DNA of 64,000 nucleotides from positions 1-64,000 of the forward strand of contig NZ_JARVWW010000038.1 of the NCBI RefSeq assembly GCF_029846715.1, given 5' to 3'. Numbering within the stretch: the first letter of the stretch is position 1; each line of letters starts with the position of its first letter. The DNA comes from Bradyrhizobium nivariense (GTDB lineage: Bacteria; Pseudomonadota; Alphaproteobacteria; Rhizobiales; Xanthobacteraceae). The notes beneath the pieces are model-generated. The model did no database searches and was not told the DNA's origin. It worked only from the letters and a program-made list of their open reading frames with translations. Shown piece after piece: positions 1 through 64,000 of the stretch. Made by a program: the position numbers and the translations under genes.

Positions 1-42
1 AGGAAAGAACCCTCACCGGCCGCGCTCGTGCGAGCGCGCCGA

Positions 43-94
43 CCTCTCCCGCATCCGCCTTCGCCAAGGCTTCGGCGGACAAGGGCGGGAGAGG
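43..94. repeat. Nested hairpin of dispersed repeat type
   Basis: CCTCTCCCGC at 43-52 pairs perfectly with GCGGGAGAGG at 85-94. The interior holds a second hairpin, with TCCGCC near 54 pairing to GGCGGA near 74. The inner sequence (CTTCGCCAAGGCTTCGGCGGA) recurs in altered form around 1480-1650. Such elements are common between genes in Bradyrhizobium. It may also end transcription of a gene lying before the window. Confidence 0.5.
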
Positions 95-169
95 CTCAGA
101 CCGCGCGGGGCTGGATTTGATCTCACCAATGTTCATTACACTCCAAGCATTCGCGTAAGGGCAGGGGGC

Positions 170-808
170 ATGGCAGCAGACATCTCGCGGGCCGGGGTCG
201 AGAAGGCCTATGGCCGCTGGGCGCCGGTCTATGATCTCGTGTTCGGCAAGGTGTTCGACGCCGGCCGGCAGTCGACCATCATCGAGGCCGACCGCATCGG
301 CGGCCGCATCCTCGATGTCGGCGTCGGCACCGGGCTCTCGCTCTCGGATTACGCGCGCACCACCAGGATCTGCGGCGTCGACATTTCCGAGCCGATGCTG
401 CGCAAGGCGCAATCGCGCGTGCGCGCGCTGCGCTTGAGCAATGTCGAGGTGCTCTCGGTGATGGATGCGAAGAACCTTGCCTTCCCCGAAAACTTCTTCG
501 ACGCGGTGGTCGCGCAATACGTCATCACCGCCGTGCCCGATCCCGAAGGCACGCTCGACGAGTTCGTGCGCGTGCTCAAGCCCGGCGGCGAGCTGATCCT
601 CGTCAACCACATCGGCGCGGAAACGGGTTTTCGCAAACTGTCCGAGCTCGCCTTTGCCCCGCTCGCCCGCCGTCTCGGCTGGCGCCCGGAATTCCCATGG
701 CAGCGCCTGGTCGACTGGGGTGCAAAACACGGCGGCGTCACGCTGGCCGAGCGCCGCCCGATGCCGCCGATGGGGCACTTTTCGCTGATCCGCTACCTCA
801 AATCGTAA
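170..808 (+). CDS. pmtA: Phosphatidylethanolamine N-methyltransferase (PmtA type)
   Basis: This 212-residue class I SAM-dependent methyltransferase has its SAM-binding loop at residues 47-55 (ILDVGVGTG), an acidic motif II near GVDISEPML, and the late motif VLKPGGELILVNH. In rhizobia PmtA methylates phosphatidylethanolamine stepwise to phosphatidylcholine at the inner face of the cytoplasmic membrane. The N-terminal AYGRWAPVYDLVFGKVF stretch and the total length fit rhizobial PmtA. The start follows a purine-rich GCAGGGGGC ribosome site. It appears monocistronic, with a strong hairpin about 40 bases after the stop. A related small-molecule methyltransferase cannot be fully excluded. Confidence 0.82.
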   Translation: MAADISRAGVEKAYGRWAPVYDLVFGKVFDAGRQSTIIEADRIGGRILDVGVGTGLSLSDYARTTRICGVDISEPMLRKAQSRVRALRLSNVEVLSVMDAKNLAFPENFFDAVVAQYVITAVPDPEGTLDEFVRVLKPGGELILVNHIGAETGFRKLSELAFAPLARRLGWRPEFPWQRLVDWGAKHGGVTLAERRPMPPMGHFSLIRYLKS

Positions 809-847
809 TGTGATATCCGGGAGCGCAGCCAAACCGGCGGTGCGCCC

Positions 848-873
848 CCTCTCCCGCTCGCAAGCGGGAGAGG
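848..873. terminator. Hairpin after pmtA
   Basis: An 11-bp perfect stem (848-858 with 863-873) closes a CGCA loop. No T-tract follows, so it may be a stabilising 3' hairpin or a dispersed repeat. Its arms share the CCTCTCCCGC core seen at 43-94. Confidence 0.5.
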
Positions 874-982
874 TGCACCGAGTTTGTGGCGGCGATCGAG
901 CCTAAATTCGTGACGATCCCAAACCCCGATCACATCGCGTTTCGGCCGGGAACACCAAGCCTGACCCGCGCGTTTCCCTCCC

Positions 983-1339
983 ATGCGCACGACATCGAAC
1001 ATCATTCTGGCCAGCCTCCTGATCGCCGCCTCCGGCAGCGCGATCGCGCAGGCTCCGCCCGCCCCGGCGACGCCGCCGCAGCAAACCGCGCCGCCGTCCG
1101 CGCAGCACGCCACCAGTTGCACGCCGCAGGATCGCCCGAACCGCTCACCCGACGGCACCACCACCGGCCAGTCCCGGGAACCGCTCGGCGACAAACTGGC
1201 AAAGTCCGACGGCGTGCTCTGCCCGCCCTCCGGCGTCGATCCCGAGATGCACGCCCCGGCCCCCGACACCGGCGCCAATACCCCGGTGATCCCGCCCCCC
1301 GGCAGCCCCGGCGGCGACCCGACGGTAAGGCCGAAATAG
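983..1339 (+). CDS. Proline-rich secreted hypothetical protein
   Basis: A 118-residue protein with a Sec signal peptide at residues 1-23, probably cleaved after GSAIAQA. The mature part is rich in Pro, Ala and Thr and has only two cysteines, in ATSCTPQ and VLCPPS, which could form one disulfide. I recognise no domain. The TTTCCCTCCC upstream is not a good ribosome site, so the start rests mainly on the clean signal peptide. It is one of several short secreted proteins in this window and is probably periplasmic. Confidence 0.55.
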   Translation: MRTTSNIILASLLIAASGSAIAQAPPAPATPPQQTAPPSAQHATSCTPQDRPNRSPDGTTTGQSREPLGDKLAKSDGVLCPPSGVDPEMHAPAPDTGANTPVIPPPGSPGGDPTVRPK

Positions 1340-1361
1340 GCCGGTTCCGCCTCCCCAATCT

Positions 1362-1672
1362 CGTTGTCATGCCCGGGCTCGTCCCGCCTGCGGGGCCGAA
1401 GCCCCTTCGGCGCGGCGAAGGCCCGGGCATCGACGTTCTCAGGGCTGCGAATGAAGGCGTGGATGGCCGGGACCCGGCTCCGCCAAGGCTTCGCCGGGCT
1501 TTCACTGCCGGGGGGCGGCGGAGCTTTAGCGAAGACGGCAAGCCCGGCCATGACGGATTCGGCGCAAAAAGGGCCAAATTCGACCCCGCCGACTTGTCCG
1601 CCGACCCGTCCGCCGAAGCTTTTTAGCGAAGGCGGAAGCCTTGGCGAAGCGGAAGCTTTAGCAAACTCGGAT
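1362..1672. repeat. Cluster of dispersed palindromic repeats
   Basis: No gene is visible between the secreted protein and the tRNA. The stretch has TCATGCCCGGGCTCGTCCCG near 1367, partly mirrored by AAGGCCCGGGCATCGACG near 1419, then GGATGGCCGGGACC near 1460 mirrored by GCCCGGCCATGACGG near 1542. From about 1605 to 1670 there are iterations of CGAAGCTTTTTAGCGAAGGCGG and variants. These are typical of extragenic repeats in Bradyrhizobium genomes. Short reading frames here have repeat-derived composition and are not called. Confidence 0.6.
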
Positions 1673-1746
1673 TGACAGCCCGCCGCCCCCTTCCTTATAT
1701 GCCGCGCGTTCGCGAGATCGGCCTTGTCAGGCCCTCGCGACCCTGT

Positions 1747-1823
1747 GGCGGGGTAGCTCAGCTGGTTAGAGCACGGGAATCATAATCCTGGGGTCGGGGG
1801 TTCGAGTCCCTCTCCCGCTACCA
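1747..1823 (+). tRNA. tRNA-Met (anticodon CAT, elongator type)
   Basis: A complete 77-nt cloverleaf with encoded CCA. The anticodon stem CGGGA/TCCTG encloses loop ATCATAA, giving CAT. The D-arm is GCTC...GAGC and the T-arm has GGTTCGAGTCC. The acceptor stem has a terminal G-T pair and ends TACCA, as in rhizobial elongator tRNA-Met. A CAT anticodon could also mean lysidine-modified tRNA-Ile2, but the body fits Met better. Confidence 0.93.
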
Positions 1824-1929
1824 AAGTGTCTTCCGCTCCGTCCCCGAAGTCATGGCGGATCGATCGATTTCAGTCCGTAAGGCTGGGCGAGGCATTGTCC
1901 GGCGAAATTCGCTGCGATAGTTCATTGTA

Positions 1930-2304
1930 TCAGATCAGGTCGTCGACCGTGAGCTTCAGGACCGCGGCAAGCTTTTTGAGCGTCGCTGCGGTGCCCGGCT
2001 TGTTCCCAGCCTCGATCTCGGAAATGAAGCCCTGTGCGACGCCGCTTGCCTTGGACAAGGTGCCCTGCGTCAGGCCGCGCTTCTTCCTCCAGAAAGCAAG
2101 CGGGCTCTTGGCGGCCAACAGTTCCTTCGCCTCGGCGGAGGTCAAGGTCTCGATCTCGCCTCGCTCGATGGCCTTCCGGGAGCGATCGGCAATTTCGCTG
2201 TCCCTTTGATCCTCGGCTGCCTCCACCAAGCGCTCATAATCGGCGGCCGATAGCACAACCATGTCCTCGCCGCTGGGACTCTTGATGCGCTGTACCTTGT
2301 TCAT
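1930..2304 (-). CDS. XRE-family antitoxin with Phd-like N-terminus
   Basis: This 124-residue protein has an N-terminal segment resembling Phd/YefM antitoxins (SPSGEDMVVLSAADYERLVEA, within residues 9-30). A Cro/C1-type helix-turn-helix follows at about residues 70-124 (RGLTQGTLSKASGVAQGFIS, then EIEAGNKPG). It should neutralise the toxin encoded just upstream and repress the operon. Toxin-first order is typical of HigBA-like pairs. The toxin stop lies 11 bases before this ATG, implying co-transcription. The mixed architecture is somewhat unusual but does occur in XRE antitoxins. Confidence 0.8.
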   Translation of the reverse strand: MNKVQRIKSPSGEDMVVLSAADYERLVEAAEDQRDSEIADRSRKAIERGEIETLTSAEAKELLAAKSPLAFWRKKRGLTQGTLSKASGVAQGFISEIEAGNKPGTAATLKKLAAVLKLTVDDLI

Positions 2305-2315
2305 GGTGCTTTCCT

Positions 2316-2564
2316 TCAGTCGTAAATCCCGCCGCGTGGTCCGACATCGTGAATGGTGATGGTACGTTTCGTTTCCGAGAAGATCACCCGGAAGTCGCCG
2401 ACCCGCAATCGGTAGTCCGAACGGCCCTTCAGCTTCTTAACGTTGTTCGCCTGCGCCGCCGGATTCCTCGCATAGGCGTCGATCTTCGCCATGATGGCGG
2501 CCTTGCGGTTCGAATGCTGCCGCAACGCCCTGACCGCTTCGACGCTGTAAATGACGTCTTTCAT
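2316..2564 (-). CDS. RelE/ParE-family toxin
   Basis: An 82-residue small basic toxin. The segment AQANNVKKLKGRSDYRLRVG followed by DFRVIFSE matches the RelE/ParE fold, which carries KL.G....YRLRVGDYRV-type motifs, and the C-terminus is HDVGPRGGIYD. In this superfamily the product is usually a ribosome-dependent mRNA interferase or a gyrase inhibitor; the sequence alone does not decide which. An in-frame ATG 14 codons upstream (2606) is possible, but the 2564 start gives the normal family length. It is first gene of a two-gene operon with the XRE antitoxin, preceded by two direct repeats. Confidence 0.8.
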   Translation of the reverse strand: MKDVIYSVEAVRALRQHSNRKAAIMAKIDAYARNPAAQANNVKKLKGRSDYRLRVGDFRVIFSETKRTITIHDVGPRGGIYD

Positions 2565-2597
2565 GAATGCATCAATCCCATGCCGCAGCAATGCGGT

Positions 2598-2636
2598 CAA
2601 TCCCAATGGAGATAATTATCCAATCCCAATAGAGAT
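2598..2636 (-). promoter_or_regulatory. Tandem operator upstream of the toxin-antitoxin operon
   Basis: Two 16-bp direct repeats, CAATCCCAATGGAGAT (2598-2613) and CAATCCCAATAGAGAT (2621-2636), start 23 bp apart. The second belongs to an imperfect 20-bp palindrome starting CCAATCCC and ending GATTGG. On the minus strand a GATAATT box lies between the repeats and could be the -10. This layout fits cooperative autorepression by the XRE antitoxin, which is an inference. Confidence 0.55.
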
Positions 2637-2639
2637 TGG

Positions 2640-3483
2640 CCGCCGCGAAATACTGACTCGGTTTGTAGCAAAATTTGTGCTTGGCAATTCTCTTTCCGAA
2701 AAGCGGTTGCCCGTCGGGCAAAACACCCGCCACCCCGTCAACCCCTCCCCGCAAAAATATTCCTCTTTACCGAAATTCGGTTTTGTCGTATGTCTCGCCC
2801 ATCCCGGCTCATCCAAGAGGGGCGATCTTGTGGTCGTCATTTTCGCGAGCCGGGCTTGCGGTGGACGCGGCAGCGTTCGGGTACGAGAGGCTAAGGGCAG
2901 GGCGGATTGCTCTCCGTGAGCCCAAAACTTCGTGCTAGATGAGCGGCGCTGTCAGGTTCGTCTCGTCTGTAAGTTTCCGGCTCCGTCGACAGGGCTGGAA
3001 AAACTGCGGCGAAATGGCGAGCCGTGCGTACGGCAAAACCGTGTGGTCCTGGCCGTCGTTGCTACGGTCAAGCCTTTGCGGATTCGGCATTCGCGTCAAC
3101 CGGCGCGATGTCGGTGACTTCTGCGAAGGCGAGGGAGGCCAGAACGAACTCGGCTCCCGGGAGAGCACGGCATAAGCCGTCCAACCACTGCGCAGGGAAG
3201 GCCGAGTGATTGGCACCACCTGTATGCTGCTGTGCGGTTCTTTTGCGCTACATTTTCGCGCAGCGGACCGCGGGTGCGAGGTCAGCACCCGGCCTTCCCT
3301 GCGCCCTCTTGGATTTGAGGGTGGAGCGACGAAGCAAAGCTCGGGCGAAATACGCCGCGAGAACGCGAAACTGCGTGTTTCGCCGTAACGCATCCCGACA
3401 GTCACGCTATGAAACTGCGCAGTCCGATCGGCCGGGACCGTGACGTTGCGCGGTCCCGACCGATGGATGTTATGTGCACGTGG
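2640..3483. other. Gene-poor, repeat-derived stretch
   Basis: No convincing gene lies in these 840 bases. From about 2935 to 3405 the sequence resembles a non-coding element I recall as dispersed in Bradyrhizobium genomes. Its minus-strand translation reads APPSNPRGRREGRVLTSHP, which turns up as spurious hypothetical proteins. I see no promoter, RNA or transposase signature. Confidence 0.45.
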
Positions 3484-3858
3484 CTAGCTGCAGCTCAGCG
3501 GCAACGGCTGGGCCGGATGCAACTCGTACCAGTCATAACAATCCGGATAGGCGCCGTAGAATCCATCTCCGTGCCGGTAGCGACCGTAGCTGTGAAACGC
3601 GTGTTGGCGGAGGCCGCCGGGATGACCGCCGAAGCCGAGATGCTCGCCGCCGAACCGGGCGCCGCCGCCAAAACCTCCCTCATGCCCCATGCCGCCGAAA
3701 TGCGCGCCGCTGCCAAATCCCGCATGTCCGCCGCCGAAGCCGCCGCCGCCAAAGCCGCCATGGCCGCCGCCACCACCGCCACCGTGCGCGTTGGCCGCGC
3801 CGATTGCGAGCGTCGAGGCGAGTGCTGCTGTCGCCAGAATCATGATTGTTCGTGTCAT
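3484..3858 (-). CDS. Gly/His-rich secreted protein
   Basis: A 124-residue protein starting MTRTIMILATAALAST, with a signal peptide ending near residue 24 (GAANAHG). A long low-complexity region of HGGGGGGG, GFGGG and GGHAGFGS type follows, then a Tyr- and Asp-containing tail (YGAYPDCYDWYELHP). The start is set by GAGAGGAG eight bases upstream; an in-frame extension to 3978 lacks a signal peptide and is rejected. His-rich Gly repeats could bind metal, but nothing proves it. It is likely periplasmic or surface-exposed. Confidence 0.65.
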   Translation of the reverse strand: MTRTIMILATAALASTLAIGAANAHGGGGGGGHGGFGGGGFGGGHAGFGSGAHFGGMGHEGGFGGGARFGGEHLGFGGHPGGLRQHAFHSYGRYRHGDGFYGAYPDCYDWYELHPAQPLPLSCS

Positions 3859-4104
3859 GGAGAACTCCTCTCGTGTTGAGCTGCCCGGCCGTCCCTGAAG
3901 CCCGCTTCCGCATCGTGCGCGCGAGGCTGCTGATGGCCGGGCCTGTGATGGTGGAGAGGTAGGAGCGCTGCGCGGCAATCCAACTGAATTCGGAGTCAGA
4001 CATGAAGCACGCCGTTCGCGAAGATGATCTCGCCGCGCATGGTGGCAACGCGCGAAAGGAGCGGACTGAATGAAACAGCCCGCTCCCCGTCATTCCATGT
4101 GCAA

Positions 4105-4131
4105 CGGCCGGCTGGGTCACACGGCCGGCCG
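4105..4131 (-). terminator. Hairpin after the 81-residue secreted protein gene
   Basis: CGGCCGGC (4105-4112) pairs with GCCGGCCG (4124-4131) over an 11-nt loop, just past the stop of the minus-strand gene at 4143. No clear T-run follows. Confidence 0.4.
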
Positions 4132-4142
4132 CGTTGATGCGA

Positions 4143-4388
4143 TCAGAAGCTGCCGGTGCCCGGCTCGCACGGCACGTTGTTGCCGGTCCACGGCGCGGTC
4201 GCGAAGGCGCCGACGCGCGGCGCGGGAATGCAGGCGCGTTCGCCCTGATAGAGGGGGCCGCTCGTTGCGACCGTATCGGCCTCCACCGCAGGCTGCTGCA
4301 CGACGCGGTGATGCTCGCGGGCCATCACGGGGCCGCCGAGCATCGCGGCTGCAATCAGTCCCATCGACAGCAGTTTGGACGTGGTCAT
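4143..4388 (-). CDS. Small secreted protein, paralogue A
   Basis: An 81-residue protein. Residues 1-23 form a signal peptide (MTTSKLLSMGLIAAAMLGG, then PVMA|RE). The mature part ends CIPAPRVGAFATAPW...PCEPGTG. A strong ribosome site (AAAGGAGAG) precedes the ATG. The protein at 13306-13533 shares the signal peptide pattern and the C-terminal C.(A/P).P.VGA.ATAPW....PCEP.(T)G signature, with both cysteines kept. Function is unknown; the pattern suggests a small disulfide-bonded periplasmic protein. Confidence 0.68.
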   Translation of the reverse strand: MTTSKLLSMGLIAAAMLGGPVMAREHHRVVQQPAVEADTVATSGPLYQGERACIPAPRVGAFATAPWTGNNVPCEPGTGSF

Positions 4389-4879
4389 TCGCTCTCTCCT
4401 TTGATGACATCAGGCCGAAGCAAGCCGGCTCGCCATCGAGGTGTGAACGATTGGGCCCGATCCAAACGCACGATTTGCTCACCGCAATTCAACCGCCTGT
4501 GAGTCGATGCGGCGTCGCAACCACGATCGTGCGAATGCATAACATCCGTGGCCCCTGAAACTACAGCGCGTGCGTTGACAGCATATGTTCGATCCAGCGC
4601 AGTTCACAGCGGAGCCCGCAAGATGATCACGACATTGGCAACACGCATCGTCCTTGCATTGGCGCTGCTCGTGAGGCGAGCCGTCCGCAACATGAACTGG
4701 AATTCAATGGCAGCGCCGGCGCCCAAAGCCTATCTCGTACCACAGCGAGTGGCCGGCATCAGGCGACGTCAAGGCCGCGGGTTCGACACGCGCGGACGCC
4801 GAACATGACACCGCGCGCCGCTGAACCCACGCTTCCCTACCGCGCGCCAAAACGTCGCGCGGAACGTGGAGCGAAGATC
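4389..4879. other. Intergenic region before the two-component pair
   Basis: About 490 bases separate two divergent units. The only candidate gene is a weak 61-codon frame from ATG 4623, preceded by GGAG. Its first residues are hydrophobic (MITTLATRIVLALALL) but the rest is Arg-rich and non-descript. No repeat or RNA is seen. Confidence 0.3.
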
Positions 4880-5560
4880 ATGAACCGGATTCTCCTGATC
4901 GAGGACGATGCCGAGACCGCCGAGGCGATTGTGGCCGAGCTTGCCGATCGCGGCTTCGAGGTGCAATGGGCCGGCGACGGTGTCGATGGTCTCGACCGGG
5001 CGCGCGCGTCGAGCCCGGATGCCATGATCGTTGATCGCATGCTGCCGGGAATGGACGGGCTCACCGTCATCGAGGCGCTGCGCAAGGACGAGGTCAGGAC
5101 ACCCGTCCTGGTCCTGAGTGCGCTCGGCGCGGTGGACGACCGGGTGCGCGGACTGCGCATGGGCGGAGACGATTATCTCACAAAGCCGTTCGCGCTCGTC
5201 GAGCTGGTCGCGCGGATCGAGGCGTTGCTGCGCCGTCCGATCGACAGCCGCGAAACGACCTTGCATGTCGGGCCGCTCGAGATCGATCTGATCGAGCGCA
5301 CCGCGCGACGCGGCGAGCGCGAGCTCGAGCTGCTGCCGCGCGAATTCCGCCTGCTCGAATACATGATGCGCCGGAACGATCAGCTGCTGACGCGCGCGAT
5401 GCTGCTCGAAGAGGTCTGGAACTACAAGTTCGTTCCGGCGACGACGAACCTGATCGACGTGCATATGGGCCGGCTTCGCCACAAGGTCGACGGTCCCGGA
5501 GAGCCACAGCTCATCCACAACGTCCGAGGCTCCGGCTTCGTCCTGCGCTCGCGGCAATAG
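4880..5560 (+). CDS. OmpR/PhoB-family response regulator
   Basis: A 226-residue regulator. The receiver domain (about 1-115) has acidic residues E8/D9/D10, phospho-acceptor D52 and K102 in LTKPF. The winged-helix DNA-binding domain (about 130-226) ends in NVRGSGFVLRSRQ. The start at MNRILLIEDD is supported by GTGGAG eight bases upstream; an upstream ATG at 4805 adds a non-conserved Arg-rich leader. The partner kinase follows after nine bases. By position it may control the downstream sigma factor or RND efflux genes. Confidence 0.88.
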   Translation: MNRILLIEDDAETAEAIVAELADRGFEVQWAGDGVDGLDRARASSPDAMIVDRMLPGMDGLTVIEALRKDEVRTPVLVLSALGAVDDRVRGLRMGGDDYLTKPFALVELVARIEALLRRPIDSRETTLHVGPLEIDLIERTARRGERELELLPREFRLLEYMMRRNDQLLTRAMLLEEVWNYKFVPATTNLIDVHMGRLRHKVDGPGEPQLIHNVRGSGFVLRSRQ

Positions 5561-5569
5561 GGGCGGGCG

Positions 5570-6994
5570 ATGCACCAGATCCGGTTGATCCGCTCCAGCA
5601 CGTTCCTCTGGGCTCTGGCCGTGGCGGCCGCCTTCGCGCTGTTCGTGGTCGCGCTGTTCGCGTTCATCTACTGGAAGCTCGACGACTATCTGGTCGCGCG
5701 ATCCGATCGCATGATCACCACGCAGATCCACTTCATCGCAGACCTGCCGCCGGCCCGCCGCATCAGTGCCATCGCCGATCATCTCGCGCAGGATTCCCGG
5801 GGCGTGCAGTACGCGGGACTGTTCGATGCCGCCGGCACCAGGCTTGCCGGCAACATCGACCATTTGCCGCGCGAGCTCAGGCTCGACGGCGCGGTGCAGG
5901 GCGTGCGGCTCGATCTGTTCGAAAAGCCGGCAGTCCACGTTCCGGTCGTCAGGGCGGTCGGCACGCGTCTCGACGGCGGCGATGTCCTGGTGATGGGGCG
6001 GAACGTCGACGAGACGCGCGAGATATCGAGCGTCGTGGGTCAGGCTTTGGCCCTCGGCCTGCTGCCGGCCTTCAGCCTCTGCCTGCTGGCTGGCGCCTGG
6101 CTGAGCGTCCGTGCCGAGAGGCGCGTGGAGCAGGTCAATCAGCGGGTCCAGCGCATCGTGGCCGGCGAACTGCGCGAGCGGCTCCCGAAGGGCAACACGG
6201 ACGATTCGTTTGCGCGACTGGCGGGAATCGTCAACGGCATGCTCGACGAGATGGAGACGATGATCAATGCGCTTGCCGGCGTCGGCAACGACATCGCTCA
6301 TGATCTCAGGACCCCGCTCACGCGCGTCCGGCTGGCGCTGGAGCGCGGACGAACCCATGCGGCAACGCTGGAGGAGCTCCAGGAGACCGCGGACAAGGCC
6401 ATCGCCGGCATCGACCAGTCGCTTGCGATCGTCACCGCCTTGCTGCGCCTGACCGAGCTCGAGAACAACCGCCGCATGGCCGGCTTCGGCGACGTCGCGC
6501 TCGACGAGATCGTGCGGGAGGTGTGCGACGTCTACGAACCCATTGCCGAAGACAAGCGCATCGCGCTCGGCGTCGTCATCGATCGCAATGTGCAGGTGTG
6601 GGGTGACCGCGACCTGCTGTTCGAGGCCGTCGCCAATCTCGTGGACAATGCCATCAAGTTCACGCCATCAGGCGGACGGGTCGAGCTCGCCTTGGAAGCG
6701 GAGGACGACACGGCGCTGGTGCGCGTGAGCGACACCGGGCCCGGCATCGGCGAACAGGAGCGCGAGGCGGTGCTGCGGCGGTTCTATCGCTCCGACAAGA
6801 TGCGCAATACGCCTGGCGTCGGACTCGGACTGAGCCTGGTGGCCGCCATCGTCAAGCTGCACGGCTTTCGGCTGATCATTGGCCCCGCTCCCGGAGGGCG
6901 GATCGAGATCCTTGCCTGGACCGGAAGGGCAGGCAGTCCCATCACGCGCCGGTCGCGGAGATTGATGCACGCAGACGCGAGCCAGATGGCATGA
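5570..6994 (+). CDS. HAMP-containing sensor histidine kinase
   Basis: A 474-residue inner-membrane kinase. Transmembrane segments lie at about 11-34 and 155-178, flanking a roughly 120-residue periplasmic sensor. HAMP follows (about 180-235), then HisKA with the phospho-acceptor H244 in NDIAHDLRTPLTRVR. The ATPase domain has the N box LVDNAIKF, G1 DTGPGIG and G2 GVGLGLSLV. It should phosphorylate the regulator encoded just upstream. No ligand is evident from the sensor; such pairs beside RND genes often sense metals or envelope stress. Confidence 0.88.
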   Translation: MHQIRLIRSSTFLWALAVAAAFALFVVALFAFIYWKLDDYLVARSDRMITTQIHFIADLPPARRISAIADHLAQDSRGVQYAGLFDAAGTRLAGNIDHLPRELRLDGAVQGVRLDLFEKPAVHVPVVRAVGTRLDGGDVLVMGRNVDETREISSVVGQALALGLLPAFSLCLLAGAWLSVRAERRVEQVNQRVQRIVAGELRERLPKGNTDDSFARLAGIVNGMLDEMETMINALAGVGNDIAHDLRTPLTRVRLALERGRTHAATLEELQETADKAIAGIDQSLAIVTALLRLTELENNRRMAGFGDVALDEIVREVCDVYEPIAEDKRIALGVVIDRNVQVWGDRDLLFEAVANLVDNAIKFTPSGGRVELALEAEDDTALVRVSDTGPGIGEQEREAVLRRFYRSDKMRNTPGVGLGLSLVAAIVKLHGFRLIIGPAPGGRIEILAWTGRAGSPITRRSRRLMHADASQMA

Positions 6995-7054
6995 GCCAAA
7001 TCATGCGCGATGCTTTCGAGATCAACCAGCCGGCCCGGACTATAGGAGTGACAA

Positions 7055-7978
7055 ATGCAGACTAGCCACGAAATTGCGAGGCGCGATCCCGTTGCCGTGC
7101 CGGCCGCATCGGTGTCGCCGCCGTTCCTCAGCGCTTATTCGGCGACCATCAGGCGGTTCGACCTGCTTGAGGCGGGGCAGGAGCAGCAGCTGGCACGCCG
7201 CTGGCAGGAAACGCGGGACCGGAGCGCAGCGGACGCGCTCGTCACCAGCCATCTCCGGCTCGCCGCCAAGCTGGCGCGAGGTTACAAGGGATACGGACTT
7301 CCGCTGGTCGATCTGATCGCGGAGGCGAATCTCGGCCTCGTGATCGCGGCGTCACGCTTCGAACCCGGCCGCGGCGCGCGATTCTCCAGCTATGCGGTCT
7401 GGTGGATCAAGGCGGCCATTCACGAGTACATCCTGCGGTCCTGGTCCCTGGTCAAGATCGGGACGACGGCGGCGCAGAAGAAGCTGTTTTTCAAGCTCCG
7501 CAGCGAGATCAGGAAAGCCACCGGCAGCGTGATGGCCGGGCTCACGCCTGACGTCGTCGAATTGATCGCCGGCAAGCTCGAGGTCACCGCGCGTGACGTG
7601 ATCGAGATGGACGCGCGGCTGAACGGCGATTTGTCGCTGAATGCGCGCGTCGGCGACGAGGACGGCGGAACCGAGCTGGAAGCCTTGCTGGTCGACGGCG
7701 CGGTCGACGCAGAGACGGTGCTCGCCGATCACGAGCAGACAGAACAGCGCAGCAGGGCCTTGCGTGCTGCGCTGGGCGGGCTCGCGGCGCGGGAACGTCA
7801 TGTCTTCGAGGCGCGGCGGCTGGCGGAATGCCCGGTCACGCTCGATCAGCTGGCCCGCGAACTGTCCATATCGAGCGAACGTGTCAGGCAGATCGAGATT
7901 CGCGCCTTTGCCAAGGTCAAGCGGGCCGTGATGCACGCCGCGCAGGATGCACCACGCGCCGTCGCATGCAGCGTCTGA
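7055..7978 (+). CDS. rpoH: RNA polymerase sigma factor, RpoH (sigma-32) family
   Basis: A 307-residue sigma-70-family protein. Region 2 reads SHLRLAAKLARGYKGYGLP through FSSYAVWWIKAAIHEYILRS. It is followed by the RpoH-box-like QKKLFFKLR, and region 4 has an HTH near ELSISSERVRQIEIRAFAKV. RpoH factors direct heat-shock and envelope-stress genes, and Bradyrhizobium carries several paralogues. A good ribosome site (TAGGAGTGACAA) precedes the ATG. It lies between a two-component pair and an RND operon, all on the plus strand, suggesting a stress-response unit. Which paralogue this is cannot be said from the sequence alone. Confidence 0.85.
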   Translation: MQTSHEIARRDPVAVPAASVSPPFLSAYSATIRRFDLLEAGQEQQLARRWQETRDRSAADALVTSHLRLAAKLARGYKGYGLPLVDLIAEANLGLVIAASRFEPGRGARFSSYAVWWIKAAIHEYILRSWSLVKIGTTAAQKKLFFKLRSEIRKATGSVMAGLTPDVVELIAGKLEVTARDVIEMDARLNGDLSLNARVGDEDGGTELEALLVDGAVDAETVLADHEQTEQRSRALRAALGGLAARERHVFEARRLAECPVTLDQLARELSISSERVRQIEIRAFAKVKRAVMHAAQDAPRAVACSV

Positions 7979-8057
7979 ATTCGATTTCATTTGAACGGGG
8001 AACCGACCGTCCTCACCTGTCCGACGATGCTGCGTAACTCGCTCCAGGCAGACCACC

Positions 8058-11000
8058 ATGGGAATTGTTCGCTTCGCGCTACGGCTTCCGCACACATTCT
8101 ATGTGCTCGCGGCGCTGATCCTGTTCCTCGGCGGCATCGCGATCCGCTCGATGCCGACGGATATTTTCCCGGAGATCCGGATCCCCGTCGTCACGGTGAT
8201 CTGGAGCTACACCGGCCTGTCGACGCCTGAGATGGAGCAGCGTGTCAGCACCTACAGCCAGTATTCGATCAGCGCCAATGTCAGCGGCATCAAGAATATC
8301 GAAGCGCAGACCCTCAACGGCCTGTCGATTCAGAAGATTTACTTCCAGCCGGACGTCAATCTCGATCTCGCGATCTCGCAGATCGTCTCGGCGACCAACG
8401 CGATCCGCGCGCTGATGCCGCCGGGCATCCAGCCGCCGATCATCGTGCAGTTCAATGCCTCGAGCGTGCCGGTGCTCCAGCTCAGCCTTGAGTCGAACAG
8501 CCTGAACGAGCAGCAGCTCTACGATTTCGGCATCTACCGGGTCCGCCAGCAGCTGGCTCCGGTGGCGGGCGTGACCCTGCCCACGCCCGCCGGCGGCAAG
8601 TACCGCCAGATCATGGTCGACATCGATCCGAACAAGCTGCTGTCGCGCGGATTGACACCGCTCGACATCGTCAACGCGGTGAACACCCAGAACCTGACGC
8701 TGCCGACCGGCACGACCAAGATCGGCGACACCCAGTACACCGTTCGCACCAACGCGACGCCGGCCACGATCCAGGATCTCAACATGATCCCGGTCAAGTT
8801 CGCGAACGGGGCCACGATCTTCCTGAAAGATGTCGCCCAGGTCCGCGACGGCGCACAGGTCCAGCAGAACATCGTGCGCGAGGACGGCCATCGCGCCGTC
8901 CTGCTCAGCATCATCAAGAACGGGAATGCCTCCACGCTCGCCGTCGTCAACGGCGTCAAGGCGGCGTTGACGTCGATCCGCGCGGCGGCCCCGGCGGGGC
9001 TGAAGATCAATGAGTTGTTCGACCAGTCGATATTCGTCACCCATTCGGTCGATGGCGTGCTGCGCGAAGGCGCGATCGCGGCCGGCCTGACCGCGCTGAT
9101 GATCCTGGTGTTTTTGGGATCGTGGCGATCGACGCTGGTCGTCCTGATCTCGATCCCGCTGGCGATGCTGTCCTCGCTGATCGTGCTGTATTTCCTCGGC
9201 GAGACCCTCAACACGATGACGCTCGGTGGGCTTGCCCTCGCGGTCGGTATCCTCGTCGACGATTCGACGGTGACGATCGAGAACACGCACCGGCTCTGGA
9301 CCGAGGAAGGCATGCCGTTGCCGGAGGCGACTCTGCACGGAGCCGCTGAAATCGCCATTCCGACGCTGGTCTCGACGCTCGCGATCAGTTGCGTGTTCAC
9401 TTCGGTCGTCTTCCTGGAGGGCCCGGCCAAGTACCTGTTCACGCCGCTTGGCCTCGCCGTGGTGTTCGCGATGCTGGCGTCATACGGGCTGTCGCGGACG
9501 CTCACGCCGATCACCATCGGTCTGCTTCTGAAGAACGAGCGGCGTCATGGCGGGGGCGAGCGCCCGTCGGGCATCTTCGGGCGCGCCTCCGCCGCGTTCG
9601 AGCGCGGGTTCGAGCGCCTGCGCGACGGCTATTCCGATCTCCTGCAAAAACTGCTGCGGCGTCGTGCCGTCGTGCCCGTCGTCGCCGTGCTGGTGCTGGC
9701 GCTCGGAGCCACCATGTTCGCCTATGTCGGCAGGGACTTCTATCCCCTGATCGACGGCGGCCAGATCCAGCTCCATGTTCGCGCGCCGGCGGGCACGCGC
9801 ATCGAGCGTACGGAGGCGGTTTTCCAGGCGGTCGAGGACAAGATCCGCGAGGTCATTCCGGAGCGTGATCGGGCGTTGATCGTCGACAATATCGGCCTCC
9901 CGGCGCGGGCCTACAATCTCGCATTCACCGACGGTTCCACGATCGGGGTGAATGACGGCACCATTCTGGTATCGCTGAAGGACGGGCACGAGCCGACGGC
10001 GGGCTACGTCAGGAAGTTGCGGCAGGTGCTGCCGGCGGCTTTCCCGGAGGACACCTTCTATTTCCAGGCGGCCGACATCGTCACGCAGATCCTGAACTTC
10101 GGTCTTCCGGCGCAGATCGATGCCCGCACGGTCGGTTACGGCAGCAACAATCTGGCCGTGGCAAAGGAGCTGCAGAAGAGCCTCGCGGCGATCCCCGGCG
10201 TGGTCGATGCGCATCTGCAGCAGGAGGTCGATGCTCCCGCCTTCTACGCCGACATCGACCGCACCCGAGCAGCGCAGCTGGGCCTCAATGCGAGCACGGT
10301 GGCGACCAATATCAACGTCAGCCTCAGCTCGTCCGCGCAGGTCTCGCCGAATTTCTGGACGGACCCGACGTCAGGCATCCCCTATTACCTGGCGGTGCAG
10401 ACACCCGAATACAGGGCCAACTCGCTGAACGCCCTGGGCAACACGCCGGTGTCGGCCTCGGCTGCCGCAAGCGGGCAGACGGTGCCCGGCCTGCTCAGCA
10501 ATGTCGCGACGTTCAAGCGGGGCACGGTTCCCACCAATTCGAACCAGGCCAATGTCCAGCCCGTGTATGACGTCTATGCGAGCGTGCAGGGGCGCGATCT
10601 CGGGGGCGTCGCCGCCGACATCGAAAAGGTGACGTCAAACCTGCAAAAGCAGTTGCAGCCGGGCAATTCGATCCGGATTCTGGGACAGATCCAGAGCATG
10701 CATCAGTCGTTCCGCGATCTTGGAATCGGGCTGCTGTTCGCCGCCATCCTGGTCTACCTGCTGATGGTCGTGAACTATCAGAATTTTGGCGATCCCTTCG
10801 TCGTCATCCTGGCGCTGCCGGCGACATTCTGCGGCATCGTGACGATGCTGTTCATCACCGGGACGACGCTGAACGTGCCGTCGCTGATGGGAGCCATCAT
10901 GGCGATCGGCGTTGCCTCGGCGAATTCCATCCTGCTCGTGACCTTCGCGCGTGACGAGCAATTGAAGGGACATTCCGCGTTCCAGGCGGCGCTGAGCGCG

Positions 11001-11240
11001 GGCAGAACGAGGATCCGGCCGGTGCTGATGACCGCGGCAGCGATGATCGTGGGCATGATCCCGATGGCGATCGGTGGGCCGGGAGAGGAGCAGAATGCGG
11101 CGCTCGCGCGGGCGGTCATCGGCGGCCTGCTGTTCGCAACCCCGACCACCTTGCTGATCGTGCCTTATCTCTTCGCCATGCTGCGCAAGGGCAACGACGG
11201 CAAGCCTCGCCATGGCGTATTCGAGGAGCAACCGGAATGA
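8058..11240 (+). CDS. RND efflux transporter, inner-membrane permease
   Basis: A 1060-residue RND permease. There is a transmembrane helix at about 11-30, a large periplasmic domain, a helix bundle from about 335 with the proton-relay pair in LAVGILVDDSTVTIEN, a second periplasmic domain and a second helix bundle after about 890. Such proteins export drugs, lipids or solvents by proton antiport in a tripartite complex. The adaptor gene overlaps its stop by four bases (ATGA). No outer-membrane channel gene is nearby, so a TolC/OprM-like partner elsewhere is expected. Confidence 0.9.
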   Translation: MGIVRFALRLPHTFYVLAALILFLGGIAIRSMPTDIFPEIRIPVVTVIWSYTGLSTPEMEQRVSTYSQYSISANVSGIKNIEAQTLNGLSIQKIYFQPDVNLDLAISQIVSATNAIRALMPPGIQPPIIVQFNASSVPVLQLSLESNSLNEQQLYDFGIYRVRQQLAPVAGVTLPTPAGGKYRQIMVDIDPNKLLSRGLTPLDIVNAVNTQNLTLPTGTTKIGDTQYTVRTNATPATIQDLNMIPVKFANGATIFLKDVAQVRDGAQVQQNIVREDGHRAVLLSIIKNGNASTLAVVNGVKAALTSIRAAAPAGLKINELFDQSIFVTHSVDGVLREGAIAAGLTALMILVFLGSWRSTLVVLISIPLAMLSSLIVLYFLGETLNTMTLGGLALAVGILVDDSTVTIENTHRLWTEEGMPLPEATLHGAAEIAIPTLVSTLAISCVFTSVVFLEGPAKYLFTPLGLAVVFAMLASYGLSRTLTPITIGLLLKNERRHGGGERPSGIFGRASAAFERGFERLRDGYSDLLQKLLRRRAVVPVVAVLVLALGATMFAYVGRDFYPLIDGGQIQLHVRAPAGTRIERTEAVFQAVEDKIREVIPERDRALIVDNIGLPARAYNLAFTDGSTIGVNDGTILVSLKDGHEPTAGYVRKLRQVLPAAFPEDTFYFQAADIVTQILNFGLPAQIDARTVGYGSNNLAVAKELQKSLAAIPGVVDAHLQQEVDAPAFYADIDRTRAAQLGLNASTVATNINVSLSSSAQVSPNFWTDPTSGIPYYLAVQTPEYRANSLNALGNTPVSASAAASGQTVPGLLSNVATFKRGTVPTNSNQANVQPVYDVYASVQGRDLGGVAADIEKVTSNLQKQLQPGNSIRILGQIQSMHQSFRDLGIGLLFAAILVYLLMVVNYQNFGDPFVVILALPATFCGIVTMLFITGTTLNVPSLMGAIMAIGVASANSILLVTFARDEQLKGHSAFQAALSAGRTRIRPVLMTAAAMIVGMIPMAIGGPGEEQNAALARAVIGGLLFATPTTLLIVPYLFAMLRKGNDGKPRHGVFEEQPE

Positions 11241-12508
11241 GTGACGTTCACGCAAGGACCGATGACGACGGGGCGAGAGACCGCCCGGGGGCGGAGAGCC
11301 TCCGGGTCGTGGAACTGCCGGGCAAGGGCGCACGATCCGGACGCCGTTACGGCAGTGCGTTGCTTGGGGGAGGCGTGCTCCTGCTCCTTGCGGGCGGTCT
11401 CGGCATCGGCGGATGGCGACACTATGAGGCCGCCCGTGACGTGGCCGCAGTGGCAGAGCAGGTTCGGACCAACGTTCCGGAAGTTCGGGTGGCGACAGTC
11501 AAGCCCAGCGGCGACATCATGAAGGTGAGCCTGCCGGCGACGACGACCGCATTCGAGGCGGCCAACATCTTCGCGCGGACCAGCGGCTACATCGAGAAGC
11601 GCTACGTCGATATCGGCGATCGGGTCAAGAAGGGCGATCTCCTCGCGGAAATCACCGCTCCCGAGCTGGATCAGCAGATCGCGCAGGCGCAGGCGACGCT
11701 CGCCCAGAACCAGGCTGCGCTTCAACAGGCGCAGGCGAGCCGGGATCTGGCCGACGTCACCAACTCGCGGGACAGCAATCTCGTCAAGCAAGGCTGGTTG
11801 ACGGCACAGCAGGGCGACAATGACCGCCTCACCCTCCGCGCGCAGCAGGGGGCGGTGGGCGTCGCCCAGTCGAACATCACGGCGCAGGAGGCGCAGATTC
11901 GCGTCCTCCAGCAGGAGAAGTCCTACCAGCGTGTGGTGGCGCCGTTCGACGGTGTGATCACGCAGCGGAACGTGGACAATGGCAGCCTGGTGCAAGCCGG
12001 CTCCACCTTCATGTTCACGATGATGCATTCCAACGTGATTCGAACCCAGGTCTTCGTGCCGCAGGACGAAGCGTTCGGAGTTGCCCCGGGCGTCGATGCC
12101 GACATCCGCGTCCCCGAGATTCCGGGGCGGACGTTTGCGGGCAAGGTCACACGGATCGCGACTGCGCTGCAGCCGGGGAGCCGGACGCTGCTGACCGAGA
12201 TCGACGTGCCGAATCCCGATGGCCTGCTCAGTCCGGGTATCTATTGCACGGTCGAACTATCGATTCCGCGCCGGACGCCGTCGATGACGATCCCGTCGGA
12301 CGCGCTCGTCTTCGATCAGAACGGCCTCCACGTCGCGGTCGTGCGGAACGGCATGGTTCATTTGCAGCAGGTCTCGATCTCCAGGGATTTCGGCACCACG
12401 GTGGAAGTGCGCGACGGCGTGCAGCCCGGCGATCAGGTCGTGCTCAATCCTGCGGTTACGCTGGCAGAAGGCAGCAAGGTCACCATTCGCAAGCGTGAGA
12501 CGAGCTAG
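11237..12508 (+). CDS. RND efflux periplasmic adaptor subunit
   Basis: A 423-residue membrane-fusion protein. It has a cytoplasmic N-terminus with a transmembrane anchor at about 38-58 and a biotinyl-lipoyl half-motif (IFARTSGYIEKRYVDIGDRV, then KKGDLLAEI). The alpha-helical hairpin is rich in Gln and Ala (about 140-215), and beta-barrel and membrane-proximal domains follow. It joins the permease at 8058 to an outer-membrane channel. The start overlaps the permease stop, indicating translational coupling. The 12520 gene begins 11 bases after its stop. Confidence 0.9.
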   Translation: MSDVHARTDDDGARDRPGAESLRVVELPGKGARSGRRYGSALLGGGVLLLLAGGLGIGGWRHYEAARDVAAVAEQVRTNVPEVRVATVKPSGDIMKVSLPATTTAFEAANIFARTSGYIEKRYVDIGDRVKKGDLLAEITAPELDQQIAQAQATLAQNQAALQQAQASRDLADVTNSRDSNLVKQGWLTAQQGDNDRLTLRAQQGAVGVAQSNITAQEAQIRVLQQEKSYQRVVAPFDGVITQRNVDNGSLVQAGSTFMFTMMHSNVIRTQVFVPQDEAFGVAPGVDADIRVPEIPGRTFAGKVTRIATALQPGSRTLLTEIDVPNPDGLLSPGIYCTVELSIPRRTPSMTIPSDALVFDQNGLHVAVVRNGMVHLQQVSISRDFGTTVEVRDGVQPGDQVVLNPAVTLAEGSKVTIRKRETS

Positions 12509-12519
12509 GGACACGAAAG

Positions 12520-13221
12520 ATGATGCGGGTCGCGTTCGCAATGATGGTCGCTTTCCTGCTCGGCTTGGCCCCAGGCAAGGCACAAATCGCAACGACCGGC
12601 AGTACGGCAATGGGTCTGCCGACGGTGCCGGGCGCGATCGTGATCTCGCCGCTCAACAGTCCGGGACCGTTTTCCGCAACGACCGTGTCAGGTGCGCCGG
12701 ATACGACGCTGGCGCCCGTTCCGCTCGCGTCGGATCCGACCACGCCAGGGACGGTGGTCGTCTGCGCGCCACCGGTGTCATCGCCAACGCCGGTGCCGGC
12801 GACTCCGACCGTATCGCCCACGGGCCTTTCCCCATCGGGCATCGCAGCTCCGATCCTGCCGGTTACAGGGCAGAACGGCAGCTCCATCGGGACAATCTCC
12901 GCGGCTGCGCCGGCGGGAACGGGGGCGGCGGTCGCATGCAGCTCAACGCCGGGAGGGCAGGTGACGAGCGCTGCGTCTCTGCCGCTTTCGATTTCGCAAG
13001 TGCCCGCAAGCCCCGCGCCCGGCACGATCCTGGCGGACACCAACGGCGCCGGCGGCACAGGCATCGACCCGAATGTCGCCGTCGTGCCGAGCCCTAACAG
13101 CTCGGCTTGCGCGGAAGGAGTCTCGATGAATCTGGCGGAGCCCGCGACGATGTTGCCGGCCAACGCCTCAGGCGCAGCGCCGACGCCGGGCGTGTCGCCG
13201 ATCCTGCCGCCGGGATGCTGA
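12520..13221 (+). CDS. Low-complexity Ser/Thr/Pro/Gly secreted protein
   Basis: A 233-residue protein with a signal peptide at about 1-23 (MMRVAFAMMVAFLLGLAPGKAQ). The mature part is almost entirely Pro, Thr, Ser, Ala, Gly and Val, with scattered cysteines (VVVCAPP, VACSST, SSACAEG, PPGC at the end). No domain is recognised. It begins 11 bases after the RND adaptor gene and is probably the last gene of that operon. The second RND operon (minus strand, 33 kb) also carries a signal-peptide, low-complexity gene, so an accessory envelope role is possible but unproven. Confidence 0.62.
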   Translation: MMRVAFAMMVAFLLGLAPGKAQIATTGSTAMGLPTVPGAIVISPLNSPGPFSATTVSGAPDTTLAPVPLASDPTTPGTVVVCAPPVSSPTPVPATPTVSPTGLSPSGIAAPILPVTGQNGSSIGTISAAAPAGTGAAVACSSTPGGQVTSAASLPLSISQVPASPAPGTILADTNGAGGTGIDPNVAVVPSPNSSACAEGVSMNLAEPATMLPANASGAAPTPGVSPILPPGC

Positions 13222-13245
13222 GCTGGACGTGCCCCGGTTGCAAGA

Positions 13246-13271
13246 ACGGCGGCCCTATCGTGAGCCGCCGT
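13246..13271. terminator. Hairpin between convergent genes
   Basis: ACGGCGGC (13246-13253) pairs with GCCGCCGT (13264-13271) around a 10-nt loop. It sits between the convergent genes ending at 13221 (+) and 13306 (-), where a bidirectional terminator is expected. Confidence 0.5.
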
Positions 13272-13305
13272 CCCTCCTCAGCCGGACTTGCTCCGGTCCG
13301 CGAAC

Positions 13306-13533
13306 TCAATAGCCCGACGTGGGCTCGCACGGCGGCCGGCGCCAGGGAGCGGTCGCGTATGCGCCGACGTCGGGAGCACGGGCGCAGCCACGCTTGGCGG
13401 TGACCGGAACGCGCTGAGCCGACGCATAGGCGTCGACATTGGTACGCTTCGCGTTGCCTTCGCGAGCCATCACAGGGGAGGCAATCATGGCTGCGACCAC
13501 GAATCCGGCGGACGAGATCTTCAGTGTAGTCAT
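13306..13533 (-). CDS. Small secreted protein, paralogue B
   Basis: A 75-residue protein starting MTTLKISSAGFVVAAMIASP with cleavage near PVMA|RE. It ends CARAPDVGAYATAPW...PCEPTSGY, matching the protein at 4143-4388 in signal peptide, spacing, both cysteines and the VGA.ATAPW core. An AAGGAG site precedes the ATG; a longer in-frame version to 13632 lacks an N-terminal signal and is rejected. The function of this little family is unknown. Confidence 0.68.
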   Translation of the reverse strand: MTTLKISSAGFVVAAMIASPVMAREGNAKRTNVDAYASAQRVPVTAKRGCARAPDVGAYATAPWRRPPCEPTSGY

Positions 13534-13689
13534 CGAACATCTCCTTGAGAAAGCGACGCCGGGAACGCCTCGGCCCGCATCTGAGACATGTACATGCGTG
13601 CGCCGGATCCGCAGTGCTGATCGAACGAACATTGTCGTCTTCGCACGACGCCGCTGCAGTCCATGGCTCGACCCAAATCGAGCACGTGA

Positions 13690-13953
13690 TCAACGACGGA
13701 ATTCCGATCGAGGCCGCTGTTTTTGCAGATACCAATCCTGGCCCGCGGGAAATACGGGCGCGGCACCACCGGGCCGCTCGAGCCCCATTCGTCCGGCGGG
13801 CGTCAGCGCGCCACCATTCAGAACGTCGCGATCGGGGTACATCGATGCGAAGGCTGCCGGCTCCTGGTCGGCGAAAGACCAGGCTGCGGATGCGGACGAT
13901 ATCGTTGTCGTTGAGATCAGCGCTGTCGCGATCAGAACCTTGAATATACTCAT
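13690..13953 (-). CDS. Small secreted hypothetical protein
   Basis: An 87-residue protein with a signal peptide at residues 1-23 (MSIFKVLIATALISTTTISS, then ASA|AW). The mature part contains MYPDRDVLNGGALTPAGRMG, a Pro/Gly stretch and a basic tail. A GGAG ribosome site lies nine bases upstream. It has no cysteines and no recognised domain. It is one of three adjacent small secreted protein genes between the RND operon and the catalase-like gene. Confidence 0.6.
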   Translation of the reverse strand: MSIFKVLIATALISTTTISSASAAWSFADQEPAAFASMYPDRDVLNGGALTPAGRMGLERPGGAAPVFPAGQDWYLQKQRPRSEFRR

Positions 13954-14206
13954 GGCGATTCTCCATTGCTTGCTCCGTGCGGAGAGTCGCTTGGCGATGA
14001 TCGCTGCTCGGCTGGTGGCGTTTCCGAAAATTGTTTTGATGAGACTTTATGTAGGTAGTCCGGTCGAAGCGTCCCGGCGTATGTGCATCACTCTTGCGAG
14101 AAGATTCTGTCATCGTTGTCAGACCCATCGCGCGAATGTGCGTGATCAAACGCGCCCGGTGTCCGTTTCTGGGGAGCAGATCTTGCGAACATCTGGAGTA
14201 TGAGGA

Positions 14207-14488
14207 ATGAGATCATCTGCTTTCATTTGCGTCGTCGCCTGTGTTGCGCTTTCGGGGGCTGTGTCCGCGCGCGGCGGTACGGGGTCGCACATGTCGATGG
14301 AAAGCGGCGGTACGCTCGGCACGAGCGCCGCCGCGCCGGGAACGAATTCACTGGGGACCGCACTTCCGTCGTCCGGCAGCGCCGGTCATGTCATGAAGGG
14401 ACCGTTGCTTGGCACGGACCCGACCATCGACAAGGACGATGCGCGGCTCGAGAAGATGCTGGAAGGATCGATCTGCCGCGGCTGCTGA
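14207..14488 (+). CDS. Small secreted Gly/Ser-rich protein
   Basis: A 93-residue protein with a signal peptide at 1-22 (MRSSAFICVVACVALSGAVSA). A low-complexity stretch follows (GTLGTSAAAPGTNSLGTALP), then a more ordered tail with LLGTDPTIDKDDARLEKMLE and final CRGC. The ATG is preceded by TGAGGA. The GT/PGT pattern resembles the low-complexity proteins linked to both RND operons. The terminal CxxC-like CRGC could bind metal or form a disulfide; that is speculation. Confidence 0.58.
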   Translation: MRSSAFICVVACVALSGAVSARGGTGSHMSMESGGTLGTSAAAPGTNSLGTALPSSGSAGHVMKGPLLGTDPTIDKDDARLEKMLEGSICRGC

Positions 14489-14787
14489 AGAGCGCGCATG
14501 CGCTGGCCTTGCGCGGAGAGCATCTGAAATGGGCTTAGACGCAGGACGGGTCTTTCGAGCCCCACGGGTGATTCTCGGATCGCACGAATTGTTTCGATAA
14601 GGCGCGAAAGCAGATCAGGACGCGCCTTCTTCGCGGCGCGGACAAGCCCGAACGTGCCTTCGCGAAATTGGCGGTGGGTTTCAGAAGATCGCGGCCGTGG
14701 TCGGCGGCTACAAGGAACCCGAACCGCTTGACAGAACGAGCCGCCTGGCCGGTCTGCGGGGCTGTTTGCGCATGGCAAGGAGAAGCA

Positions 14788-15843
14788 GTGAATCAGTCAG
14801 GAAATCTGCCGCGTTCGGGGCTCGGCTGGCTCGTGTTGATTGCGGCCGTCCTCGGAGGTGGCGCTGCAGCGTTCGCCTACACGGCGGGGTGGCTCTCGCC
14901 CGGGCGCCTGACGCCGGAGCGGATGATTTTGGCGCTGACGCCTCCGAGTGGCGCGCCGCCCGGGCACCGGCGAAATCATGCCAAGGGAATCTGCTTCACC
15001 GGCATCTTCGAGTCGAACGGAAACGGCGTCGAGCTCTCGAAGGCCAGAGTTTTCGAGCGAGGCGCGTATCCGGCCCTGGGCCGCTTCAATCTTGGCACAG
15101 CCGACCCGAACGCCGTGGATGCGACTGTGCGCGTGCGCGGTTTGGGATTGCGGATCGCAGCGGCGGACGGCGAAGAGTGGCGGATGGCGCTGATCGACCC
15201 GCCGGTCTTTGCAGTGTCGACGCCGCAAGCGTTCCACGATCTGCTGATTGCATCCGGCAAGAAGGATCCGGAGGCCATGAAGATTTTCATCCAGGCAAAT
15301 CCGGAATTTGCTGCCTTCGCGACCTGGGCCAAGACCGCACCTTGGACCGCGAGCTATGCGGAGGATGCCTACAACGGCCTCAACAGCTTCATCTTCACGG
15401 ATGCGAACGGCGGCGAGCACGCGGTGCGATGGTCGCTGCGGCCGGCCGCGACGGTCGTTCCGGTGTCGCAAGCCGAACTGGAAAAACGCGGTCCGGATTT
15501 TCTCGAGCAGGAGATAGCGGAGCGGGTGCGGACCGCTGGCCCGCAACGCTGGACCATGGTCACGACTGTCGCCGATCCCGGTGATCCGACCGCGGACCCG
15601 AGCAAGGCCTGGCCCGAGGGGCGTCGTACGGTGCAGGTCGGAACGCTTGTCGTGCAGCGGATCGAACCCGAGCGGGATGGACCCTGCCGCGACATCAACT
15701 TTGATCCCACCGTGCTGCCGCGGGGAATCCGGGTGTCGGACGATCCTTTCCCGGCCGCGCGCTCGTCGGTCTACCGCAAATCCTACGATTTGCGCGCGGC
15801 CGAAGCCGGCGACTATCCGCGAACCGGGGCGGCCAGGCCATGA
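14788..15843 (+). CDS. Membrane-anchored catalase-like peroxidase (SrpA type)
   Basis: A 351-residue protein starting at GTG, with AAGGAG just upstream. An N-terminal transmembrane anchor lies at about 11-33. The heme-catalase core follows with the catalytic His64 in RRNHAKG, which matches the catalase HAKG motif. It is shorter than classical catalases (about 480 residues) and fits the catalase-family peroxidase/SrpA group. It likely reduces hydrogen peroxide or organic peroxides in the periplasm. The cytochrome b561 gene overlaps its stop by four bases, so that protein probably supplies electrons. Confidence 0.83.
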   Translation: MNQSGNLPRSGLGWLVLIAAVLGGGAAAFAYTAGWLSPGRLTPERMILALTPPSGAPPGHRRNHAKGICFTGIFESNGNGVELSKARVFERGAYPALGRFNLGTADPNAVDATVRVRGLGLRIAAADGEEWRMALIDPPVFAVSTPQAFHDLLIASGKKDPEAMKIFIQANPEFAAFATWAKTAPWTASYAEDAYNGLNSFIFTDANGGEHAVRWSLRPAATVVPVSQAELEKRGPDFLEQEIAERVRTAGPQRWTMVTTVADPGDPTADPSKAWPEGRRTVQVGTLVVQRIEPERDGPCRDINFDPTVLPRGIRVSDDPFPAARSSVYRKSYDLRAAEAGDYPRTGAARP

Positions 15844-16403
15844 GCAACATGCCTCGTCGTTTCGCGCCGATCCAGCGCCTTCTGCATTGGCTGATGGCGG
15901 CCTGTATCATCGCGATGCTCTTCATCGGCGTCGGCATGGTGTCCACCGTGGCGCCAAAATACCTGCCGCTCATCCTGATCCACAAGACGCTCGGCTTCGC
16001 GCTTCTGGTCCTCGTTGTGATCAGGCTGGCTCTGCGGCTCCATTACGGCGCGCCACCGTTGCCGGCCGACCTTCCGCCGGCGATGAAGCTCGGAGCGAAA
16101 TTGTCGCATCTGGCCCTCTATGGCTTCATGATCGTCATGCCGCTGCTGGGTCTCGGCATGCTCTGGGCCGCGGCCTATCCGGTTGTCCTGTATGGCGGGA
16201 TTGAAATTCCGGCGCTGCTGCCGCAGAGCGACCGCGTGCACACACTGCTGTGGAATGCTCATTTTTATCTGGGTTTCGCGTTCTTTGCCCTCGTGCTGCT
16301 GCATCTGGCGGCAGCGCTGTTCCACGCATTGGTCCGCCGCGACGGCGTGCTCGGCACGATCGCACCCTTTCCACTGCGGAATAGGACGACGCCGGCAGAA
16401 TGA
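15840..16403 (+). CDS. Cytochrome b561 family protein
   Basis: A 187-residue protein with four transmembrane helices and helix-borne histidines (RLLHWLMAAC, LIHKTLGFAL, HLALYGFMIV, NAHFYLGFAF followed by LHLAAALFHAL) that can ligate two b hemes. It is of the bacterial CybB type, which moves electrons from quinol to periplasmic acceptors. The ATGA overlap with the upstream catalase-like gene suggests translational coupling and a shared peroxide-reducing system. A Dps gene follows directly. Confidence 0.85.
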   Translation: MSNMPRRFAPIQRLLHWLMAACIIAMLFIGVGMVSTVAPKYLPLILIHKTLGFALLVLVVIRLALRLHYGAPPLPADLPPAMKLGAKLSHLALYGFMIVMPLLGLGMLWAAAYPVVLYGGIEIPALLPQSDRVHTLLWNAHFYLGFAFFALVLLHLAAALFHALVRRDGVLGTIAPFPLRNRTTPAE

Positions 16404-16465
16404 GCGCTCGTGCGCCGACGACACGCGCGGCTCAAATTTTTCAACCTCCAGCAAGGATGACGACA

Positions 16466-16966
16466 ATGACCAAAGCAGATATCCAAACCCCAACGGATCT
16501 CGGGGCCAATGCGAACCGGGACATTCCAGCTGCCCTGAGGGCGCTGCTGGCCGACGTTTTTGCGCTGTACCTGAAGACCAAGAATTTCCACTGGCACGTG
16601 TCGGGCCGGCACTTTCGCGACTACCACCTCTTGCTCGACGAGCAGGCCGAGCAGATCTTTGCCATGACCGACGACATTGCCGAGCGGGCACGCAAGATCG
16701 GCGGAACGACGCTGCGCTCGATCGGCCAGATCGCGCGCGAGCAGCGCATTCTCGACAACGACGCCGATTATGTCGAGCCGCAGGACATGCTGGCCGAGCT
16801 GCGCAGCGACAATCAGCAACTGACGCGGGAAATGCGCCGGGTCCACGAGCTCTGCGACGAATACGGCGATGTCGCCACCGCAAGCCTGCTCGAAAACTGG
16901 ATCGACGAGACGGAACGGCGGATCTGGTTTCTGTACGAGACCGGCCGAGGCGGCCCGACCTCGTAA
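16466..16966 (+). CDS. dps: Dps-family DNA-binding ferritin-like protein
   Basis: A 166-residue Dps/miniferritin. The ferroxidase signature KTKNFHWHVSGRHFRDYHLL followed by DEQAEQI lies in the first helix, and the four-helix bundle ends WFLYETGRGG. It oxidises ferrous iron with peroxide, stores iron and protects DNA. I chose ATG 16466 because AAGGA ends eight bases upstream; starts at 16457 or 16400 (the latter overlapping the cytochrome stop) are possible. With the upstream genes it forms an oxidative-stress operon. Confidence 0.88.
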   Translation: MTKADIQTPTDLGANANRDIPAALRALLADVFALYLKTKNFHWHVSGRHFRDYHLLLDEQAEQIFAMTDDIAERARKIGGTTLRSIGQIAREQRILDNDADYVEPQDMLAELRSDNQQLTREMRRVHELCDEYGDVATASLLENWIDETERRIWFLYETGRGGPTS

Positions 16967-16982
16967 GTACCTGGCATGGAAT

Positions 16983-17008
16983 GCGGCCGGGAAAACGAAG
17001 CCGGCCGC
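16983..17008 (+). terminator. Hairpin after dps
   Basis: GCGGCCGG (16983-16990) pairs with CCGGCCGC (17001-17008) over a 10-nt A-rich loop, 17 bases after the dps stop. No T-run follows. Confidence 0.45.
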
Positions 17009-17218
17009 TCGCTGCCGCGTATTGCTGGCTGATCGTCTTCGAATTGATCGACCAAGCCGCGCGCCGCGTCCCGATCGGTCGTGAATCTCAAGGCAGCATT
17101 CCGCATCGTGCGGATGAAACAATGTCGCTGCATCCTCGAAAGATGACCGGAGGCGGATCTCTATAGGCTTGACCGCATCCATGACCGGCAGGCCGGTCAG
17201 ACGTACAAAGGTCAAGCC

Positions 17219-17818
17219 ATGACGGATATTTCGAACTCGAAGGCGTCGCTCGGAAGGGCCATTCACGCGATCAGCGGAAAATGGGGCTGGTTCGTTGCGC
17301 TGGGGGTCGGTGAACTGATCCTTGGCGGCATTGCATCGGCCAATCTGATGGCGGCGAGCCTCGCCTCCGTGCTCGTCATTGGCGCCACCATGGCAGTCGC
17401 CGGGATCTTCCAGATCGCGCATGCCTTTTCGGTGCACGGCCTGCGCGGCTTCCTGTTCTGGCTGCTCGCCGGGATCGTCTATGCCGCGGCCGGAGCCGTC
17501 ATCCTCTACGATCCGCTCCTGGCTTCGTTCACGCTGTCGCTCGTGGTGTGCGCTTTCCTGGTCGTTGCCGGTGCGACGCGGATCTGGGCAGGTTTCCATA
17601 TGCGGCCGGCGGCGGGCTGGCGCTGGATCGTGGCAGCCGGCGTTGTGACGTTCTGCGTCGGCGCCATGCTGATCGCGATCTTGCCTGCCGTCGGTCTGTG
17701 GCTGCTCGGTGCGATGCTGGTCGTCGATCTGGTTTTCCAGGGTTGGGGCTTTATTGCATTCGGGCTCGCGCTCAGAAGCCGAGCCTCGCGGCATTCGGCC
17801 AAGCCAGCGGCGGTGTGA
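17219..17818 (+). CDS. hdeD: HdeD-family acid-resistance membrane protein
   Basis: A 199-residue protein with about six hydrophobic helices. It has the DUF308 repeats typical of HdeD, as in LGVGELILGGIASANLMAAS and AGIVYAAAGAVILYDPLLAS. HdeD in E. coli is an inner-membrane protein tied to acid resistance at high cell density. It is followed within three bases by fdhD, so the two are probably co-transcribed. A CTTGAC element at 17169 could be a -35 box, but no convincing -10 is seen. Confidence 0.8.
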   Translation: MTDISNSKASLGRAIHAISGKWGWFVALGVGELILGGIASANLMAASLASVLVIGATMAVAGIFQIAHAFSVHGLRGFLFWLLAGIVYAAAGAVILYDPLLASFTLSLVVCAFLVVAGATRIWAGFHMRPAAGWRWIVAAGVVTFCVGAMLIAILPAVGLWLLGAMLVVDLVFQGWGFIAFGLALRSRASRHSAKPAAV

Positions 17819-17821
17819 GCC

Positions 17822-18658
17822 ATGATGACAGGGTCGACATTCACGCGGCACCGGGAGATCGCCTGGCGCAGCGGCCGCACGAAATCGACGTCGCGGTTGG
17901 TTGCCGAGGAGAGCGCCATCGCGCTCACCTACAATGGATCGACCCATGCCGTGATGATGGGAACGCCGGCCGATCTGGAGGATTTCGGTGTCGGCTTCAG
18001 CCTCACCGAGGCAATCATCGACCGCGCAAGCGAGATCAGCAGCATCGAGCTGATCTCGAACGAGCTCGGCATGGAAGTGCGGATGTGGCTTGATGGCGAC
18101 CGCGCGACGACCCTGGCCGCACGCCGCCGCGCCATCAGCGGCCCGGTCGGGTGCGGGTTATGCGGCATCGAAAGCCTCGAACAGGCGCGTCGCACGCCGT
18201 CACGCGTCGAAGGGCGTGGCATTGCCTTTCATGCGCAGGACCTGCTGATTGCCATGCAGGCGCTGTTTCCGCTGCAGATCTTGAATCAGCAGACACGGTC
18301 CGTTCACGCGGCAGCCTTGTGGCGCCCTCGCAGCGGCATTGCCGTGATCAGGGAGGATGTCGGCCGGCACAATGCGCTCGACAAGCTTGCCGGCGCAATC
18401 GTCCGCGACGGCAGATCAGCCTGCGACGGCGCCGTGCTGCTGACGAGCCGCGTTTCGGTGGAGATGGTGCAGAAGGCCGCGATGATCGGCGCGCCGGTCG
18501 TCGTCGCCGTTTCCGCGCCGACCGCGCTCGCGATCCAGACCGCGAACGAGGCGGGAATCACGCTACTCGCCGTCGCCCGCGATGACGGATACGGCGTATT
18601 CACGCATCCGCGCCGCGTCCTGCTGCCTGACGAGGCCGCGCCGCGCGCCGGCTGCTGA
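17822..18658 (+). CDS. fdhD: Formate dehydrogenase accessory sulfurtransferase FdhD
   Basis: A 278-residue protein with the FdhD hallmark Cys pair C111/C114 in GPVGCGLCGIE and conserved segments VGFSLTEAIID and REDVGRHNALDKLAG. FdhD passes sulfur from a cysteine desulfurase to the bis-MGD cofactor of formate dehydrogenases, which is needed for their activity. A bis-MGD molybdoenzyme of YdeP/FdhF type lies 5 kb downstream (23522) and is the obvious local client. Confidence 0.9.
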   Translation: MMTGSTFTRHREIAWRSGRTKSTSRLVAEESAIALTYNGSTHAVMMGTPADLEDFGVGFSLTEAIIDRASEISSIELISNELGMEVRMWLDGDRATTLAARRRAISGPVGCGLCGIESLEQARRTPSRVEGRGIAFHAQDLLIAMQALFPLQILNQQTRSVHAAALWRPRSGIAVIREDVGRHNALDKLAGAIVRDGRSACDGAVLLTSRVSVEMVQKAAMIGAPVVVAVSAPTALAIQTANEAGITLLAVARDDGYGVFTHPRRVLLPDEAAPRAGC

Positions 18659-18677
18659 CTTCCGCGGACCCGCGAAT

Positions 18678-19346
18678 ATGGCGATGCAAACTGCATCACT
18701 GGAGCCCTTGGCCGGGACAAGCGTCGAAGTCTGCGCTCCAGAACGATCGCTGCTGGTTGCCTCTGTGCTGAGCATGTCGGGCGGTTTTCTCGACGCCTTT
18801 ACCTGGCTGTCACTCGGCGTCTTCGCGAACTCGCAGACCGGCAATGTCGTCTTCCTCGGGATCTATGCGCAGTCTGGGCAGTGGCAGCGCGCGCTTCACC
18901 ATCTTCTTCCGCTCGCGGCCTTCGTCCTGGGAGCGCTGGTGGCGGTTCGCACCCGGGCGGCGCTACGCTGCCTCATCGGAGAGATCGTCTGCCTCGCCGC
19001 GACGATGCTGTTGCTTCATCGCGTTTCGGATGAGATCGCGATCCTCGTCATCTCCTTTGGCGTCGCGTTGCAGTCGGCGAGCTTCAGACAGGTCGGTCGC
19101 TGGAAATATCTCTCGGTCACGGTCACCGGGAACATGCTCCGCGCCATGGATCAGTTCGTTGCGGCGTCCGATCGCGACGCGGTGCGTGGCACCGGAACCA
19201 TGCTCACGCTCTGCTTGATGTTCCTGCTTGGGGCTGCCGTCGGCGGTTGCGTGACGAAATTGCTGGGAACATGGAGCCTCGCGATGCCGATCGCATCGTC
19301 GGTGTACGTTCTCTGGCTCTGCCGCCGGCGAAGCCATTCGCACTGA
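18678..19346 (+). CDS. DUF1275 (YoaK-type) membrane protein
   Basis: A 222-residue protein with about six transmembrane helices. The family signature begins MSGGFLDAFTWLSLGVFANS, continues QTGNVVFLG, and later reads SFGVALQSASFRQ and TVTGNML. Function is not established for this family. The start at MAMQTASLEP lies 19 bases after the fdhD stop; an in-frame ATG at 18582 would overlap fdhD heavily. It is placed between fdhD and the bd oxidase genes. Confidence 0.8.
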   Translation: MAMQTASLEPLAGTSVEVCAPERSLLVASVLSMSGGFLDAFTWLSLGVFANSQTGNVVFLGIYAQSGQWQRALHHLLPLAAFVLGALVAVRTRAALRCLIGEIVCLAATMLLLHRVSDEIAILVISFGVALQSASFRQVGRWKYLSVTVTGNMLRAMDQFVAASDRDAVRGTGTMLTLCLMFLLGAAVGGCVTKLLGTWSLAMPIASSVYVLWLCRRRSHSH

Positions 19347-19543
19347 TATCGTGCTCGCTCGTTGCAGGTCGAGGCGCGCATCATGCCATTCGGCAAAAGG
19401 ACGTTCGTTCGCGGAAGCGCGCGCCGTTTTCGCGGATAAGCTGCGGGGTGCGGCCGCGGTCCTCAAGGTCGACAACATTCCGCAGCCGGCCGCTCGCGTG
19501 CCTGCGGCCGCGAAGCGGGCGTGAGCGAACGGGAGACTATCCG

Positions 19544-20953
19544 ATGGATCCGACGGCACTCCTCCTGTCGCGGCTGCAATTCGCCTTCACCATCTCGTTC
19601 CACATCATCTTTTCGGCATTCACGATCGGGCTTGCGGCCTGGCTCACCGTGCTGGAAGCGATGCACCAGTCCACCGGCAAGCCCGTCTACCGGACCCTGT
19701 TCGCGTTCTGGCTCAAGATCTTCGGCGTGGCATTCGGCATGGGCGTCGTATCGGGCGTCGTGATGGCGTTTCAGTTCGGAACGAACTGGAGCGTGCTCTC
19801 GAAGATGTCGGGTCCGATCCAGGGCCCGCTTCTGTCCTACGAAACATTCACCGCCTTCATGCTGGAGGCGGGCTTCTTCGGCATCCTCATCTTCGGCCGG
19901 TCCCGGGTGCCGCCGTGGTTGTACCTGTTCTCGACCGCGATGGTCGCGCTCGGAACCACGCTGTCGGCATTCTGGATCATGGTCAACAACAGCTGGATGC
20001 AGGTGCCGACCGGCTACGTCCTGCAGAACGGCCAGTTCGTGCCTGATGACTGGGCGCAGATCATCTTCAATCGGGTGGTCTGGGTCCGGTTTCCGCACAT
20101 GCTGCTCGCGTCCTATCTGACCGGCGCGTTCTGCGTGGCGGCGACCGGCGCGTGGTATCTGCTGCGGCGGACCTATCGCGCCGAGGCCCATGTGATGCTG
20201 CGGATGGGCCTTGCGCTCGCGGCGGTGCTGCTGCCGGTCCAGCTCTTCATCGGGCATCTCGTCGGCGATTACGTCCACGACTACCAGCCGGCCAAGTTCG
20301 CGGCGATCGAGGCACGCTGGCATGACGAGCAGCCGGCCTCGGAGGTGCTGATCGCGATCCCGGATTCGAGCACTGAATCGAACAAATACGCGATATCGAT
20401 TCCGGTGCTCGGGAGCATCATCGGCAGCATGAGCCTGACCTCGAAGGAGGTCGGCCTGACCAGCTTCGCGCCGCAGGACCGGCCGCCGGTGGCGATCCCG
20501 TTCTTCGCTTTCCGCATCATGGTCGGCTGCGGTTTCGTGATGCTGGGGCTGGCCTGGCTCGGATCCTGGCTCGGCCTCACCCATCGGCTCGATCGGAGCC
20601 GCCTGCTGCTGTGGGGCATCTTCCTCAGCTTCCCGCTGCCGTGGATCGCGATCCTCACCGGCTGGTATACCGCGGAAGTGGGGCGCCAGCCATGGACCAT
20701 CTACGGCGTGCTCCGCACTGCGGACGCCGTGACGCCGTTCCTGACCGCGTCGGCTGCGATGGCTTCCCTGATCCTGTTCGTCGCGGTCTACGCCTTCATC
20801 TTCTCGTTCGGGACGTATTACATCTATCGGCTGCTGCGTGCCGGCCCGGCGGGACTCGGCGGCAGGCCACGCCACGTTCCCGTGCCCAATCGGCCGATGT
20901 CGCTCGCCGATCAGGTGCCGGCCGCACGCAGCTATCTCGAGGCGGGAGAATAG
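19544..20953 (+). CDS. cydA: Cytochrome bd-type quinol oxidase subunit I
   Basis: A 469-residue subunit with about nine transmembrane helices. His20 in TISFHIIFSAF is the predicted heme b595 or d ligand, and the quinol-site signature GWYTAEVGRQPW is present. The Q-loop is short, as in the cyanide-insensitive (CIO) branch. The enzyme oxidises quinol and reduces O2 to water with high affinity or peroxide resistance. The ATG follows GGGAG by eight bases. Subunit II starts two bases after its stop. Confidence 0.92.
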   Translation: MDPTALLLSRLQFAFTISFHIIFSAFTIGLAAWLTVLEAMHQSTGKPVYRTLFAFWLKIFGVAFGMGVVSGVVMAFQFGTNWSVLSKMSGPIQGPLLSYETFTAFMLEAGFFGILIFGRSRVPPWLYLFSTAMVALGTTLSAFWIMVNNSWMQVPTGYVLQNGQFVPDDWAQIIFNRVVWVRFPHMLLASYLTGAFCVAATGAWYLLRRTYRAEAHVMLRMGLALAAVLLPVQLFIGHLVGDYVHDYQPAKFAAIEARWHDEQPASEVLIAIPDSSTESNKYAISIPVLGSIIGSMSLTSKEVGLTSFAPQDRPPVAIPFFAFRIMVGCGFVMLGLAWLGSWLGLTHRLDRSRLLLWGIFLSFPLPWIAILTGWYTAEVGRQPWTIYGVLRTADAVTPFLTASAAMASLILFVAVYAFIFSFGTYYIYRLLRAGPAGLGGRPRHVPVPNRPMSLADQVPAARSYLEAGE

Positions 20954-20955
20954 CC

Positions 20956-21942
20956 ATGGTGATGTACTGGGTTGCGCTTCTTGCCATCAGCATTCTGATC
21001 TATCTCCTGCTCGACGGGTTCGATCTCGGCGTCGGCATGCTGTTCGGCGTGGCCGGCAGCGAGGCGAAACGGGATGCCATGCTGAGCACGGTCGCTCCGG
21101 TCTGGGACGGCAATGAGACCTGGCTGATCGTCACGGGCGTGATCATGTGGGGCTCGTTCCCCGTGGTCTACGCTATGGTGATGTCGGCCCTCTATATCCC
21201 TGTCGTCGTGATGCTGCTCGGATTGATCCTGCGCGGCGTGGCGTTCGAGTTTCGCGGCAAGGCGCTCCGTTCGCGCTGGGTCTGGGACGTCAGTTTCGTC
21301 GCGGGCTCGTTTGCCGCCAGCTTCATGCAGGGCGCGATGGTCGGCGCTCTCGTCGAAGGACTTCAGTTCTCCAACGGCGATTATACCGGCGGAACGCTCG
21401 GCTGGCTGACCGCCTTTTCCGCCCTGTGCGGGATCGGGCTCTGCTTCGGCTATTCGCTGCTCGGCGCGTGCTGGCTGGTCAGGAAGAGCGATGGTCCCGT
21501 TCGGGATGCCGCACGGCGCCAGATCCCGCCGCTGGCGATCGGCGTCCTGGTGTTCCTGGTCGTCGTCTTTGCGTATGCGCTTGCCGAACATCTTCCGATT
21601 CTGAAGCGCTGGACCGACCGGCCCTATCTGCTCGTGTTTCCCGCGATCGGCGCCGGCGCGGCCGCGATGCTGGCCAAGAGCATCCTGGTCCATGACGATT
21701 ATTGGCCGTTCCACATGGTTGCGCTGATCTTCGTGGCGGCTTTCGCCACGCTCGCTCTGTCGTTCTGGCCCTACATGATTCCGTTCGTCGTCACGATCGA
21801 CGAGGCCGCGGCGCCTCATGCAAGTCTCGCCTTCATGTTCTGGGGCGCCGGCCTGTTCGCATTCCCGCTGATGCTGCTCTATGTCGCCGTCGGTTATCGC
21901 GTCTTCCGCGGCAAGACGGCGCCTGTTGCCGATCACCACTGA
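20956..21942 (+). CDS. cydB: Cytochrome bd-type quinol oxidase subunit II
   Basis: A 328-residue polytopic subunit II, with the typical N-terminus LLDGFDLGVGMLFG, the motif VWDGNETWLIVTG, and eight or so helices. It partners CydA for assembly of the bd oxidase. A GGGAG ribosome site overlaps the end of cydA. A strong bidirectional terminator lies 27 bases after the stop. No cydX-like small subunit is apparent between cydB and the terminator. Confidence 0.92.
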   Translation: MVMYWVALLAISILIYLLLDGFDLGVGMLFGVAGSEAKRDAMLSTVAPVWDGNETWLIVTGVIMWGSFPVVYAMVMSALYIPVVVMLLGLILRGVAFEFRGKALRSRWVWDVSFVAGSFAASFMQGAMVGALVEGLQFSNGDYTGGTLGWLTAFSALCGIGLCFGYSLLGACWLVRKSDGPVRDAARRQIPPLAIGVLVFLVVVFAYALAEHLPILKRWTDRPYLLVFPAIGAGAAAMLAKSILVHDDYWPFHMVALIFVAAFATLALSFWPYMIPFVVTIDEAAAPHASLAFMFWGAGLFAFPLMLLYVAVGYRVFRGKTAPVADHH

Positions 21943-21968
21943 CGGCTGCACGCCCGACCGCCGATAAA

Positions 21969-21996
21969 AGAAAGGCGCCGGTTTCGGCGCCTTTCT
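21969..21996. terminator. Bidirectional terminator between cydB and the oxalate decarboxylase gene
   Basis: AGAAAGGCGCCG (21969-21980) and CGGCGCCTTTCT (21985-21996) form a perfect 12-bp stem with GTTT loop. It has A-rich left and T-rich right arms, and serves both convergent genes. Confidence 0.85.
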
Positions 21997-22025
21997 CGTT
22001 CAGGACCCTTTGCCGGAGCTCTCGG

Positions 22026-23273
22026 TCAGGACTTGGGCATGACGCCGGGGCTGTTGTCCGGCCATCGGGCGATCGCCTTCTCGTCGATGTTGAAATGCTG
22101 GGCGACCAGGCTGGGCGGTGTGTGCGTCAGCCAGTTGGAGAGCGACACCTCCTCGTAGCGGGGCGCTCGGAACACGCCGACGAACTGCAATTCGGTATCG
22201 CCGACATTCTCGACATAATGGCCGAGATTGCGCCGGACATAGCCGATATCTCCGGCCGAGAAATCCGTCGTCAGCGCGTTGGGGCCGGTGTCGAACACCG
22301 TCATCCGCGCCTTGCCCTTGATGTAGTACTGCCACTCGTCGGCGTTAGGATGCCAGTGCATCTCCCGGACCGCTCCCGGCGGCATCGTCACCAGCGCCGC
22401 GGCGACGGTGGTGGCCACCTTGAAGTTCCTGCTGTCGGCGACGCGTATGCTGCCGGCGGAACTCTCCTTCATCGGGGCCGAACTGCCGAGCGAATGGATG
22501 AACGGATAGGGCGGTGCCTCCGCATGCTTGGCGATTGCGGCGCGATCGGCAGCCAGATCGCCGGGCACCGTCCCCTGGAAGATCCAGAGATTGTGCAGCG
22601 GAATCTTCGCGAATGCATCGACCGGAACACCGAAATTCTTCGCCAGCACTTCGGGGGGCGTATGGGCGAGCCAATCCGTCACCAGCAGTGTGTTGAACTC
22701 ATTGGCGTGGCCGTCGTCGAAGCAGATCACGAATTCGCAGCCGTCGGGACCCAATCCTTGCAGCGAATGCGGCGCGCCCGGCGGAAAATACCAGAGGTCG
22801 CCGGCCTTGAGGTCGCCGACATAGGGGCGCCCCTGCGTGTCGAGCACGGTGATGCGGCAGCTGCCGTAGGTCATGATCGCCCATTCGGCCGCCTGATGCC
22901 AATGCAGCTCGCGGATGCCGCCGGCGGACAGCCGCATGTTGACGCCGGAGATTTCCTTCGAGATGGCGAAGTCCTCGACGGTGACTTGCCGCGCCCAGCC
23001 GCCATTCTGGATGCGCCTCGGCGCATTGTTGAACGAGGCCCAATCCATCGGCAGGCCGCCGACGTCGGTCGCCGGCGGGGTTTGCGCGGAGGGGAATTGT
23101 TTGGCCAATTCAGGATTTTGGGGACCGGGATCGGTCAGGCTTCCGGGGCTCTTGGCGTTCACGGCGCCTTGCGGCGGCTCGTCCGGATTGCCGAAGGTTG
23201 CGGCCTGCGCGCTGGAACCGACCATGGCGGCGCCTGCCGCGGACATGGCGAGCAAATCACGTCGTGAAAACAT
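22026..23273 (-). CDS. oxdC: Bicupin oxalate decarboxylase, Tat-exported
   Basis: A 415-residue protein. The N-terminus MFSRRDLLAMSAAGAAMV has a twin-arginine signal. Two cupin domains each carry metal motifs: IRELHWHQAAEWAIMTYGS (domain 1) and VREMHWHPNADEWQYYIKG (domain 2), with later histidines in PHSLQGLG and LGHYVENVG. Oxalate decarboxylase uses Mn and O2 to turn oxalate into formate and CO2, consuming a proton. Export puts the activity in the periplasm. An AGGAG site precedes the ATG. It is divergent from the molybdoenzyme gene at 23522. A different bicupin activity such as oxalate oxidase is possible. Confidence 0.85.
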   Translation of the reverse strand: MFSRRDLLAMSAAGAAMVGSSAQAATFGNPDEPPQGAVNAKSPGSLTDPGPQNPELAKQFPSAQTPPATDVGGLPMDWASFNNAPRRIQNGGWARQVTVEDFAISKEISGVNMRLSAGGIRELHWHQAAEWAIMTYGSCRITVLDTQGRPYVGDLKAGDLWYFPPGAPHSLQGLGPDGCEFVICFDDGHANEFNTLLVTDWLAHTPPEVLAKNFGVPVDAFAKIPLHNLWIFQGTVPGDLAADRAAIAKHAEAPPYPFIHSLGSSAPMKESSAGSIRVADSRNFKVATTVAAALVTMPPGAVREMHWHPNADEWQYYIKGKARMTVFDTGPNALTTDFSAGDIGYVRRNLGHYVENVGDTELQFVGVFRAPRYEEVSLSNWLTHTPPSLVAQHFNIDEKAIARWPDNSPGVMPKS

Positions 23274-23521
23274 CTCGGGTCGCTCCTGAAAAATGTCGAA
23301 AGCCCTCCCGTAACGATGGGGCTCCGGCCGACAAACCTAGTTTCCGGTTGCCGTTTCTGCTTCCGCGAACGGTGCTGTTTTTGCCGGAATGCATGGCTGC
23401 TTCAGTCCGCCGCCCGGGACCGAACGTGTGCAATTGCGAAATTCGGCTTCGTTCTGAAAAGACGGCTCTGCCCGCGCGATCCTTAACTGGCCGCGGAATT
23501 GCCATATCGAGAGATATCGAG

Positions 23522-25813
23522 ATGACCACGAAATCGGTTCGTCCCTATCGTGAACCCGCCGGCGGCTGGGGCGCACTCAAGGCGCTCAGCGAGGCGCTGC
23601 TGGTGCAGCGGGCGCCGCTGAAGGGCGCGGCGACGCTCAGCCGGATGAATCAGCCGGAGGGCTTTGATTGCCCCGGCTGTGCCTGGCCCGATCCGAAGCA
23701 TACCTCGTCATTCGAATTCTGCGAGAACGGCGGCAAGGCGATCGCCTGGGAGACAACATCGAAGCGCTGCACGCCAGAATTCTTCGCCGAGCATACCGTC
23801 ACGGAGCTCGCGAGCTGGAACGATTACGATCTCGAAATGGTCGGGCGGCTCACTCATCCGGTGGCCTACGACGGCGCATCCGACCGCTATCTCCCGGTGG
23901 AGTGGAGCGATGCATTCGACATGATCGGTCGCGAGCTCCGGGCCTTGCCGGATCCGAACATGGCGGAGTTCTACACGTCCGGGCGAACCTCGAACGAAGC
24001 CGCCTTCCTCTATCAGCTCTTCGTGCGCGAATACGGCACCAACAACTTCCCCGACTGCTCGAACATGTGCCACGAGGCGACCAGCGTCGGCCTGCCGTAC
24101 TCGCTGGGCGTCGGCAAAGGCACCGTGCTGCTGGAGGATTTCGACAAGGCCGATTGCATCTTCATCTTCGGCCAGAATCCGGGCACCAACAGCCCGCGGA
24201 TGATGACCAGCCTGCGCAACGCGGCACGCCGCGGCGCCTCCATCATCTCGTTCAACCCGTTCCGTGAGCGGGCGCTGGAACGTTTCCAGTCGCCGCAGAG
24301 CCCGGTCGAGATGATCACGCTGTCGTCGACGACGATCAGCTCAAAGCTCTTCCAGGTGCGGGTCGGCGGCGACGTCGCCGTCCTCAAGGGGATCATGAAG
24401 ATCCTGGTGGAAGCCGACGAGGCCGCCCGTGCCGCCGAGCAGCCGGAGATTCTGGACTGGGATTTCATTCGCGGTCACACCGCCGGCATCGAAGCGTTGA
24501 TCGACGATCTCAAGCGCACGCAATGGCCGGACATCGAACGTCAGTCCGGCCTGACGCGCGAGGACATGGAATATGCGGCCGGCGCCTATATGAAGGCCGA
24601 GCGCGCCATCCTCGTCTACGGAATGGGCATCACCCAGCACTGGCGCGGCGCGAACAACGTCCAGCAGATCGCCAACCTCGCGCTGTTGCGCGGCAATGTC
24701 GGGCGCGATGGCGCCGGTGTCTGCCCGGTCCGCGGTCATTCCAACGTGCAGGGCGATCGGACCGTGGGGATCACGGAAGTCCCCAAGGCAGACTTCCTCG
24801 AGCGCCTGGAGCAGCGTTTCGGCTTCAAGCCTCCAGCCGCGCCGGGACACAATGTGGTGACCGCGCTGGAGGCCATGATCCGCGGCGAGGTGAAGGCCTT
24901 CTTCGCCATGGGCGGTAATTTCGTCGCAGCCATTCCGGATTGGCGGGCGACCCAGGCTGCGATTCGCAAGCTCGATCTGACCGTCCACGTCTCGACCAAG
25001 CTCAACCGCAGCCACCTGATCCACGGCCGTGCCGCCCTGATCCTGCCGTGCCTCGGGCGCACCGAGATCGATGTGCAGGAATCGGGGCCGCAGTCGGTCA
25101 CGGTGGAGGATTCGATGTCGATGGTGCACGCGTCCGGCGGCCGCAACAGGCCGGCATCGGAGCATCTCCTCAGCGAGATCGCGATTGTCGCCGGCGTTGC
25201 CAAGGCGACGCTGGGCGAGCGCACGGTGGTCGATTGGGACGGCTTCGTGACTGATTACGACCGCATCCGCGATGCGATCGAGGCGGTGTTTCCGATCTTC
25301 CAGGGCTACAATGCCCGCATCCGCGTTCCCGGCGGCTTTCATCTCACCTCGACGGCACGCGAGCGCATCTGGGCGACGCCGTCGGGCAGGGCGAACTTTT
25401 TGGTCTTCCCGGGTTGCGGCGAGGACCCGCCGCAGAGCGATCCCGATTTCCTGTGGCTCACCACCATACGCAGCCACGACCAGTACAACACCACGCTCTA
25501 CTCGATGTCCGACCGCTATCGCGGCGTGTTCGGCCAGCGCGATGTGGTCTTCCTCAACGAATGCGAGCTGAGGAAGCGCGGGCTTGCCGATGGCGATCGC
25601 GTCGACCTGATCACCGTCTCGACCGATGGCGCCGAGCGGATCGTGCGCAACTTCCGCGTCGTTGCCTATTCCTTTCCGGCCGGCTGCTGCGCGGCGTACT
25701 ATCCGGAGACCAATCCGCTGGTGCCGCTCTATGCCCGTGATCCCCAGAGCTTCACGCCGTCATTCAAGGGCGTCCCGATCCGCCTGGTGCGTTCGGTCGC
25801 GACCGGAGAATAG
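23522..25813 (+). CDS. FdhF/YdeP-family molybdopterin oxidoreductase
   Basis: A 763-residue bis-MGD molybdoenzyme. The N-terminus has GGWGALKALSE, then Cys50, Cys53 and Cys67 (DCPGCAWPDP, FCENGG) as in E. coli YdeP (759 residues). Cys182-His183 in SNMCHEATS sits where FdhF has Sec-His and is the predicted Mo ligand. The C-terminal molybdopterin-dinucleotide domain includes WLTTIRSHDQYNTT. YdeP is linked to acid resistance in E. coli; a formate dehydrogenase activity is only inferred. FdhD, encoded nearby, is the likely cofactor sulfurase. It converges on the kinase gene at 25836 with a 22-bp gap. Confidence 0.85.
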   Translation: MTTKSVRPYREPAGGWGALKALSEALLVQRAPLKGAATLSRMNQPEGFDCPGCAWPDPKHTSSFEFCENGGKAIAWETTSKRCTPEFFAEHTVTELASWNDYDLEMVGRLTHPVAYDGASDRYLPVEWSDAFDMIGRELRALPDPNMAEFYTSGRTSNEAAFLYQLFVREYGTNNFPDCSNMCHEATSVGLPYSLGVGKGTVLLEDFDKADCIFIFGQNPGTNSPRMMTSLRNAARRGASIISFNPFRERALERFQSPQSPVEMITLSSTTISSKLFQVRVGGDVAVLKGIMKILVEADEAARAAEQPEILDWDFIRGHTAGIEALIDDLKRTQWPDIERQSGLTREDMEYAAGAYMKAERAILVYGMGITQHWRGANNVQQIANLALLRGNVGRDGAGVCPVRGHSNVQGDRTVGITEVPKADFLERLEQRFGFKPPAAPGHNVVTALEAMIRGEVKAFFAMGGNFVAAIPDWRATQAAIRKLDLTVHVSTKLNRSHLIHGRAALILPCLGRTEIDVQESGPQSVTVEDSMSMVHASGGRNRPASEHLLSEIAIVAGVAKATLGERTVVDWDGFVTDYDRIRDAIEAVFPIFQGYNARIRVPGGFHLTSTARERIWATPSGRANFLVFPGCGEDPPQSDPDFLWLTTIRSHDQYNTTLYSMSDRYRGVFGQRDVVFLNECELRKRGLADGDRVDLITVSTDGAERIVRNFRVVAYSFPAGCCAAYYPETNPLVPLYARDPQSFTPSFKGVPIRLVRSVATGE

Positions 25814-25835
25814 CGGCTGCGCTGGAAACGTCCGG

Positions 25836-27893
25836 TCACGTCTCGGCGTGGAGCTCGCAGCGCGGCGAATCCGCCGGCGAAGCGGATATCGGCAGCGTGA
25901 ACCAGAAGCGGGCGCCGCCGTTCGCGCCATGGCCTTCGGCGCCGATCCGGCCTCCATGCGCTTCGACGATCGACCGGCAGATCGGCAGTCCCATGCCCAT
26001 GCCGCTGTCCTTGGTCGTGAAAAAGCTTTCAAACAGCCGATCGACATGTTCGGCGGCGATGCCGGGACCGTTGTCCTCCACGGAGCAGCACAAATTGGCC
26101 GCGTCCTGCGTGACCGTGTTGATGAAGATCCTGCGATCGTCATATCCTTCTTGCGTCATCGCCTGCGCCGCGTTGATCGCCAGATTGACGATCACCTGCT
26201 GCAACTGGGTGCGGTCACCGAGCACCTGCGACGCGCTCGGATCGGGCCGGTGCAGGATCGTCACGCTGCGGGATTCCATCTCGTGTCGAAGGAAGAGAAG
26301 CGCTTCGCGAATGATCTCGTCGAACGACAGGGATGCCTGCTCGGGGGCCTTCCGGGAGGCCATCCCGTGAACGCGCGCCACGATGTTCGCGGCGCGCTGG
26401 GTGTCCACGATGATGTTCTCGATGGTCTTGCGGATCTCGACGATATCGGGCGTGGGCCTGTTCAGCCACCGCAGGCCGGCGGCGCCGTTGGTGGCGATGG
26501 CGGCCAGCGGCTGATTGACCTCGTGGGCGATCGACGCGGTGAGCTCGCCGAGCATCGAGACGCGCGCGGCATGCGCGAACTCGGCCTGCACCTGCTGGAG
26601 CTTTTGCTGGGCACGAACACGCTGTGAAATGTCGATGGTGCCGACCAGGCTGACTTCGAGATCGTTGATGGGGCCGACCCGGGCCGTCGTGAAGAGAACG
26701 TCGACGACGCGGCCGTCCCACGTGACCATCCTGGTCTCTTCCTCGAAGTTCGTCTCGCCGCGATAGCGGGACTCCATGGCCCGCCGGAACGTATCGGGAC
26801 GCTCCTTCCAGGTCTCGGCCATGGAACGTCCGACATAGTCATCGATGCCGCCTCCGAACATCTGGATGGCCCGTTCGTTGGCCTCCTGAAACGAGAGCGC
26901 GTCCATGCAGGTGCGGAGGAATTCGGGATGGCTGTCGAAATACGGGCCGAGGTCCTTGACCCCTTCGCCGCGCAATTTCCGGAACAGCACGACCAGCCTG
27001 CTGGCATCGAGCTGCCGGAATGCGATCGGCATGCGGCTGAACAAATGGCGGTAACGCTGCTCGCTCCGCTCCAGCTCGGTATGGGCTTTCTTCTGGGCGG
27101 TGATGTCCATGACCGCGCCGACGAATTCGAACTGGCCCCGGCCGTTCGTCATGCCGCGGGCGACCAGGCGGATGGTCCGGATCGAGCTGTCCTCCAGCAT
27201 CAGCCGGTTTTCGTGGGAGAAGTCGCCCCTCTCGTTCACCGCCCGGTCGATGGCCTGGCGTACGGCCTTGACGTCGTCGGGATGCGTGCGCTTCAGGACG
27301 ACGTCGAGCGATGGGCGCGATGTCGGTGCGAGATCGAAGATCCTGAACGTTTCATCCGACCAGAACAGCTCTCCGGTCACGACGTTCCAGCCGAAGCTGC
27401 CGGTGTGGCTAAGCTGCTGGGCCTCGGCGAGATAGGCGGCCTGATTTTTCCGCAATGCGTCTTCGCGGCGCACTTGACTATCGAGGTTCACAATCACGAG
27501 CGACGTGACGAGAAAGGCGGCCAGAGCGACGACGTCCCGAAGGTCCCTCGCTCCAAATGAATGGACGGGATCAACGAACAGGAACGCCAGCCAGCCAACC
27601 GCCACCGCCGAAAGGATCGCCGACGTCACGAAGCCGCCTCGCCGCGACCACACGACGATGACGATCAGATGTGCGAAAGCGCTGGTGGTGAAGCTGAGCC
27701 CGAGCATGAAGTAGGCGAACGACAAGAAGCTCAGCCCGACGCTTCCCAGCAGCAAAAGAGCAGCTTGGGCGAGGAAGCGATCCTTGCGGCGGTCCATCTG
27801 GACAGGCAACCAGCGAAGCCACCATCGCTTGGATCGTGCCGCGCCATCCAGGCGTTCGGCCGTCGCGGCCCGCTGCTGACTCTCGATCGTCAT
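25836..27893 (-). CDS. Membrane-bound PAS sensor histidine kinase (orphan)
   Basis: A 685-residue kinase. It has an N-terminal block of about four transmembrane helices (residues 45-150), a PAS domain (LSHTGSFGWNVVTGELFWSD), a second divergent PAS-like part (LVVLFRKLRGEGVKDLGPYF) and a third PAS before HisKA. The phospho-acceptor His is in MLGELTASIAHEVNQPLAAI, and the ATPase boxes are VNLAINAAQA, DNGPGI and GMGMGLPI. The architecture matches the broken kinase at 43906. No response regulator is adjacent, so its partner lies elsewhere, possibly the FixJ-type regulator at 43238. The ribosome site is weak. Confidence 0.83.
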   Translation of the reverse strand: MTIESQQRAATAERLDGAARSKRWWLRWLPVQMDRRKDRFLAQAALLLLGSVGLSFLSFAYFMLGLSFTTSAFAHLIVIVVWSRRGGFVTSAILSAVAVGWLAFLFVDPVHSFGARDLRDVVALAAFLVTSLVIVNLDSQVRREDALRKNQAAYLAEAQQLSHTGSFGWNVVTGELFWSDETFRIFDLAPTSRPSLDVVLKRTHPDDVKAVRQAIDRAVNERGDFSHENRLMLEDSSIRTIRLVARGMTNGRGQFEFVGAVMDITAQKKAHTELERSEQRYRHLFSRMPIAFRQLDASRLVVLFRKLRGEGVKDLGPYFDSHPEFLRTCMDALSFQEANERAIQMFGGGIDDYVGRSMAETWKERPDTFRRAMESRYRGETNFEEETRMVTWDGRVVDVLFTTARVGPINDLEVSLVGTIDISQRVRAQQKLQQVQAEFAHAARVSMLGELTASIAHEVNQPLAAIATNGAAGLRWLNRPTPDIVEIRKTIENIIVDTQRAANIVARVHGMASRKAPEQASLSFDEIIREALLFLRHEMESRSVTILHRPDPSASQVLGDRTQLQQVIVNLAINAAQAMTQEGYDDRRIFINTVTQDAANLCCSVEDNGPGIAAEHVDRLFESFFTTKDSGMGMGLPICRSIVEAHGGRIGAEGHGANGGARFWFTLPISASPADSPRCELHAET

Positions 27894-28000
27894 GAAGCAT
27901 ACCGCAACTGGTCCGGCCACGACGCCCAGCAGATCATCGCTGTGCGGTGGGCTGTTGCAGACGTCTTGCCTTCGTGGGTGAGTTCGGGCTGGGCCAGCAG

Positions 28001-28016
28001 CTTGAAGGTGTTCAAG
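28001..28016. promoter_or_regulatory. CTTGAA-N4-TTCAAG dyad upstream of the kinase gene
   Basis: CTTGAAGGTGTTCAAG is a perfect 6-bp dyad of TTGA-N6-TCAA form, resembling binding sites of FNR/FixK-type regulators (canonical TTGAT-N4-ATCAA). It lies 108 bases upstream of the minus-strand kinase start. A single match can arise by chance. Confidence 0.3.
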
Positions 28017-28161
28017 AGGTACTCGCTGAGCATGAAACCAATTCCAGAGCCGGATGCCCGGACATGAGACGCACGCGGTGTACCGCATCGCGGAAAATCG
28101 GTCTTTTGCTTTTCCGTCGGATTTTTGTCAGAACGCACGACGTCGCCTTGCGGGCCCGAGA

Positions 28162-28626
28162 TCAGACTGTCGCGGCTTCGCCTCCGCGGTCTCGGTGCGA
28201 GGTGTTTGCGACCGCCATCTCTGACACGGCTTTCGTCACGCCAAATCGCCGCTCGAACTCGGCGACATCGACAACACCGCGCCGGTGGGTGCCGTCGCCG
28301 ATCTTGCGGCCGCCGTCCCAGACCTCGACCTCGAACAACACGCTCCTGGCTTCGACCGTGACCACCCGCGCGATCGCGCGCACGATGCGGCCGACCGGGG
28401 TAGCCGCCAGATGGCGGATATTGACCATCATCCCGACGCTGACGTGGCCGGCGGGCAGGAACGGCTGAACCGCCGATCCGGCGGCCATCTCCATGTGCAG
28501 GATCATCGTCGGCGTGCCGTAAACTTCAGGCATTCCCGGCACCACATGGCCGACCGTCATCTCGGGCGTGACGGTCACCAGCTTTTCTGCCGTTATGCCG
28601 GCGATCACCTTCTCAAGCGGATTCAT
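28162..28626 (-). CDS. Hot-dog thioesterase (FlK-like)
   Basis: A 154-residue single hot-dog protein. GTPTMILHMEMAAGSAV and VNIRHLAATPVGRIVRA match the fluoroacetyl-CoA thioesterase (FlK) pattern, with candidate catalytic Thr38 or Thr40, Glu46 and His72. FlK relatives hydrolyse small acyl-CoAs; fluoroacetyl-CoA specificity should not be assumed. The start overlaps the end of the RND permease gene by 14 bases, so it is the last gene of that minus-strand operon. An in-frame upstream start (28719) would overlap more and lacks support. Confidence 0.78.
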   Translation of the reverse strand: MNPLEKVIAGITAEKLVTVTPEMTVGHVVPGMPEVYGTPTMILHMEMAAGSAVQPFLPAGHVSVGMMVNIRHLAATPVGRIVRAIARVVTVEARSVLFEVEVWDGGRKIGDGTHRRGVVDVAEFERRFGVTKAVSEMAVANTSHRDRGGEAATV

Positions 28627-31600
28627 GGTGCAATCCCGTATCGGCCTCGGTCGTGGATGGGGTGGGCGTCGCGGCCGCGCGCGGCTTGCGGCCGGTGAGC
28701 CAATTGCCGAGCCGGTCAAGATAGAGATAGACGACGGGCGTGGTGTAGAGGGTCAGGACCTGCGACAGCATCAGGCCGCCGACGATCGTATAGCCAAGCG
28801 GCTGGCGCAGCTCCGCGCCGGTACCGCTGCCGATCATCAGCGGCACGCCGCCCAGCAGCGCGGCCATCGTTGTCATCAGGATCGGGCGGAAGCGCAGCGT
28901 GCAGGCCTGGTAGATCGCCTCTTCCGGGCTGAGCCCGTGCTCGCGTTCCACCTCGAGGGCGAAATCGACCAGCATGATGCCGTTTTTCTTGACGATGCCG
29001 ATCAGCAGGATGATGCCGATGATGGCGATGACGCTGAGATCCATGTGGACCGCCAGCAGTAGCAGCAGCGCGCCGATGCCGGCCGATGGCAGCGTCGACA
29101 GGATCGTGATCGGATGGATCAGGCTCTCGTAGAGTACGCCGAGGATGATGTAGATCACGATCAGCGCCGCCCCGATCAATAGCGGCGTGCCCGACAGGGA
29201 GGACTGGAACGCCTGCGCATTGCCCTGGAACGAGGTCGAGAGCGAGGCGGGCTTGCCGGTGCTCTTCTCGATGGTCTGGATCGCCGTCACCGCATCGCCC
29301 AATGCGACGCCGGGCTTCAGGTTGAACGAGATCGTCACCGAGGGAAACAGGCTCTGGTGATTGATCAGGATCGGCGCAGGCTTGATCACGCTGTGAACCA
29401 GCGTGCTCAGGGGGACCTGCTGTCCGGTGGCCGAGTTCAGGTAGATGTCCTTGAGTGCTTCGGGGCCGTACTGGAAACGCGGATCGACCTCCATCACGAC
29501 ATGGTACTGGTTCAGCGAGGTGAACATTGTGGAGACGATGCGCTGGCCGAACGCGTCGTCGAGCGTGTTGTCGATCGTCGTGGGCAGGATGCCGAAGCTG
29601 GATGCGACCTCGCGATTGACGGTGACTTCGAGCCGGGGGCCGGCATTGGCCTGATCGCTCGCGACGTCGGTGATGAGATCGAGCGCGCGGAGTTTTGCCA
29701 GGAAGATCGCCGACCAATTGGTGAGCTCGTTGGAATCGGCATCCGTCAGCGTGTACTGATATTGCGTCTTCGACAGCCGGGCGCCGATGGTGATGTCCTG
29801 CGCGGCCTGCATGTAAAGCCTGATGCCCTGAATATGGGAGAGCGCGGGCCCCAGCCGTTCGATGATCTGATCGGCACTGGCCTTGCGCTCGGGCTTCGGC
29901 TTCAGGACGATGAAGATGCGTCCCTGGTTGAGCGTCGCAGTCGGACCGCCCGGGCCGATATAGCTCGCCACCGATTGCACCGCCGGATCCTTCGAGAGGA
30001 TGTCGACCACCGCCTGCTGGCGTTCGGACATCGCGGGGAAGGAGATATCCTGTGCGGCTTCGGTGATGCCGACGATCTGCCCGGTGTCCTGCTGCGGAAA
30101 GAAGCCTTTCGGAATGATCACGTAGAGATAGCCGGTCAGCGCGATGGTCGAGAGCATCACGAGCAGCGTCACGAAGCGATGGCGCAGTACGATGCGCAGG
30201 CCTCGCGCGTAGAGCGCGAGCAGGGCATCGAAACCACGTTCGAAGACGAGGTAAACCCGGCCATGCTTCTTCCGCGATTGGTCCTTCAAAAGTCGCGCGC
30301 ACATCATCGGCGTCAGCGTCAGCGAGATGATCAGCGACAACAGCAGCGAGGCGGTGATCGTGACGGCGAATTCCTGGAACAGCTTGCCGACATAACCGCC
30401 CATCAGGAACAGCGGGATGAACACCGCGATCAGCGACAGGGTGATGGAGACGATCGTGAAGCCGATTTCGCTGGAACCCTTGAGCGCGGCCTCCATCGGC
30501 GTCATACCCTGCTCGAGATGCCGCACGATGTTCTCGATGACGACGACGGCATCGTCGACCACGAAGCCCACCGCGATCGACAGCGCCATCAGCGAGAGGT
30601 TGTCCAGGCTGTAGCCGAGCACGTAAAGCACCGCGAACGTGCCGACCAGCGACAGGGGAACTGTGATCGCCGGGATGATGGTTGCCCAGAAATTCCGCAG
30701 GAACAGGAATATGACCATCACGACCAATGCGACCGTCAGCATCAGCGTGAATTGAACGTCGGAGACAGCGGCGCGGATGGTGGCGGTGCGGTCGGCGGCG
30801 ATCGTCACTTTGATCGCCGGCGGAACGGAGGCCTGCAGTTGCGGCAGCAGCTTCTTGATGCGATCGACGGTCTCGATCACGTTGGCGCCGGGAACGCGCT
30901 GGACGGCGAGGATGATGGCGGGATCCTTGCCGTACCAGCCGGCCAAGAGGTCGTTCTCGGGCCCGTCGACCGCCGTACCGATGTCGCGTATCCGCACCGG
31001 CGAGCCGTTGCGATAGGCGATGATGAGGGCTTCATAGGCGGAGGGCTTGAGCAGCTGATCGTTGGTGTTCAGCGTATAGGTGACGCGCGGGCTGTTGAGC
31101 GTGCCCTTGGGCAGGTCGACATTGGCGCCGGCGATCACGTTGCGGACGTCTTCGAGGCCGATGCCGCGGGCGGCAAGCGCCTGCGGGTTGACGCGAACGC
31201 GGATCGCGGGCTTCTGCTGGCCGCCGATGCCGACGAGGCCCACGCCCGGCACCTGCGAGATCTTCGGCAGCAGGATGTTTTCCGCATAGGCGTCGACCAT
31301 GGTCAGCGGCAGCGAGTCCGACGTCAGCGCGATCAGCATGATCGGCGTCTCCGCCGGATTCACCTTCCTGATCGTCGGCGGGTAGGGGATGTTCGGCGGC
31401 AGAAACGGGCTCGCGGCGTTGATCGCGGCCAGCACGTCAACGGCTGCGCTGTCCACCGTGCGCGACAGCTCGAATTGCACCGTGAGCTGGGCCACGCCGA
31501 GCGCGCTGGACGAGGTGAGCTGCGTGACGCCGGGGATCTGGCTGAGCTGCTGCTCGAGCGGCGTGGCGAGCGACGATGCGATCGTGCCGGGGTCGGCGCC

Positions 31601-31756
31601 GGGCAATTGCGCCGAGATCTGGATGGTCGGGTAGTTGACGTTCGGCAGCGCGCCGACCGGCAGCAGCGGATAGGCCGCAAGGCCGCACAGCAGCAAGCCC
31701 GCCATCAGCAGAGCGGTTGCGATCGGCCGCAGGATGAAGGGCGCGGAGATGTTCAT
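28613..31756 (-). CDS. RND multidrug efflux permease, MdtB/MdtC type
   Basis: A 1047-residue RND permease. The N-terminus is MNISAPFILRPIATALLMAG, the porter loops carry PVGALPNVNYPTIQIS, and the first helix bundle has AVGFVVDDAVVVIENIVRH with the proton-relay aspartates. The length and N-terminus place it with MdtB, MdtC and MuxB. Its start overlaps the adaptor stop by four bases (ATGA). In E. coli two permeases (MdtB and MdtC) work together; here there is one, so a homotrimer is expected. No outer-membrane channel gene is nearby. Confidence 0.9.
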   Translation of the reverse strand: MNISAPFILRPIATALLMAGLLLCGLAAYPLLPVGALPNVNYPTIQISAQLPGADPGTIASSLATPLEQQLSQIPGVTQLTSSSALGVAQLTVQFELSRTVDSAAVDVLAAINAASPFLPPNIPYPPTIRKVNPAETPIMLIALTSDSLPLTMVDAYAENILLPKISQVPGVGLVGIGGQQKPAIRVRVNPQALAARGIGLEDVRNVIAGANVDLPKGTLNSPRVTYTLNTNDQLLKPSAYEALIIAYRNGSPVRIRDIGTAVDGPENDLLAGWYGKDPAIILAVQRVPGANVIETVDRIKKLLPQLQASVPPAIKVTIAADRTATIRAAVSDVQFTLMLTVALVVMVIFLFLRNFWATIIPAITVPLSLVGTFAVLYVLGYSLDNLSLMALSIAVGFVVDDAVVVIENIVRHLEQGMTPMEAALKGSSEIGFTIVSITLSLIAVFIPLFLMGGYVGKLFQEFAVTITASLLLSLIISLTLTPMMCARLLKDQSRKKHGRVYLVFERGFDALLALYARGLRIVLRHRFVTLLVMLSTIALTGYLYVIIPKGFFPQQDTGQIVGITEAAQDISFPAMSERQQAVVDILSKDPAVQSVASYIGPGGPTATLNQGRIFIVLKPKPERKASADQIIERLGPALSHIQGIRLYMQAAQDITIGARLSKTQYQYTLTDADSNELTNWSAIFLAKLRALDLITDVASDQANAGPRLEVTVNREVASSFGILPTTIDNTLDDAFGQRIVSTMFTSLNQYHVVMEVDPRFQYGPEALKDIYLNSATGQQVPLSTLVHSVIKPAPILINHQSLFPSVTISFNLKPGVALGDAVTAIQTIEKSTGKPASLSTSFQGNAQAFQSSLSGTPLLIGAALIVIYIILGVLYESLIHPITILSTLPSAGIGALLLLLAVHMDLSVIAIIGIILLIGIVKKNGIMLVDFALEVEREHGLSPEEAIYQACTLRFRPILMTTMAALLGGVPLMIGSGTGAELRQPLGYTIVGGLMLSQVLTLYTTPVVYLYLDRLGNWLTGRKPRAAATPTPSTTEADTGLHHESA

Positions 31757-32925
31757 GGGATCGCGTCCTGCACGGCGCTCTGCAGGTCGGCTTCGCGCGC
31801 GGCCTTGCCGTGCAGCTCGCGAACGCGACTGCCTTCCGCGAGCCGGTACTGGCCGTCGATCACGACGACGTCGCCAGATTTCAGTCCCTGGTCGATCAGG
31901 GCCTGGCCATCGCTGATCTGTGCGACGTGAACGGGACGCAAGGCGGCCGTCTGGCCATCGGTCACGACATAGACATAGCTACCGTTCGGCCCCTGCTGCA
32001 CGGCCGAACCGGCCACAGTGAGCGCGCCCTTCCGGATATCGAGCAGCAGGCGCGCGTTCACCAACTGGCCCGGCCACAGCCGGTGCTCATGGTTCGGGAA
32101 CACCGCCTTGAGCTGCACGGTGCCGGTCGTCCCCGCGATCTCGTTGTTGACCAGGAGCAGTGTGCCTTCGTCGAGTTTCATCCTGTTGTCCTGGCTGTAG
32201 GCGATGACTTTCAGCTCGCCCTTTGCGGCGTGCTCCTGGATCACGGGCAGGTCCGTCTGGGGCAGGGTGAACAGCAGCGAGATCGGCTCGATCTGGGTGA
32301 CGACGACGAGACCGTTGGGGTCGGTCGGATGGATCACGTTGCCGACATCGATCTGGCGAACGCCGGTGATGCCGGGAATGGCCGACGTCAGGCGCGTGTA
32401 GCTGAGCTGGACGTTGGCCTCGTCGATCTGGGCCTGGTCCGCTTTCACGGCGGCCTTGAGCTGGGCCACCTGCGCGGTCTGCGTCTCGATCAGTTGCGGC
32501 GTCGCGTAGCCCTTGTCGCCGAGCTGATTGTAGCGGGAGAGATTGGCCTCGGCGTTCGTGAGCTGCGCCTGGTCCCTGTCGCGATTGGCCGTCAGCTGCT
32601 CGATCTGCGCTTCGTAAGGACGCGGATCGATCTGGGCCAGAAGGTCGCCGGCTTTGACCGTCTGGCCTTCCGTGAAGGCGATCTTGACGATCTGCCCCTG
32701 GATCTGGCTGCGCACGACGTCGGTGTTGTAGGCGATCACCGTGCCGATGCCGCGCAGATAGATCGGCACGTCCTTGCCCGTGATGGTCGCGGCGACCACC
32801 GGCACGGCGGTGGGAGCGGGCGCGGCCGCCACCGCCGGCTTCCGATCGGTGCCAAAGAACCAGAAGCCTGCACCGGCCAGGATCACGGCGAGAGTAACGA
32901 GCACAATGGTGAGGGTCCGTTTCAC
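31753..32925 (-). CDS. RND efflux periplasmic adaptor, MdtA type
   Basis: A 390-residue membrane-fusion protein starting at GTG (32925), with AAGGA eight bases upstream. It has an N-terminal transmembrane helix (LTIVLVTLAVILAGAGFWFF) and a lipoyl half-motif (IVKIAFTEGQTVKAGDLLAQ followed by IDPRPYEAQ). The helical hairpin has NRDRDQAQLTNAEANL, and barrel domains follow. An upstream in-frame ATG at 33123 would overlap the preceding gene and lacks a signal. It couples the MdtB/C-like permease to an outer-membrane channel. Confidence 0.9.
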   Translation of the reverse strand: MKRTLTIVLVTLAVILAGAGFWFFGTDRKPAVAAAPAPTAVPVVAATITGKDVPIYLRGIGTVIAYNTDVVRSQIQGQIVKIAFTEGQTVKAGDLLAQIDPRPYEAQIEQLTANRDRDQAQLTNAEANLSRYNQLGDKGYATPQLIETQTAQVAQLKAAVKADQAQIDEANVQLSYTRLTSAIPGITGVRQIDVGNVIHPTDPNGLVVVTQIEPISLLFTLPQTDLPVIQEHAAKGELKVIAYSQDNRMKLDEGTLLLVNNEIAGTTGTVQLKAVFPNHEHRLWPGQLVNARLLLDIRKGALTVAGSAVQQGPNGSYVYVVTDGQTAALRPVHVAQISDGQALIDQGLKSGDVVVIDGQYRLAEGSRVRELHGKAAREADLQSAVQDAIP

Positions 32926-32945
32926 GGCGATGGTCCTTCTTGATC

Positions 32946-33437
32946 TCAGGGGTTGCCGGAGCCGTCGATCGACGTCGTGCCGCCCATGGATGTGGGGCCG
33001 GGCACCGGCACGGACGGACTGATTCCGGCGCCGCCGATCTCGGTGGAGCCCAGCGGAATTCCAACGCGCCCGACCGTCGACGTCGAGGGCAGGGATGAGG
33101 CCGCAGCGGTGCTGCCGGCGCAATTGGTCGATGAGGTGCCGGACAGCCCGCCGCCGTCGAACAACGCCCCGGACGACGCGGCATTGCCGGATCCGGCGCA
33201 GCCCGACATGCTTTGCGCGGGATTAATCGGCGAGATGCCCGGCGTTGCGATCTCGGTCGATCCCAGCGGAATGCCCACCGGCCGCGTGGACTGCGGATTG
33301 AGAGGCGACGTCGCAAGCATGCCGGTAGGCGGCTGCATGCCCGGTACCGTTGTTTGAGCGTTGGCCGCAGCCGGGACCAGCCACAGCATGGCGGTCGCAA
33401 GCATCACACTGTTGTATGTTGAATGCTGTTGTCGCAT
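32946..33437 (-). CDS. Low-complexity secreted protein with internal repeat
   Basis: A 163-residue protein with a signal peptide of about 30 residues (MRQQHSTYNSVMLATAMLWL, then VPAAANAQ). The mature part is Ser-, Gly-, Thr- and Pro-rich and carries an internal repeat: RPVGIPLGSTEIATPGISP and GRVGIPLGSTEIGGAGISP. Two cysteines lie in SGCAGS and TNCAGS, which are themselves similar. GGAG lies nine bases before the ATG. It is 20 bases upstream of the RND adaptor gene and is probably first in that operon. Function unknown; it may be an envelope or surface protein. Confidence 0.62.
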   Translation of the reverse strand: MRQQHSTYNSVMLATAMLWLVPAAANAQTTVPGMQPPTGMLATSPLNPQSTRPVGIPLGSTEIATPGISPINPAQSMSGCAGSGNAASSGALFDGGGLSGTSSTNCAGSTAAASSLPSTSTVGRVGIPLGSTEIGGAGISPSVPVPGPTSMGGTTSIDGSGNP

Positions 33438-33622
33438 GGATGAAAGCTCCGGCTGCTGCGATCGAACAATAGGAAGCCGCGCGAGCGCGGGTATTTCCAG
33501 AACGCACGTCCTGCTGCCCGGCCGCACGACGGAGAGGCGCATTAGGCGCTTCGCGCGCCACATTCTGTTTCGCGCGACCATTTTGGCGCGTCGCCGCGTC
33601 GTCGGCCCTGAAACGGCTTTCG

Positions 33623-33964
33623 CTATCTCAGGATGGCCCGCGCGTGTGCGATCTCCCGGCTGCACGCGGCAACATCGCCGGTGCGATTGGCAATGCGCGC
33701 GCGCTCGAGCGAATCGAGCGCGTCGGTGAAATCGACGCCGCTGCCGCCTTCTGCTTCCGCGAGCGAGCGGGGCGTCGGTTGATGGCTGCGCAGTGCGTTG
33801 AGGCTCTCCGGCTTCCAGCCGTGGGAGCCCGCGTCCTTCTCGATGGCTAGGTCCAGCTCGGCCTGGGTTTGCGCGATGTCGTCCGTGCAGGTGCCGGCAT
33901 GAGCCGGCATTGTTGCGCACAGCAGGACGAGGACGGCGGCCCGGCACGTTGCGATGGATGTCAT
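33623..33964 (-). CDS. Small secreted hypothetical protein
   Basis: A 113-residue protein with a signal peptide (MTSIATCRAAVLVLLCATMP, then AHA|GT). The mature domain looks alpha-helical: CTDDIAQTQAELDLAIEKDA near the N-terminus and a C-terminal helix ALDSLERARIANRTGDVAAC. Three cysteines remain if the signal is cleaved, or fewer if the N-terminal ones are removed. I recognise no family. It is divergent from the alpha/beta hydrolase gene at 34268. Confidence 0.6.
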   Translation of the reverse strand: MTSIATCRAAVLVLLCATMPAHAGTCTDDIAQTQAELDLAIEKDAGSHGWKPESLNALRSHQPTPRSLAEAEGGSGVDFTDALDSLERARIANRTGDVAACSREIAHARAILR

Positions 33965-34267
33965 TGGTCGATCCTATGCTTGGATTTGGAGTGACGTCAG
34001 GAACGTTGTCGTGAATGACAGAGCGCGCATCGATCGTCTTTCATGTCCGAACGCCGGCCGTTCACGCTTGCGAGAGATCATGTCATGAATGTCAGTGTGC
34101 ATGACGTGGGCCCTCGGTTAGAGATGCATCTCGGGATGATGTTCGGGCGCTGATCGTCGCAGCTTGCGTGCTGCGGCGTGCGAAGTGGCAAGGACAGTTG
34201 TTTGCCGAAATACGCAGGCAAGCCTCGAAACTAGTGTCGCGTCATTCCAACCCGGAGTGATCCCGAC

Positions 34268-35053
34268 ATGAAACACCTCAACGCTGGTCTCGCCTTTGCC
34301 GCCGCGCTCTCCTTGATGGCGACCGTTGCCCCCGCGCGCGCCGAACCCCTGAAGAACATCGTCCTGGTGCACGGCGCCTGGGTGGATGGGTCCGGCTGGA
34401 AGCCGGTCTACGAGATCCTCGCCAAGGAAGGCTTCCGCGTCACCATGGTGCAGGAACCCGAGACTTCGTTCGCCGACGACGTCACGGCGGCGAAGCGCAT
34501 TCTCGATCTTCAGGACGGCCCGACGCTTCTCGTCGGTCACAGCTATGGCGGTTCGATCATCACCGAAGCCGGCGTTCATCCCAACGTCGCCGGTCTCGTC
34601 TACGTCGCCGCGCACGCGCCCGATGTCGGCGAGGACGAATCGGCGCTCGGCAAGAAGACACCGAGCGTGCTCGGCAAGACCGAAGGCGTCATCAAGGTCA
34701 CGCCCGACAAGTTCACCTATCTCGATCCCGTGCAATTCCCGAAACTGTTTGCGCCCGATCTGCCGCGTGAGCGCGCCGAGTTCGTCGCGCGCTCGCAGGT
34801 CCCTGCCGCGACCCAGGTGTTCAGCACGCCGCTGACGGCGGCGGCGTGGAAGACCAAACCGAGCTGGGGCATCGTCGCCGGCAGCGATCAGATCATCAAC
34901 CCGGATCTCGAGCGCTGGTACTACGAGCGTGCCAAGAGCCAGACCACCGTGATCCCCGGCGCCAGCCACTCGGTCTACGAGTCCCATCCGAAGGATGTGG
35001 CGGCCGTGATCGCACGCGCCGCGCGCAGCATCCCGCAGCCGGCTACCCGCTGA
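34268..35053 (+). CDS. Secreted alpha/beta hydrolase
   Basis: A 261-residue protein with a signal peptide at 1-25 (ending ARAEP). The hydrolase fold shows the oxyanion region LVHGAWVDGSGW, the nucleophile elbow GHSYGG with Ser92, and the likely catalytic His in IPGASHSVYESHP. It resembles the AB_hydrolase_6 group of small esterases. The substrate is unknown. It lies 158 bases upstream of the malonate decarboxylase operon on the same strand; a GGCGGG/CCCGCC hairpin (35099-35123) lies between them, so co-transcription is uncertain. Confidence 0.82.
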   Translation: MKHLNAGLAFAAALSLMATVAPARAEPLKNIVLVHGAWVDGSGWKPVYEILAKEGFRVTMVQEPETSFADDVTAAKRILDLQDGPTLLVGHSYGGSIITEAGVHPNVAGLVYVAAHAPDVGEDESALGKKTPSVLGKTEGVIKVTPDKFTYLDPVQFPKLFAPDLPRERAEFVARSQVPAATQVFSTPLTAAAWKTKPSWGIVAGSDQIINPDLERWYYERAKSQTTVIPGASHSVYESHPKDVAAVIARAARSIPQPATR

Positions 35054-35211
35054 CGCTGTTTTTGCCGGTCTGGACGCACGACTGGCAGAAGGAAGGACGG
35101 CGGGGGTTGACAGCACTCCCGCCGGCCCGACTGCCCCTGAAATTTCACGAACGCGATCGAGGAAGCGCTGACGCATCGGTGCGGCGCCAGTCTTGCGAAG
35201 GAATGACAGTC

Positions 35212-36858
35212 ATGACGAGCTGGCAGAACAATCGCGCGGTGCGTGATGCGCGCATTGCGGCGGGAGCCGGCCTTGCCCGCGGCAAGGTCGTTGAAGCACA
35301 CGACGTCACGCGCCTGCTGGAGGCCGTGATCCGGCCGGGCGACCGGGTTTGCCTGGAGGGCGATAACCAGAAGCAGGCGGATCTGCTGAGCCGCGCGCTG
35401 CTGGCTGTCGATCTCTCCAAGGTCAACGATCTGCACATGGTGCAGTCGGGAGTCGTTCTGCCCGAACATCTGGACCTGTTCGACCGCGGCGTCGCGAAGC
35501 GGCTCGATTATGCCTATTCCGGGCCGCAATCGGCGCGCATCGCGCGTATGCTGTTCGGCGGCAAGATCGAGCTGGGCGCGGTCCATACCTATCTTGAGCT
35601 GTTCGCCCGCTACTTCATCGACCTCACGCCGCATGTCGCGCTGATCGCCGCTGTCAGCGCCGATCGCGAGGGAAATCTCTACACCGGCCCAAACACCGAG
35701 GACACTCCGACCGTGGTCGAGGCGACGGCGTTCAAGGACGGCGTCGTGATCGCCCAGGTCAACGAGATCGTTGAGACCGTTCCGCGGGTGGACATCCCGG
35801 CGGACCGTGTCCACTTCATCGTCAAGGCCGACAAGCCGTTCTTCGTCGAGCCGCTGTTCACACGCGATCCGGCCGCGATCACGGAAGGCCAGATCCTGAC
35901 AGCGATGCTGGCGATCAAGGGTGTCTATGCACCCTATGGCGTGCAACGGCTCAATCACGGCATCGGCTTCAGCACGGCCGCGATCGAGCTCCTGCTGCCG
36001 ACATTCGGCGAGAGGCTGGGCCTGAAGGGCAGGATCGCGACCCACTTCGCGCTGAACCCGCATCCCGCGCTCATTCCCGCCATCGAGTCCGGCTGGGTGC
36101 GGCAGATCCACTCGTTCGGTTCGGAGGTCGGCATGGATGACTACATCCGGGCCAGATCCGATGTCTACTTCACCGGTCCCGACGGCTCGTTGCGCTCCAA
36201 CCGCGCCCTCTGCCAGACCGCCGGGCTCTATGCCTGCGACATGTTCATCGGCTCTACGCTGCAGATCGATCTGCAGGGAAATTCGTCAACCGTCACCACC
36301 TCGCGCATCGCGGGTTTCGGTGGTGCCCCGAATATGGGAGCGGACGCCCGCGGGCGGCGTCATCCGAGCGAGTCCTGGCTGAAGGCCGGAGCGGAGGCCG
36401 ATCCCGACAGTCCGGCGCCGCTACGCCGCGGCCGCAAGCTGGTGGTGCAGATCGGCGAGACTTTCGGCGACAGGAACGTGCCGCTGTTCGTCGAGAAGCT
36501 CGATGCGATCGAGCTCGCCGAGAAGCTGAATCTCGAGCTCGCGCCGGTCATGATCTATGGCGACGACGTCACGCACATCGTCACCGAGGAAGGCGTGGCC
36601 AACCTCTTGCTGTGCCGCACAGCGCAGGAGCGCGAGCAGGCGATCCGCGGCGTCGCCGGCTACACCGATGTCGGTCGCAGGCGCGATCGCAACATGGTCG
36701 CGCATCTGCGGGAACGCGGCGTGATCCGCCGGGCGGAGGATCTCGGCATCAACCCGCTTGACGCGGATCGCAGCCTGCTGGCGGCGCGCTCGATCAAGGA
36801 TCTCGTGCGCTGGTCGGGCGGGCTCTATGCGCCGCCATCGAAATTCAGGAACTGGTGA
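35212..36858 (+). CDS. mdcA: Malonate decarboxylase alpha subunit (acyl-carrier transferase)
   Basis: A 548-residue protein, close to the known length of MdcA (551 in Klebsiella). It swaps acetyl-S-ACP for malonyl-S-ACP on the carrier subunit and releases acetate. Recognisable segments are RPGDRVCLEGDNQKQADLLS near the N-terminus, GPQSARIARMLFGGKIELGA, and SRIAGFGGAPNMGADARGRR. ATG 35212 is favoured because AAGGA lies nine bases before it; ATG 35203 is an alternative. First gene of the compact mdc operon; the downstream genes are spaced 9 bases or overlap. Confidence 0.92.
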   Translation: MTSWQNNRAVRDARIAAGAGLARGKVVEAHDVTRLLEAVIRPGDRVCLEGDNQKQADLLSRALLAVDLSKVNDLHMVQSGVVLPEHLDLFDRGVAKRLDYAYSGPQSARIARMLFGGKIELGAVHTYLELFARYFIDLTPHVALIAAVSADREGNLYTGPNTEDTPTVVEATAFKDGVVIAQVNEIVETVPRVDIPADRVHFIVKADKPFFVEPLFTRDPAAITEGQILTAMLAIKGVYAPYGVQRLNHGIGFSTAAIELLLPTFGERLGLKGRIATHFALNPHPALIPAIESGWVRQIHSFGSEVGMDDYIRARSDVYFTGPDGSLRSNRALCQTAGLYACDMFIGSTLQIDLQGNSSTVTTSRIAGFGGAPNMGADARGRRHPSESWLKAGAEADPDSPAPLRRGRKLVVQIGETFGDRNVPLFVEKLDAIELAEKLNLELAPVMIYGDDVTHIVTEEGVANLLLCRTAQEREQAIRGVAGYTDVGRRRDRNMVAHLRERGVIRRAEDLGINPLDADRSLLAARSIKDLVRWSGGLYAPPSKFRNW

Positions 36859-36867
36859 GGACGGGCC

Positions 36868-37185
36868 ATGGAAGATCTCAGCTTTCAACATCGGGTTCGC
36901 GGGCGTGCAGGCGGCACCAGGCAGAACGCAATTGTCGGCGTGGTGGCCTCGGGCAATCTGGAAGTGCTGGTGGAGCGCGTTTTGCCGGATGCGGAATGCG
37001 TCGTCGATATCAGGACCGCGGCGATGGGCTTCGGCGAGATATGGAGCGCCGTGATCGGCGATTTTGTCGAGCGCTATTCGCCTGGCGGACTGAAGTTCTC
37101 GATCAATGATGGTGGTGCGCGTCCCGACACGGTCTCGCTCCGGCTGGCGCAGGCGGTGCGATCGATCGCGGAGAACGGCCAATGA
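36868..37185 (+). CDS. mdcC: Malonate decarboxylase acyl carrier protein (delta subunit)
   Basis: A 105-residue carrier subunit. Ser28 in IVGVVASGNLEVLVE is the predicted attachment site of the 2'-(5''-phosphoribosyl)-3'-dephospho-CoA group, matching the Klebsiella MdcC motif. It carries acetyl and malonyl groups between the MdcA and MdcD/E active sites. It starts nine bases after mdcA and overlaps mdcD by four bases (ATGA). Confidence 0.92.
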   Translation: MEDLSFQHRVRGRAGGTRQNAIVGVVASGNLEVLVERVLPDAECVVDIRTAAMGFGEIWSAVIGDFVERYSPGGLKFSINDGGARPDTVSLRLAQAVRSIAENGQ

Positions 37186-38129
37186 TCGCCCCGATCAAGG
37201 ATATCGTTCAGGCCGAGCGGGCCCGCAACACCAGCTTCAACGAGGCTTCGGCGCGCACGCGGCTGGCGCTATTGCTTGATGGCGGCAGTCTTGTCGAGTT
37301 CATCGGCCCGGAAGCGCGCGAGGTCAGTCCGCATCTGAAGACTTTCGATCTTCCCGAGCAATATGATGACGGCATCATCGTCGGCCATGGCCGCCTCGAG
37401 GGGGCACCGGTGTTCGTCGCCGCGCAGGAGGGCCGCTTCATGGGCGGTGCCTTTGGCGAGGTGCACGGCGCCAAGCTGACCGGACTGCTCCACGCCGCGC
37501 GCCGGATCGGCTCGATCCCCGTCCTGATCCTGTTCGACACCGGCGGCGTCCGGTTGCAGGAGGCAAATGCCGGCGAGCTCGCCATCGCCGAGATCATGCG
37601 CGCAATGATCGAGGCACGCGCCGCAGGCGTGAAGGTCATCGGCCTGATCGGCGGTCGCTCCGGCTGCTATGGCGGCGGCGGCCTGATCGCGGGCTGTTGC
37701 TCCGCGCTCGCCGTGTCGGAACCCGGGCGCATCGCGGTCTCCGGCCCTGAAGTCATCGAGACCAATCGCGGCGTCGAGGAATTCGACTCCCGCGACCGCG
37801 CTTTGGTCTGGCGCACCATGGGCGGCAAGCACCGGAGGCTGCTCGGCGCCGCCGACGTTTTCGCCGACGACACCGTTCAGGATTTTCGGGAGGCTGCGCT
37901 CGAGTTGCTCGAACTGCTGGGCCCGGTCGGAACTTTCGGCCTCGACAGGTTGAAGGCGGAGCATGAGCGGCTCGCCGAAAGGTTGCGCCGTTTCGGTCGC
38001 TGCGAGGATGCCGTCGACATCTGGACAGCCGAAGGCGTCGCGCATGCGGCGACGGTGCCGGAATTGCCGGCCGACCAATTCATTGCACTTGCCAACAGGA
38101 TCGGGAGGACCAGCCGTGACGCTCGATGA
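37182..38129 (+). CDS. mdcD: Malonate decarboxylase beta subunit
   Basis: A 315-residue carboxyltransferase-fold protein. The characteristic segments are FMGGAFGEVHGAKLTGLLHA, LFDTGGVRLQEANAGE and GGRSGCYGGGGLIAG. With MdcE it decarboxylates malonyl-S-ACP to acetyl-S-ACP and CO2. It overlaps mdcC at ATGA and mdcE by 14 bases, which supports tight stoichiometry. Confidence 0.92.
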   Translation: MIAPIKDIVQAERARNTSFNEASARTRLALLLDGGSLVEFIGPEAREVSPHLKTFDLPEQYDDGIIVGHGRLEGAPVFVAAQEGRFMGGAFGEVHGAKLTGLLHAARRIGSIPVLILFDTGGVRLQEANAGELAIAEIMRAMIEARAAGVKVIGLIGGRSGCYGGGGLIAGCCSALAVSEPGRIAVSGPEVIETNRGVEEFDSRDRALVWRTMGGKHRRLLGAADVFADDTVQDFREAALELLELLGPVGTFGLDRLKAEHERLAERLRRFGRCEDAVDIWTAEGVAHAATVPELPADQFIALANRIGRTSRDAR

Positions 38130-38838
38130 CATTCTCGCCTCGCTGTTTCCTGGCGGCCATGAGATCAGGCACGACGATGGCATCATTGCCGGTTCGGCGA
38201 CGCTGCGCTCTGGTGGCAAGGTACTTGTCATCGGCATCGCGAATCGGACTGCGCTGGGGGTCGACGAAGCGATCAGGCTTTCCGGGCATTTGCTGGATTC
38301 GATCGACAAGGGAAGCGGACCGATTCTGGTCCTCGTCGACAGCGACAGCCAGCGCATGAGCAAGCGTGACGAATTGCTCGGGCTGAACGAGTTCCTCGCG
38401 CATCTGGCGAAGGTGCTGATCCACGCGGACATGCGCGGCCGCCCGACGATCGGTCTTCTCTACGGCCATTCGGCTGCGGGGGCCCTGCTTGCAACGGGCC
38501 TTGCAACCCGTGTGCTGGTCGGATTGCCCGGCGCCGAACCCGCGGTGATGGACCTGCCGTCGATGGCGAAGGTCACCAAATTGTCGATGGCAGCTCTGGA
38601 GGAGAAGGCGAAGTCGACGCCGGTCTTCGCCCCGGGCCTGTCCAATCTCGAGCAGATGGGCGCCGTTCACATGACATGGAGCGATGCCGTCTCGCTCGCC
38701 GAGCAACTGGAGGCGCTGCTCGGCGACATGCCGGCTGTGCAGGATCGACGGGGTGCGCTTGGCAAGGAGCGTGGTGGCCGGCTGAAGGCCGCCGATATCG
38801 CGGAGCGCGTTCGTGACCTCGCCCTGCAAATCCGCTGA
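38116..38838 (+). CDS. mdcE: Malonate decarboxylase gamma subunit
   Basis: A 240-residue protein starting at GTG, with GGGAGGA upstream. The segments SGGKVLVIGIANRTALGVDE, LVDSDSQRMSKRDELLGLNE and GLLYGHSAAGALLATGLAT are typical of MdcE, the partner of MdcD in the decarboxylase reaction. An upstream in-frame start would lie deep within mdcD. The mdcG start lies 26 bases inside its 3' end. Confidence 0.9.
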   Translation: MTLDDILASLFPGGHEIRHDDGIIAGSATLRSGGKVLVIGIANRTALGVDEAIRLSGHLLDSIDKGSGPILVLVDSDSQRMSKRDELLGLNEFLAHLAKVLIHADMRGRPTIGLLYGHSAAGALLATGLATRVLVGLPGAEPAVMDLPSMAKVTKLSMAALEEKAKSTPVFAPGLSNLEQMGAVHMTWSDAVSLAEQLEALLGDMPAVQDRRGALGKERGGRLKAADIAERVRDLALQIR

Positions 38839-39493
38839 ACGGCCACCCCGTCGTCACGACCTCGTCTTCGTCAGCCCCGCAGGCTGGCGCGCGATGCTGG
38901 ATGCGCGCGGCGATCTTGCGACCGATTCCCTTGTCGCGCGCTGGCCTCAAATGAGATGGCCGACGATCAGGCGGCGCGCTTTGCCATACGAGGCGACCGG
39001 CCTCGCGTTGGGCCTGCCCTTGCCGCCTTCGGCCGGCAAGAAGCGGATCTCCTTTCTGGTTGATATCGACCACGTCGTCTCGGTGATAAGGCCGCCGTCG
39101 CTGCAACAGGCGCGGGCTTACGCGCCGCACAACTGGTGGCCAGCGCTCGACCGGCTCGACGCGTTGGCGCTTCGCCATGCGGTGGACGTGCGTGTCTTCG
39201 GCAGCCTGGCCTGGCAGTCGCTGACCGGGCTCGACTATGTGACCGACCATTCCGATCTCGATGTCCTGTTCGAGTTTCGCCGCGAAACCGACGTCGATCG
39301 TTTCGTCGCCGATGTCGCCGCAATCGAGACCGGCGCGCCGATGCGGCTCGACGGCGAGCTGATGGGTGCCGGCGGCGCCGCGGTCAACTGGCGCGAATTC
39401 CACGGTGGCGCAAGCGAGCTTCTGGTCAAGAGCATCGAGCGTGTCGTCCTGCTCGGCAGGCATCAATTCATTTCGGGAGCGATGGGATCATGA
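38813..39493 (+). CDS. mdcG: Malonate decarboxylase holo-ACP synthase
   Basis: A 226-residue nucleotidyltransferase starting at GTG, with GGAG seven bases before it. The Pol-beta-type signature is G130-S131 followed by D148 and D150 in HSDLDVLFEF. It transfers the phosphoribosyl-dephospho-CoA prosthetic group to Ser28 of MdcC. It overlaps mdcE by 26 bases and mdcB by four (ATGA). Length fits the family (about 210). Confidence 0.88.
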   Translation: MTSPCKSAERPPRRHDLVFVSPAGWRAMLDARGDLATDSLVARWPQMRWPTIRRRALPYEATGLALGLPLPPSAGKKRISFLVDIDHVVSVIRPPSLQQARAYAPHNWWPALDRLDALALRHAVDVRVFGSLAWQSLTGLDYVTDHSDLDVLFEFRRETDVDRFVADVAAIETGAPMRLDGELMGAGGAAVNWREFHGGASELLVKSIERVVLLGRHQFISGAMGS

Positions 39494-40371
39494 TCACCAC
39501 GGCCGCAAGAGGCGTGGAACGGCCATCCCTGCGCCGGGCGCAGACGGCGCCCGATGTCTCTGCCATCGGCGCCGTCGCCGCCGATTGCCTCGTCAAGGAG
39601 CTCGAAACCTGGCCGAAGCCGGGCCTGGTGAGCCATGTCGACAATGGCAGTCACGACGACATGGATGCGGGCACGTTTCGTCGCAGTGCTGCGGCCATCA
39701 GGCCCTATCTGCAACGCTTGGCCGATGCGGGCGCGCTCGGCTGCGGTATGGGGCGGCTGCGGATTATCGGCCTGGAGGCAGAGCGCGCCATGTTCGCGGC
39801 GACGTCGGGGATCAACACCCACCGTGGCGCGATCTTCGGGCTCGGCCTGCTGTGCGCGGCGGCCGGCGCGAAGGCCGGCGGGTTGGTCGATCCCGTGCTT
39901 CCGCTCGGCGATGTCGTGGCGCGCCTGTGGGGCGACAGCATCCTCGACGGTCCGGTGTTGCTGCATAGCCATGGCAGCGTGGCCCGCCGCCGTTTTCGCG
40001 CGGGCGGTGCGCGTATCGAGGCCGCGAGGGGATTTCCCAGCGTCTACGGAATCGGCTTGCCGGCCTTGCGCAGGGCCGTGCCTGGCCTGCCGGAGAATAT
40101 GGAAGCAGCCCGCGTCGAGGCGTGCTTTGCCCTGATCGCATCCGTCGAAGACACCAACCTCCTGCATCGCGGCGGGCTCGACGGCCTGCGCTTTGCGCAT
40201 GTCGCGGCGCGGAGCTTCATCGATGCCGGCGGCGTCCGCGCGCCCGGCTGGCGTCCGCGCGCGCAATCGGTCCACGAAAGCTTCGTCGTCCGTCGTCTCA
40301 GCCCGGGTGGATCGGCTGACCTGCTCGCCATGACGCTGTTCGTCGACGCCCATGAGAGGCTGAGCCCATGA
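39490..40371 (+). CDS. mdcB: Triphosphoribosyl-dephospho-CoA synthase
   Basis: A 293-residue protein of the CitG/MdcB family. Motifs are KPGLVSHVDNGSHDDMDAGT, TSGINTHRGAIFGLGLLCAA and SVEDTNLLHRGGLDGL. It joins ATP and dephospho-CoA to make the precursor that MdcG attaches to the carrier. In Klebsiella mdcB follows mdcA; here it sits after mdcG. It overlaps the next gene by ATGA. Confidence 0.9.
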   Translation: MITTAARGVERPSLRRAQTAPDVSAIGAVAADCLVKELETWPKPGLVSHVDNGSHDDMDAGTFRRSAAAIRPYLQRLADAGALGCGMGRLRIIGLEAERAMFAATSGINTHRGAIFGLGLLCAAAGAKAGGLVDPVLPLGDVVARLWGDSILDGPVLLHSHGSVARRRFRAGGARIEAARGFPSVYGIGLPALRRAVPGLPENMEAARVEACFALIASVEDTNLLHRGGLDGLRFAHVAARSFIDAGGVRAPGWRPRAQSVHESFVVRRLSPGGSADLLAMTLFVDAHERLSP

Positions 40372-41318
40372 CGTCGAACGTCATCCTGATGGCGCTGGTG
40401 CCGGTCTTCTTCGTTCTGCTGTTGGGATACGCAGCCGGCAGGTTTCATGTCGTCGACAATCTCCATGTCGATGCTCTCAATGCGCTCGTGATGGATTTTG
40501 CGTTGCCGGCCTCGCTGTTCGCCGCGACCGCCTCGGCGTCGCGCCGCGAGATGATCGAGCAGGTCCCGCTCTTCCTGGTGCTCGGCGTGACGATGCTGCT
40601 GCTCTATCTCGCCTGGTATCTTGCTGCACGCAGGTTCTCCAAGGTGTCCCGGTCGGAGGCGTCGTTACAGGCATTGACGATCGGCTTTCCGAATCTGGCC
40701 GGCGTGGGCCTTCCGATCATGACGTCAGTGGTGGGGCCAACCGGCACCGTCCCGGTTGCTGTCGCGTTGGCGGCGGGCTCGATCCTCATCAGTCCGCTGA
40801 CCCTGATCATGGCGGAAATGGGCGCCGCCAAGGCGCGTGGCGAGCAAATGGCTGCGCGGCAGGTCCTGACGGCAATTCGGCGTGCGATCACCAAGCCGGT
40901 GGTGCTCGCGCCCGCGCTTGGCATCCTGTTCTCGTTGTCGGATGTGAGCCTCGACGCGCTGGCCCATGCGAGCCTCGCGCTGATTGGAAGTTCGGCTGCC
41001 GGCGTCGCCCTGTTCCTCACCGGAGCCATTCTGTCGGCGCAGTCGTTTCGGCTGGATTGGAAGATCACGGCTGCAACCGTGGCCTCGGACATCGTCCGCC
41101 CGCTGCTGGCCGTTGCAGTCATTCGCGCCATTCCGGTCGCGCCCGATGCCGCGAAGACGGCGATTCTGCTCGCCGCTATACCCTCCGGCTTCTTCGGTAT
41201 TTTGTTCGCGGTCAACTACCGGCTGGATTCCGCAAGGGCGGGATCCATGGTCATTGCGAGTACGGCATTCAGTGTCGTGACCCTGGCGATTGCGATCGCA
41301 ATGCTCTTTCCCCATTAG
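40368..41318 (+). CDS. mdcF: AEC-family malonate transporter
   Basis: A 316-residue transporter with about ten transmembrane helices in two five-helix halves, of the auxin efflux carrier family. Typical segments are VFFVLLLGYAAGRFHVVDNL, LNALVMDFALPASLF, and FPNLAGVGLPIMTSVVG. Its place inside the mdc operon points to malonate uptake. It overlaps mdcB by four bases and precedes mdcH by nine. Confidence 0.88.
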   Translation: MTSNVILMALVPVFFVLLLGYAAGRFHVVDNLHVDALNALVMDFALPASLFAATASASRREMIEQVPLFLVLGVTMLLLYLAWYLAARRFSKVSRSEASLQALTIGFPNLAGVGLPIMTSVVGPTGTVPVAVALAAGSILISPLTLIMAEMGAAKARGEQMAARQVLTAIRRAITKPVVLAPALGILFSLSDVSLDALAHASLALIGSSAAGVALFLTGAILSAQSFRLDWKITAATVASDIVRPLLAVAVIRAIPVAPDAAKTAILLAAIPSGFFGILFAVNYRLDSARAGSMVIASTAFSVVTLAIAIAMLFPH

Positions 41319-41327
41319 GCCGCGACC

Positions 41328-42266
41328 ATGACGCTTGCGATCCTCTGCTCGGGACAAGGCGGCCAGCATCGGGACATGTTCGCTCTCACGGGCGACGCGC
41401 CGGAAGCCGCGCAGCTGTTTGCGCATGCGACGACATTGCTCGGTGGCAGGGATCCGCGCGATTTCGTCCGCGGCGAACCTGATGAGGCCCTGCACCGCAA
41501 CCGTGCCGGCCAGATTCTCTGTACCTTGCAGCCGCTCGCTGCGGCGTGTGCGCTCGCAGATGTCATTCCGCGCAGCGTCATCATCGCCGGCTACAGTGTC
41601 GGCGAGGTCGCGGCCTGGGGTGTCGGCGGCTTGTTCGATGCGACCGCCACGCTCGATCTCGTGGCGCGCCGCGCAGAGGCCATGGATGCGGCCACGCGCG
41701 CCGGCGACGGGCTGATTTTTGTCCGCGGTCCTTCCCGGGACGAGGTCGGTCGCCTTTGCGAACGTCACGGCACGGCGATCGCCATCGTCAATCCCGGCGA
41801 TGCCTTTGTCATCGGCGGCGGCCGTGAGGCGCTCAGCAGGATTGCCGAAGACGCGCGGGCGATGCACGCCGCAAGGATCGTCACGCTGCCGATTGAGGTT
41901 GCTTCCCACACCAAACGGCTTGCCGCGGCGTCTGCCGTGTTTCGTGAGACCTTGCGCCAGGCATCGGCGATATTCCCGCCGAAAGCCGGTGTGCGTATTC
42001 TAAGCGGGATAGATGCCGCTCCGGTCGTCTCGGCCGAGACCGGCCTCGACAAGCTTGCCGCGCAGATCTCGCACGCCGTGCAATGGGCAGATTGTCTGCA
42101 AGCCTGTGTCGAAGCGGGCGCAACGGGGTTTCTCGAACTCGGGCCGGGGCACGCGCTGAGCGGAATGGCTGCGGAAATCGCCCCCCGACTCCCGGCGCGC
42201 TCGCTGGATGATTTCAGGAGTCTTCAGGGTGTCCGCGCCTGGATTGCGCGTCACCTCGGCGCCTAG
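41328..42266 (+). CDS. mdcH: Malonate decarboxylase malonyl-CoA:ACP transacylase (epsilon subunit)
   Basis: A 312-residue acyltransferase of FabD type. The nucleophile is Ser90 in IIAGYSVGEVAAWG (GxSxG). The N-terminal CSGQGGQHRDMF and C-terminal FLELGPGHALSGM fit the family. It loads the first malonyl group from malonyl-CoA onto the carrier to start the cycle. It is the last gene of the operon; no MdcR-type LysR regulator follows. Confidence 0.9.
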   Translation: MTLAILCSGQGGQHRDMFALTGDAPEAAQLFAHATTLLGGRDPRDFVRGEPDEALHRNRAGQILCTLQPLAAACALADVIPRSVIIAGYSVGEVAAWGVGGLFDATATLDLVARRAEAMDAATRAGDGLIFVRGPSRDEVGRLCERHGTAIAIVNPGDAFVIGGGREALSRIAEDARAMHAARIVTLPIEVASHTKRLAAASAVFRETLRQASAIFPPKAGVRILSGIDAAPVVSAETGLDKLAAQISHAVQWADCLQACVEAGATGFLELGPGHALSGMAAEIAPRLPARSLDDFRSLQGVRAWIARHLGA

Positions 42267-42314
42267 CGCCGGCTGGTCCGAACAGAGGCTGCCGTCGATC
42301 ACGCCGCACTGTCG

Positions 42315-42410
42315 AAAAAAGGGGCCGTCCTTGGGGAGGACGGCCCCTAGATGCTCGTATGCCCAGGGAGGAGAGAGGCTCGAGCGGTGACTTGGGGGGT
42401 CTCGGTCACC
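42315..42410 (-). ncRNA. Probable trans-acting small RNA with C-rich loops (alpha-r14-like)
   Basis: Read on the minus strand, three hairpins follow one another. First, GGTGAC/GTCACC (42405-42410 with 42386-42391) has a loop with six C residues. Second, GCTCG/CGAGC (42381-42385 with 42353-42357) has a large loop with CCTCTCTCCTCCCTGGG. Third, a perfect 10-bp stem (42338-42347 with 42321-42330) has loop TCCCCAA and then T6 at 42320-42315, a textbook rho-independent terminator. Pyrimidine loops complementary to Shine-Dalgarno sequences are the hallmark of the alphaproteobacterial alpha-r14 family. The family assignment is inference; the hairpins and terminator are visible. The 5' end is not fixed. 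Confidence 0.62.
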
Positions 42411-42757
42411 TAACACGCACAGCATCGCCGATCGCGTAACCAAAGTATTTCACGAACCCCTTCTGTTTCTCATTTCGCATGGTTCGCGAGAAATCCGCGG
42501 GCAGCACGTGAGCCACGTCTTCGATGTCGAAGCCGGATCAACCGCGCGCCGGCCGCTTGCATATCGGTGAGCATTGCTCGTCCCGTCTCTTGGATTCTGC
42601 TGCCGTCGTGACGGCGGCAGAATGCAAATGGTCCATGCTCGAACGATAGGTGCGATCTCACCCCAAGGCTCGTTAAGGATGCTTAACCGGTACTAGATTT
42701 TGCAGATGCGAGGGGTTCCGGTCGCACGTCCGGTTGGGATGAGGGCCGTCTTGCGGA

Positions 42758-43135
42758 CTACGGCGCGTGGCCTGAAAGCGCCCTTTCGAGCCAGCGAATG
42801 ATCTCGTCACCGCTGGAGGGCTTTCCGAGATAGCACTGCGCGCCTGCGGCCATCACGCGCTGGCGCACGGTTTCGCTTGGAAACGCCGTCATGAAGATGA
42901 TCGGGAAATGGCGGCCGGAGGCAATCAGCCGGGCCTGCAGCTCGTCACCGGTGATGACGGGCATCTGGACGTCGGCGATCATGCATGCCGGATCGTCTCC
43001 CGGCGCCCGCAGCAGAAAATCCAGGCCGGATTCGTAGGCCTGGGCCTCGTAGCCGACCGAACGCACGAGGCTCGCAAGCGAGGTGCGAACGCCTTCGTCG
43101 TCGTCCACGATCGCAATCACCGGGGTTTTGGCCAT
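42758..43135 (-). CDS. Single-domain response regulator
   Basis: A 125-residue receiver with no output domain. The acidic pocket is D11/D12/D13, the phospho-acceptor D55 in CMIADVQMP, and a conserved Lys lies in YLGKPSSGDE. It resembles FixJ/NodW receivers without the HTH. It may act as a phosphate sink or protein-protein switch. It lies about 100 bases downstream of the FixJ-like regulator at 43238, in the same orientation, completing a kinase, regulator, receiver array. Confidence 0.82.
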   Translation of the reverse strand: MAKTPVIAIVDDDEGVRTSLASLVRSVGYEAQAYESGLDFLLRAPGDDPACMIADVQMPVITGDELQARLIASGRHFPIIFMTAFPSETVRQRVMAAGAQCYLGKPSSGDEIIRWLERALSGHAP

Positions 43136-43237
43136 GAGCGCACAATCCTGACCGCGGTGTTCCGCAAGGAGGATATCTCCCTTTGCACGGCCGATGACGC
43201 CTTATATGCACCCGGTGCCGTCCCGCCGGAATTATAC

Positions 43238-43909
43238 TCAGGTGTGGTCCGTAGTCCTTCGGGGCTGGGAAACCCCGAGCGCCTCGGCCTTGCGGACAAG
43301 GTCGGCCAGCGACCGGACCTCCATCTTGCGCATGACGTTGCCGCGGTGGATCTTGACCGTGATCTCGCTGAGGCCGATCAGGGCCGCGACCTGCTTGTTC
43401 ATCAGGCCGGCGGTGACATGGCCCATCACCTCGCGCTCGCGCGCCGTCAGAGTCTCGTATTGGGCGCGGATATCCTCCTTGGTCGCGGCTTCGGCACGGT
43501 CCTGCGCGTCGCGCTCGAGTGCCGCCGTGACCGCATCGAGCATGTCCTGGTCGCGAAACGGCTTGGCGAGGAAATCGACCGCGCCGGCCTTCATGGCACG
43601 CACCGACATCGGAATGTCGCCATGACCGGTCATGAAGATGATGGGATGTCTGATGCCCTGCCGGATGAGCTGGCCCTGCAAATCGAGCCCGCTCACGCCG
43701 GGAAGGCGGACGTCCAGCACGATGCAGCCTGGGCGGTCCGGCAGTGCGCCGCCGAGCAGTTCGGCGGGCGAGGCGAACAGACGCGTCTCGAGGCCGACGG
43801 ATCGGAACAGGCTGTCGAGCGAGGCGCGGATCCCGGCGTCGTCATCAACGATGATGACAACCGAGTTGAGGGATTGGGCAGGCGGCTGCATTTGGTCTGG
43901 TCGTGTCAT
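43238..43909 (-). CDS. FixJ/NodW-family response regulator
   Basis: A 223-residue regulator. The receiver domain has D22/D23/D24, phospho-acceptor D66 in GCIVLDVRLPG and Lys in FLAKPFRD. The LuxR-type HTH has LTAREREVMGHVTAGLMNKQ followed by VAALIGLSEITVKIHRGNVM. It overlaps the upstream kinase gene by four bases (ATGA), so kinase and regulator are translationally coupled. Such pairs in Bradyrhizobium include FixLJ and NodVW/NwsAB; the target here is unknown. Confidence 0.86.
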   Translation of the reverse strand: MTRPDQMQPPAQSLNSVVIIVDDDAGIRASLDSLFRSVGLETRLFASPAELLGGALPDRPGCIVLDVRLPGVSGLDLQGQLIRQGIRHPIIFMTGHGDIPMSVRAMKAGAVDFLAKPFRDQDMLDAVTAALERDAQDRAEAATKEDIRAQYETLTAREREVMGHVTAGLMNKQVAALIGLSEITVKIHRGNVMRKMEVRSLADLVRKAEALGVSQPRRTTDHT

Positions 43910-45821
43910 GGTCTGGGATGTTCTTCGGCGTATGGCAGTGTCAGGCGGAATGTCGCCCCCGCGCCGGGCGTGCTCTCGACCGACAACTGGCCGTCGTGAG
44001 CTTCCACCGTCGTCCGGCAGATCGCAAGTCCCATGCCCATTCCCCCGGGTTTCGTCGTGAAGAACGGATCAAACAGGCGCGGTATGTCGTCAGGCCGGAT
44101 GCCGGGGCCGCTGTCCTTTACCGTGATGGCGAGACGCTCGCCGTCGACGGCGCTGGCGCGCAGCTTGACGGTCCGGGAACCGGGCTGATCCGACATGGCC
44201 TGACCGGCATTGACCAGCAGATTGACGAGCACTTGCTGAAGCTGGATCCGGTCGCCGCGAATTGGCCGCAGGCCATGCTCGGTCTCGAAGGTGAGGACGA
44301 CGTCGTCCTTGGCGAGCTCCCGCGCGACCAGAAGGGCCGCTTCCTCGATGATCTCGGCGATATCGATACTGTCCTGCTGGGCGGGCGCCTTCTTCAGGAA
44401 GGTCCGGATGCGAGCCACGGTCTCGCTGGCGCGGCGGCCCGCCGCGACGACCTGGACAATCGCGGCCGCGACCTCGTCCAGATTGGGCACCTCGCGCCGC
44501 AGCCAGCGCAGGCCGGCCTCGCCGCTGGTGACGATCGCCGCCAGCGGCTGGTTGACCTCGTGGGCAATGGAGGCGGTGAGCTCGCCGAGGGTGGCGACGC
44601 GCGCGGCATGGGCCAGCTCCGCCTGCGCCGCGAGCAGTGCATCCTGCGCCTGCTTGCGCTCGGTGATGTCGACGACAAAAGCGAGCACGTTGCGATCGCC
44701 GTCGGGTCCGGAGGGGAAAGTGATCGTGAACAGCACGGGAACCTTGCGTCCGTCGAGCCTGACGAGCTCGGTCTCACCCTCGTAGAACGGCTCGCTTTCA
44801 GCAAAGGCGATCAATGCGCCGAGGAAACTCCGGTCGTTCTCGCCGAGAAGCAGGTCGACATTCTCGATAAAGGCCGAGGCGCCGTTTGCACCTGCCATCT
44901 TTTGCAGGGCCGGATTGACGTCGGTGATTTTGGCGAGCCGGCGGGCATTCCGGACGAAATCGGGATGTTGCGCCAGATGGTCGCGCAGGCCGACTCCCGC
45001 GGTGTCCAGCGATTGCAGCGCGATTCGGACTTCTCTCCAGTCCTCTTCGACCACGCCGATCCGGCTGGCGTCGAACATCCGGCGGTATCGCCGCTCGCTC
45101 TGCACCAATGCGCTGTGCGCAGCCACGCGGTCGGTGACGTCGGTATGCGTCTCGAGAACCCCGACGGGCTTGCCGAGACGGTCGTGCTGCAAGGCCCATC
45201 GGGCATCGACGGTGAGCACGGCGCCGTCTTTGGTCCGCTGCAGCACGCAGCCTTCCCATCGGCCGGTGTCGAACAGGCCGGCTTCGATGATTTCGCGCCG
45301 GTCGGGATAGGTGGTTTGCAGAAGCTTGTCGGCGAGCTGTCCGACCGCCTCGTCGGTCGACCAGCCATAGGCCTGCTCGGCGGTCTTGTTCCAGAAGTGA
45401 TCACGCCGCCGCGATCCCTGACGAAGATCATGTCATGCGAGAGGTTGAGCAGGCGCGCCTGGGCCGCGAGGCGCTTCGTCGCCGCGTGATTCTGCAGCGC
45501 CAGCAGGGTCGTGATCCCGATCGCCGCGAGGCTCACCAGCATGCGCACGGCGGGCGAGGCGATGCTCTCCAGATCGTGCGACAGCACATAGGCGATAATC
45601 GTCAGGACGACGCAGCCGGCCGCGGCGACGATGGTGTCGTCGCGCCGGTTGGTCTTCGCCGCGAGCAGGATCGCCACGACATAGAGAACGGCGACCGCGC
45701 CCTCGAGCGGCGTCAGCACGTCAACCAGGAAGACCGCGACGGCGAGGATGGCGGAGCAGAACCGCAAGCCGACGCGGCTCATGGATGAACCCGTGGGTCG
45801 ATCATGAGTCGTCATCGTCAC
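43906..45821 (-). pseudogene. PAS sensor histidine kinase with a frameshift
   Basis: The 5' part encodes a membrane block and PAS start up to HDMIFVRDRGGVIT. The frame then changes, and the next frame reads FWNKTAEQAYGW and runs through more PAS sequence, HisKA (LGELTASIAHEVNQPLAAIV) and ATPase boxes to the stop at 43906. At 45397-45398 the codon after ATC has only two bases (AC before TTC TGG AAC). The span is 1916 nt, one short of 639 codons, so a single-base deletion restores the frame. It may be a true mutation or an assembly error. The start is GTG 45821 or ATG 45815. The domain order matches the intact kinase at 25836. Confidence 0.8.
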
Positions 45822-46260
45822 TGGCAGTCGCTCTTCTCATACCAGCGGCGTTGATGCCGCGATTTGATCGCGTTCACAACATCCCGCGGCGTGATTTTCG
45901 TGCTCTCGTGGAAGACCTGCGCGCCACGCAATCCGGCGAAAGTGCCGGCAGACGGCATTCCCGGGAGAAACCGGCCGGCTCGTGTGGTTCCATCGGCGAA
46001 TCTGTGCAAAGCGCGTCAACTTACCGCAGGCACCGCACGCCGCGATTCGCGTCCGCGATGCCGGTGAGCACAGCACCGTCGCGCTTACCCGGCGAACATG
46101 CCGCGATCATACCTAGGTATGACACGGTTAACCCGAGAACCTATCGATGCACCCGCGCGTAGAATGGATCGCGCGGACCGCCGAACTACTCTGCTCCCAT
46201 GACATTCGGACAAGCCGGTCAGGCGATGCCGGATCGAAAACGGGACAAGGAGATTCGACG
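45822..46260. other. Intergenic region between divergent regulators
   Basis: About 440 bases lie between the kinase (minus) and the AraC gene (plus). It holds a 16-bp perfect palindrome at 46107-46122. A 63-codon minus-strand frame (45818-46009) ends overlapping the kinase start, but has no ribosome site or recognisable family, so it is not called. Confidence 0.4.
46107..46122. promoter_or_regulatory. 16-bp perfect palindrome, candidate operator
   Basis: TCATACCTAGGTATGA is fully self-complementary. It lies 139 bases upstream of the AraC-family gene and about 285 bases upstream of the divergent kinase operon. Dyads of this size suit a dimeric HTH regulator such as a LuxR-type response regulator. 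Confidence 0.45.
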
Positions 46261-47115
46261 ATGTCGCTGCAGATGTCACGCTCACAGACAATCAAGGATC
46301 ATGACGTTCGCGCGATCGATATCTCGGAAATCGATCGCGATCGGCTCGGGCTGTCGAAACTTCCTGACCGCTTCGGCGAAGACGGAACGATGTTATCCTT
46401 CGTCCATCTGGACGTCGCCCTGGCAGTCGAGACGCGTGCGGCAGACGTCGAGCGATCTGCCGCTCGCGGACCAGGCTTCAGGGTCTCCGCAAAACTCCTT
46501 GCGGGATCGCCTGCCGACAGCGAGCGGGCGTTTACAGCAGGAGAATTCACCGATCCGGTCATGCGGCGCCTGTCGGATGCGCTCGCGGCGACAGAAGCCG
46601 CGCACGATGTCCATTCGGGGATCATGGCCGACGCCCTGCGGCTTGCGATCCTCACCCGGACGTTCAGTCGGCAAGCGTCCGGCGCACCGGCCGCACTCGA
46701 CCCGGCCGATGGCGTTCACGAGGAAGGAGCCTGCCGGACCGTGCGGTCGCTGCAGACCTGGCGCCTCAAGCGCGTTCTGGAATATGTCGACAAGAATCTG
46801 GCCGCCAAGATCACGCTTCAGGACATGGCCGCGGTCGCCGGCCTGAGCCGGATGCATTTCGCCGCACAGTTCCGCGCAGCCGTCGGTGACCGGCCTCACG
46901 AATATCTGCTGAGGCGCCGCATCGAGCGCGCCCAGGAGCTGCTCAAGCAGGCCGAAGTCACTCTGGTCGATATTGCCCTGACCGTGGGCTTCCAGACCCA
47001 GGCGCATTTCACCACGGTGTTCAAGCGCTTTGTCGGCGATACGCCGTATCAATGGCGGAGCGCCTATCTCGCGCAATTCATGCCGCTGCCGCGCGCAAAG
47101 GCAGGCCCGTCATGA
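46261..47115 (+). CDS. AraC-family transcriptional regulator
   Basis: A 284-residue protein. The C-terminal domain (about 190-275) has both AraC helix-turn-helix motifs: LQDMAAVAGLSRMHFAAQFR and LVDIALTVGFQTQAHFTTVF, then GDTPYQWR. The N-terminal 180 residues resemble no sensor domain I can name. ATG 46261 is supported by CAAGGAG; an upstream in-frame ATG at 46147 has no such site. It lies divergent from the two-component array across a palindrome. Confidence 0.83.
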   Translation: MSLQMSRSQTIKDHDVRAIDISEIDRDRLGLSKLPDRFGEDGTMLSFVHLDVALAVETRAADVERSAARGPGFRVSAKLLAGSPADSERAFTAGEFTDPVMRRLSDALAATEAAHDVHSGIMADALRLAILTRTFSRQASGAPAALDPADGVHEEGACRTVRSLQTWRLKRVLEYVDKNLAAKITLQDMAAVAGLSRMHFAAQFRAAVGDRPHEYLLRRRIERAQELLKQAEVTLVDIALTVGFQTQAHFTTVFKRFVGDTPYQWRSAYLAQFMPLPRAKAGPS

Positions 47116-48363
47116 GCAATTTCGGCATTCACGCCCTGTTGCTGTCGCTGCTCGGCATTCACCCGGCGCTGACGCACCATGAATTCATGGGAATGGTCGA
47201 GATTGTCCGCGCTCTCGGCAATTCGTATCGCCTGGCCGCACTGGAGCCAGGGAGCGGTTTTCTCTACGGACGTTTCGCCTTCAATTTCTGCCGGGTCGTT
47301 GTGTCGTGTGTCGCGCGGTAGGCGGCACTTCGGTGGCACCCGGGCGTCGAGTATCCACGGCAGCGATTGTCTGAATTCAGCTGCGGCGAGTGAACCTCGC
47401 CCATCTCCCACTGAGCATCCAAACATCCGCTGGGCCTCGTATGACAGCCATCGTCGTTGCATCGCTCTGCCTTTCCGCGCTGCCCTGTCTAGGGCAAAAA
47501 AAGCGGTCTGGCGGAGGATCAAGGCGCCGCCGCTAACACGCCGTGCAATGAGCGCAATGGTCGTGCGAAGTAGGTCTAGCCATGTAGCGGTCTCCCGCTA
47601 CCATTTCCCCGAGCTTCGCATGTCCGTCCTTCACCAAATGGTGCGTGTCCTGATCTTGGTGGATTGGGGATGCGCGGTCGTGCTCGTAGCGATGGCAGTT
47701 CGCCTGGCATTTCTGAGAGCAGGCGAATTGCCGGAATGGCGCGGCCTTCAGTGCGCTTGAGCCGCAGCCGCCAGGTGCTCCCAAAACTCCGCCTCTGCGA
47801 GCAGCTTCCAACTTCTGTCAGGATTGCGCTCGGCAGTCTGCCGACAAAGCGATGCCATCGCGCGAAAGCGACGTGCTGTTTCCATGTCCGACCTCCCTGT
47901 TTTCCCCAAGCTTATTTTTTATTATTGCGATAGAGTCATCATGATTATGGGCCAGAATTAATTTTATCATTTTTGCAAAACCCGATTAGCTGACATGTCA
48001 TCTGTGGGAACCGCTTTCGTTTGCCTTCGCATCTGCTTCGAACGCTATTTGGGTTTACAGACGGCTTGCTGCACCTCGCGCAGTTCCGGGGAGCAAGGAA
48101 GAATCCACCACTGGGTCTAGGCGTATCTAAGAAGCGTCGCCCATCAGCAACACAGTACCTGCCGAACCGCGCGAGCAAGCATCCAACGTTCCGAACCGAC
48201 TGACCACCGCGAATAGATTCAAATCGGTCCGTTGCCGAGCACCTGAAACGAACTTGCGATCGGCCCGGCGGAAATGCCGGGCTAATGCGTTCAATGGAAC
48301 AACGAACAAACCGAAACGTGGATTGTGGCCAGCCTCAGGTTGGTCTCATCGGGAGTAACGCAC
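47116..48363. other. Gene-poor region with AT-rich patch
   Basis: About 1250 bases with no firm gene. Candidates are a 69-codon frame overlapping the AraC stop (ATGA at 47112) and a 46-codon frame at 47620-47760 with one transmembrane segment (LILVDWGCAVVLVAMAVRLA); both lack good support. An AT-rich patch at about 47900-47985 contrasts with the GC-rich surroundings. A hairpin GCCCGGC/GCCGGGC lies near 48263-48282. Confidence 0.35.
48296..48320 (+). promoter_or_regulatory. EcfG-like general stress promoter
   Basis: GGAAC (48296-48300), a 16-base spacer and CGTG (48317-48320) closely resemble the alphaproteobacterial general-stress consensus GGAAC-N16/17-CGTT. It lies 44 bases upstream of the DUF2934 gene. 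The last base departs from consensus. Confidence 0.4.
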
Positions 48364-48528
48364 ATGGCAGGTCCTCCAACCCCAAAGGACATTGAGCGCC
48401 GGGCATATCACCTGTGGGAGCAGGCAGGCATGCCTAACGGGCGTGATCGAGAGTTCTATCTGGAAGCGGAACGACAGCTTGGGGAAGAGTTGATTCGCCA
48501 CGAACTCAAAATGCCGGATACGCTGTAG
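48364..48528 (+). CDS. DUF2934 protein
   Basis: A 54-residue cytosolic protein that is essentially one DUF2934 domain: DIERRAYHLWEQAGMPNGRD followed by REFYLEAERQLGEE. The family is common in Bradyrhizobium and other Proteobacteria; its biochemical role is unknown. The start follows GGGAG by eight bases; a 13-codon in-frame extension is not part of the domain. A general-stress-type promoter lies upstream. Confidence 0.8.
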   Translation: MAGPPTPKDIERRAYHLWEQAGMPNGRDREFYLEAERQLGEELIRHELKMPDTL

Positions 48529-48557
48529 AATACAGCAAGAAAAGCCCGGCGCGCCAT

Positions 48558-49298
48558 TCATGGAGTTGCGATCAATCCGCTATCCGTCGCCACTATCCAA
48601 CGGTTGCCCCAACGCACGATAGAGTCGATGCGCCCAATGCCGGGGACTGTGTCGCCGCGCATTGCCATCCGAACCCCATCCGGCCCACCGAGAACCGCCG
48701 TCCCGCCTCGAACATCAAGCACGGTCCAACCCTCAATCGTTGTCGGTCTTGTGTCTGGCGCGGGCGCAAGAGGTGCTCTGGGCTCTATCGAGCCGGTCAC
48801 AGTCACATCTGCTTGGAGAGCCGGAGAGGTCGTGCTTGAAGAGTCCGTTGAGTGAGCCCCATCCGACCATCTGGCCAGAGGCTTGGCGGAAATGCTCGTT
48901 CGACCTGCGGAGACCTGATTTACAGTTGATGGTGTTTGCAAAAGTGACGTGGATGCCGTCCTTCGGGCGCCTTCGGTCTTGACCGACTTTGTTTGGGCAA
49001 CTTGGCGCAAAGGCATTTCTGGTTGAGTGATAGCATTGAGGACCGAGCTAGTTGCAGCACCGTGCCAACTTAGCCCGCCAGCCCCTCCTAATCCAAAGCC
49101 CGCAACCAGTGCGCCTGCGACCAGCCAGGTAGTCCGCTTTCGATAACCGTCCGGCTTCAATAACGCCAGAACCTCATCTCGACTGGGATTTGAGAAATCC
49201 CAGGGGTCCAACATCGCAGGCTGCGTTCGGCCTTCGCTGGCGCCTTCAGCAATCGTCGCCCCGAGCTTTTCCAAGGTACTCGCCTGGTGCAATCGCAT
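48558..49298 (-). CDS. Inner-membrane protein with conserved C-terminal domain
   Basis: A 246-residue protein. Residues 1-70 are cytosolic, with PWDFSNPSRDEVLALLKPDG, then one transmembrane helix (TTWLVAGALVAGFGLGGAGG). A long Ser/Thr-rich linker follows, then a compact C-terminal domain (GWTVLDVRGGTAVLGGPDGV, continuing RMAMRGDTVPGIGRID). That tail pattern recurs in Bradyrhizobium membrane proteins of unknown function and slightly resembles GspC/PilP domains. ATG 49298 is the first start giving a sensible N-terminus. A short frame at 49157-49453 with a strong GGGGAGG site overlaps its start out of frame. Confidence 0.66.
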   Translation of the reverse strand: MRLHQASTLEKLGATIAEGASEGRTQPAMLDPWDFSNPSRDEVLALLKPDGYRKRTTWLVAGALVAGFGLGGAGGLSWHGAATSSVLNAITQPEMPLRQVAQTKSVKTEGARRTASTSLLQTPSTVNQVSAGRTSISAKPLARWSDGAHSTDSSSTTSPALQADVTVTGSIEPRAPLAPAPDTRPTTIEGWTVLDVRGGTAVLGGPDGVRMAMRGDTVPGIGRIDSIVRWGNRWIVATDSGLIATP

Positions 49299-49792
49299 GA
49301 TCGGATTCCTGGTGGCTCCGCAATGATCCTGCTCGGAACTAAACCAACCCTTAACGGCTGATCGGCCGCAGCCGGAATAATGACTACAGGAATCGTGGAG
49401 AGGATGATCGTACCGGTGGTCATCCGGGCAGAGGTTGAATTGCTGGTCGGCATCGTGAGGTCCTCCCCGGGCGGCGCCGGAGGGGTTTGTGCCCGTTAAA
49501 ACCGCAGCGGCGCCGGCCGGCGTGTCGCGCGCTTGGGTTCCTGAGATGATCCGAGCGGCGTGTCCTCTCGCGCATTTCAGCTTACATGGGGACGTCAATT
49601 GCCGCGCATCTGTGTCGACGAGCCTGGATTTGTACGGGGTACGCCAGTATGGGCCGGGCCGGTGCTCACGAAGCTGGGGCATGAAAGCAACAGTCCGCAA
49701 CACGTTGCACTAGCGCACCACTGTTAATTTGCGCGATCGAGACGATTCAGGCCTGCTCTCTGCAACGAGCCTAGTAGCTGTGGGGGATCACA
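49299..49792. other. Intergenic region with one possible leader frame
   Basis: The only candidate is a minus-strand frame from ATG 49453 (MPTSNSTSARMTTGTIILST). It is preceded by GGGGAGGACC and runs 98 codons into the next gene out of frame. Its later codons look non-native, so it may be a short leader peptide or noise. Confidence 0.3.
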
Positions 49793-50056
49793 ATGACTGT
49801 CACGCGTGCGGTTGGCGCTGCTGCCTTGTTTCTGATGACGCTGAGCTCTGAAGCCTATGCTGTGCGCCAGCACAGACCGGGAGAGCGGATTTCTTGCTCA
49901 GAGGTCAAATACTACGTTGCCAAGTATTCGGCGGCGCTGGCTGAGATGTATGCCCGTAACCACGGGGCTACCGGCGCCCAGATCGAGCGGGCGCGGCGTT
50001 GCTTGGCCTCGAATGAGGCTGCCGAGACAGGGCAACGCCGGTCCTATAGCGAATGA
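49793..50056 (+). CDS. Small secreted hypothetical protein
   Basis: An 87-residue protein with a signal peptide at 1-23 (MTVTRAVGAAALFLMTLSSE, then AYA|VR). The mature part is short and helical: EVKYYVAKYSAALAEMYARN and ATGAQIERARRCLASNEA, with two cysteines (ISCSE and RRCLA). I recognise no named family. A GGGG-containing site lies about 12 bases upstream. Probably periplasmic. Confidence 0.6.
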   Translation: MTVTRAVGAAALFLMTLSSEAYAVRQHRPGERISCSEVKYYVAKYSAALAEMYARNHGATGAQIERARRCLASNEAAETGQRRSYSE

Positions 50057-50308
50057 GCATGACGCAGCCTTCGTGATAAAGCGCGTAGGCCGGGGACATC
50101 CTGCACGGTCAGGGCTGTACGCCCACCCGCGGTCGCAGCTGACGATCGAAATTAGCTTGATTGCCTTGCACAGGCAGATAGGCGTTCCGACTGGTGGCGA
50201 GGCGAGCGCGCGATTGCACACTCCCACGCGAGGCCGCTCCGCAGCCATGTCCTCCTTCACCGCTCATCGCATGCTCGTTCCCAATCATCGATGTCGGGGC
50301 ACATCCTT

Positions 50309-50500
50309 TTATCGCTCCGATTCGGTGCCAAGGGCTGTCGCAGCAATGGCACGCTCGACCTCGGAAGCCAATACGCTCAGATGATCGGCGAGCCTCGCGA
50401 ACAACTCTCGCTTTTGCAGGTCGGTGGCCAGATCGCTGATCGATTTGCAGTCGGCTGCATCGTTGCGGAGGTTCTCCAGCTGCTCCTGCATGTCTCTCAT
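50309..50500 (-). CDS. Small helical hypothetical protein
   Basis: A 63-residue protein, wholly helical: MRDMQEQLENLRNDAADCKS, ISDLATDLQKRELFARLADH, LSVLASEVERAI. I recall similar short proteins in many Bradyrhizobium genomes, but no function is known. It lies 30 bases after the small gene at 50531 on the same strand, so they may be co-transcribed. No signal peptide. Confidence 0.6.
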   Translation of the reverse strand: MRDMQEQLENLRNDAADCKSISDLATDLQKRELFARLADHLSVLASEVERAIAATALGTESER

Positions 50501-50530
50501 CGTCTGTGTACCCCAGAAGCACCCTCTGTT

Positions 50531-50725
50531 TCATTCAGTTGAATTGATGGAGGCGTACTTGAGCTCCCGTCGATCCATCTCCGAACGGAGCGATTCAGCA
50601 TAGGTGCGCAGATTGTCACCAACAACGCGGGAGCGTCCGCCATTCGCGCGATCAGCCAACACTTGTCGCCGCACACTTTCCCAAAGAGACAATAAGGTCT
50701 GATCTTTCGAGTTTGAAAAGTTCAT
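50531..50725 (-). CDS. Small helical hypothetical protein
   Basis: A 64-residue protein: MNFSNSKDQTLLSLWESVRR, QVLADRANGGRSRVVGDNLR, then SLRSEMDRRELKYASI. The pattern (short N-terminus, TLL..(W/Y)ESVRRQV, C-terminal basic helix) is one I recall from small Bradyrhizobium proteins of unknown function. A longer in-frame version to 51001 overlaps the Crp-type gene and is rejected. It lies upstream of 50309 on the same strand. Confidence 0.58.
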   Translation of the reverse strand: MNFSNSKDQTLLSLWESVRRQVLADRANGGRSRVVGDNLRTYAESLRSEMDRRELKYASINSTE

Positions 50726-50907
50726 CCACAGGCCCCCAGTACTTGGCGCGCCGATAGTACCGCGTACCTCATGAGCGGGATTGTTCGGTTGCGGACATTG
50801 CCGTGGAGAAGCCAGGCGCCCGTTGCACATTAGCCACATCGTCCATGGCCGGGATAACGGTTGATCGGGCCGAAAAGCGCGATGGTTTGCGGCATCGCCC
50901 GTTTCAT

Positions 50908-51651
50908 TTACTGCGTCGGCAGAACCAACGCGCGAGATAGGGCTGCATTCAGAGAGAAGATCCCTTCGATTTCGAGACGCATGGTATCGTGGCATTCGCA
51001 CGCCAGCGCTGCGAGCCGCGATGGATCGATCTCGATTTCGCCTCGCCGTTCAGATCTGATCGCGCCGGAAGCGCGCAGGTTGCGCATCAGGAGCGTCACC
51101 GTCGTTCGTCGCACACCCAGTATTTGCGAAAGCGCCTCTTGGGTGAGTGGGAGGACGTCGTGGTCGACGCGGTCGCGAAGATGGAGCAGCCAGCGTGCCA
51201 TGCGGGCTTGGACCGGATGCAGCGCATTGCAGGCCCCGCCGATTTGCAGCTGTATCAGCATCGCCTTGAAGTGAATCTGGACTGCGTGGCGGATCGCGGG
51301 GCTCCGGCTAAAAGCGGTGTGGAATCGCGATGCGGGGATCCGCGAGGCGATGCCCGCGGCACGAACGATGGCGGTAACGGCCGCAGGGGACGGCCCCAGC
51401 ACGGAAAGAGTGCCCACTGCTCCCTCGCGCCCTATTGCGGCGCTGGCGACCGTCTGCCCGTTGGCCATGTCGATCATCACAGAAATGGCGCCACTGTGAG
51501 GAAAGAGGACGTGCTCGGTCCGGTCACCCGCCTGCGAGACGACCGCATCCCGATCGAGCGCAACCATCTCTAGCTCGGGTGCCAGCAGATCGAGGTCCGC
51601 CGCCGGCAGGGCTGCCAGAAGTCGGTTACCAGTTCCGCTGGGAAGCGTCAC
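50908..51651 (-). CDS. Crp/Fnr-family transcriptional regulator
   Basis: A 247-residue regulator. An N-terminal cyclic-nucleotide-binding-like beta roll is present (about 15-140), then a dimer helix and a C-terminal winged helix with LTQEALSQILGVRRTTVTLL followed by MRNLRASGAI. It lacks the N-terminal Fe-S cysteines of FNR, and its phosphate-binding cassette is not clearly conserved, so no effector is assigned. Such single Crp-like proteins are abundant in Bradyrhizobium. Confidence 0.82.
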   Translation of the reverse strand: MTLPSGTGNRLLAALPAADLDLLAPELEMVALDRDAVVSQAGDRTEHVLFPHSGAISVMIDMANGQTVASAAIGREGAVGTLSVLGPSPAAVTAIVRAAGIASRIPASRFHTAFSRSPAIRHAVQIHFKAMLIQLQIGGACNALHPVQARMARWLLHLRDRVDHDVLPLTQEALSQILGVRRTTVTLLMRNLRASGAIRSERRGEIEIDPSRLAALACECHDTMRLEIEGIFSLNAALSRALVLPTQ

Positions 51652-52143
51652 TGCGGCCTGCCGCGAACCATCCGCCGCATCGCATTTCGAGTGTCATAGG
51701 GCGGCAAACTCGAACTTTGTTTGAATCCGTCTACGCCTCGCGCTCCGAAATCCAATTCAGCTGCGGAAGCTCTCAATCTCAAAAATAAAACTCCAACCAC
51801 ACGCAACCGCGAGGCGAATTTATGTCTCTCAGGATGATTGAAGAGTTAGATCCCAGTGCCACGCTGCACAATTGCAAAATGCGCATGGGTAATACCATAG
51901 GGAGTTCCAGTTTCCGGGACGCGGTAAACGCCGCGGCGATCTCGGAAGGGTGGGCACGAACCAGGCCTCGCCGGCACCGCGCGCGATGGTGGATGCCTTT
52001 CGCACTGCTGCAAGCACTTGCTCGCTGGCGCGGATCTCGTTTCCGGGCCGGAATGAATCCACCGCATTGCCGGATTTGAGCCGCATTGTGACCCAGGTCG
52101 CAGCCAAGGGTCATGCCGGGTGGGCGCAACACCGGGGTTTTTC
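51652..52143. other. Intergenic region with a possible frameshifted gene
   Basis: On the minus strand, frame A from 52107 reads RLKSGNAVDSFRPGNEIRAS, EQVLAAVRKASTIARGAGEA, WFVPT. Frame B then continues PSEIAAAFTASRKLELPMVL. Joining them needs one base inserted at about 51950. Both halves look protein-like, but I know no family, so the call is tentative. The short plus-strand frame at 51822-52079 is probably its shadow. Confidence 0.3.
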
Positions 52144-52893
52144 ATGTCCGGTCATTTGCGATTTTGCTTCGGCGCTTTTGTTCTTCTCGCAGGACTTTCA
52201 ACGGCGCCCGCGTCTTCGAATCCGTTTGCAGACTTCTTCAATGTCGCGCCCCAGACAGCCACTGCGACCGCTTCCGTAGAAAGGGAGTGCTTGCGGCGAC
52301 CCGGCAAGTTGACGGCGGACGGTCAGCACTGGGTCTATCGTCTGGACGGCCAACGCAAGTGCTGGTTTCTGGCGGCCGAGGGGATCGCGACGGTGAAGAA
52401 GCCGGCTCATCATCACGCCGCAAAGGATCGTGTCGCCGCTCCCGCTGAGAACGAGTCCGCGTGGCGCAAGGAGGCGCTCGTGGATGCGCGTGCGGAGCTG
52501 CTGCGCTCCGCACCGGCGACATCTCAACCGATGCTGCCCGCGTCCAAGCTAACGGTGGTTGATGCCGATCCCGTGGTTGCTATCGGGGCCGCGGCCCTCG
52601 TCCCATCGGCACCCGTCGCCAACCGCGCGACCGATCAGCTCACCCCTAGCCACCCCACCCAGCGCCAGGTGGACGTGGAGACGCTTCTGGCAGCCGCGCC
52701 GGCCGCCAGCGACGCGGTTGCCGTCTCCGTGACTCCGGCCTCACCCGTCGCCTTTCCTATTGCCGAGGCGGGCGATGACGGGCGAGGCTGGAGAGCAAAC
52801 TGGCTTGGCATGTTGCTGATGGCGCTGGGACTCGTTTCCGTCTTAAGCTCGAGCCGAACCGTTCGGGAGGCGATGCTGTTGCGCGATCGATGA
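52144..52893 (+). CDS. Secreted, membrane-anchored hypothetical protein
   Basis: A 249-residue protein with an N-terminal signal (MSGHLRFCFGAFVLLAGLST, then APASSN). A small Cys-bearing module follows (ECLRRPGKLTADGQHWVYRL, then DGQRKCWFLAAEG), then a Pro/Ala/Thr-rich linker and a C-terminal transmembrane helix (WLGMLLMALGLVSVLSS). The CL.RPG...DG..WVYRLDG.RKCWF module is one I recall from Bradyrhizobium proteins of unknown function. A likely disulfide joins the two cysteines. No strong ribosome site is seen. Confidence 0.62.
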   Translation: MSGHLRFCFGAFVLLAGLSTAPASSNPFADFFNVAPQTATATASVERECLRRPGKLTADGQHWVYRLDGQRKCWFLAAEGIATVKKPAHHHAAKDRVAAPAENESAWRKEALVDARAELLRSAPATSQPMLPASKLTVVDADPVVAIGAAALVPSAPVANRATDQLTPSHPTQRQVDVETLLAAAPAASDAVAVSVTPASPVAFPIAEAGDDGRGWRANWLGMLLMALGLVSVLSSSRTVREAMLLRDR

Positions 52894-52969
52894 GGTGTGG
52901 AACTAGGAATGCTTCCGTAAGAAGACGTCTCAGTATCTCGCCAGCGATCTCGCGAGGATCGGAGGCAGG

Positions 52970-53071
52970 ATGGGTAACTCACTAGCGACAATTGAGAAGG
53001 AGGTTGAGCGCGAGAGGGTAGCGGCCCTGGAGCAGGCGAACTCGACGAGCGAACCCGAATCTCGTTTGTAA
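52970..53071 (+). CDS. Possible 33-residue protein
   Basis: A short frame encodes MGNSLATIEKEVERERVAAL followed by EQANSTSEPESRL. GGAGG lies four bases upstream of the ATG, a little closer than ideal. The amphipathic charged helix resembles other small Bradyrhizobium proteins. It ends 93 bases before the DUF4440 gene start. Confidence 0.35.
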   Translation: MGNSLATIEKEVERERVAALEQANSTSEPESRL

Positions 53072-53163
53072 CTCAGAGGAGGCCCCCGGAATTGCTGTTG
53101 CGCCAAACGCGGTCTGAGATGCGGCATCCACTTCGAGGTCAAGATCGAAAATGGGAGATGATC

Positions 53164-53589
53164 ATGCGCAGCACAGCACTGGTGGTTGCATTCGTGATCT
53201 CGTTGACCGCGCCGGCTTCGGCTCAGAAGGCCGAGATTGAAGCGATCAACGCGAAATGGATTGAATTGTTCAACAAGGGCGACTTCTCTGGGATTGCCTC
53301 ACTCTACAGCACCGATGCGATCGCCCTCCCGCCCGGTTCTGCGATGGTACACGGCCGAGCGGCCATCGAGGCAATGTGGAAAGGCATGGCCGACCAGGTA
53401 GGCGATCCAAGGCTCACAACCGCCGACGTCAGGCCGCTTGGCCCTTCCGCGGCACGCGAAATCGGGACCTTCACTCTGAAGACCAAGGGACCAACACCGC
53501 AGGAGGTGACCGGGAAATATGTCGTCGTTTGGGAAAAGGTCGGAAACGACTGGAAGCTCACCACCGACATATGGAACGACGGCAAATAA
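53164..53589 (+). CDS. Secreted DUF4440/SnoaL-like protein
   Basis: A 141-residue protein with a signal peptide at 1-20 (MRSTALVVAFVISLTAPASA). A cone-like NTF2 fold follows: IEAINAKWIELFNKGDFSGI, ASLYSTDAIALPPG, GRAAIEAMWKGM, then WEKVGNDWKLTTDIWN. DUF4440 members include ketosteroid-isomerase-like proteins; the substrate is unknown. GGGAG lies six bases before ATG 53164; ATG 53158 and 53092 are possible but less well placed. Confidence 0.8.
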   Translation: MRSTALVVAFVISLTAPASAQKAEIEAINAKWIELFNKGDFSGIASLYSTDAIALPPGSAMVHGRAAIEAMWKGMADQVGDPRLTTADVRPLGPSAAREIGTFTLKTKGPTPQEVTGKYVVVWEKVGNDWKLTTDIWNDGK

Positions 53590-53743
53590 GCCTCTCTCGT
53601 CCTTAGGTCTCTTCGCGCGAAGAGCTACCCTCCTGGTGAGGACGAAGCGCGGCGGTCTAAGCATCGCGTCCTTCGCCAAGGGTGCGGGCTGCGCCAGTAT
53701 CAGGCGCGGAGGAAGCAGGGCAGGAAGCAGCTACGTCAGGGCA

Positions 53744-54529
53744 CTAGCGTACAGACCATGGCCATGCCGATGACGGTTGCGGTTTTTTGACTTGCGGCCG
53801 CGCCGGGGTTGGCGCCGGCTTCTGCGTTTGAGCGACATTGGTCGGACGCCGCGGACGCGGCACTGGTATTTCGGGCGTCACCTTTGGCTCTTCGGGGTTC
53901 ACCTGTGATTCTTCAGGCATCACCTTTAGCTCTTCAGGCATCACCTTTGGCTCCGAAGCCTTGGCGATGACGCGGGCCAGTTGTTCCTGATTTGCGTTGA
54001 GCCGCTCGGTAACCGTTTCGCTTTCGCGCTCTACCCGTATTTGCGTCGCCCTGATCTGGTCGATGATATCGTTGTTGCGTACCATTTCTGCCCGGCTCGC
54101 CTTGAGCTGGCTTGCGACATTCTCATTGTCGCGGACCAATTGTCCTTGCCTCATCTCGAGCTGCGCGACCGCCTGCCTCAAGGCAGCGAGATCATGCGCT
54201 ATCGGTTGGAGCTGCTGCGCAAAGTCGGACGCATTCGGCGAGGCCTGTGTCAGGGGTGCTGGGTCTGAGGGGGCCATCGCTTCCGTTTGAGCGGAGGACG
54301 ACCACCACCAGGCAACAACACCGATGGATGCCGCCAACAGAGAACCGACGAAAGCCAGGTAGCGCCAATCCGCCAACTCATGAATCGTTGGCGGCGGAGG
54401 ACCAAACGCCTCAATGCCGGTCGGCGGGTCCGAATGCGTGACCCTCGCTTCGCGCGCCAGGTTGGAAAGCTGTTCCTCCAAGCTCGCAAACGGCCCTTCC
54501 GTGAGTTTGTCGTCCAGCGTGGAATCCAT
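53744..54529 (-). CDS. Membrane protein with coiled coil and Pro-Glu repeats
   Basis: A 261-residue protein. A cytosolic N-terminus (MDSTLDDKLTEGPFASLEEQ) leads to one transmembrane helix (YLAFVGSLLAASIGVVAWWW). A long coiled coil follows (about 100-190; LRQAVAQLEMRQGQLVRDNE and more), then a repeat tract of about ten-residue units (EPKVMPEELKVMPEESQVNP, then EEPKVTPE) and a Pro/Lys-rich tail. GGAG lies before ATG 54529. Proteins of this plan are common in Bradyrhizobium, with unknown function. The tail is basic and may contact the cell wall or nucleic acid. Confidence 0.65.
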   Translation of the reverse strand: MDSTLDDKLTEGPFASLEEQLSNLAREARVTHSDPPTGIEAFGPPPPTIHELADWRYLAFVGSLLAASIGVVAWWWSSSAQTEAMAPSDPAPLTQASPNASDFAQQLQPIAHDLAALRQAVAQLEMRQGQLVRDNENVASQLKASRAEMVRNNDIIDQIRATQIRVERESETVTERLNANQEQLARVIAKASEPKVMPEELKVMPEESQVNPEEPKVTPEIPVPRPRRPTNVAQTQKPAPTPARPQVKKPQPSSAWPWSVR

Positions 54530-55073
54530 TTGGGTGCTCCGTATCAAATGCAATGTCACCCAAGTGAGAGTGATCCGCGCAGCGCAGCCTACGAAGCTTC
54601 GCAGGGATGAGATGCAGCCTGCGCGTCACATCGTCTTTTCTTGTGAGCTCATCCCTGAACTGTCCCTGCGTTCTTAACCCAGCCGAAGAGGCGGAACTAT
54701 GTTCACGGCCGGAGAACTACGGAAGGAACCCTTACTCTTCCACCTTGGAGGCGTCGAACGCCGCCGCGGCCTACGTGGTGGTCACGCATCATCGTGCAGA
54801 GTTTTGGCGCGTCGCTGTGCTTGAGATCCTCGATATTGAGCACGTGCTGGGCGCCGACGGTGACGTGGTCACCGGAGCGATGATCGAACGCAATCTTCGT
54901 GGCCAAGAGACGGAGCTTGGCGGCAGGATCGGCTCATTGCAATATTCCGACGCTGTTGTCCTCATCCGTCAAAGCAACCTTGAAAGGGATAGACATCAAG
55001 CGTGAACACGCGAGCATCAAATTCTGTGGTCCCCCTTTGCACCAGGGAGTACTGCTTCTTCCTGGGGGTGCGA
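54530..55073. other. Intergenic region, no convincing gene
   Basis: A plus-strand frame (54607-55005) and its minus-strand counterpart (54703-54906) are open but have no ribosome site or known motif. Neither is called. No repeat or RNA is seen. Confidence 0.3.
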
Positions 55074-55309
55074 ATGGCACACTACCGAGCTTACCTTTTG
55101 GATCAGCACCGCCATGTTATAGCGTGGCCAATCTGCAGTGCGCCGACGAGCAGGAAGCAAGAGAATGCGTTCAGCAGCTGGTTGACGTCAACGACATCGA
55201 GTTATGGCAACTTGATCGTCGTATCGCGGTGTTTGAAGCTGCCATAGCCCGAACCCCGAAGGCTGAGGGACAGACCTCCGCGGGCGACGGGCGCGATAGA
55301 CATGACTGA
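55074..55309 (+). pseudogene. Small conserved hypothetical protein, frameshifted
   Basis: The ATG frame reads MAHYRAYLLDQHRHV and then goes off into IAWPICSAP. One frame over, the sequence resumes as VANLQCADEQEARECVQQLV followed by DVNDIELWQLDRRIAVFE, to a stop at 55309. I recall intact Bradyrhizobium proteins of the form M.HYRAYLLD..GH...A..L.CADE.EA....QLVD..D.ELWQ.DR.IA.F. The span is 236 nt, one short of 79 codons, so a one-base deletion at about 55115-55122 explains it. It may be real decay or an assembly indel. Confidence 0.65.
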
Positions 55310-56099
55310 GGAAGGAAAGCGAGAGAGCGGGCTTTCTGCAATCTTGCTGCGATCTTGGGCCGAGTTCGCGGCGGAAGGAATCCCATGGCTGAGGCTGAAC
55401 TCGTCGCTGCGGCTGAGGTTCGGATGCGTCGACGGATTCGCCTTAGTGGGGGCAGCGTCGAGGTTCATCATAGCGCGCTCACAGGGGCGCTTGGGACGCG
55501 TCGAAAGTCCGGTGAGCGAGGGTCACTTGTTCACGACGACAAGATACGTGACGTGAAGAGTTATCGGTGATTTCGACCCGTCCAAGACGATCCGGAGACT
55601 CTTCGGATGATAGCAGCAATCACTGTCCCGGTCTTGCCATTCAAGCGCGGCCCCGCTGCGGGCTTTACCTCTATGCGACAACGAACCCGAGTGGCAATGC
55701 AGCAGAACCGTGCTGCTCGTGACGACTTGTTCTCACTCGAGCGTTAGGCCGGAATAAACGGCTGGCCAAAGAAGGGCGGCTGTTGGTGTCGTCGCCAGCG
55801 CCGCCGCTAACTCACTGTGCGTCATGCCGTGATTAACCCCGGCTACGATCGCGGACCTCATTTCCACAGCTCCCCAGAAGGCGTCACGCCGGACTCCCGC
55901 TGAGTCGACAGATGGCCGGGCAGCTTGCGCGGTCAGGTGCGATCGATGGCGAGCGCCGGCTGGGAGATCGGGCTGAAGGCGAAGCCGGGGGCTAATCTGC
56001 GCTCCAACCCGCGCCCGGACGGCTTGGGCGCTTAGGAACGTGTTGGCTCTCCGGGAGTCCTAGTGGCAACCTCGTCTCTGCCTTGCGTGCGGGGCGCCC
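55310..56099. other. Gene-poor stretch
   Basis: About 790 bases. Two overlapping frames (55302-55556 and 55355-55570) look non-native in composition and are not called. From 55571 to 56099 I see nothing: no RNA, no transposase motif, no strong repeat. Confidence 0.35.
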
Positions 56100-56255
56100 A
56101 TGGAAAAAGCGATCGCCTTCGCGATCTCAGCTGGAATTGCCTGCTTCGGCGCTTGGATCCTTGTTGCCGCCCTCTACTCCAACACGCCCGTTGTCGTTTG
56201 CCTCGCGCTCCTCCCCGTAGCCATCGGGCTTATGAGCGCTTTCGGCGACTACTGA
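56100..56255 (+). CDS. Small two-helix membrane protein
   Basis: A 51-residue protein: MEKAIAFAISAGIACFGAWI, LVAALYSNTPVVVCLALLPV, AIGLMSAFGDY. Two transmembrane helices are separated by a short loop. I recall similar short integral proteins in Bradyrhizobium, with no assigned role. The upstream GGGGCGCCC is not a clear ribosome site, so the start is tentative. Confidence 0.5.
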   Translation: MEKAIAFAISAGIACFGAWILVAALYSNTPVVVCLALLPVAIGLMSAFGDY

Positions 56256-56353
56256 CGGGCTGGGGACAACGCGCTTTAGGTCAGCGGCGCTGCGTTTTCC
56301 GAATCGGCGCGCCATGCACGCTGTCCCGCAATGCTCTGGTTGCGGGGGTAGGC

Positions 56354-56512
56354 GTGAGCCAGTTTTTTACCGAGCTGCTACTAGCGACGGCCCTGATGAT
56401 GGCCCTGTGTTTCGGAGTGGCAGCGTGGCGCCTCTCGGACGGCAAGGACTCCGATATCAGCGGTCGAATGCACTACCCACGGGTATGGCAGGCCCCCATC
56501 ACAACTTACTGA
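56354..56512 (+). CDS. Possible small single-helix membrane protein
   Basis: A 52-residue frame from GTG 56354: MSQFFTELLLATALMMALCF, GVAAWRLSDGKDSD, then ISGRMHYPRVWQAP. One N-terminal transmembrane helix precedes a short polar tail. GGGGGTAGG lies just upstream. It follows the two-helix membrane protein by about 100 bases. No known family; support is modest. Confidence 0.35.
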   Translation: MSQFFTELLLATALMMALCFGVAAWRLSDGKDSDISGRMHYPRVWQAPITTY

Positions 56513-56882
56513 AGGGTCGCCTTGCGCGCGCCCTTCGCGATGTTGGCGCCGACCAAGGCCTCACTTGGAGGGTTGAGAACTGCTGGGAATGATCGGTGGA
56601 CCGGCTTTCTGGCAAATATAGTCAGCGCTGATGTTCGTTCCATGAATCACAGCGCTCGAAGAGCAATTTGCGGCTGGCGCCGCGCAGTCCATCAGATTTC
56701 GTTTTGGTCCTGGTCACGGTCGCACCCGTCCAAGTCTTCCGTCGCTGCCCTCCATACCGTTCGAGTCCTGCGCCGCGCCGCCTCCTCCGTTCGACGGACG
56801 CGGGAAGTGCCGGCCGCGGCTACGGTAGATGCGTCGAGACGCAATGTTGGCGAATCGACACGATCGAATTGGGGAAATCGAA
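56513..56882. other. Intergenic region before the autotransporter
   Basis: About 370 bases with no gene. Several short frames are open, but none has a ribosome site or motif. No clear promoter elements are seen for the downstream gene. Confidence 0.3.
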
Positions 56883-59800
56883 ATGAAGCGGACGGTTCTG
56901 GATGGTGTTGCGCAACCGCATCGTGCGCGGCGCCGGTTTGGGCAAGGCCAGGTCTTGGCGCTGGCGCTGGCCTCCGCTTCTATCGCGGCAATCGGGCGCG
57001 CCGAGGCGGCGTGTACGCCGGCGGCGCCGGCCAACGGCGCCATCATCACCTGCACGGGCACGGTCACCAACCAGCAGGACAGCATTACCGGCTACGGCAC
57101 CATTGACGACAGCGGCAACACCTACAATATCGCGACCGGCGCGACGGTGACGGGCGATTCTTTCGGGGTGAAGTTCAGCAACGATTCAACGTTGGGCCCG
57201 GCAACATTCAACAATGACGGCAGGATCGAAGGCACGGGGGCTGCTGGCATCACCGGAGACGCCGCCACCGTGTCCAACACCAGTGGCGGCGTCATTACGG
57301 GCAATAACGGCATCACCGTTGGCACGCTCAACCTCGACAATGCCGGCCAGGTCCTCGGACCGGGCGCCAACGGCGGCGCCATCAGCGGCATCACCATCAA
57401 CGTGAACTCCAATTCCGGCGCCATCTCGGGCGTGTTGTTCGGCATCCGGGCCGGCACCGTGACGGTGAACAATGGCGGCTTGATCGAGGGAACGGCGGCG
57501 AATGGGGTCGGCATCGTTGGCAGGACCGTCAATGTGACGGCGAACACCGGCACCACTACAGGCGGGGCGGCCGGCATCCTGATCTCCGGCGGTGGCACAA
57601 GTACCATCAACAATACCAACACTATCTCGGGCACGGACGCAGCCACCGGCGCCGGCATTCACACCACGGCGGCCAGCGCGACCATCGATGCGAGCGGCAA
57701 CTCCGGCCTCGGCATTATCAAGGGCACGAAGGCCGGCATCAAAGCCGACCATGACATAACGGTCAGCAACGGCACCGGCACCATCTCGGGCAACGGCGTG
57801 AACGGCGATGGCATTTCTGGCAACGTCGTCAATGTCACCGCCAACGCCGGCACCATTTCGGGCACGCAGGTAGGCATTGTAGGCGTCGCGGCGGCAACAG
57901 TGGTCAACAGCGGCACCGTTTCGGGCGGGGTGAACGGTGTACAGGCCGATGGGATCGTCACCGTTAACAATGCCGGCAATATCTTGGGCGTAGCTAACGC
58001 CGCTATTGTTAGCGACGGCAGCGTCATCGTCACCGCCAACACCGGCACCATCTCGGGCGGCTCGAGAGGCATCAACGGCAACACCGTCACGGTGACCGCG
58101 AATGCCGGCACCATCCAGGGCGGATCGTTCGGCATCTCCGCTGACGCAGTCAACGTGACCGCAAACAGTGGCACCATCCAGGGCGGCACGTTCGGCATTT
58201 CGGCCGCTCTTACAGCTAACGTGAACAACGCTGGAACTATTAAAGAGGACGATGCGGGCGGCACAGCGATCTTTGCTGCGGCCTCCACCACGGTGAACAA
58301 CGCTGGCCAAATCCTCGCGTTAGGAAGCGGCGGGATCGCCATTCAGAGCGGGATCGCCAACGTCAACAATTCCGGCACAATCTCGGGTGATTTCGCTGGC
58401 GTCGTTGGCGCGGATGCCAACACGACCGGCACGGTTGAATTAGTCACGAACACCGGCACCATCTCGGGCGGATCGTTCGGCGTCCTGGCCGACAGAACTG
58501 CCAACGTGAACAATTCCGGCACTATCTCGGGCAGCACCGCAATCAGCGCTGGGGGCAACGCCACGGTGGCGAACTTTGTCGGCGGCAGAATCCTGGGCGA
58601 TGCGTTTGGCATCCAGGCCGTCGCGGTCGGCAAGACTGCCACCATCGACAACTCCGGAACCATTCAAGCGGCGGGCGCTAACGGCATCGGCATCCAGGCC
58701 ATTACCGCCACGGTGACCAATCACGTCGGCGGCACCATCTCGGGCGGGGTTCAGGGCATGGCAGTGAACAACCTGACGGTAACCAACGCCGGCACCATTA
58801 TGGGGACGACTGGCTTTGGCATTAACGGTGGCAACGTCGACGTGACGAACGCGAGCGGCGGCACCATCTCGGGTGGGGTGTCTGGCATCACCGCCGGCTT
58901 CGCCACGGTGACCAACGATGTCGGCGGCGCGATCACCGGCGGATCGGGCGCGGGACACGCCGGTGTTACCGCCGGCCGCCTGGACCTGACGAACTTCGGC
59001 GCCATCTCGGGCAATATCGGCGTCCAGGCCACCAACGCGACATTCGGCGGCAGCACCATCATCAATGGCGGCACCATCGCCAGCACGGCGGGCGCGACCG
59101 GCATCGCGATCCAGCTGACCGCGGCCAACGACACGCTGACGCTGAAGCCGACCTCGAGGATCATCGGCCTGATCGACATGGGTAACGGCACCGGCGACGT
59201 CGTCAATGTGGAGGCCGCTGAGCCGACCCTGCTGGCGCGCGGGGTGTCGTCGCTGTCGCTCAGCGCCAGCGCCGTGGTCAATGCCGTCAAGGCCCAGCTC
59301 GTCAACTTCGAAGGCGTGTTCAACGCCACCGTCGCCGCTGTCAGCGGCGCGGTTGGCAGCCAGCCGACCGTGACAGCCGGCGCCCAGGTCGCCGCGCTCG
59401 ATCCCACCGCGCTGGCGCAGACCGACCGCACGCTGATGGATTTCACCGGCAACGTGTCCTCGCTGGTGCAGGGCCGGCTCAACGGCGTGTCGCCGACCGG
59501 AGGCGCCAACCTGACGATGATGAGCTACGCCATGGACGACGCCGCATCCGCCAGGGCACAGATGTTCAGCAAGGCCCCGGCGGCAAGTTGGAGCGCGGCG
59601 CCGGTGACGGTGTGGAGCAGCGCCTTCGGAGGGCGGCGCGACCAGGACGAGGCTGCGAACACCCTGCGCTCGACCTCGACCGCGTTCGGCGGCGCCATCG
59701 GCATCGACCGCAGGCTGCAGCCGAGCTGGCTCGTCGGCGTGTTCGCCGGCGGCGGCGCCGGGACGCTCTCGGTCGACTTGAGCTCGCAGAAGGTCGACAC

Positions 59801-60440
59801 CGATTACGTGTTCGCCGGCGGCTACAGCCGGTTGGAATGGGCGAATACCTTTCTCGATGTCACCGTGCAGGGTGGCAGCGCCCGCAACAAGTCGAACCGG
59901 CTGGTGCAGAACAACGTTCTCGGTACGCTGGAACATGCCACCGCAAGCTCGAACGGCTGGTTCGTCAGCCCGGAAGTGGCCTACGGCTATCGCCTCGACC
60001 TCGGCCACGGCTATCTGCTGACGCCGAGCGCGCGGGTGCGCTACATCGCCGGCTTCTTCGATGGCTATAGCGAGACCGGCTCGGCGCAGACCCTGTCGAT
60101 CGGCAGCCGTACCCTGCAGAATTTCGAGGAGCGCGGCGAACTCGAGGTCGCCCGCCTGACGAGCTTCTTCGGCGGCGAGCACGTTTTCAAGGCCAATGTG
60201 CATGGCGGTGTGATCGCGCAGCAGCGCGTCGGCGACGCCAGCATCAACGCGGTCTTGATCGGGCAGAACCTCACCTTCGCGACCCCCGGCAAGGGCAGCA
60301 CGGTAGGCGCGGTGGCCGGCGCCGGCTTCGACTACCACACCAGCCTGAACGTCGCGGTGTTCGGCGCGATCGAGGGCATCACAATGTCCGACCAGAGCCG
60401 CAGCGGCACCGCGAGAGGCGGCGTGCGCGTCGCCTTCTGA
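56883..60440 (+). CDS. Autotransporter with glycine/threonine repeat passenger
   Basis: A 1185-residue type Va autotransporter. The signal peptide is long ([20 protein letters not shown] then an Ala/Leu core to about 43). The passenger (about 44-880) is built of many NxGTISGGxxGI or NVTANxGTI repeats that fold as a beta-helix in related proteins. The C-terminal translocator (about 905-1185) begins [14 protein letters not shown], has alternating beta strands and ends in Phe (GVRVAF), as needed for Bam recognition. No passenger protease or adhesin motif is seen. The likely role is a surface adhesin or biofilm protein. ATG 56883 lies 18 codons after an earlier in-frame ATG that does not begin a signal peptide. 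Confidence 0.9.
57380..58960 (+). repeat. Imperfect tandem repeats in the autotransporter passenger
   Basis: DNA units close to AACxxCGGCACCATCTCGGGC recur more than a dozen times at about 60-90 base spacing, encoding NxGTISG. They are intragenic, not a CRISPR, as spacing and sequence vary. They may favour copy-number change by recombination. Confidence 0.7.
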
Positions 60441-61375
60441 GGCGGGGCTCGCGGCAGGATCCCGTCGGGTCGCCGCGGCTGGCGTTGACCGGGCATGGAT
60501 CCAGCCGATGCATGCCGTCGCATTGTCGTGCGTTTGGAGGACGCACCCCATGCCGCGCACATGTATGGCGAGAAGCCTCCTCGTCGGGCTCGGCTTTTGC
60601 AAGCTACAGCGTGCTGCTTAAAATTAAAAAAGGAGCGGTGGGGAGCTTTGTCCTCCGCCATTGCGTGTTACTCGCGCCTTGCGTCCGTTGGTACCTACTT
60701 TTCATAAAGCGATTCAAGTTCGGGATGATACCCGAAGCAAGAGAAGTCCAGCCCCGCGCTGTTGCGCCTGGGCGTGCCTGAAATTCTCGCGGTGTCGATA
60801 GGGGCGCGAAAACCCAGTTCCTATGGGATCATTTGAACGGACGCTCAACAGGGCACGCATTCTTTGGATTAGCCCGCGCGATGGCACCTTCGAGATCGCT
60901 TGATCTTCCGGGGCCAGCCGCATCAGGCAAACGGCGGCTGGAGCGTGAATATCCCCCAACGCGCCGCCCTCGTTCAAGAACAAAGTCGGACAAGCCGGCG
61001 CGCCTACTCTGCAAGTGCGGGCCGTCGAGGCGGGCGAAGTTCTTCCTGCCGGTCACGACGCGATCGAAAGCCGTACCACGCGACCACCGAAGCTTAGCAA
61101 GGCCGAGCAGGCCGAGCGGCAGACAACAGCAAAGGCACCCTCGCCAAGTATCGAACCGAGCTGTTGGGAAAGCCCTGGTTCAATTTCATGTGCACCGAGG
61201 ATAATCCAATCGGAGGACGACAGTCTATCCAACTCCGGTTCATTGAAGGGGGCTTAACGATCGACCATACCGCGGGCGAAAGAGCTTGCGATTATCAGGC
61301 GGGTTGGTGCGGACGATGTCGCACGCAACATTTCGATGGTGTCTTGTAACCCACTAAAACGAACCGGAGATTGAA
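60441..61375. other. Gene-poor region holding one arm of an inverted repeat
   Basis: About 935 bases. It contains the left arm of a 60-bp inverted repeat (60691-60750). Between 61113 and 61255 one frame reads ADNSKGTLAKYRTELLGKPW, FNFMCTEDNPIGGRQSIQLR, FIEGG without a proper start, which looks like a gene remnant. No complete gene is supported. Confidence 0.4.
60691..60750 (+). repeat. Left arm of 60-bp inverted repeat (IS630-like end)
   Basis: It is identical to the reverse complement of 62384-62452 apart from a 9-bp insertion in the latter after AAAGC. The arm includes the reading MIPEAREV, the start of the IS630-like transposase seen at the other arm, then diverges. It therefore looks like a truncated element end facing inward. 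Confidence 0.75.
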
Positions 61376-62155
61376 ATGCGCACGATCAGGACGATTCCCA
61401 CGCTGATGCTCGCTGCTTCGCTTGGGGCCGGGATGATCCTGGCGTCGGAAGCCGCTTTGGCCCGAAACAACGGTCATCAGGACCATAGCGATCATCAAGA
61501 GCATAACGGGAAGCGAAGCGGGAACGTCGATCGCTCAACGGCTCCTCAAGCCAGGCATTTCAACGAGAGCAACAAAAAGGATAAAGGCAAAGGCAAGATC
61601 ACCGGTACGGGCGCCAGCGGGACCGTCATCCAGGGCGACAACTCTCCCAGGGGGGCAGTGGCCACCACGAACCCACCAACGACAGGCGTGCCAATTACCC
61701 ATGGTGGCAATCCTCCGAGAGGTCCAGTGGCCGGCGCGCCGGGTTCCCCTGCGGTCGTATCCAATGGCAAGATCAAGCTCTACATACCAAATTCTGCGTC
61801 CGGGTTGACGGTGACATCCAACAAATCAGGCACCGTCACGGTCTCCAATGGTGACCCAAGCCATTCGGTGACCCTACCTGGTGGCTCCGTGACCATATCC
61901 GGTGGCGGCGTCAAAAGTGTTGGAGGTGCACCAGGCGTTCAAGTTGTTAGTCATCCCAACGGCGACTTTGTGGCCGCGACCACGGGACCGAAGAAACCCG
62001 AGGCCGGTACAGTTACCGGCGGCCCAGAGGGTGGTTTCATCAGCGCCCTCGGCAGCGGACTTAAGGATACCGCCGGGAGCCTCGACCCTCGTCAGACATT
62101 TAGAGCGACGGTGAATGGGCCGCCTCCCGAGACCTCGACCACGATCCAGCAGTAA
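61376..62155 (+). CDS. Secreted Gly/Ser-rich hypothetical protein
   Basis: A 259-residue protein with a signal peptide at 1-29 (MRTIRTIPTLMLAASLGAGM, then ILASEAALA|RN). The mature part has a His/Asn/Lys-rich segment (NNGHQDHSDHQEHNGKRSGN), two related Gly/Pro blocks (GDNSPRGAVATTNPP and GGNPPRGPVAGAPG), then a beta-rich region with GLTVTSNKSGTVTVSNGDPS and GGSVTISGGGV. No cysteines and no named domain. GGAG lies eight bases before the ATG. It sits between the arms of a 60-bp inverted repeat. Possibly a surface or extracellular matrix protein. Confidence 0.68.
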   Translation: MRTIRTIPTLMLAASLGAGMILASEAALARNNGHQDHSDHQEHNGKRSGNVDRSTAPQARHFNESNKKDKGKGKITGTGASGTVIQGDNSPRGAVATTNPPTTGVPITHGGNPPRGPVAGAPGSPAVVSNGKIKLYIPNSASGLTVTSNKSGTVTVSNGDPSHSVTLPGGSVTISGGGVKSVGGAPGVQVVSHPNGDFVAATTGPKKPEAGTVTGGPEGGFISALGSGLKDTAGSLDPRQTFRATVNGPPPETSTTIQQ

Positions 62156-62189
62156 ATCCTCCGAATTGCCCCGACCGTTCGCGCCCATT

Positions 62190-62409
62190 GGCGCGAACGG
62201 GACCGCGGGTTCGCGCCCGCCTTGCCGCGAGGCGTCGTCTTTGTCATCACCGCGCGTTTGCTTCGCGGGTCGGGTGTTGCGGCCGCCGCCAACAGAACGA
62301 ACCGAGCCCGCTTCAAATCGCGCTGCAATGTCACCGGCGAGCGGCAACATGCCTCAAGCGCCTTGTGATCCTTCCTCGAAAGGTGGACTTCTCTTGCTTC
62401 GGGTATCAT
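62190..62409 (-). pseudogene. Degenerate IS630-family transposase N-terminus
   Basis: From ATG 62409 the frame reads MIPEAREVHLSRKDHKALEA, CCRSPVTLQRDLKRARFVLL, AA, which matches the N-terminus of IS630-type transposases (VHLS..D...LEA..R...T.QRDL.RARIVLLAA). The conserved next part, GRNTR.IAKEVGVMTKTASRW, appears broken over two frames as GRNTRPAKQTR and VMTKTTPRGKA. The DDE catalytic domain is absent, so this is a dead fragment. Confidence 0.6.
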
Positions 62410-62452
62410 CCCGAACTTGAATCACGACTCACGCTTTATGAAAAGTAGGTAC
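62384..62452 (-). repeat. Right arm of 60-bp inverted repeat (IS630-like end)
   Basis: The reverse complement of the left arm at 60691-60750, with a 9-bp insertion (ACGACTCAC, 62424-62432). It contains the inverted TTCGGG/CCCGAA mini-hairpin and the start of the IS630-like transposase remnant. The arms enclose about 1.6 kb including the secreted protein gene at 61376. Confidence 0.75.
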
Positions 62453-63029
62453 TAGGTCGCGCGCTTAGTGCAGCTTCTGTCCAGGACCAGATTCAGTTCC
62501 TGAACTAGAAAGGCGTGGCGAAGGTTGATAATTGGCATTTCGCGAGCACGGCGCTCGCCTGGAATGATGCGTATGCGTACTGCCTTATCGCCGATGGGCG
62601 CTGAGCCGCATATCCGCGCCTTTTAAACGATCAGGACTTCTTATGAAAAATAATATGATTGAACGAAGCGTCACGATATTCACCCGCTCTGCGGCTCTTG
62701 CCGCGCTTCCGCCTTTGAACGTAGCCACGTCATCGGCCTTCGCTGCGACGCTGTTGCACGCGTAGACGGCAATGGCACGCCGTAGTCGGTATGCGCTGCA
62801 ATCGGCCCGTTCACCCGCTCGTCCTGACAATCGCCTCCGCATTTGGCGTGAACCGAGGCTCGGCGGATTGCCGGCGAGATAACGGTTCATGGCGGCCCGC
62901 AGCCTTCGGGTTGCGTGACTAAACGGTGTCTGAAAAACCGCTGTCGCAATTGTCCAAGTCCCGCGTCACGGCCGTTGTGTCGTGCCGGCATTTACGGAGC
63001 AAGCTTCATGCAATGGATTGACAGGAGAG

Positions 63030-64000
63030 ATGTCCGTGGCGAGCGCGGTACGAGAAATCCCGAAACTCAGAGCAATCAGCCGCGTCACCAAATCCGCATC
63101 GCGGACGAGCGATATGTGCGAATCTCAAAGACTTAGCGAACTGGTTGGCGACATCTACGATGCTGCGCTCGATCCCGAAAAGTGGATCGGCGTGCTCGCG
63201 AAAATTGTCGACTTCGCTGGAGGGCGAGCTGGCGCTCTTGCGATCAAGGATCCTGCGAGCGAGCTCATCGAGGCCCGCTATCAGTTCGGTGTCGATCCCG
63301 ATTACATGCAAGCTTATACGGAGACGTATTCGAAATTTTGTCCGCTCACGGGCGTGCCCTTCTTTGGCGTCGGAGAGATCGTAAGCCTTCCGGATCTTGT
63401 GCCCTATGAAGAATATCGCCGGGGGTGCTTCTATCAGGAATGGGCGCGGCCCCAGGGCTGGATCGACGTTGCAAGTGCCGTGCTCGAGAAGTCGGCGACA
63501 GGTTGTGCGTTTCTCGGCATTGTCCGCGGCGAGGCAGCCGGCATGGTCGACAACGAGATGCGCCGGCGTACTGCCGTCATCGCGCCTCATGTCCGCCGGG
63601 CAATCCTTATCGGCAAGGCGATCCAGTTCAAGCGCACCGAAACGGCAGCGTTCACCGAAACCTTCGATGGACTCGCTGCCGGAATGTTTCTCGTGGATGG
63701 TCGCGGGCAGATCGTCCACGCAAATGTAGCCGGGCGCGCCATGCTCGGCGCGGGTGATTTCCTGCGTTCAATCAGGGGCCAGCTCGTCGCAGGCGATGCG
63801 CAGGCCAACCAGGCCTTGCGCGAGATATTTGCCGCTGCCGAGCAGGGCAACGCCGCTCTTGGCGTCAAGGGCATTGCCTTGCCGCTGACGGCGCATGACG
63901 GCGAGCGCTACGTTGCTCACGTGCTGCCTTTGACTTCGGGCGCGCGCCGCGGCGCCGGAATTAGCTACACCGCGACCGCGGCGGTGTTCGTCCGCAAGGC
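63030..64000 (+). CDS. LuxR-like regulator, partial (runs off the window)
   Basis: The frame is open to the last base, about 323 codons. From residue 29 it reads MCESQRLSELVGDIYDAALD, PEKWIGVLAKIVDF, then CPLTGVPFFGVGEIVSLPDL and a PAS-like part (FDGLAAGMFLVDGRGQIVHA). This N-terminal plan is typical of a group of LuxR-type HTH regulators in Bradyrhizobium, with the HTH at the C-terminus beyond this window; the HTH itself is not visible. ATG 63030 has AGGAG very close; ATG 63114 gives the more usual family N-terminus. Confidence 0.65.
   Translation, partial: MSVASAVREIPKLRAISRVTKSASRTSDMCESQRLSELVGDIYDAALDPEKWIGVLAKIVDFAGGRAGALAIKDPASELIEARYQFGVDPDYMQAYTETYSKFCPLTGVPFFGVGEIVSLPDLVPYEEYRRGCFYQEWARPQGWIDVASAVLEKSATGCAFLGIVRGEAAGMVDNEMRRRTAVIAPHVRRAILIGKAIQFKRTETAAFTETFDGLAAGMFLVDGRGQIVHANVAGRAMLGAGDFLRSIRGQLVAGDAQANQALREIFAAAEQGNAALGVKGIALPLTAHDGERYVAHVLPLTSGARRGAGISYTATAAVFVRK

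Follow-up and report, generated by a model that had tools for sequence, protein, structure and literature searches.

A conserved predicted RNA with an anti-Shine-Dalgarno-type loop, linked to AraC-family regulator genes in Bradyrhizobium

A 64,000-nucleotide stretch of DNA from Bradyrhizobium nivariense (hereafter the window) carries on its minus strand, at 42315-42410, three predicted hairpins, the last of them a terminator. The element is conserved in Bradyrhizobium (soil bacteria related to the soybean symbionts), has an invariant loop core and is linked to araC, and both here and elsewhere the RNA also stands without araC. We read it as a Bradyrhizobium-specific, trans-acting anti-Shine-Dalgarno RNA of araC origin, cuckoo-like in kind, and give this reading a probability of roughly 0.55. 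The RNA would have started out either at the 3′ end of the mRNA of an AraC-family regulator or as a gene in direct association with araC, and may be a small regulatory RNA of perhaps 95-180 nt that ends at its own terminator. Its transcription could start in a retained promoter region of araC or at a promoter within the conserved block that precedes the hairpins, or could be run-on from the upstream gene. The exposed CCUCCC loop of hairpin 2 would then pair with the Shine-Dalgarno sequences of target mRNAs and block ribosome binding, in the manner of NfeR1 of Sinorhizobium, which is described as a silencer of ribosome binding sites (PMC10746234).

The element in the window

Reading along the minus strand, hairpin 1 (42386-42410) has a 6 bp stem and a 13-base loop containing CCCCCC. 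Hairpin 2 (42353-42385) has a stem of 5 bp + 4 bp and an anti-Shine-Dalgarno-like loop, CUCUCCUCCCU, at 42365-42375. The intrinsic terminator (42315-42348) consists of a 12 bp stem at 42348-42320, a CCCCA loop and then six T ending at 42315. It is strand-specific, its plus-strand side having no T run, and the second CCUCCCC of the element lies partly inside its stem. Three hairpins and a terminator with six T had been proposed here in the initial annotation, and the minus-strand fold and the coordinates bear this out; of the C-rich loop strings given there, CCCCCC of hairpin 1 holds, whereas those for loops 2 and 3 extend into the stems.

Over 42300-42430 (131 bases) the predicted folding energy is -58.7 kcal/mol, whereas 200 dinucleotide shuffles average -44.95 (sd 4.17; z -3.3); a single shuffle folds as well. 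On both strands of 42200-43300 the sole terminator-like site is that at 42315-42348. Since shuffles of the same region average 1.0 terminator-like sites, however, the terminator alone is unremarkable. A T5 run with CTCCTCCC in the preceding 100 bases occurs, within the window, only at this element. Upstream, the nearest intact gene encodes a response regulator receiver protein (42758-43135, minus strand; Pfam PF00072, E 1.7e-20) and lies outside the RNA family; the 348 bases that separate the two agree with the spacing reported earlier. On the other side, the last gene of the malonate operon (an open reading frame at 41328-42266, plus strand), presumably an mdcH and named so here, is convergent with the RNA.

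Spread and conservation of the RNA family

A DNA search of 265 Bradyrhizobium genomes gave matches in 79, others of which begin only at hairpin 2, while some cover nearly the full query at 79-93% identity; given the latter, the element is not a product of chance. A covariance model, R1, was built from 46 near-full-length copies and the structure as seen in the window. These copies came from the 50 first-line-like loci fetched (L001, L009-L037, L039-L058), leaving out L028 and L034, which the search word missed, L039, which has a longer hairpin 1, and L055, which has no block. At E <= 0.01, and with stricter filters that lose weak matches, R1 found 117 places in 92 of the 265 genomes. Fifty of these scored at least 75 bits (first line), 54 scored 35-75 bits (mostly second line) and 13 were weaker, most of the last being doubtful. 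Family members are recognised by three features, all present in the window element: a hairpin 2 with a CCUCCC loop, a terminator, and an AraC-family gene, or what is left of one, upstream.

The family comprises two paralogous lines, each normally behind an AraC-family regulator gene. Hairpin 1 of the second line has another stem and another loop, and is unformed in several copies; the form of hairpin 2 and of the terminator is kept in most copies despite this different hairpin 1 sequence. The genome of the window holds both lines, at 127.7 bits (the window copy) and 49.9 bits (second line), although the window copy, like the other rows from which R1 was built, matches the model by construction.

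In a 296-genome family sample, which includes genus members, 48 genomes match R1 at E <= 0.01, and the only one from outside the genus above 34 bits is G337 (105.1 bits), which is probably Bradyrhizobium sp. LHD-71. A scan of named genomes with the hairpin 2 pattern returned 64 stretches, 53 of them titled Bradyrhizobium; the remaining 11 reached at most 10.4 bits with R1 and were taken as chance. A closer inspection of the weak family-sample matches L166-L172 revealed that L166-L169 represent a different C-rich element with another gene upstream. In these four loci (L166, L167, L168 and L169, from other genera), a C-rich element of two hairpins and a terminator at about 1501-1620 (29-34 bits with R1) directly follows a gene whose product contains the stretch GDCEDYVLLKRRML and is taken to be transglutaminase-like. 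This element may be another C-rich 3′ RNA that is unrelated to the present family.

The loop of hairpin 2 has an invariant core in the alignment of both lines: CCTCCC is found in 68 of 68 copies, TCCTCCC in 64 and CTCCTCCC in 54. The exact motif CCUCCUCCC occurs in 25 of these 68 family elements and is absent from the window element, which has one CTCCTCCC. The invariant loop is taken as the functional part.

Covariation in relatives had been set beforehand as a test of the RNA. In the 46 near-full-length copies, pairing is kept in 97.5% of the cells of the structure supplied, and 10 cells carry double changes, neither value being reached in any of 500 shuffles; four pairs are changed on both sides (reached in 4/500) and 13 further pair types occur (reached in 91/500). 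Three of the four double-change pairs belong to hairpin 1, i.e. three of its six pairs, whereas hairpin 2 and the terminator barely vary. Hairpin 1 favours an RNA, and the stem of hairpin 2, being nearly invariant, yields little covariation and is hardly informative. The joint alignment of both lines (68 of 70 copies) has three double-change pairs, a number reached in 167/500 shuffles, and its covariation score of 0.078 for the true structure compares with 0.087 and 0.096 for controls slid by +2 and +3. Taken as a whole, a conserved structured RNA with an unpaired loop of the anti-Shine-Dalgarno type and an intrinsic terminator is supported, as first suggested.

Before the hairpins lies a conserved block (42409-42480, minus strand), with ATGCGAAATGAGAAAC .. 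GTGAAATACTT .. GATCGGCGATG in consensus. Mean pairwise identity among the 46 copies is 0.768 in its 76-base segment and 0.798 in the hairpins, compared with 0.561 in the 90 bases preceding the block (an average that includes araC-less loci) and 0.378 in the 45 bases that follow the element. The block might serve as a promoter or operator, or might be the 5′ part of the RNA. RNA structure was not found in it: its alifold energy is -1.41, and 100 column shuffles average -0.87 (sd 1.04). No sigma-70-type promoter was recognised, promoters of other types being sought by eye only.

Linkage to AraC-family genes and its loss

In most copies a gene for an AraC-family regulator is found upstream of the RNA; the protein at L012 has the Pfam domains HTH_18 and HTH_AraC. 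In L012 and L020 about 78 bases separate the stop codon of araC from hairpin 1, a distance that varies in the second line. The same 265 genomes were searched for araC at E <= 1e-60, and an RNA was counted where an R1 match lay no more than 500 bases downstream on the same strand. This was the case for 82 of the 127 araC hits. All 39 araC with at least 74% identity to the query have the RNA (38 of the first line and one, in G260, of the second), whereas among the 82 at 66-73% identity 43 have it and 39 do not. As the line is here defined by identity, a first-line araC below 74% would escape this count. One such case is perhaps G170, whose araC (71% identity) has neither an RNA nor an mdcH relative and is first-line-like at its C-terminal end. 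Of the 39 RNA-less places at 66-73% identity, 20 were searched again with filters off, and none exceeded 6 bits. The frequent absence of the RNA behind second-line araC indicates that it is dispensable there. At L192, from 182 onward, a second-line araC is trailed by no more than a remnant of hairpin 1 and the first part of hairpin 2; this is an RNA in decay.

First-line RNAs also occur without araC, in 12 of 50 cases. Eight of these loci keep at least 60 bases of the araC 3′ end, evidence that araC was lost there, and four keep 17-28 bases. The break points differ among the 12 loci, yet all fall before the block and none within it. In a tree built from the mdcH DNA of 36 of the 51 loci (seven without araC), the araC state changes at least five times (4-5 under bootstrap), three changes being forced by well supported branches. 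The losses are hardly clustered, since shuffled labels give 6.6 changes against 5; as all loci were drawn by RNA presence, the frequency of joint araC and RNA loss is not readable from this tree.

The window itself contains an araC remnant that was absent from the initial annotation. On the minus strand, 42465-42539 corresponds to the araC 3′ end (about 18 codons, running into the block) at 89% DNA identity to 1099-1174 of the L020 araC region, and 42538-42716 corresponds to the araC 5′ flank and first 12 codons at 88% DNA identity to 8-187 of the same region. The start codon of the relic lies at 42574-42572 and the first 37 coding bases of araC are kept, so that the relic spans 42465-42574, with its 5′ flank reaching 42716. 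In the alignment to the L020 araC region about 911 bases are missing between the two parts. The araC of the window is a relic; the RNA and the preceding conserved block are intact. Within the retained 5′ flank, just before the relic start codon, there is a near-perfect inverted repeat (ATTCTGC.GCCGTC / GACGGC.GCAGAAT, 42594-42623), which by eye is weaker in several other genomes.

The nearest araC relative in the same genome is 65% identical, lies on another contig and carries its own RNA copy. An AraC-type gene is also present on the plus strand of the window at 46147-47115, with 60% identity to the lost araC across 111 residues; the R1 search of this genome found no RNA copy behind it.

Losses in the two lines appear to be linked. 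Among the 50 genomes with a first-line RNA, a second araC is present in all 12 that are without the first araC and in 24 of the 38 that have it (Fisher p 0.012). Moreover, the second RNA is missing from 9 of these 12 genomes, compared with 7 of the 24 having both first and second araC (p 0.014); both p values are too small because the genomes are related. The linked losses of first araC and second RNA hint that functions may have parted after duplication. Many genomes, however, have a second-line araC without an RNA of either line, so the linked losses are no rule. Pairing of the RNA with the ribosome site of araC itself was looked for by eye in 13 upstream regions, and no extended complementarity was seen.

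Relation to known RNAs and competing explanations

In other alphaproteobacteria, RNAs with anti-Shine-Dalgarno loops are described as controlling nitrogen, transport and stress genes (PMC10746234, PMC10253847). The alpha-r14 RNAs among them are given as three hairpins, each with an identical CCUCCUCCC, and a promoter motif CTTAGAC-N17-CTATAT (PMC10746234). The CCUCCUCCC motif is also reported from other rhizobial RNAs, and CcsR RNAs are coupled to a DUF1127 gene (PMC3927594, PMC10253847). The present family resembles these CcsR or cuckoo RNAs (RF02791; CIN1 loci) in the position of a putative small RNA at the 3′ end of a protein gene, and perhaps in its loop, which keeps the CCUCCC core throughout and the exact CCUCCUCCC in 25 of 68 copies. 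It differs from them in that the coupled gene is an AraC-type regulator rather than a small DUF1127 protein and that there is one RNA instead of four. The best CcsR match in the own genome, among 150 of 6243 candidates scored, was the second-line copy at 21.4 bits (cut-off 65.3), and RF02791 had no match at the place of the window element at E <= 5. A DUF1127 partner of the CcsR type is likewise absent, the upstream neighbours being the araC relic and then the response regulator. The C-rich loop and GC-rich terminator are shared with mmgR (suhB, RF00519) and anti-hemB (RF02837), both of which match the same place; at 22.2 bits each, they fall below their cut-offs of 41 and 49.5, and membership in either was rejected.

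We take the 9,105,828-base genome G027 to be that of B. japonicum USDA 110. The small RNAs BjsR1-BjsR10 of this strain are described as mostly Bradyrhizobium-specific, several with imperfect copies (PMC5082802), and in being a putative small RNA of Bradyrhizobium with imperfect copies the present family is like them. None of the 5′ ends listed for them lies near the two family places in G027. Among the matches listed in a literature search by title and the start of the abstract, no araC-linked anti-Shine-Dalgarno RNA in Bradyrhizobium was found. Because the family shares one such loop, nearly complete, and the place behind a protein gene, and fails the ar14, CcsR1, mmgR and anti-hemB cut-offs, it is best regarded as a separate variant of the anti-Shine-Dalgarno kind.

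The alternative that carries most weight, although we consider it unlikely, is that the element serves the araC mRNA alone, as its 3′ untranslated region and terminator, stabilising the message and stopping transcription with no action in trans. Such a role would fit the position of both RNA lines behind araC. It might even accommodate the 12 araC-less loci, in all of which the recognised upstream gene is co-oriented and 6 to 814 bases away, so that run-on transcription of the RNA is possible and could suffice. However, the RNA and the block persist in those loci after araC has gone from them, the invariant CCUCCC loop is kept more strictly than a terminator requires, and second-line araC persists without the RNA. 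It seems improbable that the RNA instead works through its neighbour, with malonate operon transcripts that run past mdcH serving as its sponge or as a cis-acting antisense switch. It is true that 49 bases separate the end of the convergent mdcH-like gene from the terminator, that the plus strand of 42200-43300 yielded no intrinsic terminator for the malonate operon, and that malonate read-through would be antisense to the RNA; by tblastn, an mdcH relative is convergently downstream in 38 of 51 first-line-like loci. Nevertheless, no mdcH relative was found in the fetched flank of the other 13, L046 has a different gene in this position, and the second-line loci L068, L071 and L062 have other neighbours yet the same RNA architecture.

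Two further explanations fare considerably worse. The block contains an open frame of 24-25 codons (24 in the window) starting ATGCGAAATGAGAAA, and could in principle code for a peptide of 24-25 residues (MRNEK..), the hairpins then forming the 3′ untranslated region of this small gene. With a search word that permitted any first letter, 47 of the 48 translated copies have the frame with an ATG start, and it usually ends after 24-25 codons at the foot of hairpin 1. Yet it stops after codon 5 in six copies (L014, L019, L022, L023, L025, L030) and after codon 14 in L017, is shifted in two of the 48 (L026, L057) and runs past the usual stop in three (L048, L053, L060). There is no excess of change at third positions (0.186, 0.251 and 0.195 at positions 1, 2 and 3), and two of the block peptides gave no Pfam match. 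A peptide gene is thus very improbable and the open frame is probably not a gene. Membership of the alpha-r14/NfeR1 family proper, to which the initial annotation had tentatively likened the element, is scarcely credible. The two have in common three hairpins ending in a terminator, C-rich loops and an alphaproteobacterial host, and ar14 (RF02344) gives the highest bit score of the small RNA families that match. That score is 25.1 bits (E 0.27 in 14 kb) against a gathering score of 58.8, and of six relatives scanned with Rfam only L012 has an ar14 match (25.6 bits). Where alpha-r14 has three motifs, there is one near-complete motif here: CUCCUCCC is found only in hairpin 2, the CCUCCCC of the terminator is partly paired and hairpin 1 has only a C run. 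The promoter context also differs, and the element is tied to araC; with up to three mismatches the alpha-r14 promoter has nine matches in the window (4.74 expected), and none between 41973 and 52519. In the own genome no candidate exceeded the ar14 cut-off among 150 of 382 scored.

We retain a trans-acting anti-Shine-Dalgarno RNA of araC origin as the favoured reading. As to its history, we would tentatively suggest, at less than even odds, an ancestral araC with such an RNA in its 3′ end, a pair that was duplicated and whose functions then parted, several genomes now having one AraC that lacks the RNA and one RNA that lacks the AraC. In the window the 5′ flank of araC remains joined to the RNA, so the former promoter of the regulator may by now drive the RNA alone. 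With no ar14 or CcsR1 over the cut-off among the candidates scored in its own genome, the family may play in Bradyrhizobium the part that anti-Shine-Dalgarno RNAs have in other alphaproteobacteria. Loci that have repeatedly kept the RNA but not the protein offer a natural series on how stand-alone small RNA genes arise from mRNA 3′ ends.
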